From: Myxococcales bacterium
GTDB lineage: Bacteria > Myxococcota_A > UBA9042
NCBI GenBank assembly: GCA_009692425.1
Contig: SHZF01000031.1
Coordinates: 1 to 49,701, forward strand
Direction of reading: 5' to 3'
DNA: 49,701 nucleotides
The notes under the pieces are model-generated. The model ran no database searches. It saw only the letters and a list, made by a program, of their open reading frames with translations, and had not been told where the DNA came from. A program made the translations under genes and the position numbers. Shown in pieces: positions 1 to 49,701 of this stretch (positions within the stretch are counted from its first letter, which is position 1; each line of letters opens with the position of its first letter).

Positions 1-212
1 GCGACCGGGCCGCCGGCCGGAGCGCGCAGGAGGCCTTGGACGGGCAGGGCGGGCTTGGGCGGGGCGGCCTCGGCGGGCGGTGCGCAGAGGAGCGTGGCGG
101 CGACGAGCGTGGCCACGGTCGCGGGCAGCATGGCGGCCCACGGGGCGGCCCACGGGGCGGCCCACGGGGCGGCCCACAGGGAACCGGAACTGCCGGAGGA
201 GTCAAGAGCCAT
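1..212 (-). CDS. Secreted protein, N-terminal part only (cut by left edge)
   Basis: A minus-strand frame starts at ATG 212 and runs off the left end. It begins MALDSSGSSG, then four WAAP/WAA units encoded by a 12-bp tandem repeat, then a typical signal-peptide core (MLPATVATLVAATLLC) with an AEA cleavage motif. The mature part starts with Pro and Ala and reads LPVQGLLRAPAGGPV before the edge. An in-frame ATG at 131 would give a more ordinary signal peptide and remove the repeat, so the start is open; an AGGG lies five bases before the 212 start. The start overlaps the stop of the upstream membrane-protein gene by 11 bases, which suggests coupling. The motif after the signal peptide resembles starts of secreted fibre-like proteins, but the visible part is too short to name a family. 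Confidence 0.5.
   Translation of the reverse strand, partial: MALDSSGSSGSLWAAPWAAPWAAPWAAMLPATVATLVAATLLCAPPAEAAPPKPALPVQGLLRAPAGGPV
133..180. repeat. 12-bp tandem repeat, four copies
   Basis: Four head-to-tail copies of gcggcccacggg; the last differs by one base (acagg in place of acggg). They lie inside the N-terminal coding part of the left-edge gene and on the minus strand encode a repeated Trp-Ala-Ala-Pro unit just before the hydrophobic core of the signal peptide. The period is a multiple of three, so copy-number change keeps the frame. Confidence 0.85.
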
Positions 213-513
213 GAAAACCCTGCCGAGCCCGCAGTGAGGAGCGCGCACGAGGTGCAACGTCGCGCGATGCAGGCGGGGCGTCAACTCCGCAGCATCGCAG
301 CGTGCCGCAGACGGCCGCCACCAGCACGAGCGCGCTGCCGATCACCATGCACGCCGCCGACAGCGAGCCCGCGCGGACCAAGTGCGCGCCCGAAAAGCCC
401 GTCACGGGGACGACCAGGCTGCACAGACCCATCAACGCCTGGGCTTCTCCCTTGATCACGCGGAGTTGGTTGCTCAGCACCTGCAACAGTGCGTCAGGGC
501 GCCCGTCGAACAT
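202..513 (-). CDS. Small membrane protein downstream of leuS
   Basis: A 103-residue protein with a polar N-terminal part (DGRPDALLQVLSNQLRVIKG) followed by two hydrophobic stretches, about residues 25-45 and 53-72, and a basic, Pro/Ala-rich tail. This pattern predicts a two-helix membrane hairpin. It follows leuS on the same strand after 45 bases and overlaps the next gene, so all three could be one transcript. No Shine-Dalgarno motif precedes the ATG. The same frame stays open and looks coding (PTEAERLAR) back to the leuS stop, so a non-canonical start further upstream is possible. I do not recognise the family. Confidence 0.55.
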   Translation of the reverse strand: MFDGRPDALLQVLSNQLRVIKGEAQALMGLCSLVVPVTGFSGAHLVRAGSLSAACMVIGSALVLVAAVCGTLRCCGVDAPPASRDVAPRARSSLRARQGFHGS

Positions 514-558
514 GCGGGCGAGTCGTTCGGCTTCGGTCGGCGGCGGCGTTACAGAGGC

Positions 559-3117
559 CTATTTGACGACGAAACTGACCATCTTGCCCGGCACGACGAT
601 CACCTTGGCGATGATCTTGCCGGCCATGTGGCGCTGCACACCGGGCTCGGCCAGCGCCAGCCGTTCGAGTTCGCCACGGTCGAGCGTCTTGGCAACCATC
701 AGCTTGGCGCGCACCTTGCCGTTGACCTGCACCGGCACTTCTGCGAGGTCGTCCTGGGCCAGCGCGGCGTCGAAATCGGGCCACGGCACGCTTCCCACAC
801 TCGGCGGGTGGCCCAATCGCTGCCACAGTTCCTCGGCCAGGTGCGGCACGTACGGAGCCAGGAGGACCGCAAACAGTTCCGCAATCTTGCGCGGGAATTC
901 GGGCAGTCTCACCAGTTCGTTGAGCGCTGCCATCATCGCCGCGATGGCCGTGTTGAAGCGCAGCGCCCGCGTGTCGTCGCCGACCTTGCGGATCAGCTTG
1001 TGGCACAGGCGCAGCGTTGCGTCGTCGGGCGCGCCGGTCCCGATCGGCTTGTCGTACAACGTGTGCACGCGGTTCAGGAATCGCCGCATCCCGTGCAGCC
1101 CATGCGTCGACCACGGCTTCACGGCCTCCAAGGGCCCCATGAACATCTCGTACAGCCGAAACGCGTCGGCGCCGAACTCGACCAACACGGTGTCGGGATT
1201 GATCACGTTGCCACGCGATTTCGACATCTTCTCGCCGTCTTCGCCGAGGATCATGCCCTGGTTGACCAGGCGCTGGAACGGCTCGTCGGTCGGCACCACG
1301 CCCGCGTCGAACAACACCTTGTGCCAGAACCGTGCGTACAGCAGATGCAGCACCGCGTGCTCGGCGCCGCCCACGTACAGGTCCACCGGGAGCCAGTGCG
1401 CGATCGCGGCGGGCGAGGCCAATTCGTGGTCATTGCGCGGGTCGAGATAGCGCAAGTAGTACCAGCACGAGCCGGCCCACTGCGGCATGGTGTTCGTCTC
1501 GCGCGCGAACCAGCGGCCGTCCTGTTGGAAGAACCGCCACGCAAAGCAGCGCGACAGCGGCGGCTCGGCGTCGCCCGTCGGCTGGAAATCGGCGGTCTCC
1601 GGCAGGCGCAACGGCAACTGCGCCGCGTCGACGGCGATGGGCGCGCCGTGATCGATGTGCGCCGAGCCGGACTGCACGAGGTTCCACACGCCCTGGGCCG
1701 TGAGCGTGGGCCCGACGAGCGCCGCACCGTCGCGGACCATCGGGTAGTAGATCGGGATCGGTTCGCCCCAGTAGCGCTGGCGCGAGAAGACCCAGTCGCG
1801 CAACTTCCAGTTCACACGGCGCGCGCCGATGCCGTGGGCGGCGAGGTGGTCGGTGACCTGGGCCTGGAAATCCGAGGTCGTCAGCCCGGACCACGGCCCC
1901 GACGCGAACGCGATGCCTTCGTCGGTGAAGGCCTCGGCCAGCGGCACGGCAAACGGCTGGCCATCGGGCGACAGCACCGGGACGATCGGCAAGCCGTGGT
2001 GCTGCGCGAAGGCAAAGTCGCGCGTGTCGTGGGCCGGCACCGCCATGATGGCGCCGGTGCCGTAGCCGCCGAGCACGTAGTCGGCGACCCACACGGGGAC
2101 TTCCTGTTTTGTCAGTGGGTTGATTGCGACGGTCCCGGTCGGGATGCCGGTCTTCTCTTTCTGGTCATCCTGGCGGTCGCGATCCGACTTGCGGGAAGCA
2201 GCCGCGACGTACGCGTCGACCGAAGCTCGGCACTCCGCAGTGGCTAGGCGCGTCACCAACGGATGCTCAGGCGCCACGACCACGTACGTCGCGCCGTACA
2301 GCGTATCGGGCCGCGTCGTAAACACGCGCAGCTTCTCGCCGAGGGCCGGCACCGCGAAGTCGACCTCAGCGCCTGCGGAGCGGCCGATCCAGTTGCGCTG
2401 CATCGCCTTGATGCCCTCGGGCCACTGCAACGTGTCGACGCCAGCCAGCAAGCGCTCAGCATAGGCGGTGATGCGCAACATCCACTGCCGCATCGGCGTG
2501 CGCACGACTGGATGGTCACCGCGCTCCGACTTGCCGTCGATGACCTCCTCGTTGGCGAGCACGGTGCCGAGCGCCGGGCACCAGTTGACCGGCACCTCGG
2601 CGGTGTAGGCCAGCCCGCGCTCGAAAAGCTTCAGGAAAATCCACTGGGTCCATTTGTAGTAGGCGGGGTCGGTCGTATCGATCTCGCGCTCCCAGTCGTA
2701 GCTGAAGCCGAGCGCGCGAATCTGCCGGCGGAAGGTGTCGATGTTGCGGCGTGTCGTGTCCGCGGGGTGGGTGCCGGTCTGGATGGCATACTGCTCGGCG
2801 GGCAGGCCGAACGCGTCCCATCCGATTGGGTGCAGCACGTTGTAGCCGGCGGCGCGCAAGAAGCGGCAGTAGATGTCGGTCGCCGTATAGCCCTCGGGGT
2901 GGCCGACGTGCAGGCCGGAGCCGGAAGGATACGGAAACATATCGAGCACATAAGCCTTTGGCTTGGCGGGCTCGATCTCCGTGCGGAAGGTGCGGTGCTC
3001 CAGCCAATACGCCTGCCACTTGCGCTCGACGGCGGCGACATCGTAGCGGTGGCGCGGGCCGTCGTCGCTGTCCGGCGGCGGGATGACGGGCAACTCGGGC
3101 GCAGGCGCGGGCAGCAT
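559..3117 (-). CDS. leuS: Leucyl-tRNA synthetase
   Basis: This class I aminoacyl-tRNA synthetase charges tRNA-Leu with leucine in the cytoplasm. The 852-residue length is normal for bacterial LeuRS (E. coli about 860). The class I HIGH signature appears as HVGH in FPYPSGSGLHVGHPEGY near residue 70, and the KMSKS loop in GEKMSKSRGN near residue 630. The editing (CP1) insertion lies between them and includes the TTRPDTLYGATY threonine-rich motif near residue 265. The C-terminal part has the anticodon-binding helical domain and the usual VQVNGKVRAK motif near residue 808. It diverges from the zinc-ribbon gene that starts near 3254 and is followed by the small membrane-protein gene. Confidence 0.97.
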   Translation of the reverse strand: MLPAPAPELPVIPPPDSDDGPRHRYDVAAVERKWQAYWLEHRTFRTEIEPAKPKAYVLDMFPYPSGSGLHVGHPEGYTATDIYCRFLRAAGYNVLHPIGWDAFGLPAEQYAIQTGTHPADTTRRNIDTFRRQIRALGFSYDWEREIDTTDPAYYKWTQWIFLKLFERGLAYTAEVPVNWCPALGTVLANEEVIDGKSERGDHPVVRTPMRQWMLRITAYAERLLAGVDTLQWPEGIKAMQRNWIGRSAGAEVDFAVPALGEKLRVFTTRPDTLYGATYVVVAPEHPLVTRLATAECRASVDAYVAAASRKSDRDRQDDQKEKTGIPTGTVAINPLTKQEVPVWVADYVLGGYGTGAIMAVPAHDTRDFAFAQHHGLPIVPVLSPDGQPFAVPLAEAFTDEGIAFASGPWSGLTTSDFQAQVTDHLAAHGIGARRVNWKLRDWVFSRQRYWGEPIPIYYPMVRDGAALVGPTLTAQGVWNLVQSGSAHIDHGAPIAVDAAQLPLRLPETADFQPTGDAEPPLSRCFAWRFFQQDGRWFARETNTMPQWAGSCWYYLRYLDPRNDHELASPAAIAHWLPVDLYVGGAEHAVLHLLYARFWHKVLFDAGVVPTDEPFQRLVNQGMILGEDGEKMSKSRGNVINPDTVLVEFGADAFRLYEMFMGPLEAVKPWSTHGLHGMRRFLNRVHTLYDKPIGTGAPDDATLRLCHKLIRKVGDDTRALRFNTAIAAMMAALNELVRLPEFPRKIAELFAVLLAPYVPHLAEELWQRLGHPPSVGSVPWPDFDAALAQDDLAEVPVQVNGKVRAKLMVAKTLDRGELERLALAEPGVQRHMAGKIIAKVIVVPGKMVSFVVK

Positions 3118-3253
3118 CGAGGCCTCCTCGGCCGGCGTCGGTTGGGGGTCAGGCGGGCCGGGCGGAACGGGGCCGATACCCTGCCCCGGCGGCGCGCGCT
3201 TGGCAAGGGGGCGTTCCCCGGCGTAGGTTCAAGGCGGAGGCTTGCGTTATCTC

Positions 3254-4069
3254 ATGTCGATGACCCGTCCCTGCCCGCGCTGCCGTACGGTGAATCCGTG
3301 GTCGCGGCCGAATTGCTCGCAGTGCGGTGCGGTCATGCTCGGCGTCGGCACGAGCGTCGACGATCTCCTGGCCGGCAGCCGTGGGCTGGAAGGCGCCGCC
3401 GACCTCGGGCTGGGCCCCACCCCATCGCCTGCGCAGTCGTCAGACGCCGACACCGCGCGGCCGGCCCGCACACGGCGTGGGTGCGCGATCGTGGCCGCTG
3501 CGTTGGGTCTGAGCGTCGCGGCCGCCGCCGTCATCGCATTGATCGGGCACGAGCGGGCCGGTCGCGCTCAAGTCGAGGAGATCGTCGATGCCCAGGCGCG
3601 CGCGGCCCGGGAGCGCAGCCGTGCCATGCGCAGCTTGGAGCAAGCGCGCCACGCTGTGGACCAGGCACTGCAGGCCGCCGTGGCAACGCCTGCGGGGCCG
3701 GCAGTTGGCGTTGCCGCGACCGATGCCCCAACGGATCCGGCGCTGACTGGTGTGCGAGTCGATGTCGTCGGCAGCCGCGGCGCGGGCCTCGATGTCGTCG
3801 CCGTGCGCGCCGTGCTGCATGCCAATCGGGCCGACCTGGCGCGCTGCGCGGGCTTGTTGCCGGCGGAGCTGGGCGACGTGCCACTGAAACTCGACTTGAC
3901 GTTTCTGCGCTCGGGCCACGTCGGCCTCGTGCGCGTGACGCCGCAGGCGCGCACGGCAGGTTCGGTGCAGGCAGCGCAGTTGTGCCTGCGCAAGGCGACG
4001 CGGCAATGGGCAGTGCCGCAGGCCAAGGCGAGTACGAAGGTGGTGGTGCCGTTGGTGCGGGGGCGGTAG
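3254..4069 (+). CDS. Zinc-ribbon, single-pass membrane protein with AgmX/PglI-like C-terminal domain
   Basis: From ATG 3254 the protein has 271 residues. It opens with a four-Cys zinc ribbon (CPRCRTVNPWSRPNCSQCG), then a Pro/Ala linker, one transmembrane segment (AIVAAALGLSVAAAAVIALIG, near residue 80), a charged helical stretch rich in Arg/Glu and a C-terminal domain of about 90 residues. In that domain, AVLHANRADLARC, LDLTFLRSGHVGLVRVTPQ and a late Cys resemble the AgmX/PglI C-terminal (TonB-like) domain common in myxobacteria. An AGGCGGAGG motif ends 13 bases upstream. A TTG at 3242 and an ATG at 3260 are alternative starts. The domain order matches the gene at 10204-11418, so the two are likely paralogous in design. 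The role is unknown; a link from cytoplasmic sensing to the envelope is an inference. Confidence 0.75.
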   Translation: MSMTRPCPRCRTVNPWSRPNCSQCGAVMLGVGTSVDDLLAGSRGLEGAADLGLGPTPSPAQSSDADTARPARTRRGCAIVAAALGLSVAAAAVIALIGHERAGRAQVEEIVDAQARAARERSRAMRSLEQARHAVDQALQAAVATPAGPAVGVAATDAPTDPALTGVRVDVVGSRGAGLDVVAVRAVLHANRADLARCAGLLPAELGDVPLKLDLTFLRSGHVGLVRVTPQARTAGSVQAAQLCLRKATRQWAVPQAKASTKVVVPLVRGR

Positions 4070-4346
4070 GGGTTGGCAGCGCGCGGACCGCCGCCAGCAA
4101 CCGGGCCAAGCTGGCACCATGTCGAGTCTCCCCCAGGCCGATGTCGAGCGCTGGGTCGCCACCTGGCAGGCGGCGGCGGCGGGCGAGTGGCAGCCAGAAG
4201 TGGGGCGCTGGGCGGCCTTGGCGGTCGAACTCCATGCCTACTCCCACGCGATCGAAGCCGTCCTGCTGCGAATTTTGCGCGTCGTCGAGGGCGGCGAGCC
4301 GTGGGGGCCGCCCGACAGCCAAAGCTGTGGGCTCTGGGTCAAGAAG

Positions 4347-4361
4347 CCCGTCGGACGGGCT
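4347..4361. repeat. Perfect inverted repeat, 7-bp arms around one base
   Basis: gcccgtc-g-gacgggc is a perfect palindrome around a central base. The left half with its flank (aagcccgtcggac, 4344-4356) recurs as an exact 13-base direct copy at 4530-4542, just after the DUF1566 gene stop. The pair brackets the degraded 3' end of the HepT-like frame. It could be a REP-like element or part of a terminator. Confidence 0.55.
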
Positions 4362-4425
4362 CGACCCATGCGAGTTCAACAGCTTGGTGGATTGAGTGTC
4401 CGCGGGATCTTCAGGGTGCACCCCA

Positions 4426-4450
4426 GGGCGATAGTGGCGATCCATCGCCC
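4426..4450. terminator. Hairpin between convergent genes
   Basis: gggcgat (4426-4432) pairs perfectly with atcgccc (4444-4450) across an 11-base loop. It lies at the end of the 4119-4454 frame and before the 3' end of the convergent DUF1566 gene. There is no T-tract, so it would be a weak or Rho-assisted terminator at best. Confidence 0.35.
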
Positions 4451-4543
4451 ATGATCGATCTTGCGATCGCCCTGCCGGTGGCGCGGCACCGAGCGGAATC
4501 CCCTGCAAAAGGTCAAAACGTCAAAGGGCAAGCCCGTCGGACC

Positions 4544-4984
4544 TCACCGGACACACCGCACACGGTAGAGGTTGGTGAAGTCGTTGCTGTGGCTGTTGCC
4601 GTTGCTGAAGCCGACGTTCCACGCGCCCGAGGACGAGCCCGAAGACGCCGTGGCCGACCAGAAAAACTGCGAGGGCGTGTTGGGAAACGCCATCTTGTCG
4701 ATCGCCGGGTCGGAGTGGCCGAAGTCGATGAGTGACCGCAACTCGCGGACCGTCGGCAAGCGCCAGCCGCCGCCCGCGGTCACCAGGGCCTTGCAGGTGT
4801 CCTTGGCGGACTGCCACTTGTACGTCTGCGGCGCCACGACGCGCTGCCAGGTCGGCTTGGTCGTGGTGTCGAGCACAGTTTCGCCTTTGGCGTCGATCAG
4901 GTAGCGGCCGGGCTTGGCCTTGGCGATGGCCGTCAGGGGGACGCAACACAGCGACAACCAGAGCACGGCAACGGCCTTGCGGAT
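4544..4984 (-). CDS. Secreted DUF1566 (Lcl C-terminal) domain protein
   Basis: After a signal peptide (RKAVAVLWLSLCCVPLTAIA, then KAKPGRYL) nearly the whole mature protein is one DUF1566/Lcl C-terminal domain: the TWQR, GGGWRLPTVRELRSLID, FWSAT and final YRVRCVR motifs are in order. These domains occur in secreted and lipid-anchored bacterial proteins; their ligand is unknown. The start is unclear. The signal peptide would begin exactly at an ATC codon (4984-4982) placed eight bases after GGAG, but no ATG, GTG or TTG is there. Canonical options are TTG 5053 (169 residues, a long n-region) or GTG 4966 (140 residues, no basic n-region). The frame stays open far upstream without coding character. 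Confidence 0.75.
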   Translation of the reverse strand: MRKAVAVLWLSLCCVPLTAIAKAKPGRYLIDAKGETVLDTTTKPTWQRVVAPQTYKWQSAKDTCKALVTAGGGWRLPTVRELRSLIDFGHSDPAIDKMAFPNTPSQFFWSATASSGSSSGAWNVGFSNGNSHSNDFTNLYRVRCVR

Positions 4985-5053
4985 GGATTTGGCTCCAACT
5001 CCTCGCTTGCTCGCAGCGACCAGCTCGACGATTTCAATGCTCTGTCGCTGCAA

Positions 5054-5347
5054 TTGCGCACCGAGCGCGTACTTGTGCAGCTTAGAAAATGTCGCGTGCG
5101 CGAACGAGATGGGCGGCAGCCGTGCGTCGGGCGGGTGCGACAATGGGTGGGGCTGGCGAGTGAGACTGGGACGGTGACTGGGACTGAGACTGAGACGGAC
5201 GCCGAGACCGAGGGAGACTGGCCAGCATGTGGCTGTGCGGAAAGACGCAATTCTCCGCCGGACTCCGCGCTGTGAAGTGGCAGCGGCGCGACGTGAGATT
5301 GGTGATTCGGGCGGGTTGTAGGCTGTGTTTTCAGTGGGTTGCGGCTT
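5054..5347. other. Intergenic stretch with ACTGAGAC-type short repeats
   Basis: I see no gene here. At about 5160-5220 the sequence is a degenerate run of gactgggacggtgactggg/actgagactgagac units, a low-complexity patch unlike nearby coding DNA. Long frames are open on both strands only because stops are rare in this high-GC sequence; their translations are Ser/Arg/Pro-rich with no protein-like pattern. Confidence 0.5.
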
Positions 5348-5363
5348 TGGCACGGTCGTTGCA
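5348..5363 (+). promoter_or_regulatory. Consensus sigma-54 (-24/-12) promoter
   Basis: tggcacg-gtcg-ttgca matches the sigma-54 consensus TGGCACG-N4-TTGCW at every defined base, with T just before it as expected. An AAGGAGG lies immediately after (5363-5369). The sequence is nearly identical to the site at 37518-37533 upstream of the Kazal-S74 lipoprotein gene. The DNA it would transcribe, 5375-6138, holds no intact gene, only an Asp/Pro-rich lipoprotein stalk. Transcription would need an enhancer-binding activator, not seen in the window. Confidence 0.7.
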
Positions 5364-5751
5364 AGGAGGTTCAGTGCCGCATGGACCGACGTGCGGTGGC
5401 TGCCAGCGGACGCGCGCTCCGGAGGTGGTCGGGTTGCTGCCGGGCGCGGGGGTCGAGAGGCCTCCGGGCCAAAGGAAGGGCGGGCTCGGCGAAAGTCGAG
5501 AGGTCCCGCAAAGGTGGTGATCCGTCCGGAGAAATCTGGGCGGTCGGCGGGGAGGGCCGTTTTTTTCGGGGGAGGGCCCCGTCGGGGCCGGGAGTGGGTC
5601 TGTTCAGATGCAGCGACCCGGATCGCCTCGTTCGTGCCAACGCCCCTTGCGGGAATACGAGAGACCACTCGCAGGGCCCCGTGAAAGCCTGGCAACGTCC
5701 GTCGGCCCAGCGTAGGGGCATTCCGGCGGCCCGCCTCCACTGCCTCACCCA

Positions 5752-6138
5752 GTGACGGCCCGTGCGGCCCTGCCATCGCTCGATAGGCAGGTTGCCGACG
5801 CGCCCACCCCGGACATGGTACAGGCAGATGTGCCGCCACCTGATGTGCCGCCGCCCGACCTCACTTTGCCCGACGCCCCGCCGGACAGTCCCGATGGACC
5901 GGTGAACACCGCGCAGGATGTGCCGCCCGACGTACCCCCAGACGTACCTCCCGACACCAAGCTCGACACCCAGGCTGACGTCGCAATCGACACCACCTTC
6001 GACGCCAAACCCGACCTGCCCCCAAACCCGTGTGGCCCCGGGCAGTGTGCCGTAGCACACATCGCCGAACACCTCTGCGCTTGCTGGCTGACCCCAGCGC
6101 GCGCCAGAGCGTCCGCCCTCACGGCACCCCCGCATTGA
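5752..6138 (+). pseudogene. Asp/Pro-rich lipoprotein stalk remnant
   Basis: The 128-codon frame from GTG 5752 encodes a repetitive acidic stretch (VPPPDVPPPDLTLPDAPPDSP, then DVPPDVPPDVPPD and DTQADVAIDTTFDAKPD). This is like the linkers that follow the lipobox in the other lipoproteins of this window. It ends in one short Cys-containing piece (CGPGQCAVAHIAEHLCAC) and stops. There is no signal peptide or lipobox, the frame just upstream has stops, and the usual Cys-rich body is missing. With a consensus sigma-54 promoter about 390 bases upstream, this looks like a lipoprotein gene that has lost its 5' end and its C-terminal body. The 3' end overlaps the stop of the convergent PI-PLC-like gene by 20 bases. 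A short intact gene is possible but less likely. Confidence 0.45.
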
Positions 6139-7225
6139 CCGCCGCCGCCGCACACCCCACCGGCGCCGACACGGGGTTGCAACGCGACGGCATTCCGCCC
6201 GGCAACTGGATGGAAAACCCTGGCTTGTGCGGCTTCTCGACCGGAAAATCGGTGCTGATGAGCGTGGCGCCGGACTCGAGCGCCGCCGTCCGCTCGGCCA
6301 CCGTGCCATTGGGATACGTGCGCACGACATAGCCGAGCTTCACGAGCGCTTGGATGTCCTTGGCCGTCGGGTCGTCGCGCTTGACCGCCGCGACGTCTTT
6401 GTCGTCGGGGTCGCCAAACACGAACGTCGTCGCGCCGTGCAGGCCAGGGTGCAGACCCTTGTACTTGGGCACGGCGGCGTCGCCCTCCATCATCACGAGC
6501 GCGAACTTGCCGCGCGTCTCCGCCAGACTCCGCCATCCGGTCGCGCGAACGGCTGTGCGCAGGTCAGGCGCCGTGCCGCGCAGGTCATCGGGCGTGAACA
6601 GGCGGTTGCGCGGCAGGGCGGCAAGGACTTCGGCGTCGAGCTGGGCAAAGTGGTCCTCCAGCTTGGATTCGTTGAGCTCGTCCTTGACCTCGAGCAGCAC
6701 GACGATCAGGTGGTGGCACGGGTGCTGGTCGCTCCACGCCTTCAACTGACCGAGGCACAGACCCAGCGTCTCGCAGCGCGTGTTGTCGTCGAGGAACGGC
6801 ACGTGCTCCACCTCGATCGGCTTGGCGGCGCCGCGGTGGTGCAGGTCCAATTCGACGTGGCGCACGCCTTCGTGGTCGAACTGGTCGGCGAGCGGACTGT
6901 GCGTGTAGGCGAAGTCGGCGACCACTGGCTTGGCCGGCGCAACGTGGTAGCTGTTGTGGGTGCCGAGCGCCTGGACGTGGTCGAAGCGCAGCGTCTGGTC
7001 GAGCGGACTGCACGCAACCGGCGCGGCGCTGTCGGTGGCGGGCGTATCGGACGGCGCGGCGGCGTCAGTGCTTGCGACGGGGCGGTTGGCAGCCTCCCCG
7101 TTTGCATCGCCGGCTGGAGTGACCGCGGGCGTCGGGTTCGCGCACGCCAGGGCGAGGGCGCAAAGCGCGGCGCTGGTCGCGGTGGCCGAAGGGGAGCAGG
7201 GTTGGCAGCGACCGATCCGGTGCAT
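6119..7225 (-). CDS. PI-PLC-like lipoprotein (Ca2+-dependent phosphoinositide phospholipase C family)
   Basis: From ATG 7225 the protein has 368 residues: a signal peptide with a lipobox-like end (ALCALALAC, Cys near 29), a Thr/Ala/Asp-rich linker and a catalytic domain of about 290 residues. VQALGTHNSYHVAP carries the first catalytic-type His, VRHVELDLHH the acidic metal-binding region and VEHVPFLDDNTRC the second His. Later blocks (LGQLKAWSDQHPCHHLIVVLLEVKDE, GATLISTDFPVE) follow the order of the PI-PLC-C1 family (TIM-barrel phosphodiesterases). The substrate is not known; phosphoinositides or GPI-like lipids are the family precedent. AAGG lies about nine bases before the ATG. The gene diverges from the SMB-like lipoprotein gene, with 151 bases between the starts. 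Confidence 0.8.
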   Translation of the reverse strand: MHRIGRCQPCSPSATATSAALCALALACANPTPAVTPAGDANGEAANRPVASTDAAAPSDTPATDSAAPVACSPLDQTLRFDHVQALGTHNSYHVAPAKPVVADFAYTHSPLADQFDHEGVRHVELDLHHRGAAKPIEVEHVPFLDDNTRCETLGLCLGQLKAWSDQHPCHHLIVVLLEVKDELNESKLEDHFAQLDAEVLAALPRNRLFTPDDLRGTAPDLRTAVRATGWRSLAETRGKFALVMMEGDAAVPKYKGLHPGLHGATTFVFGDPDDKDVAAVKRDDPTAKDIQALVKLGYVVRTYPNGTVAERTAALESGATLISTDFPVEKPHKPGFSIQLPGGMPSRCNPVSAPVGCAAAAVNAGVP

Positions 7226-7376
7226 TCGGGACCGCCTTGCCCCGGCATGACGGGGTGGGCGCAGTGTAGGCGTCGGGCTTGCAGGGACGCAACGCGAGAC
7301 GACTGGCCATTGCCAGCGGCGTGGGCATCCGCTACAGGTTCGCCTGCTGGCCGCCACGGGCCGGTGGAAGCGCGGC

Positions 7377-7979
7377 GTGTTACGACGACTCCTGAAAACG
7401 CTTGGCTGCAGGAGCTTTCTGGTGAGCTGCTTGCCGCTGCTGGCGTGCGTGCCGACCCGCCCAGCCCAATCCAACCAGGCATGTGCGCACGACGAACAGT
7501 GCCCAGCCGACGGTCGCCACTTCTGCAACATCCGCACGTCGGCTTGCGAGCCGTGTGATGGACCTTGTGCGACCGTCACGGTCCTCGACGTGTCCGGTGC
7601 GGGAACTGTCGCTTCCTCGACGAAGCCGGCGGTTGCCGCCGACACCGCCGCGACCAGCGCCAGCGGCAACGCAAGCGCAAGCGAAACGGTGGACGCAACG
7701 CCCGATGCCGCAGCCGCCGACACGCCGTTCACCGACGCTGCGGACGCGGACGCCCTCCCGTCGGAAGTCAGTACGCCCGCCGACGTCGCCCTGCCCGCCG
7801 ACACCACCGAACCCGCGTGGAAGCCGAACGGCAAGGACTATTGGGGCCCGTCCGAAAGCTGCAAGGACCACTGCGAAGATCTCGGCCCGCCCGGTTGCTA
7901 CTGCGACAGCTTCTGCTTGACGGCCGAACCGCCGGACTGCTGCAACGACAAGCTGAAGTTCTGCCCGGCCGGCGGCTGA
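7377..7979 (+). CDS. Lipoprotein with somatomedin-B-like domain
   Basis: From GTG 7377 the protein has 200 residues. A basic n-region and hydrophobic core end in the lipobox LLAC (Cys near 24). A short Cys cluster (CAHDEQCPADGRHFC, CEPCDGPC) is followed by a long Ala/Asp/Ser/Thr stalk. The last 40 residues, SESCKDHCEDLGPPGC onward, contain eight Cys in the somatomedin-B (SMB) order: C-x3-C, C-x-C, C, CC, C, with the CDxxC and CC-x-D motifs in place. SMB is mainly an animal extracellular module that mediates protein binding, so this is a striking domain for a bacterial lipoprotein. The stop overlaps the next start (TGATG), so the CPBP protease gene is probably co-translated. Function is unknown. 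Confidence 0.75.
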   Translation: MLRRLLKTLGCRSFLVSCLPLLACVPTRPAQSNQACAHDEQCPADGRHFCNIRTSACEPCDGPCATVTVLDVSGAGTVASSTKPAVAADTAATSASGNASASETVDATPDAAAADTPFTDAADADALPSEVSTPADVALPADTTEPAWKPNGKDYWGPSESCKDHCEDLGPPGCYCDSFCLTAEPPDCCNDKLKFCPAGG

Positions 7980-8956
7980 TGGAGCGCGCGGCCGCCTCCT
8001 TCGTGCGCGGGCTGGCGCGCCGGCCCGAGGTGACGCTGGACGGGCGGACGCCGCGGCCTAGGGCGTGGGCCTTCTTCGCCATCGTCGCGTTCCTCGGGCT
8101 GCAAGCCTGGGCGCGCTACCGTTGGCGCGTCGGCTGGAGCGAGGCGTGGTTCGGCGTCCACCTGACCGTGGCATACGCGGTCGCGATCGGCATCCTCGCA
8201 CTGGCACACGGCAGCGCGTTCGTGCGCGGCTGGAGCCGCCAGACGTGGAGCGTGCTCGGCATCGGCGCGCTGTGCCTGTGCGGCTGGTGGTACACGGGGC
8301 GCATCGACTCGTGGCGGCGCTGGTTCGGCGGGGTTGCCGACCCAGGATTGCCGCTGGCGCCGCTGTGGCCGTTCCTGTACTTCGCGGCGATGGGCGCGTT
8401 CTGGCGGCTGGCGGTGCCGTTTGCCGTGCTGGGGCCGGCGTTTGGGTTGCGCCCGCGCCACCTGGGACTGTGGCCTCCAGGCGGGCGCGGCCACTCTTGC
8501 GCGTACGCCGTCGTCTACGCGGGCCTTTTCGCGGCGGTCTTGCCGTTCGTGATCTACGCCGCCGGTGCCCCTGCGTTCCTGGAGCGCTATCCGCTGGCAC
8601 GCGACATCCTGCGCCCGGACGGCACGGTGCTCGCGTGGCAGTTCGCCCTCTACCAGGTTGCCTACATCGGCGTGTTCGTGGCGGGCGAGTCGTTCTGGCG
8701 CGGCCTGCTGACGTTTGGCGTGGCCAAGGACGTCGGCGTGTACGGCATCGCGCTGATGCTCGTGCCCTACGTCACGGCCCACTACGGCAAGCCGCTGCCC
8801 GAAACCCTGGGCGCGCTGGTGGCGGGCTCGGTGCTGGGCTGGCTGGCGCTGCACCACCGCAGCGTGTGGCTCGGCGTGGCGCTGCACTATGCGGTGGCGC
8901 TGACGATGGACGTGGCGGCGCTGCGCGGGTTGGGTGTGCGGCTGATCGCGCAATGA
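7979..8956 (+). CDS. CPBP-family (CAAX-like) intramembrane protease
   Basis: This is a 325-residue polytopic membrane protein with about eight hydrophobic segments. The motif VAGESFWRGLL fits the ExxxR motif of the CPBP (CAAX proteases and bacteriocin-processing) family, although the usual double Glu is a single one here. A later YVTAHYGK and a final LHHRSVWLGVALHYAVA supply the conserved His/Asn-type positions of the other two motifs. The ATG at 7979 overlaps the stop of the SMB-like lipoprotein gene by one base, so the two are one operon. In this setting it might process or protect a surface protein, but that is inference. A member without protease activity cannot be excluded because of the missing second Glu. 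Confidence 0.75.
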   Translation: MERAAASFVRGLARRPEVTLDGRTPRPRAWAFFAIVAFLGLQAWARYRWRVGWSEAWFGVHLTVAYAVAIGILALAHGSAFVRGWSRQTWSVLGIGALCLCGWWYTGRIDSWRRWFGGVADPGLPLAPLWPFLYFAAMGAFWRLAVPFAVLGPAFGLRPRHLGLWPPGGRGHSCAYAVVYAGLFAAVLPFVIYAAGAPAFLERYPLARDILRPDGTVLAWQFALYQVAYIGVFVAGESFWRGLLTFGVAKDVGVYGIALMLVPYVTAHYGKPLPETLGALVAGSVLGWLALHHRSVWLGVALHYAVALTMDVAALRGLGVRLIAQ

Positions 8957-8971
8957 GGGCCTGACTGGTGC

Positions 8972-10015
8972 CTACCGCGACCACCCCGGAGGGGACGCCG
9001 CAAACGGCATCTCGCCAAACGGCCGCGCCGTCTCGCGCTGGTAGCGCTCGTCCCACTGCGGCCACACCCGCTGGCGGCGGTCCACGTCGATGCCGAGTGC
9101 GAGCAGGCCCTGCCGATCATTGTAGCGCACGGCCAGCACCGCCTGCGGGCTGTGGTGGGCGCGCTGGAACTGCACGGTCGATGCCGGCGACGTGTCGCGC
9201 TCGCCAAACGCTGTGCCGAGGCCGGGGCGCGATTCGGGCCGGGGCGGGCTCGGGGCCCAGCCGCCGCTTGCGCCTCCCGCGCCGTCGCCGTCGCCGAGGC
9301 CGCCATACGCGCGGCCCCGCTTCGCTTCGCTGTTGTCAGCTCCGGCGCGCGCGCCCGGCGAGGCGTCTGCGGGAGCCGGGGCAGCGGCCTTGGCGGGCGC
9401 CTGGTCGCGCGTCGCACCCGCCGCCTCGCCGGACTCGCGCCGACCCCAGCCGCCGTCTTCGGCGTCGCACCCCGGGCAAGGGTACGGCGCGGGCTCAGGG
9501 GCGCGGTACAGCGGCGGCCGGGGGCGGCGCGCGCGCTCGGTGAAGACTGCTACGCCGATCACGCCGACGTTGCGGGCGTCGCCGACCTGGGCCGCGTAGC
9601 TGTCTTCGACCGGGCTGAACCGAAAGGCCGCGACGTCGCGCAGCGACAGCCGAAAGCCGTCGATCGTCACGCTGCCCCACGCCGGCACGATGTAGCCGGG
9701 CTTGTCGAAACTCGCCGAGCGGCCGTCGATTGCGTCACGGCCATCGACAGACACGACCGCTTCGATGCGCCGCGACGACTGGTTGTACAGGCGGATGCGA
9801 TAGCGCTGGCCCTCGCCGCCGAGCACGTAGGCGCGGCCGTCGCGCCAAAATGTGTCGAGGGGACGACCGCCGCCATCGACGACTTCGACGCGCCAGGCTC
9901 CGGCGCTCGAACTGGATTCTGGCGGGATGGCGGCAGCCGAACGCGATCCGGTGCAGGCGAGCACGGTCAACGTCGCGACGAAACTGGCAGCGAGGTGGCG
10001 ACGGCAGGGTCCCAT
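8972..10015 (-). CDS. Exported lipoprotein with conserved beta-rich domain
   Basis: The start is ATG 10015, with GGAG seven bases before it. The 347 residues begin with a signal peptide ending in VLAC (Cys about 21). Residues about 40-160 form a beta-rich domain: WRVEVVDGGGRPLDTFW, YRIRLYNQSSRRIEAVVSVDG, GYIVPAWGSVTIDGFR and the highly patterned VAAFRFSPVEDSYAAQVGD with NVGVIGVAVFTE. The rest is a Gly/Ala/Pro-rich linker and a C-terminal piece (TVQFQRAHHSPQAVLAVRYND and WPQWDERYQRE) containing Trp and Tyr. I recognise the middle block as conserved in uncharacterised proteobacterial exported proteins but know no function. It diverges from the zinc-ribbon gene at 10204 across an intergenic region with a palindromic operator-like site. 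Confidence 0.7.
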   Translation of the reverse strand: MGPCRRHLAASFVATLTVLACTGSRSAAAIPPESSSSAGAWRVEVVDGGGRPLDTFWRDGRAYVLGGEGQRYRIRLYNQSSRRIEAVVSVDGRDAIDGRSASFDKPGYIVPAWGSVTIDGFRLSLRDVAAFRFSPVEDSYAAQVGDARNVGVIGVAVFTERARRPRPPLYRAPEPAPYPCPGCDAEDGGWGRRESGEAAGATRDQAPAKAAAPAPADASPGARAGADNSEAKRGRAYGGLGDGDGAGGASGGWAPSPPRPESRPGLGTAFGERDTSPASTVQFQRAHHSPQAVLAVRYNDRQGLLALGIDVDRRQRVWPQWDERYQRETARPFGEMPFAASPPGWSR

Positions 10016-10117
10016 GGCAGGTCTCCGGAAGCGCGCAGGTCGAAAGGGGGCGCGTGGGAGTTCGACGCGCCGACAGCCGGACCGATCTACCAACGTGGCG
10101 GCGCTCTTCTCAAAACC

Positions 10118-10145
10118 TTGCACGGTTGACTGCTTTGACGTGCAA
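10118..10145. promoter_or_regulatory. Operator-like inverted repeat in divergent intergenic region
   Basis: ttgcacg (10118-10124) and cgtgcaa (10139-10145) are perfect 7-bp arms around 14 bases that contain two direct ttgac copies (gTTGACtgctTTGACg). The site lies between the divergent genes starting at 10015 (minus) and 10204 (plus). It overlaps the -12 box of a weaker sigma-54-like match on the minus strand. It is a reasonable binding site for a dimeric regulator; the protein is not known. Confidence 0.4.
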
Positions 10146-10156
10146 TACAGGTGCCG
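10141..10156 (-). promoter_or_regulatory. Weak sigma-54-like promoter upstream of lipoprotein gene
   Basis: Read on the minus strand, cggcacc-tgta-ttgca keeps the GG and GC pairs and spacing of TGGCACG-N4-TTGCW, with two mismatches in the -24 box. It lies 126 bases upstream of the lipoprotein start at 10015 and overlaps the inverted repeat at 10118-10145. It is weaker than the two full-consensus sites and may be chance. Confidence 0.25.
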
Positions 10157-10203
10157 TGATGCGCTGGACAGCGCACGGCCCTTCCAAGGGGCTTGCCGTC
10201 GAG

Positions 10204-11418
10204 ATGAATCGCCTGTGCCTCGAATGCGGAACGCCGCGCAGTGAAGCCGTGTGCCCGATCCACGGCATCGAAACGCTTGAGTTCGACGAGTCGAAGTTGG
10301 GCGCGCGCAGTCCATTCGAGTCTGCTGCTCCGGTGGTCGACGCCCCGGCGCGGCCCGGGCGTCCCGCCCAGGAAGCCATCACGCAACCGGATGTGGCCTC
10401 GGCTCCCCCTGTGTGGAGGGCTCTCGAGGTGCCCCGCGCAGACGATGCGCCGCCGCGATCGAGCCCCGCCGCCGCCGGCACGACCCAGCCGGTCACGGCC
10501 AAGCGCGAGCGCAAGGAAGGGTTTGCCGCAACACGCTTCGAGTGGATGGAGGCGCACGAAACGCGCCGACGCCTCGGCCAGGCCGCGCCGGGTGCCGTGG
10601 CAACGTCGGCCGACGCCGGGGTCCAGACCGCCGACAGCGCCGTCCCCGGTGTCGGGATGGCCGCCCAAGCGGTCTCGTCGACCGCCCACATCCCGCTGAC
10701 GGCCGCCCCCGCCGCGTTGCAAGCCGAAGTTGCCGCCGCCGAGGAGGCCGCCGCTGCAGCCCCTCCGCAACCGGTCCGAAAGGCCGCACGGCTGCCGGCC
10801 GCCAAGCCGCGCAGCACAGGGGCGCGGGCGCCGACGCAGGGACCGGCGGTCGGCTCGCTGCTCCCGTACGGCCTAGTGCTCGCACTGTGTCTCGCCGCCG
10901 CCGGCGTGTGGTGGTACGTCAAGAATGCCAACCAACCGGTCGGGCGCCGGGTCCGCGACCCGCAGCAGGGCGCCGTCGAATGGACCGGCGAATTGGGCCG
11001 CGCCGCCGACGCCGCAAAGCGCGAGTTGACCGCAGCCCTCGAACCGCCTCCCGACCCTGCAGACGCGCGCCCGCGCGTGGCGGGCCGCTTCACCCACGAC
11101 GAGATCAACCTTGCCGTCGCCGATACGCTCGCGGTGGTGCGCGCGTGCACGATGGGCAAGAAAGGCAAGCGGGCCGGCAGCGCGTTCCACGTCCAGGTCG
11201 AGGTCGATCCGGCTGGCCTCGTCTGCAACGCGCTCTTGCGCAACCGCAGCAAGCTGGCGGGCGCAACGGCAGCGTGCATCGAGAAGGCCGCCACGACGGC
11301 GCTGTTGCCGCCAGGCGCCCAAGCGGTGTCGATCACGCTGGATTATGATCTCAAGGCGCCACCCGGTGAGGGCAAGAGCAATGGTCCCCGGCCGGCGGCG
11401 GCAAGCGCACGCGAGTGA
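10204..11418 (+). CDS. Zinc-ribbon, single-pass membrane protein with AgmX/PglI-like C-terminal domain
   Basis: From ATG 10204 the protein has 404 residues. It starts with a short metal-binding-like motif (CLECGTPRSEAVCPIHG), then an acidic patch, a long disordered Ala/Pro/Val-rich linker and one transmembrane segment (LLPYGLVLALCLAAAGVWWYV, about residue 220). A helical stretch follows, and a C-terminal domain with FTHDEINLAVADTL, FHVQVEVDPAGLVCNAL and TAACIEKAATTALLPPG, similar in layout to the AgmX/PglI tail of the protein at 3254-4069. ATG 10159 is an alternative start adding 15 residues; AAGGGG about 13 bases before 10204 is a poor ribosome site. It is convergent with tatD, with 15 bases between the stops. 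Role unknown. Confidence 0.7.
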   Translation: MNRLCLECGTPRSEAVCPIHGIETLEFDESKLGARSPFESAAPVVDAPARPGRPAQEAITQPDVASAPPVWRALEVPRADDAPPRSSPAAAGTTQPVTAKRERKEGFAATRFEWMEAHETRRRLGQAAPGAVATSADAGVQTADSAVPGVGMAAQAVSSTAHIPLTAAPAALQAEVAAAEEAAAAAPPQPVRKAARLPAAKPRSTGARAPTQGPAVGSLLPYGLVLALCLAAAGVWWYVKNANQPVGRRVRDPQQGAVEWTGELGRAADAAKRELTAALEPPPDPADARPRVAGRFTHDEINLAVADTLAVVRACTMGKKGKRAGSAFHVQVEVDPAGLVCNALLRNRSKLAGATAACIEKAATTALLPPGAQAVSITLDYDLKAPPGEGKSNGPRPAAASARE

Positions 11419-11433
11419 GTCGCTCAGCGCAAA

Positions 11434-12231
11434 TCATGCCGGCGCGAAGATCGGCACAGCCAATCGCACCCCGAAAAGCCGGGTCGCGTTGGCATCGGTC
11501 ACCGCTTCAGCTTCGGCCACGGCCACGCAGCGCAGCGCCGCCACCTTGCGCAAGGTCTCGACGACATACATCGGCTCATTGCGCTTGCCGCGGTACGGCA
11601 TCGGCGCGAGAAAGGGCGCATCGGTCTCGATCAGCAACCGGTCGGCCGGCGCGAACTGGACGACGGCCGGCAGGTCGCCCGCCTTCTTGAACGTCACGAT
11701 CCCGGGCACGGACAGGTAGAAGCCGAGGTCGAGCGCCCCGTGCGCGAACTCGAGCGAGCCCGAAAAGCAGTGGATGACCCCACCGACCTCGCGGGCGCCT
11801 TCCGCCACCAGGATCGCGAGCGTGTCGGCTTCGGCGTTGCGACAATGGATGCAGAGCGGCTTGCCGAGCCGACGGGCCAGGTCGATGTGGCGGCGGAACA
11901 CCTCTGCCTGCACCGCGCGGTCCGACAGATCGTAGTGAAAATCAAGCCCCGTCTCGCCGACCGCAACCACCTCCGGCGCAGCACTCGCCGCTTCGATGCG
12001 CGCCCACAGCGGCCCATCGACCGCCTTGGCGTCGTGCGGATGAATCCCCGTGATCGCGCTGACCCCGACGAACCGGCGTGCCGCCGCGATGGCGCCCTCG
12101 GCTTCTTCCGCCGTCCCACCCGCTCCGATCGCGACGACGTGGGTGACGCCTGCGCCGGCGGCACGGCCGAGCACGCCCTCGATGCCGCCATCATAGCCGT
12201 CCATGGTGATGTGGGCGTGGGTGTCGATCAC
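11434..12231 (-). CDS. tatD: TatD-family metal-dependent hydrolase (DNase)
   Basis: The 265-residue length is normal for the family. The N-terminal HxH metal motif is in IDTHAHI (residues 5 and 7), the metal-binding Glu in VAVGETGLDFHYD near residue 93, LCIHCRNAEADTL holds the next His near 130, VIHCFSG the one near 155, and LLIETDAPFLAP the final Asp near 205. TatD enzymes are cytoplasmic amidohydrolase-fold 3'-5' exonucleases linked to DNA repair or RNA turnover. The start is GTG at 12231, with GAGG further upstream than usual. It is the downstream gene of a pair with adenosine deaminase, 103 bases apart on the same strand. Confidence 0.9.
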   Translation of the reverse strand: MIDTHAHITMDGYDGGIEGVLGRAAGAGVTHVVAIGAGGTAEEAEGAIAAARRFVGVSAITGIHPHDAKAVDGPLWARIEAASAAPEVVAVGETGLDFHYDLSDRAVQAEVFRRHIDLARRLGKPLCIHCRNAEADTLAILVAEGAREVGGVIHCFSGSLEFAHGALDLGFYLSVPGIVTFKKAGDLPAVVQFAPADRLLIETDAPFLAPMPYRGKRNEPMYVVETLRKVAALRCVAVAEAEAVTDANATRLFGVRLAVPIFAPA

Positions 12232-12334
12232 GTCTGGTCGATGTCCTCTGGCGGCCGGCGATGCGGCGAATCAGCCTGCGCGGCACACAGTTTGCCTACC
12301 TTGCCGAGCGCCAAGCCTGCCGCGCCCGCCAAGC

Positions 12335-13516
12335 CTACGCGTCTGCTTGGGCCCGCACCACGGCATGCTGGCCCGTTTCGCGGCGCCGCTCGGCAATCTT
12401 CTGGCTCGTACCCCGGCGATCGCGCCGGACAGGTGGGGCGACCGTGTCGCCGGTCTCCTGCTTGTACTTGTCGGTCTCTTCGAGCACGAGCTTGTCGAAT
12501 TCGGCGATCGCGCGCATCAGCATGTCCTGCCGTGTGCGGTACGGCTGGAACGCAGACTTGAAGCCGTTGATCATCACCTCGCGTACCTCGCCGATGCCGA
12601 CGTCGAAATTCTGCACCCACAGGTTGTACTCTTCGGACACCGTCGTGTTCGTGATCAGGCGGTTGTCGGTGTTGATCGTCACACGAACGCCGAACTCGAA
12701 GTAGAACTGCAGCGGGTGGCTCTCGATGTTCTCGACGGCGCGGGTCTGCACGTTCGACTTCAGGCACACCTCGATGGGGATGCGGTGGTCGGCGATGAAG
12801 TTCAGCAGGTCGCCGTCTTCGCGCAGTCGGGTGCCGTGGCCGATGCGGTGCGCGCCGCAATCGTGCAGCGCCTGGTGGATCGAGTCGGGTCCGTAGGCCT
12901 CACCCGCGTGTGCGGTGCAGTTCACGTTGTTGGACCGGATCAGGTGAAAGGCGGCGGCGTGCTTGCGTGCCTGGAACCCGTCTTCGGCGCCGGCCAGATC
13001 ATAGCCGACCACGCCGCGGTGCTTGTAGGCCACCGCCAGTTCGGCCAGCCGCAGTGACGCCCGGGGATCGAAATGCCGCAGCGCGCTGACGATGAGGCCC
13101 GAGCGCACGCCGAACTTCACCTTGCCGTCGCGCAGGCCCGCGAGCACCGCCTCGACGATCATGGTGAGCGGCAGGCCGAGTTGGGTGTGCAGCATCGGAC
13201 AGAAGCGGACCTCCATGTACTGCACATTCTCGCGGGCAGCGTCCTCGACCAGCTCGATCGCCGCGCGGTACAGCGATTCTTCGGTCTGCAACACCGACAG
13301 CGTGATGTCGAACGTGCGCAGATACTCCGCGAGCGACGTCACGGTGTCGCCGGCCATCACGAACTTGGCGAGTCCCTCGGCGTCGTGGGCCGGCAGCTTC
13401 ACCTTCTGTTCGTCGGCCATCTCGAGGATGGTGGGAATGCGCAGGCTGCCGTCCAAGTGGACGTGCAGGTCCGTCTTGGGCAAGCGGCGGATCAATTCGG
13501 GCGTAGGCTTGTACAT
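12335..13516 (-). CDS. add: Adenosine deaminase
   Basis: From ATG 13516 the enzyme has 393 residues and converts adenosine (or deoxyadenosine) to inosine and ammonia in purine salvage. The zinc-binding HxH is in KTDLHVHLDGSLR near residue 17. CTAHAGEAYGPDSI carries the third His and catalytic Glu, HRIGHGTRL the catalytic His and VTINTDNRL the C-terminal metal Asp. The last motif is TDN rather than the common TDD, which is seen in some family members. The C-terminal 35 residues are Arg/Lys/Gln-rich and probably disordered. An in-frame ATG twelve codons upstream is possible. It diverges from the TPR lipoprotein gene at 13582 by 65 bases. Adenine or 6-aminodeoxyfutalosine deaminase are related alternatives. 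Confidence 0.9.
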   Translation of the reverse strand: MYKPTPELIRRLPKTDLHVHLDGSLRIPTILEMADEQKVKLPAHDAEGLAKFVMAGDTVTSLAEYLRTFDITLSVLQTEESLYRAAIELVEDAARENVQYMEVRFCPMLHTQLGLPLTMIVEAVLAGLRDGKVKFGVRSGLIVSALRHFDPRASLRLAELAVAYKHRGVVGYDLAGAEDGFQARKHAAAFHLIRSNNVNCTAHAGEAYGPDSIHQALHDCGAHRIGHGTRLREDGDLLNFIADHRIPIEVCLKSNVQTRAVENIESHPLQFYFEFGVRVTINTDNRLITNTTVSEEYNLWVQNFDVGIGEVREVMINGFKSAFQPYRTRQDMLMRAIAEFDKLVLEETDKYKQETGDTVAPPVRRDRRGTSQKIAERRRETGQHAVVRAQADA

Positions 13517-13581
13517 GGGAGGGGTGTAGCACTGCCGCGCGGTTTTGACCATCCCGCGCCGGTACGGCAGGCTCGCACGCC

Positions 13582-14646
13582 GTGAACCGCTCGCCCCTGC
13601 CAGCCTGCCTGCGCTGCCGCCTCGTGGCGAGGACGATAGTGCGCGCTCTCGCCGGTACCGTCGTGGCCTTGTCGATTGCGGCGTGCGGAGGTGCCCGGGC
13701 CAAGGCCAGCGACGACCGCGATCGCGGTTTGTCTGACCAGCCGCTGCGATCAGGAGTAGATGGGGAGCCGCTCGTGGGAGACCTGGGCGTCGGCGTGGCG
13801 GCCGTGCGCAACGAGGACTGCGATGCGGCCGTGCCCGCGCTGGAGCGCCATCTGGTTGCCCAACCGCGCTCGGCACTGGCCTGGTACCACATCGGGTTGT
13901 GTCGGCTGGCGGACGGCCAGGAACGCGACGCCCGCCTGGCGTTCGAGAAGGCCTGGGCACTCAACCCGCAACTCCACGGCGCGGCCAACAACCTCGGCGC
14001 CCTCTACCTGAAGAACGGGGAGGACATTGCGGCCCTGCGCGTGCTGCAACAGGCGGCCGAGGTCGCTCCCGACGACGCGCGCGTGCTCGTCAACCTCGGC
14101 GTGGCATACCTGCGACGCGGGCTGTGGTCCGAGGCGGTCGAATCGTTCCGGGCGGCGGCCGAGGTCGCACCGGGGGTCGGCAGCGTGTTGTACGATCAAG
14201 CCCTTGCGCTCATGGTGCGCCATGAGTACGCACTGGCGCTCCAAGTGGCCGACGCGGCCGTGTTGGCGCGGCCGCGCATGGACGTCGCGCACGCCGCACG
14301 CATCGTCTGCCTGCACGAACTGGGCCGGCTCGACGAAGCCGAAACGGCAGCAGCGGCGGCATTGGCGGAACTTGGCGGCAGCCCGGACCTGTGGGTCGTG
14401 CAAGCCCGCTTGCACATCGCGCGAGGCCGGCCAGACGAAGCGGAAAAGGCATTGCAGCAGGCGCTCGCCCTCGATGCCGAACACCCGCGCGCCCAGCAGG
14501 CCCTGGGTGAACTGCTAGACGCGGCCGGGCGCAAGGCCGACGCCGTGCCCTGGTATGCGCGCTACCTGAAGAACCCGGGGCGCACGGACGCTGAAATGCG
14601 GCGCATTCGGGAACGGCTCAAGCAACTCCAGGTCCCCAAGCCGTAG
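13582..14646 (+). CDS. TPR-repeat lipoprotein
   Basis: The start is GTG 13582; 354 residues. A basic n-region and hydrophobic core end in the lipobox IAAC followed by GG (Cys about 35). After a short charged linker come about seven TPR-like helical pairs from about residue 75: SALAWYHIGLCRLADGQ, HGAANNLGALYLKNGED, ARVLVNLGVAYLRRGLWSEAVESF, and further units rich in Asp-Glu-Ala to LDAAGRKADAVPWYARYLKNPG. TPR lipoproteins of this type act as scaffolds at the outer membrane or periplasm. It precedes the barrel-like lipoprotein gene by 49 bases that include a perfect 14-bp palindrome. Partner unknown. Confidence 0.8.
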   Translation: MNRSPLPACLRCRLVARTIVRALAGTVVALSIAACGGARAKASDDRDRGLSDQPLRSGVDGEPLVGDLGVGVAAVRNEDCDAAVPALERHLVAQPRSALAWYHIGLCRLADGQERDARLAFEKAWALNPQLHGAANNLGALYLKNGEDIAALRVLQQAAEVAPDDARVLVNLGVAYLRRGLWSEAVESFRAAAEVAPGVGSVLYDQALALMVRHEYALALQVADAAVLARPRMDVAHAARIVCLHELGRLDEAETAAAAALAELGGSPDLWVVQARLHIARGRPDEAEKALQQALALDAEHPRAQQALGELLDAAGRKADAVPWYARYLKNPGRTDAEMRRIRERLKQLQVPKP

Positions 14647-14657
14647 CCGGGCGGGCC

Positions 14658-14671
14658 CAGGGTCGACCCTG
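14658..14671. repeat. Perfect 14-bp palindrome between two lipoprotein genes
   Basis: cagggtcgaccctg starts 12 bases after the TPR lipoprotein stop and ends 24 bases before the next start. It could be a short hairpin without a T-tract or an operator. It does not overlap the GGAGG ribosome site of the gene at 14696. Confidence 0.5.
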
Positions 14672-14695
14672 CGCCGCGCCGGCCGGAGGCAGACG

Positions 14696-15511
14696 ATGAA
14701 CCGGTTCGGAAAGACATGCACGCCGTGGCGCCCGCTGGCCGTGCTCGCGTTGGTGCTCCCCTGGCTGCCCGGCTGCCTGCCCGCTGGACTGACCCGCAGC
14801 GCGCGCACGCTGGAGCCGGGCGAACACGAGGTTGGCGCCGCACTGTCGTGGTCGCGCTGGCAGCACGGTGCGGTCGACTGGTTCGACGGGACGGTGGTGC
14901 CTGGGCACCGCGACGCCAGCACGTTCCAGATCGCCAACCCGGTCCCCGAAGCGAGCTACCGGCACGGCTGGCGCGAGGGTCTCGACACGGGCGTTCGCAT
15001 CGGCTTCGGCAGCGGCTTCGGGGAACTGGACGTGCGCTGGCGGGCGTGGCGCAGCGCGGGGCTGGCGGTTGCCCTGAACCCCGCATTTGGAATGGTGCTC
15101 ATCGAGGCGTGGAAGGGCAGTCGACTGACCTTGCCCGTGCTCGTGACGTGGGCGCCCGCCCGGGCGTGGGCCGTCACCCTGGCGCTGCGCGGCGTGCGCC
15201 AGACCGTGGAAGCCGCCGCGCTCGACCCGTTCGTCAAGGGGGCCGCCCAACCGGCGCAGCGCTGGTCGCGCGGCGAGTCGGGCTGGTCTGCGGGAGGCGG
15301 CCTGGGCGTCGAATACCGGACCGACGATTGGTTCGTGATGCCGACCGTCGATGTCGCGACCGGCGCAGGCGCGATCGGCGCCCTGGGCCGGACCAGCCCG
15401 TACGAATTGCTGCAGGTGACGGCAACGCTGAGCGGCGGGATCACGTTTGGCAAGGAACTGGCGCGCTTCCGCAAGGCGGCCGAGGAATTGGAGAGACGGC
15501 AGGGCCAGTGA
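14696..15511 (+). CDS. Lipoprotein with beta-barrel-like repeats
   Basis: The start is ATG 14696 after GGAGG (six-base spacing); 271 residues. The signal peptide ends in LPGC (Cys about 26). The rest alternates Gly/Ala/Trp/Tyr-rich strands: EHEVGAALSWSRWQHG, TGVRIGFGSGFGELDVRWRAWR, LAVALNPAFGMVLIEAW, WAPARAWAVTLALRG, WSAGGGLGVEYRTDDW and LLQVTATLSGGITFGKEL. This pattern is typical of outer-membrane barrel or periplasmic beta-sheet proteins, though a lipid anchor on a barrel is uncommon. It ends in a short charged helix. The family is not recognised. It precedes the giant lipoprotein gene by 95 bases that contain a candidate promoter. Confidence 0.65.
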   Translation: MNRFGKTCTPWRPLAVLALVLPWLPGCLPAGLTRSARTLEPGEHEVGAALSWSRWQHGAVDWFDGTVVPGHRDASTFQIANPVPEASYRHGWREGLDTGVRIGFGSGFGELDVRWRAWRSAGLAVALNPAFGMVLIEAWKGSRLTLPVLVTWAPARAWAVTLALRGVRQTVEAAALDPFVKGAAQPAQRWSRGESGWSAGGGLGVEYRTDDWFVMPTVDVATGAGAIGALGRTSPYELLQVTATLSGGITFGKELARFRKAAEELERRQGQ

Positions 15512-15540
15512 ATGCAGGGGGCCGGCGCGCGACTCGTTGC

Positions 15541-15570
15541 TTGCCAGTGCACCACCGCGACCGCTACTGT
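15541..15570 (+). promoter_or_regulatory. Candidate sigma-70-type promoter for giant lipoprotein gene
   Basis: ttgcca (15541-15546) and tactgt (15565-15570) are separated by 18 bases and lie 37 bases before the ATG at 15607. Each box matches the consensus at four of six positions. No other -35/-10 pair this close was seen in the 95-base gap. Confidence 0.35.
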
Positions 15571-15606
15571 TCTGTCTGGGCGCTCGCAGCCCGCAGGATT
15601 TCCGCC

Positions 15607-18600
15607 ATGGCGCCGCACTCCCGCTGTCTTGTCGTCCGTGCCGGGCTGCTGGCTAGCTGCATCAGCGCTGTGGCTTGCACGGCGACCAAGCCAACACCGG
15701 CCGCGACCGTCGAAGAAGAACCGGAGGACATCGAAGGCACCGACCCCGACGCCGCCACCGAAGTCGCGGACAGCGCGCCACCCGGCGACGCGAAGACGGA
15801 CGCGAAACCTGACATCAAACCGGACGTGAAGACGGACGCCGACACGGGCATCGACGTGGAAGACGCGACTCCACCGGACGCGACCGATGAACCCGACGCC
15901 GGAATCGAGGACCTGCCGGACGGCGTGCTGGCCGCGGCCGACGGTGGTGCCGAGAGCGGCGCCACGGAGGTGGGCGGGGTCTCCGATGCCGACGTCGGGC
16001 TGGCCCCAGAGACGGCTCCCGACGCCGGTACCGACGTGCCCGACAGCAGCGACGGGGGCGGCCCGGACGCCCCGGAGGTCAAGTTGCCGCCGCCCGACAA
16101 GGCATGCACCTCGGACGCGGACTGCGCCGATCTCACGAAAGACATCTGCACCGCGAAGTTCAAGTGCATCACGAATGCGAAGGGCGAAAACAAGTGCGTG
16201 GGCTTCTTCAAGTCCGACGGCGCCGCGTGCGACGACGGCAAGCCGTGCACGGCGGCGGACCACTGCGTGGCGGGGGATTGCATTGGCATTCCGAAGCTGT
16301 GCCTCGACGAAGACAACAACCCGTGCACCCTCGAGGTGTGCGACACGGTCAAGGGCTGCCCGGCCAAAGGCAAAGGCGCATATTCGGCGCTCGACACCCC
16401 TTGCAGCGACGACAACAAGTGCACTGTAGGCGACGCCTGCGACCTGGTGGGACAGTGCAAGTCGGGCGTCAACAACAAATGCGAGTGCACGAAGAACGAC
16501 GACTGCAAGCCCTTCGACGACGGCAACCCGTGCAACGGGACCCTGGCGTGCAAATTCAATACATGCGTGGTCGACACGAAGACCATCGTGACCTGCCCGA
16601 CGGACAAGGACACAGCGTGCCAGACGTCCCTGTGTGCGCCGGCGACCGGCAAGTGCGGGGTCGCGCAGAAGTCCGACGGGCTGGCGTGCGACGACGGCAG
16701 TTCCTGCACGTTCCCCGACCTGTGCGAAGGCGGTTTGTGCAAGGCGGCCGCGGTGAAGTGCAATGACGGCAACTCGTGCACGACCGACAGTTGTGACCCC
16801 AAGGCCGGGTGCAAGAACGATGCCAACGCGGTCCTGTGCAACGACGGCGACAAGTGCACCAGCGCCGACACGTGCACCAACGGCGCGTGCACAGGCAACC
16901 CGTCGAAGGAACTGTGCGCGTGCACCACCGACAACGATTGCCCCAACGACGCCGACAAGTGCAATGGTGCCTTGGCGTGCGTGAGCAACACGTGCGTGCT
17001 CACTCTCGGCTCGGCGGTGGTGTGCCCGCTCAGCGGCCCGTGCACCGTGGTGGCGTGCAACCCGTTGACCGGGCAGTGCGTCGCGCAGGACAAGGCGCCT
17101 GGCGAACCGTGCGACGACGGCAGCGCGTGCACCTTCGGCGACAAGTGCGGCCCCGACGGCAAGTGCAGCGAGGCGAAGAAGGTCGTGTGCGCCGACGGGA
17201 ATCCGTGCACGGACGAGGCCTGCCTGGCCGACGTCGGCTGCGTGGTGAGCTACAATCAGGCACCGTGCAACGACGCCGACTACTGCACGGCGCCCGACAC
17301 ATGCGTGCAGGGCAAATGCGTCGGCGTCGGCACCGCGTGCCAGTGCGAAGAGGACGCGGATTGTGCCAAGAAGGACTTCACGTCCGACAAGTGTGCGGGC
17401 ATCGCGATCTACCAGTGCGACACGGTCAGCAAGCAGTGCGAGGAAAAGACGCAGGCCGTACCGAAAGTCTGCGCCGCGCCGGGCGACAACCCGTGCGTGT
17501 TCGCGGCGTGCGACCCCAAGTCGGGGCAGTGCGACACGAAACCCAAGGCCGACGGCTTGACCTGCAGCGACGGCGACCCTTGCAGCACGAAGGACAAGTG
17601 CACGTTTGGCGTCTGCAAGGGCGTCGGCGCGATCGAAACGGGCCAGTGTGACGACGGGAACCCGTGCACGGCGGACATCTGCGAGTCCAAGGCTACGCCC
17701 GACACCTGCAAGCACGACAGCAGCCTGCTCGAGGGCGGCGCCTGCAGCGACGGCTCGGCCTGCACGAAAGCCGACTTGTGCAAGAACGGCAAGTGCTTCG
17801 GTTCGGCGGTGAGTTGCGATGACGGCAACGCGTGCACCGACGATGTCTGCGACACGATATCGGGCTGCATCAAGTCGTCCAAGGCGAAAGGGTCGCCTTG
17901 CAGCGACAACAATCCGTGTACCGGCGACGCCGCCAAGGCACCGCAAGTCGCCATGGACGTGTGCGGCGCTTCCGGCGGTTGCGTGGCGGGCGGGGCGAAG
18001 GTGTGCAACGACGCCAAACCGTGCACCGACGACTCGTGCGACCCGCTGGCCCTGCCGGCGAGCGGCATCGACGACAAGCAGGCCAAGACCGGCTGCGTGT
18101 TCCTGTACAACGACGCGACCTGCGTATCGGGCGACGCGTGTATTACCGATGCGATCTGCAAGAACGGCCTGTGCGGGGTCGGTGGCTCGAAGCCGGTCGT
18201 GTGCGACGACAAGAACCCATGTACGGCGGACTCGTGCAAGGCGGCGTCGGGCTGCAAGGCGGAGCCGACCAGCGCAGCGTGCGACGATGGCAACGCGTGC
18301 ACGAAAGACGACGTTTGCGCCGCCGCGGCGTGTGGCGGAGCGGCGGTGGCGTGCAACGACGAGAATGCGTGCACGAAGGACGCGTGTGACCCGGCCAAGG
18401 GCTGCACGTTCACCGCCACGAAGGGCGATTGCGGCGCGTTCGCGTCCTGCGGTGGGCCGGACCCGACCAAGCCGACGTGCGTGTTCGGCGGGAGCAGCCA
18501 CCTCCTGATCAGCGAGGTGTACGCCGGGGTGGCTTGGAAGGCAGACGACGATTTCATCGAAATCTACAACCCGACCACCGCCACGGTCGACCTCGCCGAC

Positions 18601-20715
18601 TACGAACTGGGCTTCCGCGCGCTGGCCGGCGACGTCACGACGACCTGGGTGTCGGTTCCACTCGGCAAGAAGGGTGACGTGATCTTCCCGTTTGGCTACG
18701 TCGTCGCTGGCGGCAAGGGTCCGGCGGCCGGAGGCATCGCGTTCGACGTCGTGAGCCCGGACTTCAAACTGAACCCACTCGCGCAACACATCCGCTTGCG
18801 CGACAAGACGTTCGGCGTCGTTCACGATGGCGTTGCATGGGCCCCGGGCAGCGCGGCCGTGATCGACGCCGCAGACACGCCCGCGACTGCGAAGGTGGGC
18901 ACGCCGTTCGACTCGTCGCAGTGGCCCTCGCCGCGCAGCCTGGAGCGCAAGGCCACTGCAAACAGCACCCTGGACACGATGGCGCCCCACAAGTCCGAGT
19001 GGCTCGGCGGCAACCTGCTCGACAACAACGATTGCGCGGCGGATTTTCTCGTGCGGTGGACACCCGAGCCGCAGCCGCGCACCCTCAACCGGTACGAGCC
19101 CGCGTGCGGCGGCACCTGCCCGGTCGCCAAGATTTGCGACTATGGTGGCTCCGGTTTCGACAAGTGCGTCGCCGACAAGGAGTGCCTGAGCTTCGGTGTC
19201 GAGAAGGCGTTGGCGTGCGGGGCCGGCAAGGTGTGCAGCTCGGCCATCGGCGAATGCGTGGTAGACTCAAAGCGACTGGTGTTCAGCCAGTTGTACTTCG
19301 GCACGGCGGCGCTGACTGACCACGAGTACATCGAGCTTTACAACGGCTCGGCCAGCGAGGTCGACCTCTCAGGTTGCGTGATCCAGGTCAAGGGTCCGAG
19401 CGCGGTGCCCGGCGACGCGTGGGTCAAGTCGCCGCTGCAGTTCCCGGCCGGAACGCTCGCGCCGAAAAACAGCTATGTTGTCGTTGCGACGAAGACATTC
19501 GCCGAAACGGGTGCCGGCGTCGATTTCGTCGTGCAGACTTCACTCGGGCTGGGAGCGATGCAGACGGGCAGCACCGTGCGGCTGTGGGACCCGCGCACCG
19601 ACGTTGAACTCGACCTTGTCGGCTGGGGGACGGCCAAGACGTTCAGCGGCGCCGCTGTGGTGGGTGGCGGACCCGCGCCTGCGCCCTACGTCGGAGCGGT
19701 GCTCGAGCGCAAGGCGTCCATCATCTCGACATCGGCTACGCTCGACGAATTCGGCGCGGGCACCCAGGCTTTCGCCGGCAACGGCTACGACACCAACGTC
19801 GACAACAAGGACTGGGTCGTGATGGGAGAGCCGCACCCGCACTCGCTTGCGTCGGGCGTGTACGAGCCCGCGTGCGGCGGCACGTGCAAGATCGACACGG
19901 TGTGCAATTTCGTGGTGGGCCAGGAGGCGTGCGTGCTGCCGGATTGCGGCGGCGTCTGCTTCAACGAGCCCGGTGCCGGCTGCAACGTAAAGTCGAACGC
20001 CGCGAGCCTGGTCGATCGCTGCACGCGCTACGTCATGATCGCAGAGTTCGCGACCGAGGGCGACAAGGACTTCGTCGAGTCCGGCGGCAAGACGTTGCCT
20101 CCCGCGTACAATGAGTACGTGTTGCTGTACAATCCGACCGCAGCGTCCGTGCAGCTCAAGGGCTTGGCCTTGCAGTATTTTCCGGCGGGCGGCGGCAATC
20201 CGCTCGCGATGACCTCGACTGGCAGTGCGACGATCAAGGCGCTCGACGGTGCGATCGAGGCGTTCAGCTATTTCCTTGTCGTGCCGCGCTTCTACGTCGG
20301 GACGCTCAAGGGCAAACTCGCGCCGGACTTCGTCGCCAATATCGACTGGAATCTCGATTCCGCGAAGGGCGCGATCCGGCTGGCGCGCCTCAACGGCAAG
20401 TATCCTCCAGAAAAAATAAATGGAAACGCGGATCTCGTTGCATGGGGCGTGGGCATGGAGGCCCAAGCGGAAGGCAAGGCGCCCACCGTGCCGCAGGTGG
20501 GCGCCGTCGGCAGCCCCGGCAAGAACGGGGCCCTGCGGCGCCGGCCCGAAGCGCCGGCGTGGATGGAACCGCCGCCGCCGACAGCGATCTTCGACAACCA
20601 ACGTGGCTGGCTGTACGCAGGCCACGGTCATGATACGCAAAACAACGCCAAAGATTTCGTGGCGAATCCGGGCCGCAGCCTGCGGACCAAGCAGTCGCCG
20701 CCGCAGAAGCCCTGA
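15607..20715 (+). CDS. Giant Cys-repeat lipoprotein with three lamin-tail domains
   Basis: From ATG 15607 the protein has 1702 residues. The signal peptide ends in AVAC (Cys about 23). An Asp/Pro/Ala/Thr stalk (about 25-165) is followed by about 19 Cys repeats of the CDDGNxCT-x-x-xxC type up to about residue 955. They are like the Dictyostelium (slime mould) repeat of eukaryotic extracellular proteins. Three lamin-tail-type domains follow: SHLLISEVYAG with FIEIYNPTT near 963, RLVFSQLYFG with YIELYNGSA near 1223, and RYVMIAEFATEG with YVLLYNPTA near 1475. Cys-rich spacers (CGGTCPVAKICDYGG, CGGTCKIDTVCNF) separate them. It should be anchored at the outer membrane and reach outward. ABC-F and this gene are 39 bases apart. 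Exact role unknown; adhesion or matrix binding is inference. Confidence 0.85.
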   Translation: MAPHSRCLVVRAGLLASCISAVACTATKPTPAATVEEEPEDIEGTDPDAATEVADSAPPGDAKTDAKPDIKPDVKTDADTGIDVEDATPPDATDEPDAGIEDLPDGVLAAADGGAESGATEVGGVSDADVGLAPETAPDAGTDVPDSSDGGGPDAPEVKLPPPDKACTSDADCADLTKDICTAKFKCITNAKGENKCVGFFKSDGAACDDGKPCTAADHCVAGDCIGIPKLCLDEDNNPCTLEVCDTVKGCPAKGKGAYSALDTPCSDDNKCTVGDACDLVGQCKSGVNNKCECTKNDDCKPFDDGNPCNGTLACKFNTCVVDTKTIVTCPTDKDTACQTSLCAPATGKCGVAQKSDGLACDDGSSCTFPDLCEGGLCKAAAVKCNDGNSCTTDSCDPKAGCKNDANAVLCNDGDKCTSADTCTNGACTGNPSKELCACTTDNDCPNDADKCNGALACVSNTCVLTLGSAVVCPLSGPCTVVACNPLTGQCVAQDKAPGEPCDDGSACTFGDKCGPDGKCSEAKKVVCADGNPCTDEACLADVGCVVSYNQAPCNDADYCTAPDTCVQGKCVGVGTACQCEEDADCAKKDFTSDKCAGIAIYQCDTVSKQCEEKTQAVPKVCAAPGDNPCVFAACDPKSGQCDTKPKADGLTCSDGDPCSTKDKCTFGVCKGVGAIETGQCDDGNPCTADICESKATPDTCKHDSSLLEGGACSDGSACTKADLCKNGKCFGSAVSCDDGNACTDDVCDTISGCIKSSKAKGSPCSDNNPCTGDAAKAPQVAMDVCGASGGCVAGGAKVCNDAKPCTDDSCDPLALPASGIDDKQAKTGCVFLYNDATCVSGDACITDAICKNGLCGVGGSKPVVCDDKNPCTADSCKAASGCKAEPTSAACDDGNACTKDDVCAAAACGGAAVACNDENACTKDACDPAKGCTFTATKGDCGAFASCGGPDPTKPTCVFGGSSHLLISEVYAGVAWKADDDFIEIYNPTTATVDLADYELGFRALAGDVTTTWVSVPLGKKGDVIFPFGYVVAGGKGPAAGGIAFDVVSPDFKLNPLAQHIRLRDKTFGVVHDGVAWAPGSAAVIDAADTPATAKVGTPFDSSQWPSPRSLERKATANSTLDTMAPHKSEWLGGNLLDNNDCAADFLVRWTPEPQPRTLNRYEPACGGTCPVAKICDYGGSGFDKCVADKECLSFGVEKALACGAGKVCSSAIGECVVDSKRLVFSQLYFGTAALTDHEYIELYNGSASEVDLSGCVIQVKGPSAVPGDAWVKSPLQFPAGTLAPKNSYVVVATKTFAETGAGVDFVVQTSLGLGAMQTGSTVRLWDPRTDVELDLVGWGTAKTFSGAAVVGGGPAPAPYVGAVLERKASIISTSATLDEFGAGTQAFAGNGYDTNVDNKDWVVMGEPHPHSLASGVYEPACGGTCKIDTVCNFVVGQEACVLPDCGGVCFNEPGAGCNVKSNAASLVDRCTRYVMIAEFATEGDKDFVESGGKTLPPAYNEYVLLYNPTAASVQLKGLALQYFPAGGGNPLAMTSTGSATIKALDGAIEAFSYFLVVPRFYVGTLKGKLAPDFVANIDWNLDSAKGAIRLARLNGKYPPEKINGNADLVAWGVGMEAQAEGKAPTVPQVGAVGSPGKNGALRRRPEAPAWMEPPPPTAIFDNQRGWLYAGHGHDTQNNAKDFVANPGRSLRTKQSPPQKP

Positions 20716-20754
20716 CGACTTGCCGTCTCCGCATCACGCCCTCCAAGCCACCCC

Positions 20755-22776
<2,022 letters not shown>

Positions 22777-22880
22777 CAGCGGCAGGATGACCGACTCCGT
22801 GCAGGGGCCCGCAGACCGAATACGCACCGCACGCGTCGAACTCCTCAGCAGCGGCCCCGTGATCGCTGCGGGAGGTTCCG

Positions 22881-23225
22881 ATGACTACGCCCATTCCCCG
22901 TGACGACCATGGCACCGTAGAAGGTACGGTCCTGCCGATCGACGAAGTCCGCGGTTGGTTCGCAACGCAGCGCCTGGCCCGCCACGCCGCCGGTGGTCCC
23001 GCGTTCAGTCTGGCGCTCGTGGCGGTGAGCCTGGCGGCCGCGGTCGCGCTGCTGGTGGGCTACGGGCAGCCAATCGAGCGCCGCCTGACGCGCGCCGTCC
23101 AGGTCGCCACGCAGCCCACCTATGTCGCCGTGATCCCTGTCCGGATCGCACCGCAACCGCCGGCGCACAGCAAGCCTACGCTGCAGTGGAACGCCACCCA
23201 AGCGTGGTTCGCTGTGGAGCAATAG
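22881..23225 (+). CDS. Small single-pass membrane protein
   Basis: A 114-residue protein starts at ATG 22881 after a good GGGAGG (five-base spacing), which supports it as real. A polar N-terminal part (about 1-35) includes LPIDEVRGWFATQRLARHAA. One transmembrane segment follows (FSLALVAVSLAAAVALLVGY, about 40-60), then a basic stretch and a Pro/Gln-rich tail. No family is recognised. It comes 104 bases after the ABC-F gene and ends 15 bases from the stop of the convergent TIG protein gene. Confidence 0.6.
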   Translation: MTTPIPRDDHGTVEGTVLPIDEVRGWFATQRLARHAAGGPAFSLALVAVSLAAAVALLVGYGQPIERRLTRAVQVATQPTYVAVIPVRIAPQPPAHSKPTLQWNATQAWFAVEQ

Positions 23226-23240
23226 GGCGGCGGGACCCGG

Positions 23241-24914
23241 CTACGCGACGCGACGCCGGACGAACAAAACTGCGGCGATCAGGAGCAGCGTGCCGAAAAC
23301 CGCTCCGCCCCTGCCGCCGTGACCGGTCCGCGCCGCGCCGCAACTGTCGGGCGCAGAGGTCGCGGCCACCGCCACGCCGCAAGAGCCGACCCGGATGGCG
23401 TTGACGAGCACCTTCTGCACGCCATCGGGACCGATCACCATCACCGAATGCTCACCGGGCGCAAACCCCTTCGGCAGCAACGCGGTCGCCTTCGCGCCAG
23501 AAACCGACACATCGACGCCAGGCAGGTCAGTCGTGCCGACGCGCAGCTTCATGCCGGCGCGAAAACCGGCACCGTAGACAGTCACCTGCGTGTCGCGGTT
23601 CACGTCGGCACATTTGGGCTGCACATCGTCGAGCACGAGCGGCGCGCCCGCGGTCTCGGCTCCGACTTCCACTCCCGTCGCCGTGTCCGCAGCGCCCGCA
23701 TCGGGACCCGCTGCAATCACGTCGGGTGCAGCCGGCGCGGTCACGCTGAAGGCATCCTCCTTGAAGCCGAACGCGCCCGAGGGGTTCGTGACCACGACTT
23801 GATACTTCTTGACGGCCAGCCCGGGCGGCACCTGGACCGTGAGCGACGTGCCGTTGGGCGCCACCGCCTCGACCTGCACGGCCGTCGCGTCGAGTTGCAC
23901 CTTACATCCGGAGACGAAGCCCGACCCCTTGATCTCGATGGTCGCCGCCTTGTCGTTCGGCGCGCTGTTCGGCACGACGAGTTCGACGACGGGTTTGGCG
24001 GGCGGCACATCGGCAGCCGGGAGTCCGCTGTCGGCGACCTTGACGTCGTTGTCGAGGCCGCCGCTGTCGGTCGAGCCCGCGTCCACTTTCGAGCCGCCGT
24101 CCGCCGTCGGGCCCGCATCGGGGTCGGGCGCGCCCACGGCCTGCCCATCGACACCGAGCCGGAGCAAGAAGTCGCCCTTCATCGTGAAGCCGACCTCGTT
24201 CGTCAGGTTTTCAACGAACTTCCACTGCTTGGCACCGCTGCAGACCCCGAGCGGCCACACCAGGTGCATCACATTCGACTTCAACGTCGTCGCAGTGTCG
24301 GTGATCGCGGCGAGGTCCTGGCAGCCGCAGCCCAGTTCTAAGCCCGCAATCTCCGCCTTGAGGCACTGCTCGCTCCACTCGTCGACGAGGCTCTTGGCAT
24401 TGGCGAGCGTGCGCACCATCACCCAGATGTTGCCGCTCTGGATGAGCGGCGGGTGGTTCTCCGGCTTCGTCCAGTCGAACTGGTAGATCATGATCGTGTT
24501 GCCGACGACGGGAACGCCGATCTGGCCGCCGATGGCAAAATCGACCGTGTTGATCGTCCAGATCGGCTTGCTGCCCGGGTCGGGGCCTTCGCCCGCCGAG
24601 TTGTAGAACTCGAGAAGGTAGTCCGCCTTCTTCGGCACTGCGACCTTGGTCGACTGGGCCATCACGAGTTCGACCGTGAGGATCTTGACCGGGTAGTCCT
24701 GCTGTTTCGGCCGGTACACCTGCCCCCACGCCTCCCCGCTGACGAAGCCCGGGTGCACGTAGTTCGGATGCGTTTTCGTGTAGTTGACGAGTTCGTTCGC
24801 GTCGCCGGGCAGGTCGTCGTACTTCCACATCACCTTTTCGGCGAATGCGGGTCCGGCGAGGCTGAAAACGCTGGCAATCGCGGCCAAGGCGGTAGCGGTG
24901 GATCGACGGAGCAT
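23241..24914 (-). CDS. MYXO-CTERM-type surface protein with two TIG/IPT domains
   Basis: From ATG 24914 (GAGG six bases upstream) the protein has 557 residues. A signal peptide (MLRRSTATALAAIASVFSLAG, AFA) is followed by a domain of about 250 residues of unknown type with Trp/Tyr-rich strands and a CGC cluster. A short Asp/Gly/Ser-rich linker leads to two Ig-like TIG/IPT domains near residues 300-385 and 425-510, with PNSAPNDKAATIEIKGSGF and PKCADVNRDTQVTVYGAGF. The end is DSCGAARTGHGGRGG, a hydrophobic segment and RRRVA: Cys, Gly-rich turn, membrane helix and Arg cluster, as in the MYXO-CTERM sorting signal of myxobacteria. It is therefore probably processed and anchored at the surface. Function of the N-terminal domain unknown. 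Confidence 0.8.
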   Translation of the reverse strand: MLRRSTATALAAIASVFSLAGPAFAEKVMWKYDDLPGDANELVNYTKTHPNYVHPGFVSGEAWGQVYRPKQQDYPVKILTVELVMAQSTKVAVPKKADYLLEFYNSAGEGPDPGSKPIWTINTVDFAIGGQIGVPVVGNTIMIYQFDWTKPENHPPLIQSGNIWVMVRTLANAKSLVDEWSEQCLKAEIAGLELGCGCQDLAAITDTATTLKSNVMHLVWPLGVCSGAKQWKFVENLTNEVGFTMKGDFLLRLGVDGQAVGAPDPDAGPTADGGSKVDAGSTDSGGLDNDVKVADSGLPAADVPPAKPVVELVVPNSAPNDKAATIEIKGSGFVSGCKVQLDATAVQVEAVAPNGTSLTVQVPPGLAVKKYQVVVTNPSGAFGFKEDAFSVTAPAAPDVIAAGPDAGAADTATGVEVGAETAGAPLVLDDVQPKCADVNRDTQVTVYGAGFRAGMKLRVGTTDLPGVDVSVSGAKATALLPKGFAPGEHSVMVIGPDGVQKVLVNAIRVGSCGVAVAATSAPDSCGAARTGHGGRGGAVFGTLLLIAAVLFVRRRVA

Positions 24915-24929
24915 TGGCGTCCTCGTAGT

Positions 24930-24959
24930 GGATTGCGTGGCGAGGGGGATTGCGTGGCG
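24930..24959. promoter_or_regulatory. Two 13-bp direct repeats upstream of the MYXO-CTERM gene
   Basis: ggattgcgtggcg occurs at 24930-24942 and again at 24947-24959, a 17-base period. Both lie just before the ATG at 24914 (minus strand), about 16 to 45 bases upstream. Such closely spaced copies may bind an activator or repressor, or affect translation of the leader. No consensus -10/-35 pair stands out nearby. Confidence 0.35.
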
Positions 24960-25036
24960 TGGACTGTTCGGCGCGAAGCCGGACGTCGGCAGAATACATG
25001 ACGGCAGGGTCGGCGCCAGTCGGATTCCAGGTTCCG

Positions 25037-28000
25037 CTACGGGTGTGACCAGCCGCCTGCCGCTTCTACGAAAAGGACCGTGTACAACTCGATGGCCATG
25101 TCGCGGCAGTTCGTGTAGCGCCCTTCGGGCTTCTTGGCCATCAGCTTCTCGATGATCGGAACGACGCCAGCAGGCAAGGCGGCGTTGAACTTGCGCGGGT
25201 CGGGCACGGGCTGCAGCGCCTGCGCCGCGAACAGGTTGTCGTCGGCAAAAGGCAGGAAGCCGGTCAGGGCGCGGAAAAGCAGCACTCCGAGCGCGTAGAT
25301 GTCGGCACGGTAGTCGGCCTTGGCGCCCATCAGTTGTTCGGGCGCCATATAGTGCGGCGTACCGATCAGCACGGACTGCTCGCCGAAGCCCTCGTCGGCC
25401 ACGCGCGCCAAGCCGAAGTCGAACAGCTTGACGGTGCCATCGACCGCGACCAGCACGTTGTCGGGCTTGACGTCGCGATGGAGGATGCCCTGGCCATGCG
25501 CGTTGTCGAGCGCGTCGCACAGTTGCGAGACCACGCTGAACAGGAACGACAGGTCGCGCATGCCGGCTTTTTGCGGCAGGTATGCGGTCAACGGCACCCC
25601 ATCGACGTATTCCATTGCATAATAGAGTACGCGCTCCGCCTCGCCGATGTCGTAGATGTGGACGATGTTCGGGTGGTTCAGGCTCGCGGCGAGTTTGACT
25701 TCACGCAGGAAGTACTTGCGCGCCATCTCCGTCGAGAGCTGCGTCGACGCCATGAATTTCAGCACGACGATGCGGTCGAGGTGGCGGTCGAGCGCGCGAA
25801 AGACGATGCCGTGACCGCCCTGGCCCAGGTGCTCCAGCCGGCCGTAGCGCTCGCGCAAGCTGGTAGGGACGCCGGCCGGCCAACTATCGCCGATGGGGCG
25901 ACTCGTGGCGTGCAGCAGCTTGCCCGCGGCCTGGTGTTGTTGCGCGAGCACGGCCACCGCCTGCTCCCGGGTATACGCATGCGTGGTCTCTTTGGCCGGC
26001 TGCGGCACCACCTCGACTGCAGACCCGACAAGGCCAAGCACCTGACTCTGGCGCGGGCCGGCATTCGGCGCAGGTTGGGGCGGACCGGCGCGGGATGGTG
26101 TGGCTGCGGGACCGACCCGGGCGACCGAAGCCTCGGGTGCCGGCGTGCCCCTGCGCGGGGCGGTGCCAGCGCTCCGGGCACGCACCAGCGCGCTCGGCGA
26201 GGCATCCTGCGGTCGGCCCGGCCTGGCGTGCTCGAATTCCGTCGGCGCCGGACTCGGTTGTGCCGGCACCGGCGCGGACGCAGGCAGGGCGTGGTCAGGC
26301 AACGGAGCCCGGGCGGCCGCCGGAGCCACCCGGGCGGAAGCCAACCGCCGGACGATCGATGCGGCGATGCGGGGTGGGGCTGGGGCGGGCACGGGCTCTG
26401 CACGGGTGCCGGCGGAGGTGCCGGCGGAGGTTCCCGCAGTAGTTCCCGCGGAGGTTCCCGCAGTAGTTCCCGCGGAGGTTCCCGCAGTGGTTCCCGCAGT
26501 GGTTCCCGCGGAGGTTCCCGCAGTGGTTCCCGCAGTGGTTCCCGCAGTGGTTCCCGCAGTGGTTCCCGCAGTGGTTCCCGCAGTGGTTCCCGCAGTGGTT
26601 CCCCTGGTGTAGGCGCGCGTCGACTGGACGGCGTCGCGCGGGAGACCTGGGGTCGCAGCCTGCGCCGGCGGCGCGATCGGAGTGGCCCCGGGGCGAACGA
26701 CGGGTTGACTCTGCCGCGCCGCCGACCCCGCCAGCGTCACGGTCGAGTGGTGCCGTTCGGGCGCTGGAAACCGGTCGGACCCGTGCACGATGCGGCGCAG
26801 CGCTCCCCCGGCTTCTGACAATCGGGCGGCTTCGGACACCCTCACGATCCCCGACGCGGGGTGACGCGCGGCCACCGCCACCGGCGCGGCAACCAGGGAC
26901 GGAGCTTCATGTGTCGCCGGATGTGCGCGTGCGGCCTGGACGCGCTTGGCAGACGGCCACTCGTTCGTCGATCGCAGCGGTGCGGCGTCGCGCATGGCGG
27001 CGGGAACGGGATCCAGCGAAAGGTCCATGCTGGCGCCGGTGCCGGGGTCGAACGTGCCGCTGACCGCGGTGTCCGACCGGGAGCCGAATCCCTCGCTCGG
27101 CGGGCGAGTCGGGGCGCTACCGAGCAGCGTCTTGAGGTCGGCGCTGGGCTGCAAATCTCCGTCAGGCAAGTCGAATTCTGAACTTATGCACGCGTCGGGT
27201 GCTGGCGCCGACGCAGTGGCCATGTCGGCCGGCGCCGCATGTGCCTGTGCCGCGAAGACCCGGGCGGGCGGTCGCACCGCTTCGACGTGCTCCGCGAGTG
27301 CGGCAGCCGGGCGGTCATCGGCCGGCGCGGCAAACACGCGCGCGACGGGCGCGGCACTCCCCGCTGCCGGGTTGCGAGTCTGGGCGAGAGTCGCGGCGGG
27401 GCCGTAGGCGCGGGCATTGGTGGGCTGCCCCGCAACATCCAGCGCCCCGTGCGACGCCTCCTCGACCCGGGCATTTGCATCCGGGTCGCTGGCAGGTGTC
27501 TCCTGCAGCGTGTTGGCGAACTCGGAACTCGCCCCGCCGACGTCGATCGGCAGTTCCTGGCGCACGGGCGGCGGCTCGACCCCAGTAAATCCATATGGAT
27601 CCGCGACATGCACGGGAGCGGGCGGCCCGTCGACGAACGGAATCTGCACGTCGGGCGACGCTGCCCCCCCAACCAGGTCCATGGCATTCAGCCCGGGGCC
27701 CGCCGTGGGCGACGCTGCACCGAGGATTGGGCGCGCACCGGCGGGTCCCATCCCGTCCAGCGCCGCTGCCGGGGCCTGCACAGGGGTGCCAACGCGCGTT
27801 GCCGTGGGCGCCAATTCGGGCACGTGGGCCGCGGCGATCGCCTCCACGCCACCGGCCAACCAGCGTTCGACGTTGAATTCGACGGCGCCGTACGATTCGG
27901 GCACGAGCGTGTCCGCTTCGGCCAGGTGGAACACCTCGCGCAGCAGGCGACGCAGCGGAACCGCCCCGGCCTCGCAGCGCACGTGGTGCAGCAGCACGGC

Positions 28001-28282
28001 AAAGCCAGGCTGGTACAGGCCCCCACGCGGCTCGGAGCGCACGACTGCGCCGCGCAGCGACACCATCGGCCCGTCGTGCCCCTGTGGCTGCACCTGTACG
28101 TCGATGTGGGCACCGAGCTGCAGTTCCGTGCGACAGGCAAAGAACGCGCCCATCGGGCTCAAATTGGTGCACACCACTTCGAAACGCGACGAATTCGCGC
28201 TTGCGGTCGCCATCAACAGCACAGGGTGGCGAAAATATTTGCGGCGATCTTGGAACATCGTCCTCGTACCCGTTCCCGCCAT
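25037..28282 (-). CDS. PilZ-domain/Ser-Thr protein kinase fusion
   Basis: The protein has 1081 residues from ATG 28282; a second in-frame ATG (28258, MFQDRRKYFRHP) is as likely since neither has a good ribosome site. Residues about 9-120 form a PilZ domain with RRKYFRHP and NLSPMGAFF, the RxxxR and (D/N)xSxxG c-di-GMP motifs. About 680 residues of Ala/Pro/Thr-rich linker follow, including 17 Gly-Thr-(Thr/Ser)-Ala units. The kinase domain (about 805-1065) has LGQGGHGIVF, catalytic Lys in VVLKFM, HRDVKPDNVL, DFGLA and APEQ, so it should be active. No transmembrane helix is seen, so it is probably cytosolic. The layout suggests kinase activity set by c-di-GMP. It diverges from holB. Confidence 0.85.
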   Translation of the reverse strand: MAGTGTRTMFQDRRKYFRHPVLLMATASANSSRFEVVCTNLSPMGAFFACRTELQLGAHIDVQVQPQGHDGPMVSLRGAVVRSEPRGGLYQPGFAVLLHHVRCEAGAVPLRRLLREVFHLAEADTLVPESYGAVEFNVERWLAGGVEAIAAAHVPELAPTATRVGTPVQAPAAALDGMGPAGARPILGAASPTAGPGLNAMDLVGGAASPDVQIPFVDGPPAPVHVADPYGFTGVEPPPVRQELPIDVGGASSEFANTLQETPASDPDANARVEEASHGALDVAGQPTNARAYGPAATLAQTRNPAAGSAAPVARVFAAPADDRPAAALAEHVEAVRPPARVFAAQAHAAPADMATASAPAPDACISSEFDLPDGDLQPSADLKTLLGSAPTRPPSEGFGSRSDTAVSGTFDPGTGASMDLSLDPVPAAMRDAAPLRSTNEWPSAKRVQAARAHPATHEAPSLVAAPVAVAARHPASGIVRVSEAARLSEAGGALRRIVHGSDRFPAPERHHSTVTLAGSAARQSQPVVRPGATPIAPPAQAATPGLPRDAVQSTRAYTRGTTAGTTAGTTAGTTAGTTAGTTAGTTAGTSAGTTAGTTAGTSAGTTAGTSAGTTAGTSAGTSAGTRAEPVPAPAPPRIAASIVRRLASARVAPAAARAPLPDHALPASAPVPAQPSPAPTEFEHARPGRPQDASPSALVRARSAGTAPRRGTPAPEASVARVGPAATPSRAGPPQPAPNAGPRQSQVLGLVGSAVEVVPQPAKETTHAYTREQAVAVLAQQHQAAGKLLHATSRPIGDSWPAGVPTSLRERYGRLEHLGQGGHGIVFRALDRHLDRIVVLKFMASTQLSTEMARKYFLREVKLAASLNHPNIVHIYDIGEAERVLYYAMEYVDGVPLTAYLPQKAGMRDLSFLFSVVSQLCDALDNAHGQGILHRDVKPDNVLVAVDGTVKLFDFGLARVADEGFGEQSVLIGTPHYMAPEQLMGAKADYRADIYALGVLLFRALTGFLPFADDNLFAAQALQPVPDPRKFNAALPAGVVPIIEKLMAKKPEGRYTNCRDMAIELYTVLFVEAAGGWSHP
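26399..26602. repeat. 12-bp tandem repeat, 17 units
   Basis: Head-to-tail units close to gttcccgcagtg, 17 in all, with variants gtagttcccgcg and gaggtt-type in mixed order. On the minus strand they encode Gly-Thr-Thr-Ala, Gly-Thr-Ser-Ala or, once, Gly-Thr-Arg-Ala in the linker of the PilZ-kinase. The seven units at the high-coordinate end all encode the same Gly-Thr-Thr-Ala tetrapeptide, which points to recent expansion there. The frame is kept whatever the copy number. Confidence 0.9.
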
Positions 28283-28365
28283 TGTGCCATAGCCGGAGCC
28301 GGCATCAACACCTCCGGCTGCCGATGCGCTTGACCGGGCGCGCGCTCGGCGTGGACACTGCGCCG

Positions 28366-29439
28366 ATGGAGCCCGTCCCGCTCTCTGCCTTGCGCGGTCA
28401 TCGCGCCCAACTGGCCGTGCTGAGTCGCGCGGTGCTGGCCGACGGCTGCGCCCACGCGTGGCTGTTCAGCGGTCCACCCGGTGTCGGCAAGACGACGGCC
28501 GCCAGCGCCCTGCTCGGCGCGCTGGCGTGCACGAATCGCCCCCGGCCAACTGCCGACGCGTGCGGGAAGTGTCCGAGTTGCAGTGCGTTGCGCCGCGACG
28601 AACACCCCGACGTGAAGGTGCTGCGTCGCGACGGGCAGGTCATCAAGATCGAGCAGGTCCGCGAGGCGACCGCCCGGCTGCGGTACGCGCCCGTGGTTGC
28701 ACGCATCAAGGCGGTGCTGATCGAAGACGCGGAGACGCTGCATGAGACCGCCGGCAATGCGCTGCTCAAGTCGCTGGAGGAACCGGCGCGCGACGTGGTC
28801 TTCGTGCTGGTCACGAGCCGCCCGCAACTCTTGCTCGACACCATCCGCTCGCGCTGCCAAGGCCTGCGTTTCGCGGAATTGCCACCGGATGACGTCGCGG
28901 CCATCTTGCGCGCTGAGGGGCATACGCAGGATGCGGCGCGAATTGCCGCCGCCCTGGCGCAAGGCTCGCTGCACGAGGCACGCACGCTGTGCAATCCTCA
29001 GAGACTGCAGGCCGTTGACGATGTGGCGGCGTTCGTCGCCAGGCTTGGCCTGGGCCCGGCGACCGAGGCGGCGCTTTTCGTCGATCGGATTGCGGCGAGC
29101 CTCGACACGGGAGCGGAACACGGCAGCGACGACGGTGCGGTCCGGCGCGCGGACCTGACGCGCCCCGATGTGCTGTGGGTGGTCGACGTCGCACGCGCCG
29201 TGCTGCGCGACGCCCTGCTTCTCGATGCGGGCTTCGCCGCGGACGAACTGCCCTACCAGCGCCATGTTGACGCCCTGCGCGCGCTCGGGCAGCGTGTCGG
29301 GGCCCCGGCGCTCGCCCGGGTGCTGGACCGATGCCAGGAGTTGGACACGCGCATGGTGCTGAACCCGAACCCCCGCCTCGCACTCGCTGCACTGCTCACC
29401 GACGCAGGCGTGGCCGTCCGCAACACGGTGCGTCGCTGA
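28366..29439 (+). CDS. holB: DNA polymerase III delta-prime subunit
   Basis: From ATG 28366 the protein has 357 residues; ATG 28324 is an in-frame alternative and neither has a clear ribosome site. The AAA+ domain has Walker A GPPGVGKTT near 38, the zinc-binding CGKCPSC near 70 with an upstream Cys, a sensor region around VLIEDAETLHETAGNALLKSLEEP and the SRC motif in IRSRCQ. Downstream helices form the collar domain. The subunit belongs to the clamp-loader complex (tau/gamma, delta, delta-prime) that loads the beta clamp at the replication fork. The intact Walker A differs from E. coli delta-prime, but that is common in other bacteria. It diverges from the PilZ-kinase gene. Confidence 0.9.
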   Translation: MEPVPLSALRGHRAQLAVLSRAVLADGCAHAWLFSGPPGVGKTTAASALLGALACTNRPRPTADACGKCPSCSALRRDEHPDVKVLRRDGQVIKIEQVREATARLRYAPVVARIKAVLIEDAETLHETAGNALLKSLEEPARDVVFVLVTSRPQLLLDTIRSRCQGLRFAELPPDDVAAILRAEGHTQDAARIAAALAQGSLHEARTLCNPQRLQAVDDVAAFVARLGLGPATEAALFVDRIAASLDTGAEHGSDDGAVRRADLTRPDVLWVVDVARAVLRDALLLDAGFAADELPYQRHVDALRALGQRVGAPALARVLDRCQELDTRMVLNPNPRLALAALLTDAGVAVRNTVRR

Positions 29440-29570
29440 CATTCGCGACCATTTGGCGCAGACAGGGGCGAGTGCGATCCGCTATCCTGACGGGCGTGCT
29501 GCGTCCGATCGCCCTGCCGTGCGGCGGTGCGCGCGGTGCATGGCCTGCTAGTTGCACAACCGGAGACGCC

Positions 29571-32500
29571 ATGTCGCTTCCAACCTCCCGTTTGTACTTG
29601 GCAGTGCGCCGCCCCGGGGCGGCCGTGTTGGTGGCGGCCGTGTTGGTGGCGGCCGCGGCATGCTCGGGCGACGACGTTGCGGTCCAAGGCGGCCCCAGCG
29701 ACGCGCTGGGGGCCGGCGGCACCGTGGGACTGGACGGCGGATTGGCGGACGCGGCGGGCGCAACTGTGCCTGGCAAGGACGCTGTGGGCGCGGATGCTTC
29801 GGCCGCCGACGCGAGTGCGCCGCGAGCCGACGGCGGCGGCGCCCCGGGTGGTTGCCGCCCCGACGAATGCGCGATCGGCGATGCCTGTGTGGCAAACCAG
29901 ACGGTCAACCCAGCCAATCCCTGCCAACGCTGCCTCGTGCTCGCGGGCGCCAGCAACTGGACGGCGGCCAACGAGGCGCAGCCCTGCGACGATGGCAACG
30001 CTTGCACCCAAAGCGACGCCTGCGCGGCCGGGACTTGCGCAGGTCTGGGCCTGCCGTGCGCAGACGCCTCGCCTTGCACTGCCGACTCGTGCGACGCCAC
30101 CTCTGGCAGTTGCGTGCACCTGCCCAGCGCAGCGACGTGCGACGACGCGAGCGCCTGCACCGTCGGCGATGCGTGTGCGGACGGCAAGTGCGCAGCCGGC
30201 AAGGCACTCGCGTGCGACGACGGCAACCCTTGCACGCTCGACACGTGCGGCCCGGTCGTGGGCTGCGAGGCTGCCGCTCACGATGCAGCCTGCGACGACG
30301 GGAACGCGTGCACGAAGGCCGACGCCTGCAAGGCGGGCACGTGCGGCGCGGGCACGCCGCTGGACTGCGACGACGCCGACGTGTGCACGGTCGATTCGTG
30401 CAACGCCAAGGTCGGCTGCCAACACAAGTCAGTCGCCCCGAAGTGTCTCGACAACAACCCATGCACCGACGAGGGCTGCGACAAGAAGCTCGGCTGCGTC
30501 TACCCGGCGAACGCGAAGCCGTGCGACGACGGCTCGCTTTGTACGGCAGCCGATGCGTGCAAGGACACGGTGTGCCTTGGCGCCGTGCTGCCCATCGACG
30601 ACGCCAACCCGTGCACCTACGACACTTGCGACCCCAAGGTCGGGGTGAGCCATGGCGCGAACGCGGCACCGTGCGACGACGGCAACGCGTGCACCGTCGG
30701 CGACACCTGCGCTGCGGCGACGTGCGTCAAGGGCGCCAACGCGCTGCCCTGCGACGATCAGAATCCGTGCACGGACGACGCCTGCGACCCGGTCAAGGCG
30801 TGCGTGTCGGTGCCCAACGCGTCCACCTGCACCGACGGCAACGTGTGCACGGTCGGCGACGTGTGCAGCGCGGCGACGTGCGCGGGCAAGAAGCTCGACT
30901 GCGACGACGGCAACAAGTGCACCGACGATTCGTGTGACGCAAAGGCCGGCTGCAAGCACGCGGTCATCGTGTCGAACGCGTGCCGGCCGCAGATCATCGT
31001 GGACTACCCGCCGCGCGCGGCGACGCTGACCGAAGTGGCCGGCAAGGTCACGGTCAAGGGCAAGGTCGCCTCGGGCGCGGGGCCGATCGTGACGTTCCAG
31101 TTGAACGGCAAGGACGTCGCCGTCGGCGCCGGCGGAGTGTTCTCGACGACGCTGCAGGCCAAGCCGGGCGGCAACACCCTCGTGTTCGTGGCGAAGGACG
31201 ATCACCAGGGCGAAAAGAAGCGCGTGCAGTCCTTCCTGTGGTCGACGACGTACTTCAAGCCAGTGCTCGAAGTGGCGAAATCGGGCATGGTCGACGTGGG
31301 CTTGGGCTTCTGGCTCAGCCAGGCCGTGATCGACGACGGTGATCACAGCTTGCCGGCGAACGATCTCGCTACGATCTTCGAACTCTACCTGAAGACGATC
31401 GATCTCAACAAGCTGATCGGCGGCACGGCTTTCGAGTTCAACGCGCTGGGCAAGTGGAAGCTCACGCTCTCGAACCTGAAGAACGCCCCGCCGACCGTGA
31501 CCCTCAAGTCGCAGCCCGGCGGCATGCACATGGTGGCGACCTTCTCCAATGTGACGGCCGACATCTTGCTGGACCCGCCGACCGGCCAAAACCTCAAGGG
31601 AACGATGACGTTGTCGAGCATCGCGATCACGACAGACGTCGTTTCGAGTGTGACCCCCGACCACAAGATCGCGGTCGCCATGACCAATACCGACGTCAAG
31701 CTGAACGGCCTCAACGTGAAATTCACCGGGCTGGCCGGAGCGCTCGTCGGGACCATCATCAACCTGCTGCAAGGTGTCATCAAGCCGTCGATCGAGAAGG
31801 CGTTCGAGGATCAGGTCGTCAAGGCGCTGGCACCCGCGCTGGGGTCGGCGCTCAATGCGCTGCTGCTGGATACCTCGTTCGAGGTCACGAAACTCGATGG
31901 GTCCGGCGCCAAGATCAAGGTGTTCCTGCAGACGGACGCGTCGAAGGTCGTGTTCGAGGCGGCGGGCGGTGCATTTCTCGAGCGCGCACGGGCGGCGGCG
32001 AAAAAGGCGATCGCGTACGACAACCTCGGCGTGCCGGGCCGCATCGGGTGCGGCAACGGCGTGCAGGCGCTCGCGATGCTCAAGACCTCGCCGCTCGAGA
32101 TCGGCATCGCAGACGACACGTTCAACGAACTGCTGTTTGCGACGTGGACGGGGGGGCTCTACGAGTTCCCGGTGCCGGCGTCGATGCTCGGCAACGTGGA
32201 CCTCCAGCAATACGGTGTGTCGGACTTGACGATGAAGGTGAGCGCAATGTTGGCTCCCACGCTCGACGACTGCAACACTAAGGCGGAGTTGGACGCGCAC
32301 ATCGGCGACTTTCGCGTCGATGCCAAGCTCAAGCTGCTCGGGGCCCCGATGGACGTGATCATCTACGTGACGTTCAAGGCCGGCGTCGAGATCAAGGTCG
32401 CGGCCGGCGCGGTCGGCATCGCGCTCACGAAGGTGAAGGCGTCGGACCTCGAGGTCAACGTGGCGCAGGACAACCTCGTGGCGTCCGAAAAAGTGCTTGA

Positions 32501-32696
32501 GAAGTTGGTGGCGGAGAACCTGCTGACTGGGCTGGTTGCGCAACTCGGCGGCTCGGCGCTCGGCTCGTTCCCGCTGCCGGCAATCGACCTGTCTGCGGCA
32601 CTGCCGAGCTTGCCGAAGGGTACGGCGATTGCGATCGCGCCCAAGCAGGTGACGCGCAAGGACGGCAACTCGATCGTCGGGGGGACGCTGAAATGA
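29571..32696 (+). CDS. Cys-repeat lipoprotein with TULIP/BPI-like C-terminal half
   Basis: From ATG 29571 (GGAG six bases upstream) the protein has 1041 residues. Lipobox AAAC (Cys about 27), then an Ala/Gly/Asp-rich stalk, then about 13 CDDGNxCT-type Cys repeats (residues about 110-470). Residues about 475-560 look like an Ig-like domain (TEVAGKVTVKGKVASG, GGNTLVFVAKDD). The last 475 residues resemble a TULIP (BPI/LBP-like) lipid-binding fold. They are long amphipathic beta-strands, a first half ending in a helix (TIINLLQGVIKPSIEKAFED), a Pro-rich crossover (YEFPVPASML) and a second half ending in a helix, FPLPAIDLS and a final strand (TAIAIAPKQVTRKDG). The fold call is from pattern, not a search. 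The stop overlaps the next gene by four bases (ATGA), so the two proteins are probably made together. Confidence 0.75.
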   Translation: MSLPTSRLYLAVRRPGAAVLVAAVLVAAAACSGDDVAVQGGPSDALGAGGTVGLDGGLADAAGATVPGKDAVGADASAADASAPRADGGGAPGGCRPDECAIGDACVANQTVNPANPCQRCLVLAGASNWTAANEAQPCDDGNACTQSDACAAGTCAGLGLPCADASPCTADSCDATSGSCVHLPSAATCDDASACTVGDACADGKCAAGKALACDDGNPCTLDTCGPVVGCEAAAHDAACDDGNACTKADACKAGTCGAGTPLDCDDADVCTVDSCNAKVGCQHKSVAPKCLDNNPCTDEGCDKKLGCVYPANAKPCDDGSLCTAADACKDTVCLGAVLPIDDANPCTYDTCDPKVGVSHGANAAPCDDGNACTVGDTCAAATCVKGANALPCDDQNPCTDDACDPVKACVSVPNASTCTDGNVCTVGDVCSAATCAGKKLDCDDGNKCTDDSCDAKAGCKHAVIVSNACRPQIIVDYPPRAATLTEVAGKVTVKGKVASGAGPIVTFQLNGKDVAVGAGGVFSTTLQAKPGGNTLVFVAKDDHQGEKKRVQSFLWSTTYFKPVLEVAKSGMVDVGLGFWLSQAVIDDGDHSLPANDLATIFELYLKTIDLNKLIGGTAFEFNALGKWKLTLSNLKNAPPTVTLKSQPGGMHMVATFSNVTADILLDPPTGQNLKGTMTLSSIAITTDVVSSVTPDHKIAVAMTNTDVKLNGLNVKFTGLAGALVGTIINLLQGVIKPSIEKAFEDQVVKALAPALGSALNALLLDTSFEVTKLDGSGAKIKVFLQTDASKVVFEAAGGAFLERARAAAKKAIAYDNLGVPGRIGCGNGVQALAMLKTSPLEIGIADDTFNELLFATWTGGLYEFPVPASMLGNVDLQQYGVSDLTMKVSAMLAPTLDDCNTKAELDAHIGDFRVDAKLKLLGAPMDVIIYVTFKAGVEIKVAAGAVGIALTKVKASDLEVNVAQDNLVASEKVLEKLVAENLLTGLVAQLGGSALGSFPLPAIDLSAALPSLPKGTAIAIAPKQVTRKDGNSIVGGTLK

Positions 32697-34732
32697 CGCG
32701 ACCGGGACAGGCATGGGCGGCGGCGTGGGCGGTGGGTGCGCTGAGTTGGGCGTGCACCGGCGTCGATCCGGCGGCGGGTCCCGGGCTCGGGTCGGCAGCT
32801 TCAGACGGCGGGGTGATCGGCAGCGACGGCGCGGTGGGCGACACGGCTGGGGCCGCCGGCGCAACGGATGGCGCACCCCGCAGCGATGGGGGCGTAGGTC
32901 CAGACGCCACAGCGCGGGCCAGCGACGCGCTTGGTGCGGCCCAGGAGACCGCGGACGCACCCGGCTGTAGCGCCGAACAGGCCAAGAAGTGCGCCGATGG
33001 GCTGGCCTGCACGGCCGACGCTTGTGTGGCCGGTGTCTGCCAGTGGACCTTGGTCGCCGGCCACTGCTTCGTCGGCGGCACCTGCGCCGTTGCGGGCGCG
33101 GCAAACCCGGCCCAGGCCTGCCAGCGCTGCGACCCGGTTGCCAATGCCAAGGCGTGGTCGCTCGCCCCCGACGCCACCGCGTGCGACGACGGCACGGCGT
33201 GCTCGTTCGACGACGCCTGCAAGGGTGGCAAGTGCGGCGGGCAACCGGTCGTGTGCGGCGACGGCAATCCGTGTACGGCCGACACGTGCGACAAGACGAA
33301 GGGCTGCCTGTATCCGCCGACGCTCGGTTCGACGGCGTGCGACGATGGCAGCGCGTGCTCGGTGGCCGACCACTGCAGCGCGGGCCAGTGTGCCGGCAAG
33401 CTTACGGTGTGCGACGACAAGAATCCGTGTACCGACGACGCGTGTGATTCCAAGACCGGCTGCGGGGCCAAGCCGAACCTCGCGCCGTGCTCCGACGGCG
33501 ACGCCTGCAGTGCGGGCGATGCCTGCCAGGGCGGCACCTGTCAGGGCGGCCCGCTGCCCAACTGCGACGACGGCAACGTGTGCTCGCTCGACTCCTGCGA
33601 GGTTGGGGTGGGCTGCTACCACCTGCCGGTGCAGAGTCCATGCTGCGTCGGCCAGACGTCGAAATGTGACGACGGCAAGCCGTGCACGAACGACTTGTGC
33701 GACGGCAGCGGCTGCAAGCACGAGCCCAACACGGCCCCCTGCGACGATGGCAACGCGTGTACGGGCGGCGACGCGTGCCAGGGCGGCGCGTGCACTGGCA
33801 CGAAGGCGGCCGTGTGCGACGACAAGAACCCATGCACTGCAGACACGTGCACGGCCAAGACCGGCTGCCAGCACCAGGCGACGGGCAACGGCACGGCGTG
33901 CGACGACGGCAGCGCTTGTACAAAGGACGACAAGTGCACGGGCGGCACCTGCGCGGGCAGTGGGTCGTGCGCGTGTACGCCGGTGTTCAGCACCGCGGCA
34001 GCCAAGCTGAACACGGTCCTCATCGGCTCCGGCGGCAAGCCGGGCGAGGGCCTGGACGTCGACGAGAACCCGGCCACGTGCGCGCCCGGCGATTGCTCTG
34101 CGGGCATCGACAACGCACTGTCGGCGCTCGGCTCGTTCGCCAACCCGCAACTCGACAAGGCGGTGCAGTCCGGGTCGCTGGCGCTCGTGCTGGAACTGAA
34201 GGAGTTCAAGCAGGGCCCCATCAACCTCGCGCTCTACTCTGCCAAGCTCGACCCGAAAAACGCCACGTGCAAGTTCATGACCGAGTCGTGTGCGTGGCGC
34301 GTGGACCCGAAGATGCTCGACCCGGTCTCGTGCAAGGCTCTCGTCGGACTGCCCGGCACGCTGGTGGGCACCCAGTTGAAGGCGGGCGGCAAGAGCACGA
34401 GCTTTCCGTTCTCGATTCCGCTCCAAGGGGGCGCCGCGCTGAAGGTGACGATCTACGCGGCCCGCGTGCACGCCACGGTGACGCTGGCAGACGGCAAGAT
34501 GACAGCACTGGACGGCGTACTGGCGGGTGCGGTGCCGAAGACCGAACTCGTCGCCGCGCTCGACGCCCTGCCCGACGACGGCAGCCTGCCGATCTCGAAA
34601 GACGACTTGAAAGGCCTGCTCAACGCGCTCGTTCAAAACGACATCGACCTCGACGGCGACGGCAAGAAGGATGCGGCGTCAATCGGCCTCAAGCTCAAGG
34701 GGATTGCCGGGACGCTGGCGGGCACCTACTGA
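32693..34732 (+). CDS. Cys-repeat lipoprotein, partner of TULIP-like protein
   Basis: ATG 32693 overlaps the upstream stop by four bases, a sign of translational coupling. The 679 residues begin with a signal peptide ending in SWAC (Cys about 21) and a Gly/Ala/Asp-rich stalk. About 11 CDDGxxCT-type repeats (residues about 100-430) follow, with one CQRC motif shared with the upstream protein. The last 250 residues are a beta-rich domain of unknown type: LNTVLIGSGGKPGEGLD, a LALVLELKEF strand, two Cys (CKFMTESC), FPFSIPLQGGAALKVTIYAARVHATV and a Ca-like loop DIDLDGDGKKD before the terminal AGTLAGTY. Both genes share stalk and repeat style and likely act together at the surface. Specific function unknown. 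Confidence 0.75.
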   Translation: MTRPGQAWAAAWAVGALSWACTGVDPAAGPGLGSAASDGGVIGSDGAVGDTAGAAGATDGAPRSDGGVGPDATARASDALGAAQETADAPGCSAEQAKKCADGLACTADACVAGVCQWTLVAGHCFVGGTCAVAGAANPAQACQRCDPVANAKAWSLAPDATACDDGTACSFDDACKGGKCGGQPVVCGDGNPCTADTCDKTKGCLYPPTLGSTACDDGSACSVADHCSAGQCAGKLTVCDDKNPCTDDACDSKTGCGAKPNLAPCSDGDACSAGDACQGGTCQGGPLPNCDDGNVCSLDSCEVGVGCYHLPVQSPCCVGQTSKCDDGKPCTNDLCDGSGCKHEPNTAPCDDGNACTGGDACQGGACTGTKAAVCDDKNPCTADTCTAKTGCQHQATGNGTACDDGSACTKDDKCTGGTCAGSGSCACTPVFSTAAAKLNTVLIGSGGKPGEGLDVDENPATCAPGDCSAGIDNALSALGSFANPQLDKAVQSGSLALVLELKEFKQGPINLALYSAKLDPKNATCKFMTESCAWRVDPKMLDPVSCKALVGLPGTLVGTQLKAGGKSTSFPFSIPLQGGAALKVTIYAARVHATVTLADGKMTALDGVLAGAVPKTELVAALDALPDDGSLPISKDDLKGLLNALVQNDIDLDGDGKKDAASIGLKLKGIAGTLAGTY

Positions 34733-34770
34733 AGCGCGGCGGGCGCTGGACCAGTACCCGCTAGTACCAA

Positions 34771-34839
34771 GACACAGGTGTTTTGACCGGTTGCAGTGCG
34801 GTCACGTGTATCCTTTCGATCGGTCATAATCCCTGTGTC
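34771..34839. terminator. Nested inverted repeats between convergent genes
   Basis: gacacagg (34771-34778) pairs perfectly with cctgtgtc (34832-34839) and encloses a second hairpin, gaccg (34785-34789) with cggtc (34799-34803) around a nine-base loop. A second cggtc copy lies near 34821. The structure fills the 113-base gap between the ends of the convergent lipoprotein (34732) and kinase (34846) genes. A bidirectional terminator or mRNA 3' structure is the simplest reading. A T-run (tttt at 34781-34784) lies inside, not after, the stem. Confidence 0.45.
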
Positions 34840-34845
34840 GGACAA

Positions 34846-37248
34846 CTAGCCGCATGGGGGCGGCGACACCAACGGCATCGGCGCCGCAGCGGCCGCCTGA
34901 CCGAACACGGCCACCTTGACCTCCAGGGCCATCTGCCGGCAATTCGGATAGCGATCCACGGGCTTTTTGGCCATGCAGCGCAGGACGGCTCGCACGCACG
35001 CGTCCGGCATCGTCCGGTTGAAGAGGCGGGGGTCCGGCGGTTGCTGCACGGCGTGGGCCACGAAGATGTTGCCCTCGGCGAAGGGCAGTACGCCCGTGAA
35101 CATCCGGTACAGCACGATCCCGAGGGCGTAGATGTCGGCACGGTGGTCGACGGCGCTGCCGTCCAGTTGCTCCGGCGCCATGTAGTACGGCGTGCCGGCC
35201 AGCACCGACTGCTCGCCAAAGCCCTCGTTGAGCACGCGTGCCAGCCCGAAGTCGAGCAGCTTGACGGTGCCGTCGGTCGCCACGAGCACGTTGTCGGGCT
35301 TGATGTCGCGGTGCACGAGCCCCTTGTCGTGGGCATGGTCGAGCGCGGTGCAGAGTTGCTCGAGGACCGACACCAGGAACGCCTGATCCGGCATCGGTCC
35401 CGCCGACATCAGCCAGGCGGTCAGCGGCAGGCCATCGACGTACTCCATCGCGTAGTACAGCACGTCGTCGATGTTGCCCATGTCGTAGATGTGCACGATG
35501 TTCGTGTGGTTCAGGCCGGCCGACAGCTTGACCTCGCGCAGGAAGTACTTGCGCGCGATGTCCGACGGCATCGCCCCCTGCAGCATGAACTTGAGCACGA
35601 CGACGCGGTCGAGCAAGGTGTCCGTCGCCCGGAACACGATGCCGTTGCCGCCCTGGCCGAGCCGCTCGAGCCCCGCATAGCGCTGCGCCAGTTGGATTGG
35701 CACGCCTTGCGGCCAGTCGTGCTGGAACACGGGCAGGTCATCGACCAAGGAACGGACCGGCTCCCGCGGCGGCGGCGACGACGTGCGCGCGATCGAGGCC
35801 GGCCGCTCGCCGATCATCAAGCCGGTGGGCGCCCCGGTGTCGATGCCGGCCGGGTCGGAGATCGGCCGGCGCGCGTCGACATGTTGGGCGCCGGCAAGGT
35901 GCTGGGCGCTGGCAAGGTGCTGGGCGCTGGCAAGCGGGGGCGCCGGTTCGTTGACGAGGCCCTCCTCCATCGTGGCATCGAAGGTCTCGGTGTCTTCGGC
36001 AGCAGCGCGCGCCATCGCGACCGTAGCTGCGGGCGAATTCGTCGGCCGGGCTGGCGCACGCTGGCGGCCAGGCACGGGATACTCTGCCAGCGCATTCAGC
36101 AGCGCACGAGCCCACTCTTGGTCCGACGACCCGTCCTGGACCAGCGGGCCGAGCCGGTCGAGCACCTGGCGGGCGCGCGGCACATCCTTCTGGTCGGCCC
36201 AGATCTGGGCCGCACGCTTGCCGAAGGCGATGCGTTGGGGCACGTCGAGGTCCGTATCGAGGAGTTGTTCCATCGTGCGGGCGGCGCCAACGGCATCTCC
36301 GGCCTGATCCTGGAGTTCGAGTGCCAGCCGGCCGATGTCGGCAAACTGTGCGTCTGACGGCGGCACGACGAGTGCGACCTTGAGGGCGTCGGCGGTCTGG
36401 CCCAGGGCGATGCGCAGCTTGATCACCGCAAGCCGGTCGCCCGCAAGGCCCAAGCAGTGGATGGCACGGTCGGTGTTGCCCGCGCGCTGGTATTCGACCG
36501 CAGCCTTGCGGTGGGCGCCCACGCGCTCGTAGGCCGGAGCCGCTTCGGCGTGGCGACCCGCCTTGGCCCACGCGGCAGCCGCTGCCTCCGTGCGCCCCAG
36601 CCGGTGCAACATGTCGGCGGCGAGGCCGTTGTCGCCGGCGCGTTCGGCGCACAGCAGGGCCTTGTCCCATTGCTGGGCGAGAACCCACTGTTCGGCAGCC
36701 TGCTTCCAGTTCGCCGCCGCCTCGAATCCCTCGGCCCGCAGGACGGCGGCCGTCGCGCCTTCGCCGGCCCGGACGTACAAATCGGCCGCTGCGCCGCGGT
36801 TGCCAGCCTTGCGCTGCAATTCCGCGGCATACGCGACGTCTCCGAGCGATTCTGCCAGCGCTGCGGCTCCGACCCAGTCGGCCCCGGCGACGAGCATGCG
36901 CAAAGCTGCGTTCGCGTTGTCCGCCTTCTCATGGCATTTCGCGGCTGCGGCGAAGTCCTTGCCTTCTTCGAATCGCTCTGCGGCCTTGGCCCACATCTCG
37001 CCGCGGCGCCAGGCCCGGGCCGCATCGAGCAGGCGACCCGCCTTCTCGAAATGCCGCGCTGCCGCCTCCCAGTCACCGGCATCGAGTGCAAGGCGACCGG
37101 CCTTGAGGAAGTTGCCGTCCTGGACCGCTACTTGCCGCGGGGCAGCCGCGCCCCTGCGGCTCAGCGTGTCGATGAGCCGGCGAATCGCCAGGAAACCGAC
37201 CACGATGACGACGACGACGATGGCGTAAGAGATGTAGCGAGGGTCCAT
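34846..37248 (-). CDS. Membrane-anchored Ser/Thr protein kinase with helical-repeat sensor-like region
   Basis: The start is ATG 37248; 800 residues. An N-terminal transmembrane helix (ISYAIVVVVIVVGFLAI, about 6-22) is followed by a long Ala-rich helical-repeat region (about 45-345) with TPR/SEL1-like units (AARHFEKAGRLLDAARAWRRG, EMWAKAAERFEEGKDF, and many more ending in LAGDRLAVIKL). A disordered linker contains LASAQH and LAGAQH units. The kinase domain (about 525-790) has LGQGGNGIVF, VVLKFM, HRDIKPDNVL, DFGLA and APEQ, all present. The order (membrane helix, repeats, kinase) is inverted relative to PASTA-type kinases. The kinase core resembles that of the PilZ-kinase at 25037-28282, so the two may share ancestry. 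A minus-strand promoter candidate lies upstream. Confidence 0.85.
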   Translation of the reverse strand: MDPRYISYAIVVVVIVVGFLAIRRLIDTLSRRGAAAPRQVAVQDGNFLKAGRLALDAGDWEAAARHFEKAGRLLDAARAWRRGEMWAKAAERFEEGKDFAAAAKCHEKADNANAALRMLVAGADWVGAAALAESLGDVAYAAELQRKAGNRGAAADLYVRAGEGATAAVLRAEGFEAAANWKQAAEQWVLAQQWDKALLCAERAGDNGLAADMLHRLGRTEAAAAAWAKAGRHAEAAPAYERVGAHRKAAVEYQRAGNTDRAIHCLGLAGDRLAVIKLRIALGQTADALKVALVVPPSDAQFADIGRLALELQDQAGDAVGAARTMEQLLDTDLDVPQRIAFGKRAAQIWADQKDVPRARQVLDRLGPLVQDGSSDQEWARALLNALAEYPVPGRQRAPARPTNSPAATVAMARAAAEDTETFDATMEEGLVNEPAPPLASAQHLASAQHLAGAQHVDARRPISDPAGIDTGAPTGLMIGERPASIARTSSPPPREPVRSLVDDLPVFQHDWPQGVPIQLAQRYAGLERLGQGGNGIVFRATDTLLDRVVVLKFMLQGAMPSDIARKYFLREVKLSAGLNHTNIVHIYDMGNIDDVLYYAMEYVDGLPLTAWLMSAGPMPDQAFLVSVLEQLCTALDHAHDKGLVHRDIKPDNVLVATDGTVKLLDFGLARVLNEGFGEQSVLAGTPYYMAPEQLDGSAVDHRADIYALGIVLYRMFTGVLPFAEGNIFVAHAVQQPPDPRLFNRTMPDACVRAVLRCMAKKPVDRYPNCRQMALEVKVAVFGQAAAAAPMPLVSPPPCG
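35882..35935. repeat. 18-bp tandem repeat, three copies
   Basis: Units 35882-35899, 35900-35917 and 35918-35935 are variants of tgctgggcgctggcaagg. On the minus strand they encode repeated Leu-Ala-(Ser/Gly)-Ala-Gln-His in the linker of the membrane kinase. The period keeps frame. Confidence 0.8.
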
Positions 37249-37517
37249 CGGCGTCGAAACATCCGCAAGCGCCGGCCATCGGCTGGGTAGCCGACGCCGG
37301 TCGCGCAGAAGTGTAGCGCGCGGGCGGACGGGAACAAGTCTCGGGTGCGCGCGCCGCCGCCGGGAATCGGCGGCGTCTGGCCAAATGATGATAATTTATG
37401 CACCGTGTTGACATTACCCACACAGGCCTGCGACCGGCACGGCACGGCACGTCGCCAGCCTTGCCCTGTTCGGGTACGGCAGGGGCTGTACGCCAGAACG
37501 GAATGGCGCGTGCACGT
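37249..37517. other. Divergent intergenic region, AT-richer patch
   Basis: This part of the 371-base gap between the membrane kinase and the Kazal-S74 gene contains no gene that I can support. Around 37381-37420 it has a locally AT-rich patch (atgatgataatttatg and ttgacattaccca), unlike the surrounding DNA. A TTGACA at 37408-37413 has no -10 at the right spacing. The plus-strand signal that does fit is the sigma-54 site that starts at 37518. Confidence 0.5.
37310..37337 (-). promoter_or_regulatory. Candidate sigma-70-type promoter for the membrane kinase gene
   Basis: On the minus strand ttgttc (37337-37332) and tacact (37315-37310) are 16 bases apart, about 60 bases before the ATG at 37248. 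The -10 matches TATAAT at four of six positions and the -35 matches TTGACA at four of six. It is the best pair in the 371-base gap for the minus strand. Confidence 0.35.
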
Positions 37518-37533
37518 TGGCACGGTCCTTGCT
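37518..37533 (+). promoter_or_regulatory. Consensus sigma-54 (-24/-12) promoter of the Kazal-S74 gene
   Basis: tggcacg-gtcc-ttgct matches TGGCACG-N4-TTGCW at every defined base. It lies 86 bases before the ATG at 37620, giving a leader of about 75 bases. The core is almost identical to the site at 5348-5363, including the first three spacer bases (gtc). Transcription would need RpoN plus an enhancer-binding activator, neither of which is in the window. Confidence 0.75.
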
Positions 37534-37619
37534 ACGCTTCCTGATGTGGCTGCCCGGGCGGCCGCGCGAGTGAGCCCGCCAAGTGCCACAGTTGGACGTT
37601 CGTCAGCCGGAGGAAGTCG

Positions 37620-39395
37620 ATGCGCAGCGAATTCAAGATGCAATGGGAACTCAACCTGCAACTGTGGGTGGTGGCGATCGCGGTGGCAATGGGCGCGTGC
37701 GAAGCCCTGCCGTCTCCTGCGCCCGTGACGGGTGGAGGCAACGATGCGGCCGGCCAACTCGGCGATGCGCTCGGCCAAGGCTCCGATGCGACAGCGACCG
37801 CCGATACCGCCGGGGCGAGCGACGCCAGCACCGCAATCGATGGCAGCACTGCAGTCGATGGCAGCACTGCGGCCCCACCTGACGCGATCGCCGCCCCAGA
37901 CATCGCCAAGCCCGACGGCGCTACGACCGTGCCCAGCGATGCCGTCGCCCCGGCCGACGTCGCGCCCGGTGGCTGCAAGGGTGGCGACCCGAACGCGTGC
38001 CCAGGGGGGTACTGTGCAACACCGGCGGGCCAGTGCGGCGGTGCCGGCGAATGCAAGGCAAAACCAACGGCTTGCCCTGCCATCGGCGCAATCACGAAGA
38101 CGTGCGGGTGCGACGGCAAGACCTACGAGACGAGTTGCGAGGCGGCGGCATCGGGCACCGCGGTGCAGGCGCTAGGCGCGTGCCCGACCGTGTTCAAGGG
38201 GTGCGGCGTCGGCATGGGCGTGCCGGAGACGTGCGCGGCCAACGAGTACTGCCTGCTGACCGGCGGCGCCTGCTCGGGCAAGGGCCAATGCGCGCCGAAG
38301 CCGCAGATCTGCACGATGGAAGAGGCACCGGTGTGCGGCTGCGACGGCAAAACCTACAGCAACAAGTGCGCCGCGGCCGGTGCGGGCCAGAACGTGAACG
38401 TGAAGGCCACGTGCGTAGCTCCGCCGTCGAGTTGCCAGGTTGGCACCGCGACGTGCGGGCCGGGCAAGTTCTGCGAGGGCAAGCCCGGTGTGTGCAAGGG
38501 CGACGGCGCGTGCGTTGCGCAACCGAAGATGTGCACGAAGGAGCTCAATCAGATGTGCGGCTGCAACAACGTCACCTACGGCAATCCGTGCATGGCGGCT
38601 TCGGCGGGCGCGACCGTGCAGTACGACGGGCCGTGCAAGGATGGCCCGCCGCCGGGTGGTTGCACGGTTGGCGACGCGACGTGTGGCAAGGCGGAGTACT
38701 GTGCCGGCCAGCCTGGGGCATGCGGCGGGCCAGGCCAGTGCGCCAAGAAGCCTGATGGCTGCAACACGCTGTACGCGCCAGTGTGCGGCTGCGACGGCAA
38801 GACCTACGGCAACTCGTGTGAGGCCTACAACCAGGGTATGAACGTCAAAGGCAAGGGCGAATGCGCGGGCGCCACCGGCGGCCCGCCGCAGTGGTACCTG
38901 ACGTGCGGCGCACCGGTCTGCCAGGGCTGGACCCCGAACCCCAACGTGCCGTTGTGCGCGAGCCAGCAGACGGGCGATGCGTGCAAGGTGGCCGGCGAGA
39001 TGTGCGACCCCAAGAACGGCTGCAACGCGTACCTGCTCTGCACGGCCTCCGACCCAACGATGGGGCCGGGCGGCTGCCCGAAGTCGCGCCGCAGCCTGAA
39101 GTCCGACGTCGCCTACGTGACGCCGGCCGAAGCGCGCGGCCTGCATGATCAGGTGCTGCAGACTAAGCTCGCCACCTACCGGTACACCGCGATGGGCGAG
39201 CACGGCCGGCGCCACCTCGGCTTCATCATCGAAGACCAGCCCGCCGGCAGCGTCGCCGTGGACCCTGGCCGCGACATGGTCGAGTTGTATGGGTACCTGT
39301 CGATGTCGGTCGCCGCGTTGCAGGAGCAGGCGCGCCGCATCGAGGCCTTGCAGCGCAAGGTCGAAGAACTGGAGCATGGGCGCATGTGTCAGTAG
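37620..39395 (+). CDS. Lipoprotein with four Kazal-like domains and a C-terminal S74-type chaperone domain
   Basis: The start is ATG 37620 after GGAGG (six-base spacing); 591 residues. The signal peptide ends in AMGAC (Cys about 27), and an Ala/Asp/Thr/Pro stalk follows. Four Kazal-like modules share VCGCDGKTYxxxC-type cores near residues 161, 240, 320 and 390 (CGCDGKTYETSC, CGCDGKTYSNKC, CGCNNVTYGNPC, CGCDGKTYGNSC). Kazal domains are serine-protease inhibitors or protein-binding modules. After a short Cys-rich linker the last 110 residues resemble the S74 intramolecular-chaperone autoprocessing domain: SRRSLKSDV, LATYRYTAMGEHGRRHLGFIIEDQ, VELYGYLSMSVAALQEQ and a terminal coiled coil. The S-x4-K spacing fits the catalytic Ser-Lys pair. 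It likely trimerises and may cleave itself. It is transcribed from the sigma-54 promoter just upstream. Confidence 0.8.
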   Translation: MRSEFKMQWELNLQLWVVAIAVAMGACEALPSPAPVTGGGNDAAGQLGDALGQGSDATATADTAGASDASTAIDGSTAVDGSTAAPPDAIAAPDIAKPDGATTVPSDAVAPADVAPGGCKGGDPNACPGGYCATPAGQCGGAGECKAKPTACPAIGAITKTCGCDGKTYETSCEAAASGTAVQALGACPTVFKGCGVGMGVPETCAANEYCLLTGGACSGKGQCAPKPQICTMEEAPVCGCDGKTYSNKCAAAGAGQNVNVKATCVAPPSSCQVGTATCGPGKFCEGKPGVCKGDGACVAQPKMCTKELNQMCGCNNVTYGNPCMAASAGATVQYDGPCKDGPPPGGCTVGDATCGKAEYCAGQPGACGGPGQCAKKPDGCNTLYAPVCGCDGKTYGNSCEAYNQGMNVKGKGECAGATGGPPQWYLTCGAPVCQGWTPNPNVPLCASQQTGDACKVAGEMCDPKNGCNAYLLCTASDPTMGPGGCPKSRRSLKSDVAYVTPAEARGLHDQVLQTKLATYRYTAMGEHGRRHLGFIIEDQPAGSVAVDPGRDMVELYGYLSMSVAALQEQARRIEALQRKVEELEHGRMCQ

Positions 39396-39532
39396 CGGGC
39401 AGCCGACGCAGCCGCGGCACCGCAAAAATCGGCTGGCGGGCAGCGCGGACTTGGGGCAAAGTGGTGGCCGGGCCTCGGGATGTCCCACGGATCTCTCGGC
39501 GGGAGGTTGCCATCGCCTGCGAGTCGCCGTCC

Positions 39533-40621
39533 GTGCCGACCGCCCCTTCGGCTGACCTGCGCCGCCAACTCGACGCGCTGCACCTCCGGTTTCACCTGCA
39601 CTTCGTCGATCACGCTCGCCTGACGCGCGACGTGGGTCGCCTCGACGCGCTGATCGGCGAGGCCGAAGCATTGCACGGCGCGGCGTTTCGGCTGGCTGAA
39701 CTCAGCGATGACCTCGGGTTTCGGCGCGTCGTCGATGCGGCAGAACGGCGGCTCGACACGTACCGGGCGATGCGCGGCAGCATCGCGCAGGCCCACGCGG
39801 CTGCGGGGTTGCGGGACCGCGAGGCAAACCAGCTGACGCGGCGGGCGGGGTTCGTCGTGCACCGCTACCTGCGCCACTTTGCGCTCGCGCCGCCAGATTC
39901 GGGCAGCGAGGAGCGACTCGTCGAGATCATCGCCGACCTGCGCGCCATCGAACGGCGCCTGGCACCCATGCTGCCGCGCCTGCAGGTGCCGCAGGTGGCG
40001 GGAGAAGCGGCGACGCTTGCGGCCTTCCTCCAAGGGTTCGAGGCCCGTCTGAGTGCCCTGCGTCAAACCAGGGTGGCGGAGGCAGGGCCGGCCCGGCACG
40101 CCTTGCTGGTCGAGCGACTCCACGCGCTGCACGGAGAGTGGCTGACACACGTGCAACCGCTCGGCCCTGCGTTGCGTCGAGTGGGCCTGCTCGACCGCCT
40201 CGTGCACGCGCTCGACACCACCGTGGACGCGCTTCTGCTCCGGCTGGGCGTGGCCGATGCCGATGCCGCGGTCGCGCACGGGGCGACATGGTTGCTGCTG
40301 TGGCAGCGCGAGCGGGCCGCGACCGTCGATGCCCACCTGGCCCTTGCACCGCGGGAGCGCGCCCAACGCCTTTTCGGCCACGCGCACGCACTGCACGAGA
40401 ACTGGCGGCGGCAGTTGCTGGCGGCGCCGGCGACGCGCGATCGGGTGCGGGCGTTGTGGCTGTGCGACGCGATCGACGAGGTTGAGATACAACTCACAGC
40501 GTTGGCAGACGGCCATGCTGGCGCGGTCGATGTCGATGCACTCGAAGGCGTACGCGACGTGCTGGCCGCCGCCACGCGCAGCCATGACCAGGTCGTGGCG
40601 GCCCGCGCGCTCGCCCAGTAG
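39533..40621 (+). CDS. Helical protein of unknown function
   Basis: From GTG 39533 the protein has 362 residues; it is Leu/Ala/Arg/His-rich, all helical, with no signal peptide or membrane segment and no recognised motif. Patterns such as LRRQLDALHLRFHLHFVDHARLTRDVGRLDALI and VEIIADLRAIERRLAPMLPRLQVPQ suggest long antiparallel helices or coiled coils. The start is uncertain: a strong GGGAGG at 39501-39506 sits five bases before an in-frame ATC (39512), while GTG 39533 has a poor ribosome site; a true start at the ATC would add seven residues. It follows the Kazal-S74 gene by about 137 bases. Function unknown. Confidence 0.6.
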   Translation: MPTAPSADLRRQLDALHLRFHLHFVDHARLTRDVGRLDALIGEAEALHGAAFRLAELSDDLGFRRVVDAAERRLDTYRAMRGSIAQAHAAAGLRDREANQLTRRAGFVVHRYLRHFALAPPDSGSEERLVEIIADLRAIERRLAPMLPRLQVPQVAGEAATLAAFLQGFEARLSALRQTRVAEAGPARHALLVERLHALHGEWLTHVQPLGPALRRVGLLDRLVHALDTTVDALLLRLGVADADAAVAHGATWLLLWQRERAATVDAHLALAPRERAQRLFGHAHALHENWRRQLLAAPATRDRVRALWLCDAIDEVEIQLTALADGHAGAVDVDALEGVRDVLAAATRSHDQVVAARALAQ

Positions 40622-40622
40622 C

Positions 40623-40739
40623 CGCTGTGCGGAATTCGAAATGGTGCGACTCGCGTTCCCGCCCCGTACGTACACGCAGAGTCACGTGGACTACGTCGTC
40701 GAGGTCGTCGCGTCGGAATCGGAGTCTGGCTCATTGTGA
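40623..40739 (+). pseudogene. C-terminal remnant of a tryptophanase-family beta-lyase
   Basis: Directly after the previous stop, in another frame, lies RCAEFEMVRLAFPPRTYTQSH, then VDYVVEVV, a short Ser/Glu tail and a stop. It matches the conserved end of tryptophanase and tyrosine phenol-lyase, where (E)LLRLTIPR-x-YTQTHMDFIIE-type sequence lies near the C-terminus. Only about 35 codons remain; the catalytic body and the PLP-lysine are absent. It is therefore a dead fragment of a PLP-dependent enzyme that splits tryptophan, tyrosine or cysteine. The missing 5' part is replaced by the end of the helical-protein gene, so a deletion or recombination joined the two. Confidence 0.65.
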
Positions 40740-40813
40740 CGAAGTGGGTCCCTGATTGATCGCCCAAGAAACTGAAATTACCACGTTGCCATTGAACTTA
40801 AATGGTTTTGTGA
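40740..40813. other. AT-richer spacer between two gene remnants
   Basis: This short stretch (gaaactgaaattacc, cattgaacttaaatgg) is clearly richer in A+T than the rest of the window. It contains no open frame of note and lies between the tryptophanase remnant and the next fragment. It may be non-coding DNA left at a recombination joint or a short leader region. Confidence 0.4.
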
Positions 40814-41110
40814 TGGCGTTGTCGAAACGATCCGTCACCAACGGGCGCAGCCCTGGTGCAGCAAGTACGCTTGGCCTTCACGGCCGGCGCCAAGGTGTGG
40901 CACTGGACCCCCGCTGGCTCCGGGTACCGCGCGATCCTGGCGGCCGGCGCGCACACGCCCTGGCGGGTGAAGTTGGCGGCCAACGGGGCCCTGTTGGAGT
41001 CCAAGGCGGTCCTGACCGACGTGCTGAGTCGGCTGTTGACGGGCATCGGCGTCGACGGCAATGGCGCGATGGTGATTGCGAGCTACGGGCAGCCCGCGGG
41101 CTGCAAGTAG
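40814..41110 (+). pseudogene. C-terminal fragment of an unidentified protein
   Basis: The frame is open from 40814 and has its first plausible start at GTG 40856, giving 84 residues. It is protein-like (VRLAFTAGAKVWHWTPAGSGY, TPWRVKLAANGALLESKAV, TGIGVDGNGAMVIASYGQPAGCK) with a beta-strand pattern. It lacks a signal peptide or an N-terminal domain, which suggests the end of a longer, exported or repeat protein whose front has been lost. I cannot place the family. It is convergent with the GST-like gene, with 11 bases between the stops. Confidence 0.4.
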
Positions 41111-41121
41111 AACGCGTCGGC

Positions 41122-41925
41122 CTACACTACCTTGCGCCCGCGCTCGTCGGCATACATCCGGGTCCCGTGGGCGCCGGCAGCCGTCGCCCGCAGTTCGCGC
41201 ACGATGGCCGCGAACGCCGGCGGCGTGTCTTCGACCGGGACGTTCATGAAGGGATGGTCGTCGGGCAGCAGCACGGGGGCGGCCAGTGCCGCAAACGTGA
41301 CGTCGGCCGCGCTCATGCGGTCCCCCACCAGCCAGCGCTGACCGGCTGCGTCGGCGGGCTGGGCGGCCAGCGCCGCACTCGCATCGGCGAACAGCGCGCG
41401 CACCTTGGCGAGCGAACGCGCGGCCGACTCGTCCGTGATGTGCAGTGTCCGGCGGATGCCACGCGCGGCCAGCGGATAGGCGGCCCGTACCAACGCCACC
41501 TCCCACCCCGGCACGCCGGCCTGCAGCGCACGCAGCGCGAGGTCCTTGTGCGGCAGCACGTGCCAATACGCCAGGCGGCGGGCGTTGGGACCGAGATCGT
41601 CGTCGCAGCGGGCTTCCCACGCCTCGACTGCGGCCCGCAGCGTGGGCTCGGCAGGGAACAGGCGCAGGGGCTCGGGCAGCCCCGCGTCGACGTGCAGCAA
41701 GATGCCGGTGGAGTCCGGCCAAACGTCCTTGCCGCGCACCAGGCACGGCGTCGCGCGCACGTCCTTGCGCCCGCTGCGCAGTCGCAGGGGCAGCGTGGCG
41801 CGCAGGTGTGCGATCGGCAGGTGGCCTTCCTCAACATAGACGATCCCGGCGCGGTCCATCGCCCAGCGTGCCTTGTCACAGTAGTGGCTGGCGGAGATCG
41901 TGATGAAGCGGTAGGGAGCGGTCAT
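41122..41925 (-). CDS. Glutathione S-transferase-like protein
   Basis: From ATG 41925 (AGGA five bases upstream) the protein has 267 residues. The N-terminal thioredoxin-like part has the ISASHYCDKARWAMDRAG motif with an SxxC-type site (residues about 12-15), VRATPCLV with the cis-Pro, and PDSTGILLHVD for the Glu/Asp-Ser glutathione contact. The helical C-terminal half ends with WLVGDRMSAADVTFAALAAP, the conserved GST N-capping box with its Asp. The family conjugates or reduces glutathione or uses other thiols; the substrate is unknown. The stop of the flavin-oxidase remnant lies 12 bases upstream of its start, so the two may once have been one operon. Confidence 0.8.
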   Translation of the reverse strand: MTAPYRFITISASHYCDKARWAMDRAGIVYVEEGHLPIAHLRATLPLRLRSGRKDVRATPCLVRGKDVWPDSTGILLHVDAGLPEPLRLFPAEPTLRAAVEAWEARCDDDLGPNARRLAYWHVLPHKDLALRALQAGVPGWEVALVRAAYPLAARGIRRTLHITDESAARSLAKVRALFADASAALAAQPADAAGQRWLVGDRMSAADVTFAALAAPVLLPDDHPFMNVPVEDTPPAFAAIVRELRATAAGAHGTRMYADERGRKVV

Positions 41926-41937
41926 GCGTTTCCTGGG

Positions 41938-42020
41938 TCATACGAGGTTGCAGCGCCCGGGCGCGATGATGCCGTTGGGGTCCAGCGCCGCCTTCAAGCA
42001 CGCGGTTGTCGAGGCTGCGG
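41938..42020 (-). pseudogene. C-terminal remnant of a flavin (VAO-type) oxidase
   Basis: On the minus strand LKAALDPNGIIAPGRCNLV, then stop, is the standard end of vanillyl-alcohol-oxidase-family flavoenzymes, where (L)KxALDPNGIL-x-PGR closes the cap domain. Upstream, RFRSLDNRV in a neighbouring frame may be the preceding part of the same protein, which would mean a frameshift between them. Nothing else of the enzyme is present. The lipoprotein gene at 42036 ends just before it, so the front has been lost. It ends 12 bases before the GST-like gene start. Confidence 0.5.
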
Positions 42021-42035
42021 AAGCGCCGCCAGACT

Positions 42036-43424
42036 TCAATTCGACATGCACGCCGCAAACGACGAGCCGCACTCGTTGACGACGCACGGGTTCGAACACG
42101 CGTCGCCCTTGCCCGCGCACTTCGGCGCGCACACCGTCTCGTTGCAGTCGGCAAACGTGTCGAGCAGGCCCAATGCGGCCGGCGTCGCCTGCTGCAGGCA
42201 GCCCCACGTGCACGTCTGCCCCTTGCCGCCGCACCCGGTCGCGCACTGGAACGTCTGCGCACAGTTCTTGCTGCCCGCCCCGCCGCCATAGCACGCAGCC
42301 ATCTCGGCGATGCACGACTCGGTCTTGGGCTTGGTGTTGCCGCACCCGATCATGGCGGCGACCGACTTCTGCGCCACCGGAGCCGCGTTGGCAAAGCAGA
42401 ATACGCCGACGCTGAGCAGCTTGTTCTGGTACTTGACGGCGCAATCCATCGTCGCTGCGCAAGACTGCGCGCCGGACTTTGCATTCGAGATGCACCCCAG
42501 GAACTGGTTGACGCAGTACGTGCCCACGCAACTCTCCAGACACGAATTCGTGGTCGCACCCGCACACTTCGGCACACACACGGCTTGCTCGCAGTCCTTG
42601 AGCGGCCCGTACACGGCCTGGGCCCAGGCCGAACCGAGCCCGTACACCGTGTTGAGGCACTGGGCCGTCGGCGCGTTGGGGCACTGCTCCTGCTGGAATT
42701 GGTACATGCTCAGGCAATCGCCGATCGCGCCGCTGAAGATGTCCGCACCTGACGGGAACGTGATGTCGTAGCCCTGCCAGTCGGGACTGCCGTCACCAGC
42801 CGGCACGTCGGGCGCGGGCACGTCGGGTTTCGCAACGTCGGACTTCGGAACATCGGAGACGCCGAGGTCTGGCGGCGGCGCGTCGAATCCGCCGGAGTCA
42901 GGAATCCCCGTGTCGAGCGGAGCCGAGTCGAGGCTGCCGCTGTCGATACTGCCGCTGTCGATACTGCCGCTGTCGATACTGCCGCTGTCGATGCTGGCGT
43001 TGTCGAAGTCGCCGCTGTCGAACACGCCGCTGTCGAACACGCCGCTGTCGAACACGCCGCTGTCGAACACGCCACTGTCGAACACGCCACTGTCGAACAC
43101 GCCACTGTCGAACACGCCACTGTCGAGTGGGGCGGCGTCCAGTACGACGGCGTCGAGTACGACATCGGCCGCCCCTGCATCGACGGCGCCGACATCGACG
43201 TCAACGCCGGTCGGGGGTTTCCACGTGTCCCATTGCACGAAACTGTCGACGCTCGCGGCGCCGGCGTCGGACCCGCTGGGGGCGCGCACCGATTGCCGTT
43301 GACCCGAAGCGATCGCGACAGGCAAACCCTCGCCGCCGCGGGCGTCCCAATCCGTGCACGCCGCCGCCCCTGCCGCAAGCACGGCGAGGGCGCACGCGCG
43401 CTCGGCAAGAAAATGTCTTGTCAT
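42036..43424 (-). CDS. Lipoprotein with 15-bp-repeat stalk and Cys-rich body
   Basis: The start is ATG 43424; 462 residues. The signal peptide ends in AAAC (Cys about 23). The stalk (about 25-205) includes a run of FDSGV units (seven) and a run of IDSGS units (four), encoded by a 15-bp tandem repeat. The rest (about 230-462) holds about 26 Cys in spaced pairs (CLSMYQFQQEQC, CEQAVCVPKCAG, CLESCVGTYC, CGNTKPKTESC, CATGCGGKGQTC, CSNPCVVNECG). No family is recognised, but the Cys spacing suggests repeated disulphide-bonded helical units. A ribosome site is not clear. It is the last gene of the minus-strand block that begins with cysS, 13 bases after the S30AE-like gene. Confidence 0.75.
   Translation of the reverse strand: MTRHFLAERACALAVLAAGAAACTDWDARGGEGLPVAIASGQRQSVRAPSGSDAGAASVDSFVQWDTWKPPTGVDVDVGAVDAGAADVVLDAVVLDAAPLDSGVFDSGVFDSGVFDSGVFDSGVFDSGVFDSGVFDSGDFDNASIDSGSIDSGSIDSGSIDSGSLDSAPLDTGIPDSGGFDAPPPDLGVSDVPKSDVAKPDVPAPDVPAGDGSPDWQGYDITFPSGADIFSGAIGDCLSMYQFQQEQCPNAPTAQCLNTVYGLGSAWAQAVYGPLKDCEQAVCVPKCAGATTNSCLESCVGTYCVNQFLGCISNAKSGAQSCAATMDCAVKYQNKLLSVGVFCFANAAPVAQKSVAAMIGCGNTKPKTESCIAEMAACYGGGAGSKNCAQTFQCATGCGGKGQTCTWGCLQQATPAALGLLDTFADCNETVCAPKCAGKGDACSNPCVVNECGSSFAACMSN
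42937..43125. repeat. 15-bp tandem repeats in two blocks
   Basis: The first block (about 42937-43000) has units close to ccgctgtcgatactg and the second (about 43005-43125) units close to ccgctgtcgaacacg, seven copies, with the later copies changed to cca. On the minus strand they encode Asp-Ser-Gly-Ser-Ile and Phe-Asp-Ser-Gly-Val. Two transitional units join the blocks. The period keeps frame. Confidence 0.9.
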
Positions 43425-43437
43425 TAAGGAATTGTCG

Positions 43438-43788
43438 CTAGAACGAGCTCGGAATCTTGATCGTACCGCTGCCGCGCCGCTGCCGGTCGCGCCCGGTGCG
43501 CTGCTCGCGAATGTGCTCGAACTGCCGCGTCAGCTTGTCCGCCGCCGCATCGACCGCCTTGAGTACCGTCTCGTCGGTGCCGTACGACACCAGTTCCGGC
43601 GTGCCGTGCAAGGTGAGCGTGCAGCCGTAGCCGACCGGCAGCGATTCCAACGCCGCCCGCGCGTTCAGGGGCTTGCCCCAGCGCTGTTCCAGTTTTTCGA
43701 TCTTCTTGCCGATGTGCTTGAGCACCAACGCATCCTCTTCGAGGTTGCGCCCGTCCGGTCCCGGCCTCGACATCACCGTCAATTGCAT
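43438..43788 (-). CDS. S30AE (HPF/RaiA)-like ribosome-associated protein
   Basis: From ATG 43788 (GGAGG seven bases upstream) the protein has 116 residues. It has a beta-strand (MQLTVMSRPG), a basic helix (LVLKHIGKKIEKLEQRWG), strands including YGCTLTLHGTPELVSYGTDE and a last helix KAVDAAADKLTRQFEHIREQR, the layout of the S30AE/HPF fold that dimerises or silences ribosomes in starvation. The basic C-terminal tail (RTGRDRQRRGSGTIK) would contact rRNA. It is shorter and more divergent than typical HPF, so the function is inferred. The gap of 158 bases to korB and 13 to the next gene suggest it has its own expression. Confidence 0.6.
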   Translation of the reverse strand: MQLTVMSRPGPDGRNLEEDALVLKHIGKKIEKLEQRWGKPLNARAALESLPVGYGCTLTLHGTPELVSYGTDETVLKAVDAAADKLTRQFEHIREQRTGRDRQRRGSGTIKIPSSF

Positions 43789-43946
43789 GGACTGCCTCCG
43801 TACGCGCCCGCCATGAAGGGCACGCTGTGGGTGGAGAGGAAATCGGCCTTCGCCATGCACCTAGGATAGCGCGTCCAACGGCGAGCGCCATCCCTTTCGC
43901 ATCGCGGGGAAATCGGGTGTGTGTTCGGGGCAGGATTCGCTCGGCG

Positions 43947-44978
43947 CTACGCTACGGTCCAAGTCTTCGAGCCGTCGAGCAGGCGCTGCAGGTCAGGCTT
44001 CTTCGTCCTCTGCACGGCCTCGACTTGGGCGTTGACCAGTTGGTCGTAAACGGGCCGCGTCACCGCGCGGAAAAGCCCGATCGGCACCGGAAACTCCGGC
44101 CACTCCATGCGCGACAGCAGGAACGTGCGCGTCGGGTCCTCGTCGTGCGCGTCGTGCACCCACAGGTCGGCCTCGGTCACGCCGTCCGCGCCAATCTTCA
44201 CGACCGTTGGCCGCAGCCCCACGAGCTTGATGCCCTTGTCGCGCGCCGCACCAAAGACCATGGGCTTGCCGTGCTCCAGCATCAACGTGTGGTCCGAACG
44301 GTTCTCCTTGGCGGCGAGGTGCTCCCAGGCGCCGTCGTTGAAGATGTTGCAGTTCTGCAGGATTTCGACGAACGCCGTGCCCACGTGCGCCGCCGCCGCC
44401 GCGAACACATCGGCCGACCCCTTCGCGTCCACGTCGATGCAGCGCGCCACGAAGCTCGCCTCGGCGCCGATCGCGAGAGACACCGCGCGGAACGGCGTCT
44501 CGACCGTGCCGAACGGCGAACTCTTCGTTTTCTTGCCCAGTTCTGAAGTGGGCGAGTACTGCCCCTTCGTCAGCCCGTAGATGCGGTTGTTGAAAAGCAA
44601 CACCTTGATGTCGACGTTGCGGCGGAACAGGTGGATGAAGTGGTTACCGCCGATGCTCAGCGAGTCGCCGTCGCCCGTCGCCATCCACACCTGCAGGTCG
44701 GGCCGCACGACCTTGAGGCCCGTCGCAATGGCCGGTGCGCGCCCGTGGATGCCGTGAAAGCCATAGGTCGCCATGTAGTACGGAAACCGCGACGAGCAGC
44801 CGATGCCGGCCACCGTCGCGATCTGGTGCGGCGGCACGCCCTGCTTGGCGAGCGCGCGCTGGACATTGGCGAGGATCGAGTAGTCGCCGCAGCCTGGGCA
44901 CCAGCGCACGTCCTGGTCGCTGGAGAAGTCCTTGGCCTTGTACGCGATTGGGGCGGTCTCCGGGGCGAGGGTGCTCAT
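43947..44978 (-). CDS. korB: 2-oxoacid:ferredoxin oxidoreductase, beta subunit
   Basis: The protein has 343 residues from ATG 44978; AGGAG lies six bases before this ATG, but would directly abut an earlier ATG at 44984. The TPP-binding beta subunit has the WCPGCGD motif near residue 27 (Cys pair for the Fe-S cluster), GIGCSSRFPYYM, GRAPAIATGLK and the TPP/Mg motif GDGDSLSIGGN to NN near 95-125. The terminal half is normal. With korA (45041-46948, 62 bases upstream) it forms the two-subunit enzyme that oxidises 2-oxoglutarate or another 2-oxoacid to the acyl-CoA and reduces ferredoxin. The substrate cannot be fixed from sequence here. Confidence 0.92.
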   Translation of the reverse strand: MSTLAPETAPIAYKAKDFSSDQDVRWCPGCGDYSILANVQRALAKQGVPPHQIATVAGIGCSSRFPYYMATYGFHGIHGRAPAIATGLKVVRPDLQVWMATGDGDSLSIGGNHFIHLFRRNVDIKVLLFNNRIYGLTKGQYSPTSELGKKTKSSPFGTVETPFRAVSLAIGAEASFVARCIDVDAKGSADVFAAAAAHVGTAFVEILQNCNIFNDGAWEHLAAKENRSDHTLMLEHGKPMVFGAARDKGIKLVGLRPTVVKIGADGVTEADLWVHDAHDEDPTRTFLLSRMEWPEFPVPIGLFRAVTRPVYDQLVNAQVEAVQRTKKPDLQRLLDGSKTWTVA

Positions 44979-45040
44979 GTTCATCTCCTAGGCGGAAGGC
45001 TCGTGGGTCATAGACGCAACGGTGGCGGGCGTGGCGGCGA

Positions 45041-46948
45041 TCAGTGCGGCAACTGGTCGAGGATCGCGTCGGTCAGTTCGGCTACGCTGATCGGCTGGCC
45101 GTTGATGCGGTTGAAGCCTTGCGCATCGACCAGGTACGTGGCGCGCACGAGCTTGATCAGTTGGCCATTGTTGATTTCCGGCACGAGCACCCGGCGGAAG
45201 CCGGCCAGCACCGCACCAAGGTCCGGCGGCAGCGGATTCAGCCAGCGCACATGGGCATGGCTCACCGCGCGGCCCTGGGCCCGCAGCGTCTGCACGGCCG
45301 TCACGCACGCGCCCCACGGCGAGCCCCAACTCAGCACGAGCACGTCGCCGGTGCGGTCGCCGATCACCTCCGTCGGCGGCATTTCTTGGGTGACCGCATC
45401 GACCTTGGCCTGGCGCGTCTTGACCATGTGGTGGTGGTTTGCGGCGTCGTACGAGATGTGGCCGGTGCTGTCCCACTTCTCGATGCCGCCGAGCCGGTGC
45501 TCGAGGCCCGGCGTGCCGAGGTACAGCCATGGCCGCGCCAGAGTGACTGCCTCGCGCTGGTACGGCAGCACGGGGCCGTCGCCGAAGTGCGCGCGATCCT
45601 TGACGAGCCGCACCGGGATTGGCGGCAGATCGTCGACGTTCGGAATGCGCCACGGCTCCGCACCGTTCGCGATGCTCCCGTCGGTCAGCAGTATCACGGG
45701 CACCATGTACTTCAGCGCCACGCGGCACGCCTCGAACGCGCACTCGAACGAATCGGCCGGGCTGCGCGCGGCGATCACGGGCAGCGGGCACTCGCCGTTG
45801 CGACCATAGATCGCCTGGAGCAGGTCGGCCTGCTCGGTCTTCGTCGGCAGGCCGGTCGAAGGCCCGCCGCGCTGCACGTCGAGAATGACGAGCGGCAGTT
45901 CGGTCATCACGGCCAGTCCGATCGCTTCAGCCTTGAGGCAGACGCCTGGACCCGACGTGCCGGTGATTGCGAGCCAATTGCCGAACGAGGCGCCGATCGC
46001 CGAACACACCGCGGCGATCTCGTCTTCGGCCTGCATCGTGCGCACGCCGAACTCCTTGTACAGGCTCAACTGATGCAACACGTCGGAGGCGGGCGTGATG
46101 GGATACCCCGAGTAGTACAGGCCAAGTCCCGCCTTCTGCGCCGCCGCCACAAAGCCGAGCGCGACGCCCTCGTTGCCCGTCAGGCTGCGGTACTTGCCCG
46201 GTGCAATCTTGGCGGCGGGCACATGGTAGCGCACGCGGAACTGGTCGGTGTTCTCGCCGTAGTCCCAACCGGCACGAAACACCTTGATGTTCGCATCCTT
46301 GAGCAGCGGCTTGCTGGCGAACTTCTTCTCGATGTCGTCTTCGACCAACTGCGGCTGCCGCTCATAGAGCCAGAACACGAGGCCCAAGGCGAAGTAGTTC
46401 TTGCAGCGCTCGACTTCCTTGGCGCTCAGGCCCATGCCGATCAGCGCGTCGTTCGTCAGGCGCGCGAGGTCGACGCGGAAGACTTGCCAGTCGGCGAGCG
46501 AGCCGTCGTCGAGGGGGTTGCGCTCGTAGCCCGCCATCTTCAGGTTCTTCGCCGTGAACGCGTCGGCGTTGGCGATCAGCATGCCATGTTCTTTCAGCCA
46601 CTTTTGGTTTGACGCGAGCGCCGCCGGGTTCATCACCACCAACACGTCGCACAGGTCGCCGGGCGTGAAGATGTCCGACGAGGCGAAGTGGAGTTGGAAG
46701 CCCGACACGCCCGCCAGCGTGCCCGCCGGAGCGCGAATCTCGGCAGGAAAATCGGGGAATGTCGCCGTGTCGTTGCCGGCCAGCGCCGACGCCTGGGTGA
46801 ACTGGGTCCCCGTCAACTGGATGCCATCACCGGAGTCGCCAGCGAAGCGGATGACCACGTCGGTCAGCGTCTCGCTGGGCTTCGTGCTGCGGAAGGCGAT
46901 CGGCGCACCGTGCGGTGCGGGGGCGGACGTGTGCAGTTGTTCGGACAT
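45041..46948 (-). CDS. korA: 2-oxoacid:ferredoxin oxidoreductase, alpha subunit (gamma-alpha fusion)
   Basis: The start is ATG 46948 after GAGG (five-base spacing); 635 residues. The N-terminal gamma domain (about 28-215) starts with [16 protein letters not shown] and includes [18 protein letters not shown]. The alpha part (about 240-500) has [15 protein letters not shown], the CoA/TPP-side motif, and [17 protein letters not shown] and [17 protein letters not shown]. The C-terminal domain (about 515-635) ends with the usual [29 protein letters not shown]. The fused gamma-alpha layout fits KorA-type 2-oxoacid oxidoreductases. No ferredoxin or delta-subunit gene is adjacent, so the electron carrier is encoded elsewhere. 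korB follows after 56 to 62 bases. Confidence 0.93.
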
Positions 46949-47038
46949 GACAACCTCAGCCGCTGGCCGCGCGGCAGTGCTGGTCTGGGTGGGCGAGATT
47001 GCGGCGCAAGGCGATGCTAGATCCCTCGTGCGCCGCGA

Positions 47039-47263
47039 CTACTTGGGGGCCTCGGACTCTGGCGCTCCTTGTTCGCGGGCGATCGCCTTGCGGCGCTTGT
47101 TCAGTCGCACGGCGACGGGGCCGGCACCCGCTCCGCCCGCGGACTTGGCGCTCACCGCCGTAAGGTCGGTCTTGTGGGCGCGCAGCAGGGCCGCCGCCAC
47201 GCCGATGTACAGCGCGAGGAAGAAAACGAGCACGAGCAACTCTCGAAAAAATTCCTGATCCAC
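47039..47263 (-). CDS. Small membrane protein between cysS and korA
   Basis: The start is GTG 47263, seven bases after AGGAG, which supports this choice; 74 residues. One hydrophobic segment near the N-terminus (LLVLVFFLALYIGVAAALL, about residues 9-27) is followed by a polar, basic tail (RLNKRRKAIAREQG). It lies 90 bases after cysS and 90 bases before korA on the same strand, with no recognisable family. A single-pass or amphipathic membrane protein is likely; function unknown. Confidence 0.55.
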   Translation of the reverse strand: MDQEFFRELLVLVFFLALYIGVAAALLRAHKTDLTAVSAKSAGGAGAGPVAVRLNKRRKAIAREQGAPESEAPK

Positions 47264-47353
47264 CGTCTCACTCCTGATGCCGGCCCGTGGGGCGCGGCGC
47301 GGAAGGGTCGTCGAATCCGACGACGCTGTCGAATGTCACGTCCGGGTCTTGCG

Positions 47354-48883
47354 TCAGCCCACTACGACCGCCTGCTCTGTCGGCGGCGATGCGTCGATCA
47401 GCACGGGCCGCCACCTTGTGCCCTCGCGGGCGTCGCGCACTTCGACGCCGAGGGCGAGCAGGTCGCCGCGCAGTCCGTCGGCACGTGCCCATTCCTGGGT
47501 CAGGCGCGCGTGCGTGCGCTCGGCGACCAGTTCCTCGACATGGGCGCGCTCCGGGCTCCCGGCGGGGAAGCGGCGTTGCCGAACGCCGTCGACGATCGAG
47601 TCCACCACGGTGACGGGATCATGCTGGAACAGGCCCAACGTCGTTGCACACGCGCGCACAAACCCACGCACTTGCGCGATCACGCCACCGGCACCTGCCG
47701 CCTTGGGGCGCTCCAGCGCGGCCCCCAATGCCGTGATCGGTTCCGACAGGGCGGCCAGCGCGCGGGGTGTGTTCACGTCGTCGAGCAGGGCCTCTTCGAA
47801 CTCGGCCCGCGCCGTCGCGATCAAGGGCAGTTCCGCTGCGGTCGCGGGCGGGGCGGTCGTGGCCTGGGCCATCCAGGCATCGGCGGCCGCGAGCTTTTCG
47901 TATACGGCGAGCACGCGGCGATTCGCCTCATCCAGCGCGCGGTCGCTGAAGTTGAGCGGATGCAGGTAGTGCGCCGTCAAGAGGAAATAGCGCAACGTCT
48001 GCGGGTGGAAGCGCGCCAGGACGTCGCGGATCGTAAAGAAATTCCCAAGCGATTTCGACATTTTCTCGGCGTCGATCGTCAGAAATGCCAGGTGCATCCA
48101 GCGCGCCGCGAATGGCGCTCCGGTGGCCGCGCGCGACTGGGCGACCTCATTTTCGTGGTGCGGAAAAACGAGGTCCCTGCCGCCGCCGTGCAGATCGAAG
48201 TGGGTGCCGAGGTGCGTGTGCGCCATGGCCGAGCACTCGATGTGCCAGCCCGGTCGACCACGGCCCCAGGGCGATTCCCACCACGGTTCTCCGGGCTTGG
48301 CAGACTTCCACAGGGCGAAATCCGCCGGACTGCGCTTGCGGGCATCGGCGGCGACGCGCTCTGAGCCACCTTCCTGGTTGTCGTCGCCCGTGCGCCGGCT
48401 GAGCGCACCGTAGGCTTCGAACGACGCGACGTCGAAATACACGTCCTGGCCCGTGCCGTGCTCGCCCTCCACCGCATAGCCGTGGCCGCGCCCGACGATT
48501 TCGCCGATCAAAGCAACGATCTCCGCCATGTGCGTGGTCACGCGGGGCTCGATCTCAGGCGGCTGGCAGTCGAGCCGGGCCATGTCGGCGTGAAAGGCCT
48601 CGATGAAGCGCTCGGTCAGCGCGAACACGTCCTCGCCGTTCTCGTTGGCGCGCCGGATGATCTTGTCGTCGACATCGGTGAAGTTGCGCACATACGTCAG
48701 GTCATAGCCGAGCCGGCGCAACAGGCGCTGCACGACGTCGAAGAACACGTAGACGCGCGCATGGCCGACGTGGCTGTAGTCATAGACGGTGACGCCGCAG
48801 ACGTACAGGCCGACCTTGGGCGGGTGCAGCGGGGCGAACACCTCCTTCTGGCGGGTCAGCGTGTTGGTGAGACGGAGTGGCAC
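47354..48883 (-). CDS. cysS: Cysteinyl-tRNA synthetase
   Basis: From GTG 48883 (GAGGG five bases upstream) the protein has 509 residues. This class I synthetase charges tRNA-Cys. The zinc-site Cys is in YVCGVTVYDYSHVGHAR (about residues 27-45), which also holds the HIGH-type HVGH; PGWHIECSAM and FPHHENEVAQ carry the other zinc ligands, and EKMSKSLGNF is the KMSKS loop. The DALR-like helical end is normal, with a short terminal extension. The frame stays open upstream of the start but turns Arg-rich without coding character. It heads a minus-strand run that continues to the small membrane protein and the kor genes. Confidence 0.95.
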   Translation of the reverse strand: MPLRLTNTLTRQKEVFAPLHPPKVGLYVCGVTVYDYSHVGHARVYVFFDVVQRLLRRLGYDLTYVRNFTDVDDKIIRRANENGEDVFALTERFIEAFHADMARLDCQPPEIEPRVTTHMAEIVALIGEIVGRGHGYAVEGEHGTGQDVYFDVASFEAYGALSRRTGDDNQEGGSERVAADARKRSPADFALWKSAKPGEPWWESPWGRGRPGWHIECSAMAHTHLGTHFDLHGGGRDLVFPHHENEVAQSRAATGAPFAARWMHLAFLTIDAEKMSKSLGNFFTIRDVLARFHPQTLRYFLLTAHYLHPLNFSDRALDEANRRVLAVYEKLAAADAWMAQATTAPPATAAELPLIATARAEFEEALLDDVNTPRALAALSEPITALGAALERPKAAGAGGVIAQVRGFVRACATTLGLFQHDPVTVVDSIVDGVRQRRFPAGSPERAHVEELVAERTHARLTQEWARADGLRGDLLALGVEVRDAREGTRWRPVLIDASPPTEQAVVVG

Positions 48884-49228
48884 CAGAACCCTCGGGCAAG
48901 GCGAAAAGGGGGCGAGAGTGTAGCGAGCGGGGCCGTCCGGTTCAAGGCCCGCGAGGCGCCATTGGGCGGCGTTCCTGCGGTTGACAGCCGGACGGGGGCC
49001 GTGCGAAGGTCGGCCCGCCTTCCCTGCCCAAGCCTTGAACATACTGTGCATGTTCCTGAACGGAAACGCACCAAGAACGGAGCAGAAACTGGAATTATCG
49101 CGGTGCCGGAATCGCCAGATTCGGGACAATCCGCGGGGCCGGTCTCTGGACGAACCCAGTGCCGGTCGTTGGAAAACCCCACCGCCGGTCGCGCCCCGAC
49201 CGCTCCCCCGATCTGCCCGGAGCCCCTT
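48884..49228. other. Divergent intergenic region, no gene seen
   Basis: Between cysS (minus) and the right-edge gene (plus) there are 345 bases without a supported gene. Notable parts are a TTGACA near 48978 with no good -10, an inverted repeat at 49037-49055 and a small hairpin near 49111-49124 (gaatc-gcca-gattc). The open frames on both strands are Arg/Ala-rich and not protein-like. Confidence 0.5.
49037..49055. promoter_or_regulatory. Operator-like palindrome before the right-edge gene
   Basis: gaacat-actgtgc-atgttc has perfect 6-bp arms around seven bases. A second, overlapping inverted repeat, ttcc-tgaac-ggaa, follows at 49053-49065. The pair sits about 175 bases before ATG 49229 and about 155 bases before the cysS start. 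It may bind a dimeric regulator; the GAAC/GTTC halves recall LexA-like sites, but spacing does not fit that consensus. Confidence 0.35.
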
Positions 49229-49701
49229 ATGGCCCTCGCCCTGCCGCGCCGCCACAGTCGAGCCGTGCTGCCATCGATCAGCGCGGGCGTCATCGTGGCG
49301 GGAGTCGTGGCGGCGAACTGCTGGACGCTGGCAACCGCCGAGCCAGAGCGAGCGCCCTTGGAGCCCTTGCAGCGCCTCGACGCCTTGCACGAAACGAGCC
49401 ATCGCGACAGTGCGCGTTTGTCGACAACCGCGCAGGCATCGGTGGGCGGCGTCGAAGGCGCAAGGGCCGGTGTGCGGCGGGCCGACGCCGGAAGGGATCC
49501 GCGCGGCGGTGCCGGAACTCCTGTCGCCCGGGGGGGCGATGACGAGGCGGTGCGAGCCCACAAGAGGGCCGGTCTCGCCGACGTGGTGCCACTGGGATTC
49601 GTCGAGGCGCCACTGGGATTCGTCGAGGCGCCACCGGAATTCGTCGAGGCGCCGACCGCACGCCGAACCGTTCACTTGGGCGCGAGCGATGTTGCAGCAC
49701 C
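49229..49701 (+). CDS. Exported protein, N-terminal part (cut by right edge)
   Basis: The frame from ATG 49229 stays open for 157 codons to the window end. A basic start (MALALPRRHSRAVLP) leads into a hydrophobic segment (ISAGVIVAGVVAANCWTLATA, about residues 17-37), so it is exported or membrane-anchored. A helical polar stretch (PLQRLDALHETSHRDSARL) and an Ala/Gly/Arg-rich linker follow. Near residue 120 come three PLGFVEA/PPEFVEA units from a 21-bp tandem repeat, then THLGASDV-like sequence at the edge. No family can be named from this much. A good ribosome site is not obvious (GGAG ten bases before the ATG). Confidence 0.55.
   Translation, partial: MALALPRRHSRAVLPSISAGVIVAGVVAANCWTLATAEPERAPLEPLQRLDALHETSHRDSARLSTTAQASVGGVEGARAGVRRADAGRDPRGGAGTPVARGGDDEAVRAHKRAGLADVVPLGFVEAPLGFVEAPPEFVEAPTARRTVHLGASDVAA
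49589..49651. repeat. 21-bp tandem repeat, three copies
   Basis: Units at 49589-49609, 49610-49630 and 49631-49651 are copies of ccactgggattcgtcgaggcg, the third with a few changes. They encode repeated Pro-Leu-Gly-Phe-Val-Glu-Ala on the plus strand in the right-edge exported protein, and keep frame. Confidence 0.85.

Follow-up and report, generated by a model that had tools for sequence, protein, structure and literature searches.

A predicted BPI/LBP-type TULIP lipoprotein family of Myxococcota is encoded with a partner lipoprotein whose stalk co-varies with it in length

The window, the whole stretch of 49,701 nucleotides that was analysed, belongs to a Myxococcales genome of 4.9 Mb in 137 contigs, whose relatives are uncultured Myxococcales, many of them from lakes. 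Its forward strand carries two overlapping genes. The first (29571..32696, +) is an intact open reading frame of 1041 amino acids (P0001) with homologues in related genomes, and a Shine-Dalgarno-like GGAG (29562..29565, +) lies 5 nt 5' of its ATG at 29571. The protein begins with a signal sequence and a candidate lipidated Cys31 (AAAAC, then SGDD; 29571..29663, +). It continues with a stalk of 12 Dicty_CTDC-type cysteine repeats of the pattern CxD(x)3C[ST] (residues 139-463; 29985..30959, +; Pfam PF00526, E 2e-31) and an Ig-like domain of the Glucodextran_B/Big_7 type assigned by Pfam (residues 473-551; 30987..31223, +). It ends in a predicted double TULIP of the BPI/LBP type (approximately residues 562-1041; 31254..32693, +), the N-terminal half of which contains a match to Pfam LBP_BPI_CETP (PF01273; 31491..31829, +). 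The second open reading frame, hereafter the partner gene (32693..34732, +), encodes 679 amino acids (P0002) and is adjacent to the TULIP gene in related genomes as well. Its product carries a stalk of 11 cysteine repeats (32990..33964, +; PF00526, E 2.6e-18) and a beta-rich C-terminal domain delimited by alignment, AlphaFold2 model and cysteine count (approximately residues 426-679; 33968..34729, +).

Identity among orthologues reaches 60% in the TULIP domain and 62% in the partner domain, which indicates that both genes are real coding sequence. The original prediction had placed about 13 CDDGNxCT repeats and a lipobox ahead of the TULIP domain. The repeats are indeed present, but they number 12. 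The lipobox is supported by the hydrophobic N-terminal signal and by good lipoboxes in most orthologues (for example ALAGC or LLTGC, the residue after the cysteine being mostly G or S), whereas those of the window copies are poor (AAAAC in the TULIP protein and LSWAC in the partner). The Ig-like domain, absent from that earlier account, was found in 26 of 28 TULIP family members with a best E of 3e-9, and the Pro-rich crossover said to join the two TULIP halves is not evident. Tandem PF00526 repeats, the hallmark of Dicty_CTDC proteins, are confined to the stalks, and a sequence search with the stalk against solved structures found no relative.

The start codon of the partner gene lies inside the stop codon of the TULIP gene, as had been read from the sequence, in an ATGA overlap (32693..32696, +); an overlap of exactly 4 bases recurs in 11 of the 19 orthologous loci whose junction is readable. 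The expected co-occurrence of the two genes was also borne out: 59 partner-domain matches, chosen mostly for their strength, were examined for pairing, and 46 of them stand directly 3' of a same-strand TULIP gene; these cover 40 genomes and approximately 12 families. The genomes compared are mostly fragmented assemblies, and these tallies depend on the thresholds used; for two of the unpaired matches (G002 and G004), the TULIP gene of the genome is at or near a contig end. In one family, seven loci (L118, L121, L124, L130, L132, L135 and L136) carry a pair of different TULIP genes ahead of a single partner gene. Directly upstream of the TULIP gene is a gene that appears to encode DNA polymerase III delta' (holB), an arrangement conserved in 13 of the loci, and in the window a serine/threonine kinase gene is present on each side; these genes were named from their sequences. 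One of the kinases (25037-28282, -) has a long low-complexity linker of AGTT repeats, in amino-acid letters, and what looks on inspection like a PilZ-type segment at its N terminus, and its gene precedes holB here and in related genomes.

To place the TULIP head we compared it with known proteins by sequence and by predicted shape. A profile built from 30 homologues and searched with HMMER against all PDB sequences matched LBP (E 8e-10) and BPI (two entries, 9e-8 and 1e-7), with no further hit up to E 10; an overlapping profile of 28 rows returned the same three entries. Of 52 genomes of the class, 45 gave a match to PF01273, which in 17 of these exceeded the curated cut-off; the 14 control genomes gave no match. 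The best match in the family has an E of 9e-11, and the window copy scores 16.7 bits, under the 28.8-bit cut-off (E 0.006-0.026). The AlphaFold2 model of the TULIP domain, computed from an alignment of the window and locus sequences, is confident (mean pLDDT 86.9, pTM 0.83), and Foldseek against the PDB ranked human BPI at the top (E 2e-19, TM-score 0.61 on BPI's length, alignment of 507 columns), then LBP and CETP, then OrfX3 and P47. Structure prediction and fold search had been set beforehand as the test of the original fold call; they returned the double TULIP shape with BPI as the best PDB match. The approximately 480 residues at the C-terminal end of the protein thus form a pseudo-symmetric domain in the model, with two TULIP domains in one chain, as indicated by AlphaFold2, Foldseek and a weak profile resemblance between the halves (hhalign probability 70%). 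This resemblance centres on the long helix and the stretch after it, which reads FEVTKLDGS in the N-terminal half and FPLPAIDLS in the C-terminal half. The profile E-values, the empty control genomes and the confident model rule out chance composition as the cause of the BPI match, and on profile and model evidence the TULIP head belongs with BPI/LBP/CETP in both sequence and shape.

The bacterial family shares with BPI, LBP and CETP the double TULIP in one chain with its elements in the same order. Those proteins are usually secreted free, whereas the present family is a predicted lipoprotein on a Cys-repeat stalk; it differs as well in its Ig-like domain, its acidity, an invariant cysteine pair in the C-terminal half of the TULIP domain and its conserved partner gene. 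The net charge of the TULIP domain is -6 in the window copy and -18 on average in the family, and the N-terminal half of the window domain, with 19 K/R against 21 D/E, has no cationic LPS-binding tip. Of the roles originally suggested, moving lipids or binding foreign membranes, a BPI-like binding of foreign LPS is therefore not backed by charge. As CETP is also without a cationic LPS-binding N-terminal tip, this feature bears on BPI-like function and not on family membership. Membrane anchoring occurs in some protist members of the BPI/LBP/CETP family too (PMC5507252).

Other bacterial TULIPs are more distant. DUF4403 (PF14356) is a bacterial pseudodimeric full-length TULIP, often a lipoprotein (PMC6791001). 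It is encoded by a separate gene in the window's genome (contig C44) and in genomes of the same family, its alignment with the present family has an hhalign probability of 3%, and the PF14356 profile found no PDB sequence up to E 10. These results exclude the present proteins from DUF4403, and the lack of alignment together with the empty PDB search places them nearer to the eukaryotic BPI group than DUF4403 is. Clostridial P47, OrfX2 and OrfX3 share the TULIP fold, and P47 and OrfX rank further down the Foldseek list (E 5e-6 to 2e-9), under BPI, LBP and CETP, and E. coli YceB (DUF1439) is not among the 50 Foldseek matches listed; the PDB entries of P47/OrfX and YceB are without a sequence match to our family profile. 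To our knowledge, no P47/OrfX or YceB member has such a Cys stalk and partner. Bacterial BPI-like folds were already known from a 2023 report, in which human BPI clusters with a bacterial predicted structure, A0A2D5ZNG0, at a TM-score of 0.81, and the figure legend names a Deltaproteobacteria bacterium among its organisms (Barrio-Hernandez et al. 2023, PMC10584675). The portion of that report available to us presents A0A2D5ZNG0 as a single structural example, with no family, stalk, partner or distribution given, and our literature search on Myxococcota BPI proteins found no account of the family, its architecture or the partner.

Homologues of the TULIP domain were found in 52 of the 53 genomes chosen for the search as nearest relatives, most often with three to five copies each, in genomes of every examined family of the class, and in 165 of 284 Myxococcota genomes sampled. 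The window's genome has three TULIP paralogues without a Cys-repeat stalk and without such a partner alongside, which shows that the partner is not needed by every TULIP member. Paralogues carry Ig-like modules in place of the Cys stalk, and complete genomes of other families contain two adjacent TULIP genes without Cys repeats. Two paralogues in the window's genome have other neighbours. Directly 3' of one of them (L067:157-3327, contig C136) is a gene for a 705-residue protein-arginine deiminase (L067:3402-5519; PF03068, E 1.3e-69; middle domain PAD_M at E 3e-4, under its cut-off), another protein type best known from animals. At L069:3116-5293 (contig C132), a further TULIP paralogue is followed by a lipoprotein-like protein with 61 cysteines and Cu-binding_MopE motifs, which is not the usual partner.

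The second protein had been described as a Cys-repeat lipoprotein with an unnamed beta-rich C-terminal domain, and this description holds: searches of the domain against NCBIfam, Pfam and PDB sequences found no relative. It contains a calcium-loop-like DxDxDGxxD motif, suggesting that the partner head is probably calcium-binding, and 7 cysteines in the window copy. The AlphaFold2 model of the head (pLDDT 85.6) gave no Foldseek match to PDB structures at 1e-3; the best one, TbpB (E 0.013, probability 0.95), falls short of that threshold and is not claimed as a relative. Elsewhere, a 4607-residue open frame (L071:2211-16034, genome G037, contig C12) has at least four tandem copies of the partner C-terminal domain alternating with Cys-repeat pairs, an arrangement that resembles a surface fibre.

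The stalks of the two proteins vary together in length. Measured as the number of cysteines before the head domains, the lengths of TULIP protein and partner are correlated with a Pearson r of 0.95 over 40 pairs; these are related by descent, which bars use of the p-value, and one pair is counted twice under two locus identifiers. The TULIP/partner counts of the window are 61/55; one genus of the same family has 85-86/78-82, another clade 79-81/72-73 and a further lineage 90/82. Expressed as repeats, the window has 12/11 and one genus 19/17, and the stalks range from approximately 9 to 19 repeats across pairs. On the TULIP-domain tree long stalks arose at least twice, in separate joint lengthenings. 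The identity between TULIP and partner stalks is 47.5% within genomes and 46.2% between genomes; since the former is hardly above the latter, recent gene conversion or repeat exchange is ruled out as the main cause of the match. The co-varying stalks are, on sequence evidence, a new observation that suggests two separately encoded lipoproteins held at a set distance from the membrane, and because both change length together, the heads are probably kept at the same height. The match could also come from pairing between the stalks themselves, or both proteins may have to reach past the same surface layer, with heads that do not touch.

We consider it somewhat probable that the two proteins work as an outer-membrane lipoprotein pair, in which the stalks set the heads side by side and the partner assists the TULIP head in binding a hydrophobic molecule. 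The two lipoproteins would be translationally coupled and both anchored in the outer membrane. Each would consist of a lipid anchor and a C-terminal head joined by a stalk that is rich in disulfides and probably stiffened by calcium. The heads would most likely stand side by side at a fixed height, where the TULIP head, placed after the Ig-like domain, would take up the hydrophobic molecule and the partner head would dock it, receive it or gate it. TULIP domains are known to enclose lipid (PMC5507252). Our analysis shows the homology, the predicted fold, the gene pairing and the matched stalks, from which we infer that the proteins are lipidated, bind lipid, touch through their heads and are exposed at the cell surface; a surface location is slightly favoured over the periplasm by the twofold variation in stalk length and by the Ig-like modules that replace the stalk in paralogues.

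It is possible, though doubtful, that the pair is instead anchored to the inner leaflet of the outer membrane, with a stalk that lets the TULIP head reach the inner membrane and move lipid between the two membranes, a role also proposed for DUF4403 and YceB. Such a periplasmic bridge would agree with the location supposed for other bacterial TULIPs (PMC6791001; PMC5507252), with an estimated stalk of approximately 20 nm, near the width of the periplasm, and with tandem TULIP pairs that could form a relay. However, stalks of 9 to 19 repeats would be odd in a gap of fixed width, Cys-rich and Asp-rich repeats with calcium-loop motifs suit the outside, and in paralogues the Cys stalk is swapped for Ig-like modules. 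A coat component seems improbable: here the TULIP fold would be kept without lipid carriage, and the pair would form part of a structural or adhesive surface scaffold. The fibre-like array of partner domains and Cys repeats agrees with it, as does the naming of Dicty_CTDC repeats for slime-mould extracellular-matrix proteins, but conservation across the family extends to the long strands and the C-terminal FPLPxIDLS region, which a pure spacer would not need. Very unlikely, in our judgement, is a weapon against prey or rivals, a surface mimic of BPI, binding LPS from other bacteria and contributing to damage of their outer membranes. The nearest solved relatives are BPI and LBP and many Myxococcota are predators, but BPI kills through its cationic N-terminal domain, and the acidic TULIP domain makes killing of that style unlikely. 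Moreover, presence in every examined family of the class and synteny behind holB resemble a housekeeping function more than an arms race.

TULIP proteins act as lipid carriers in the blood, at contacts between organelles and in innate immunity. Their origin has been disputed because bacterial relatives matched the eukaryotic ones too weakly (PMC6791001). This question becomes testable with a bacterial family that is spread through a phylum and matches BPI and LBP in a simple profile search, and the matched stalks offer an unusual and checkable sign of joint work by two separately encoded lipoproteins. We put forward tentatively, as a proposal that is unlikely to hold, that the eukaryotic BPI/LBP/CETP proteins have their bacterial sister or source in the Myxococcota family and that this family works in bacteria as a length-matched, two-lipoprotein device for lipid transfer at the surface. 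If this is true, the family would link eukaryotic and bacterial TULIPs, whose homology was previously judged too weak to settle.
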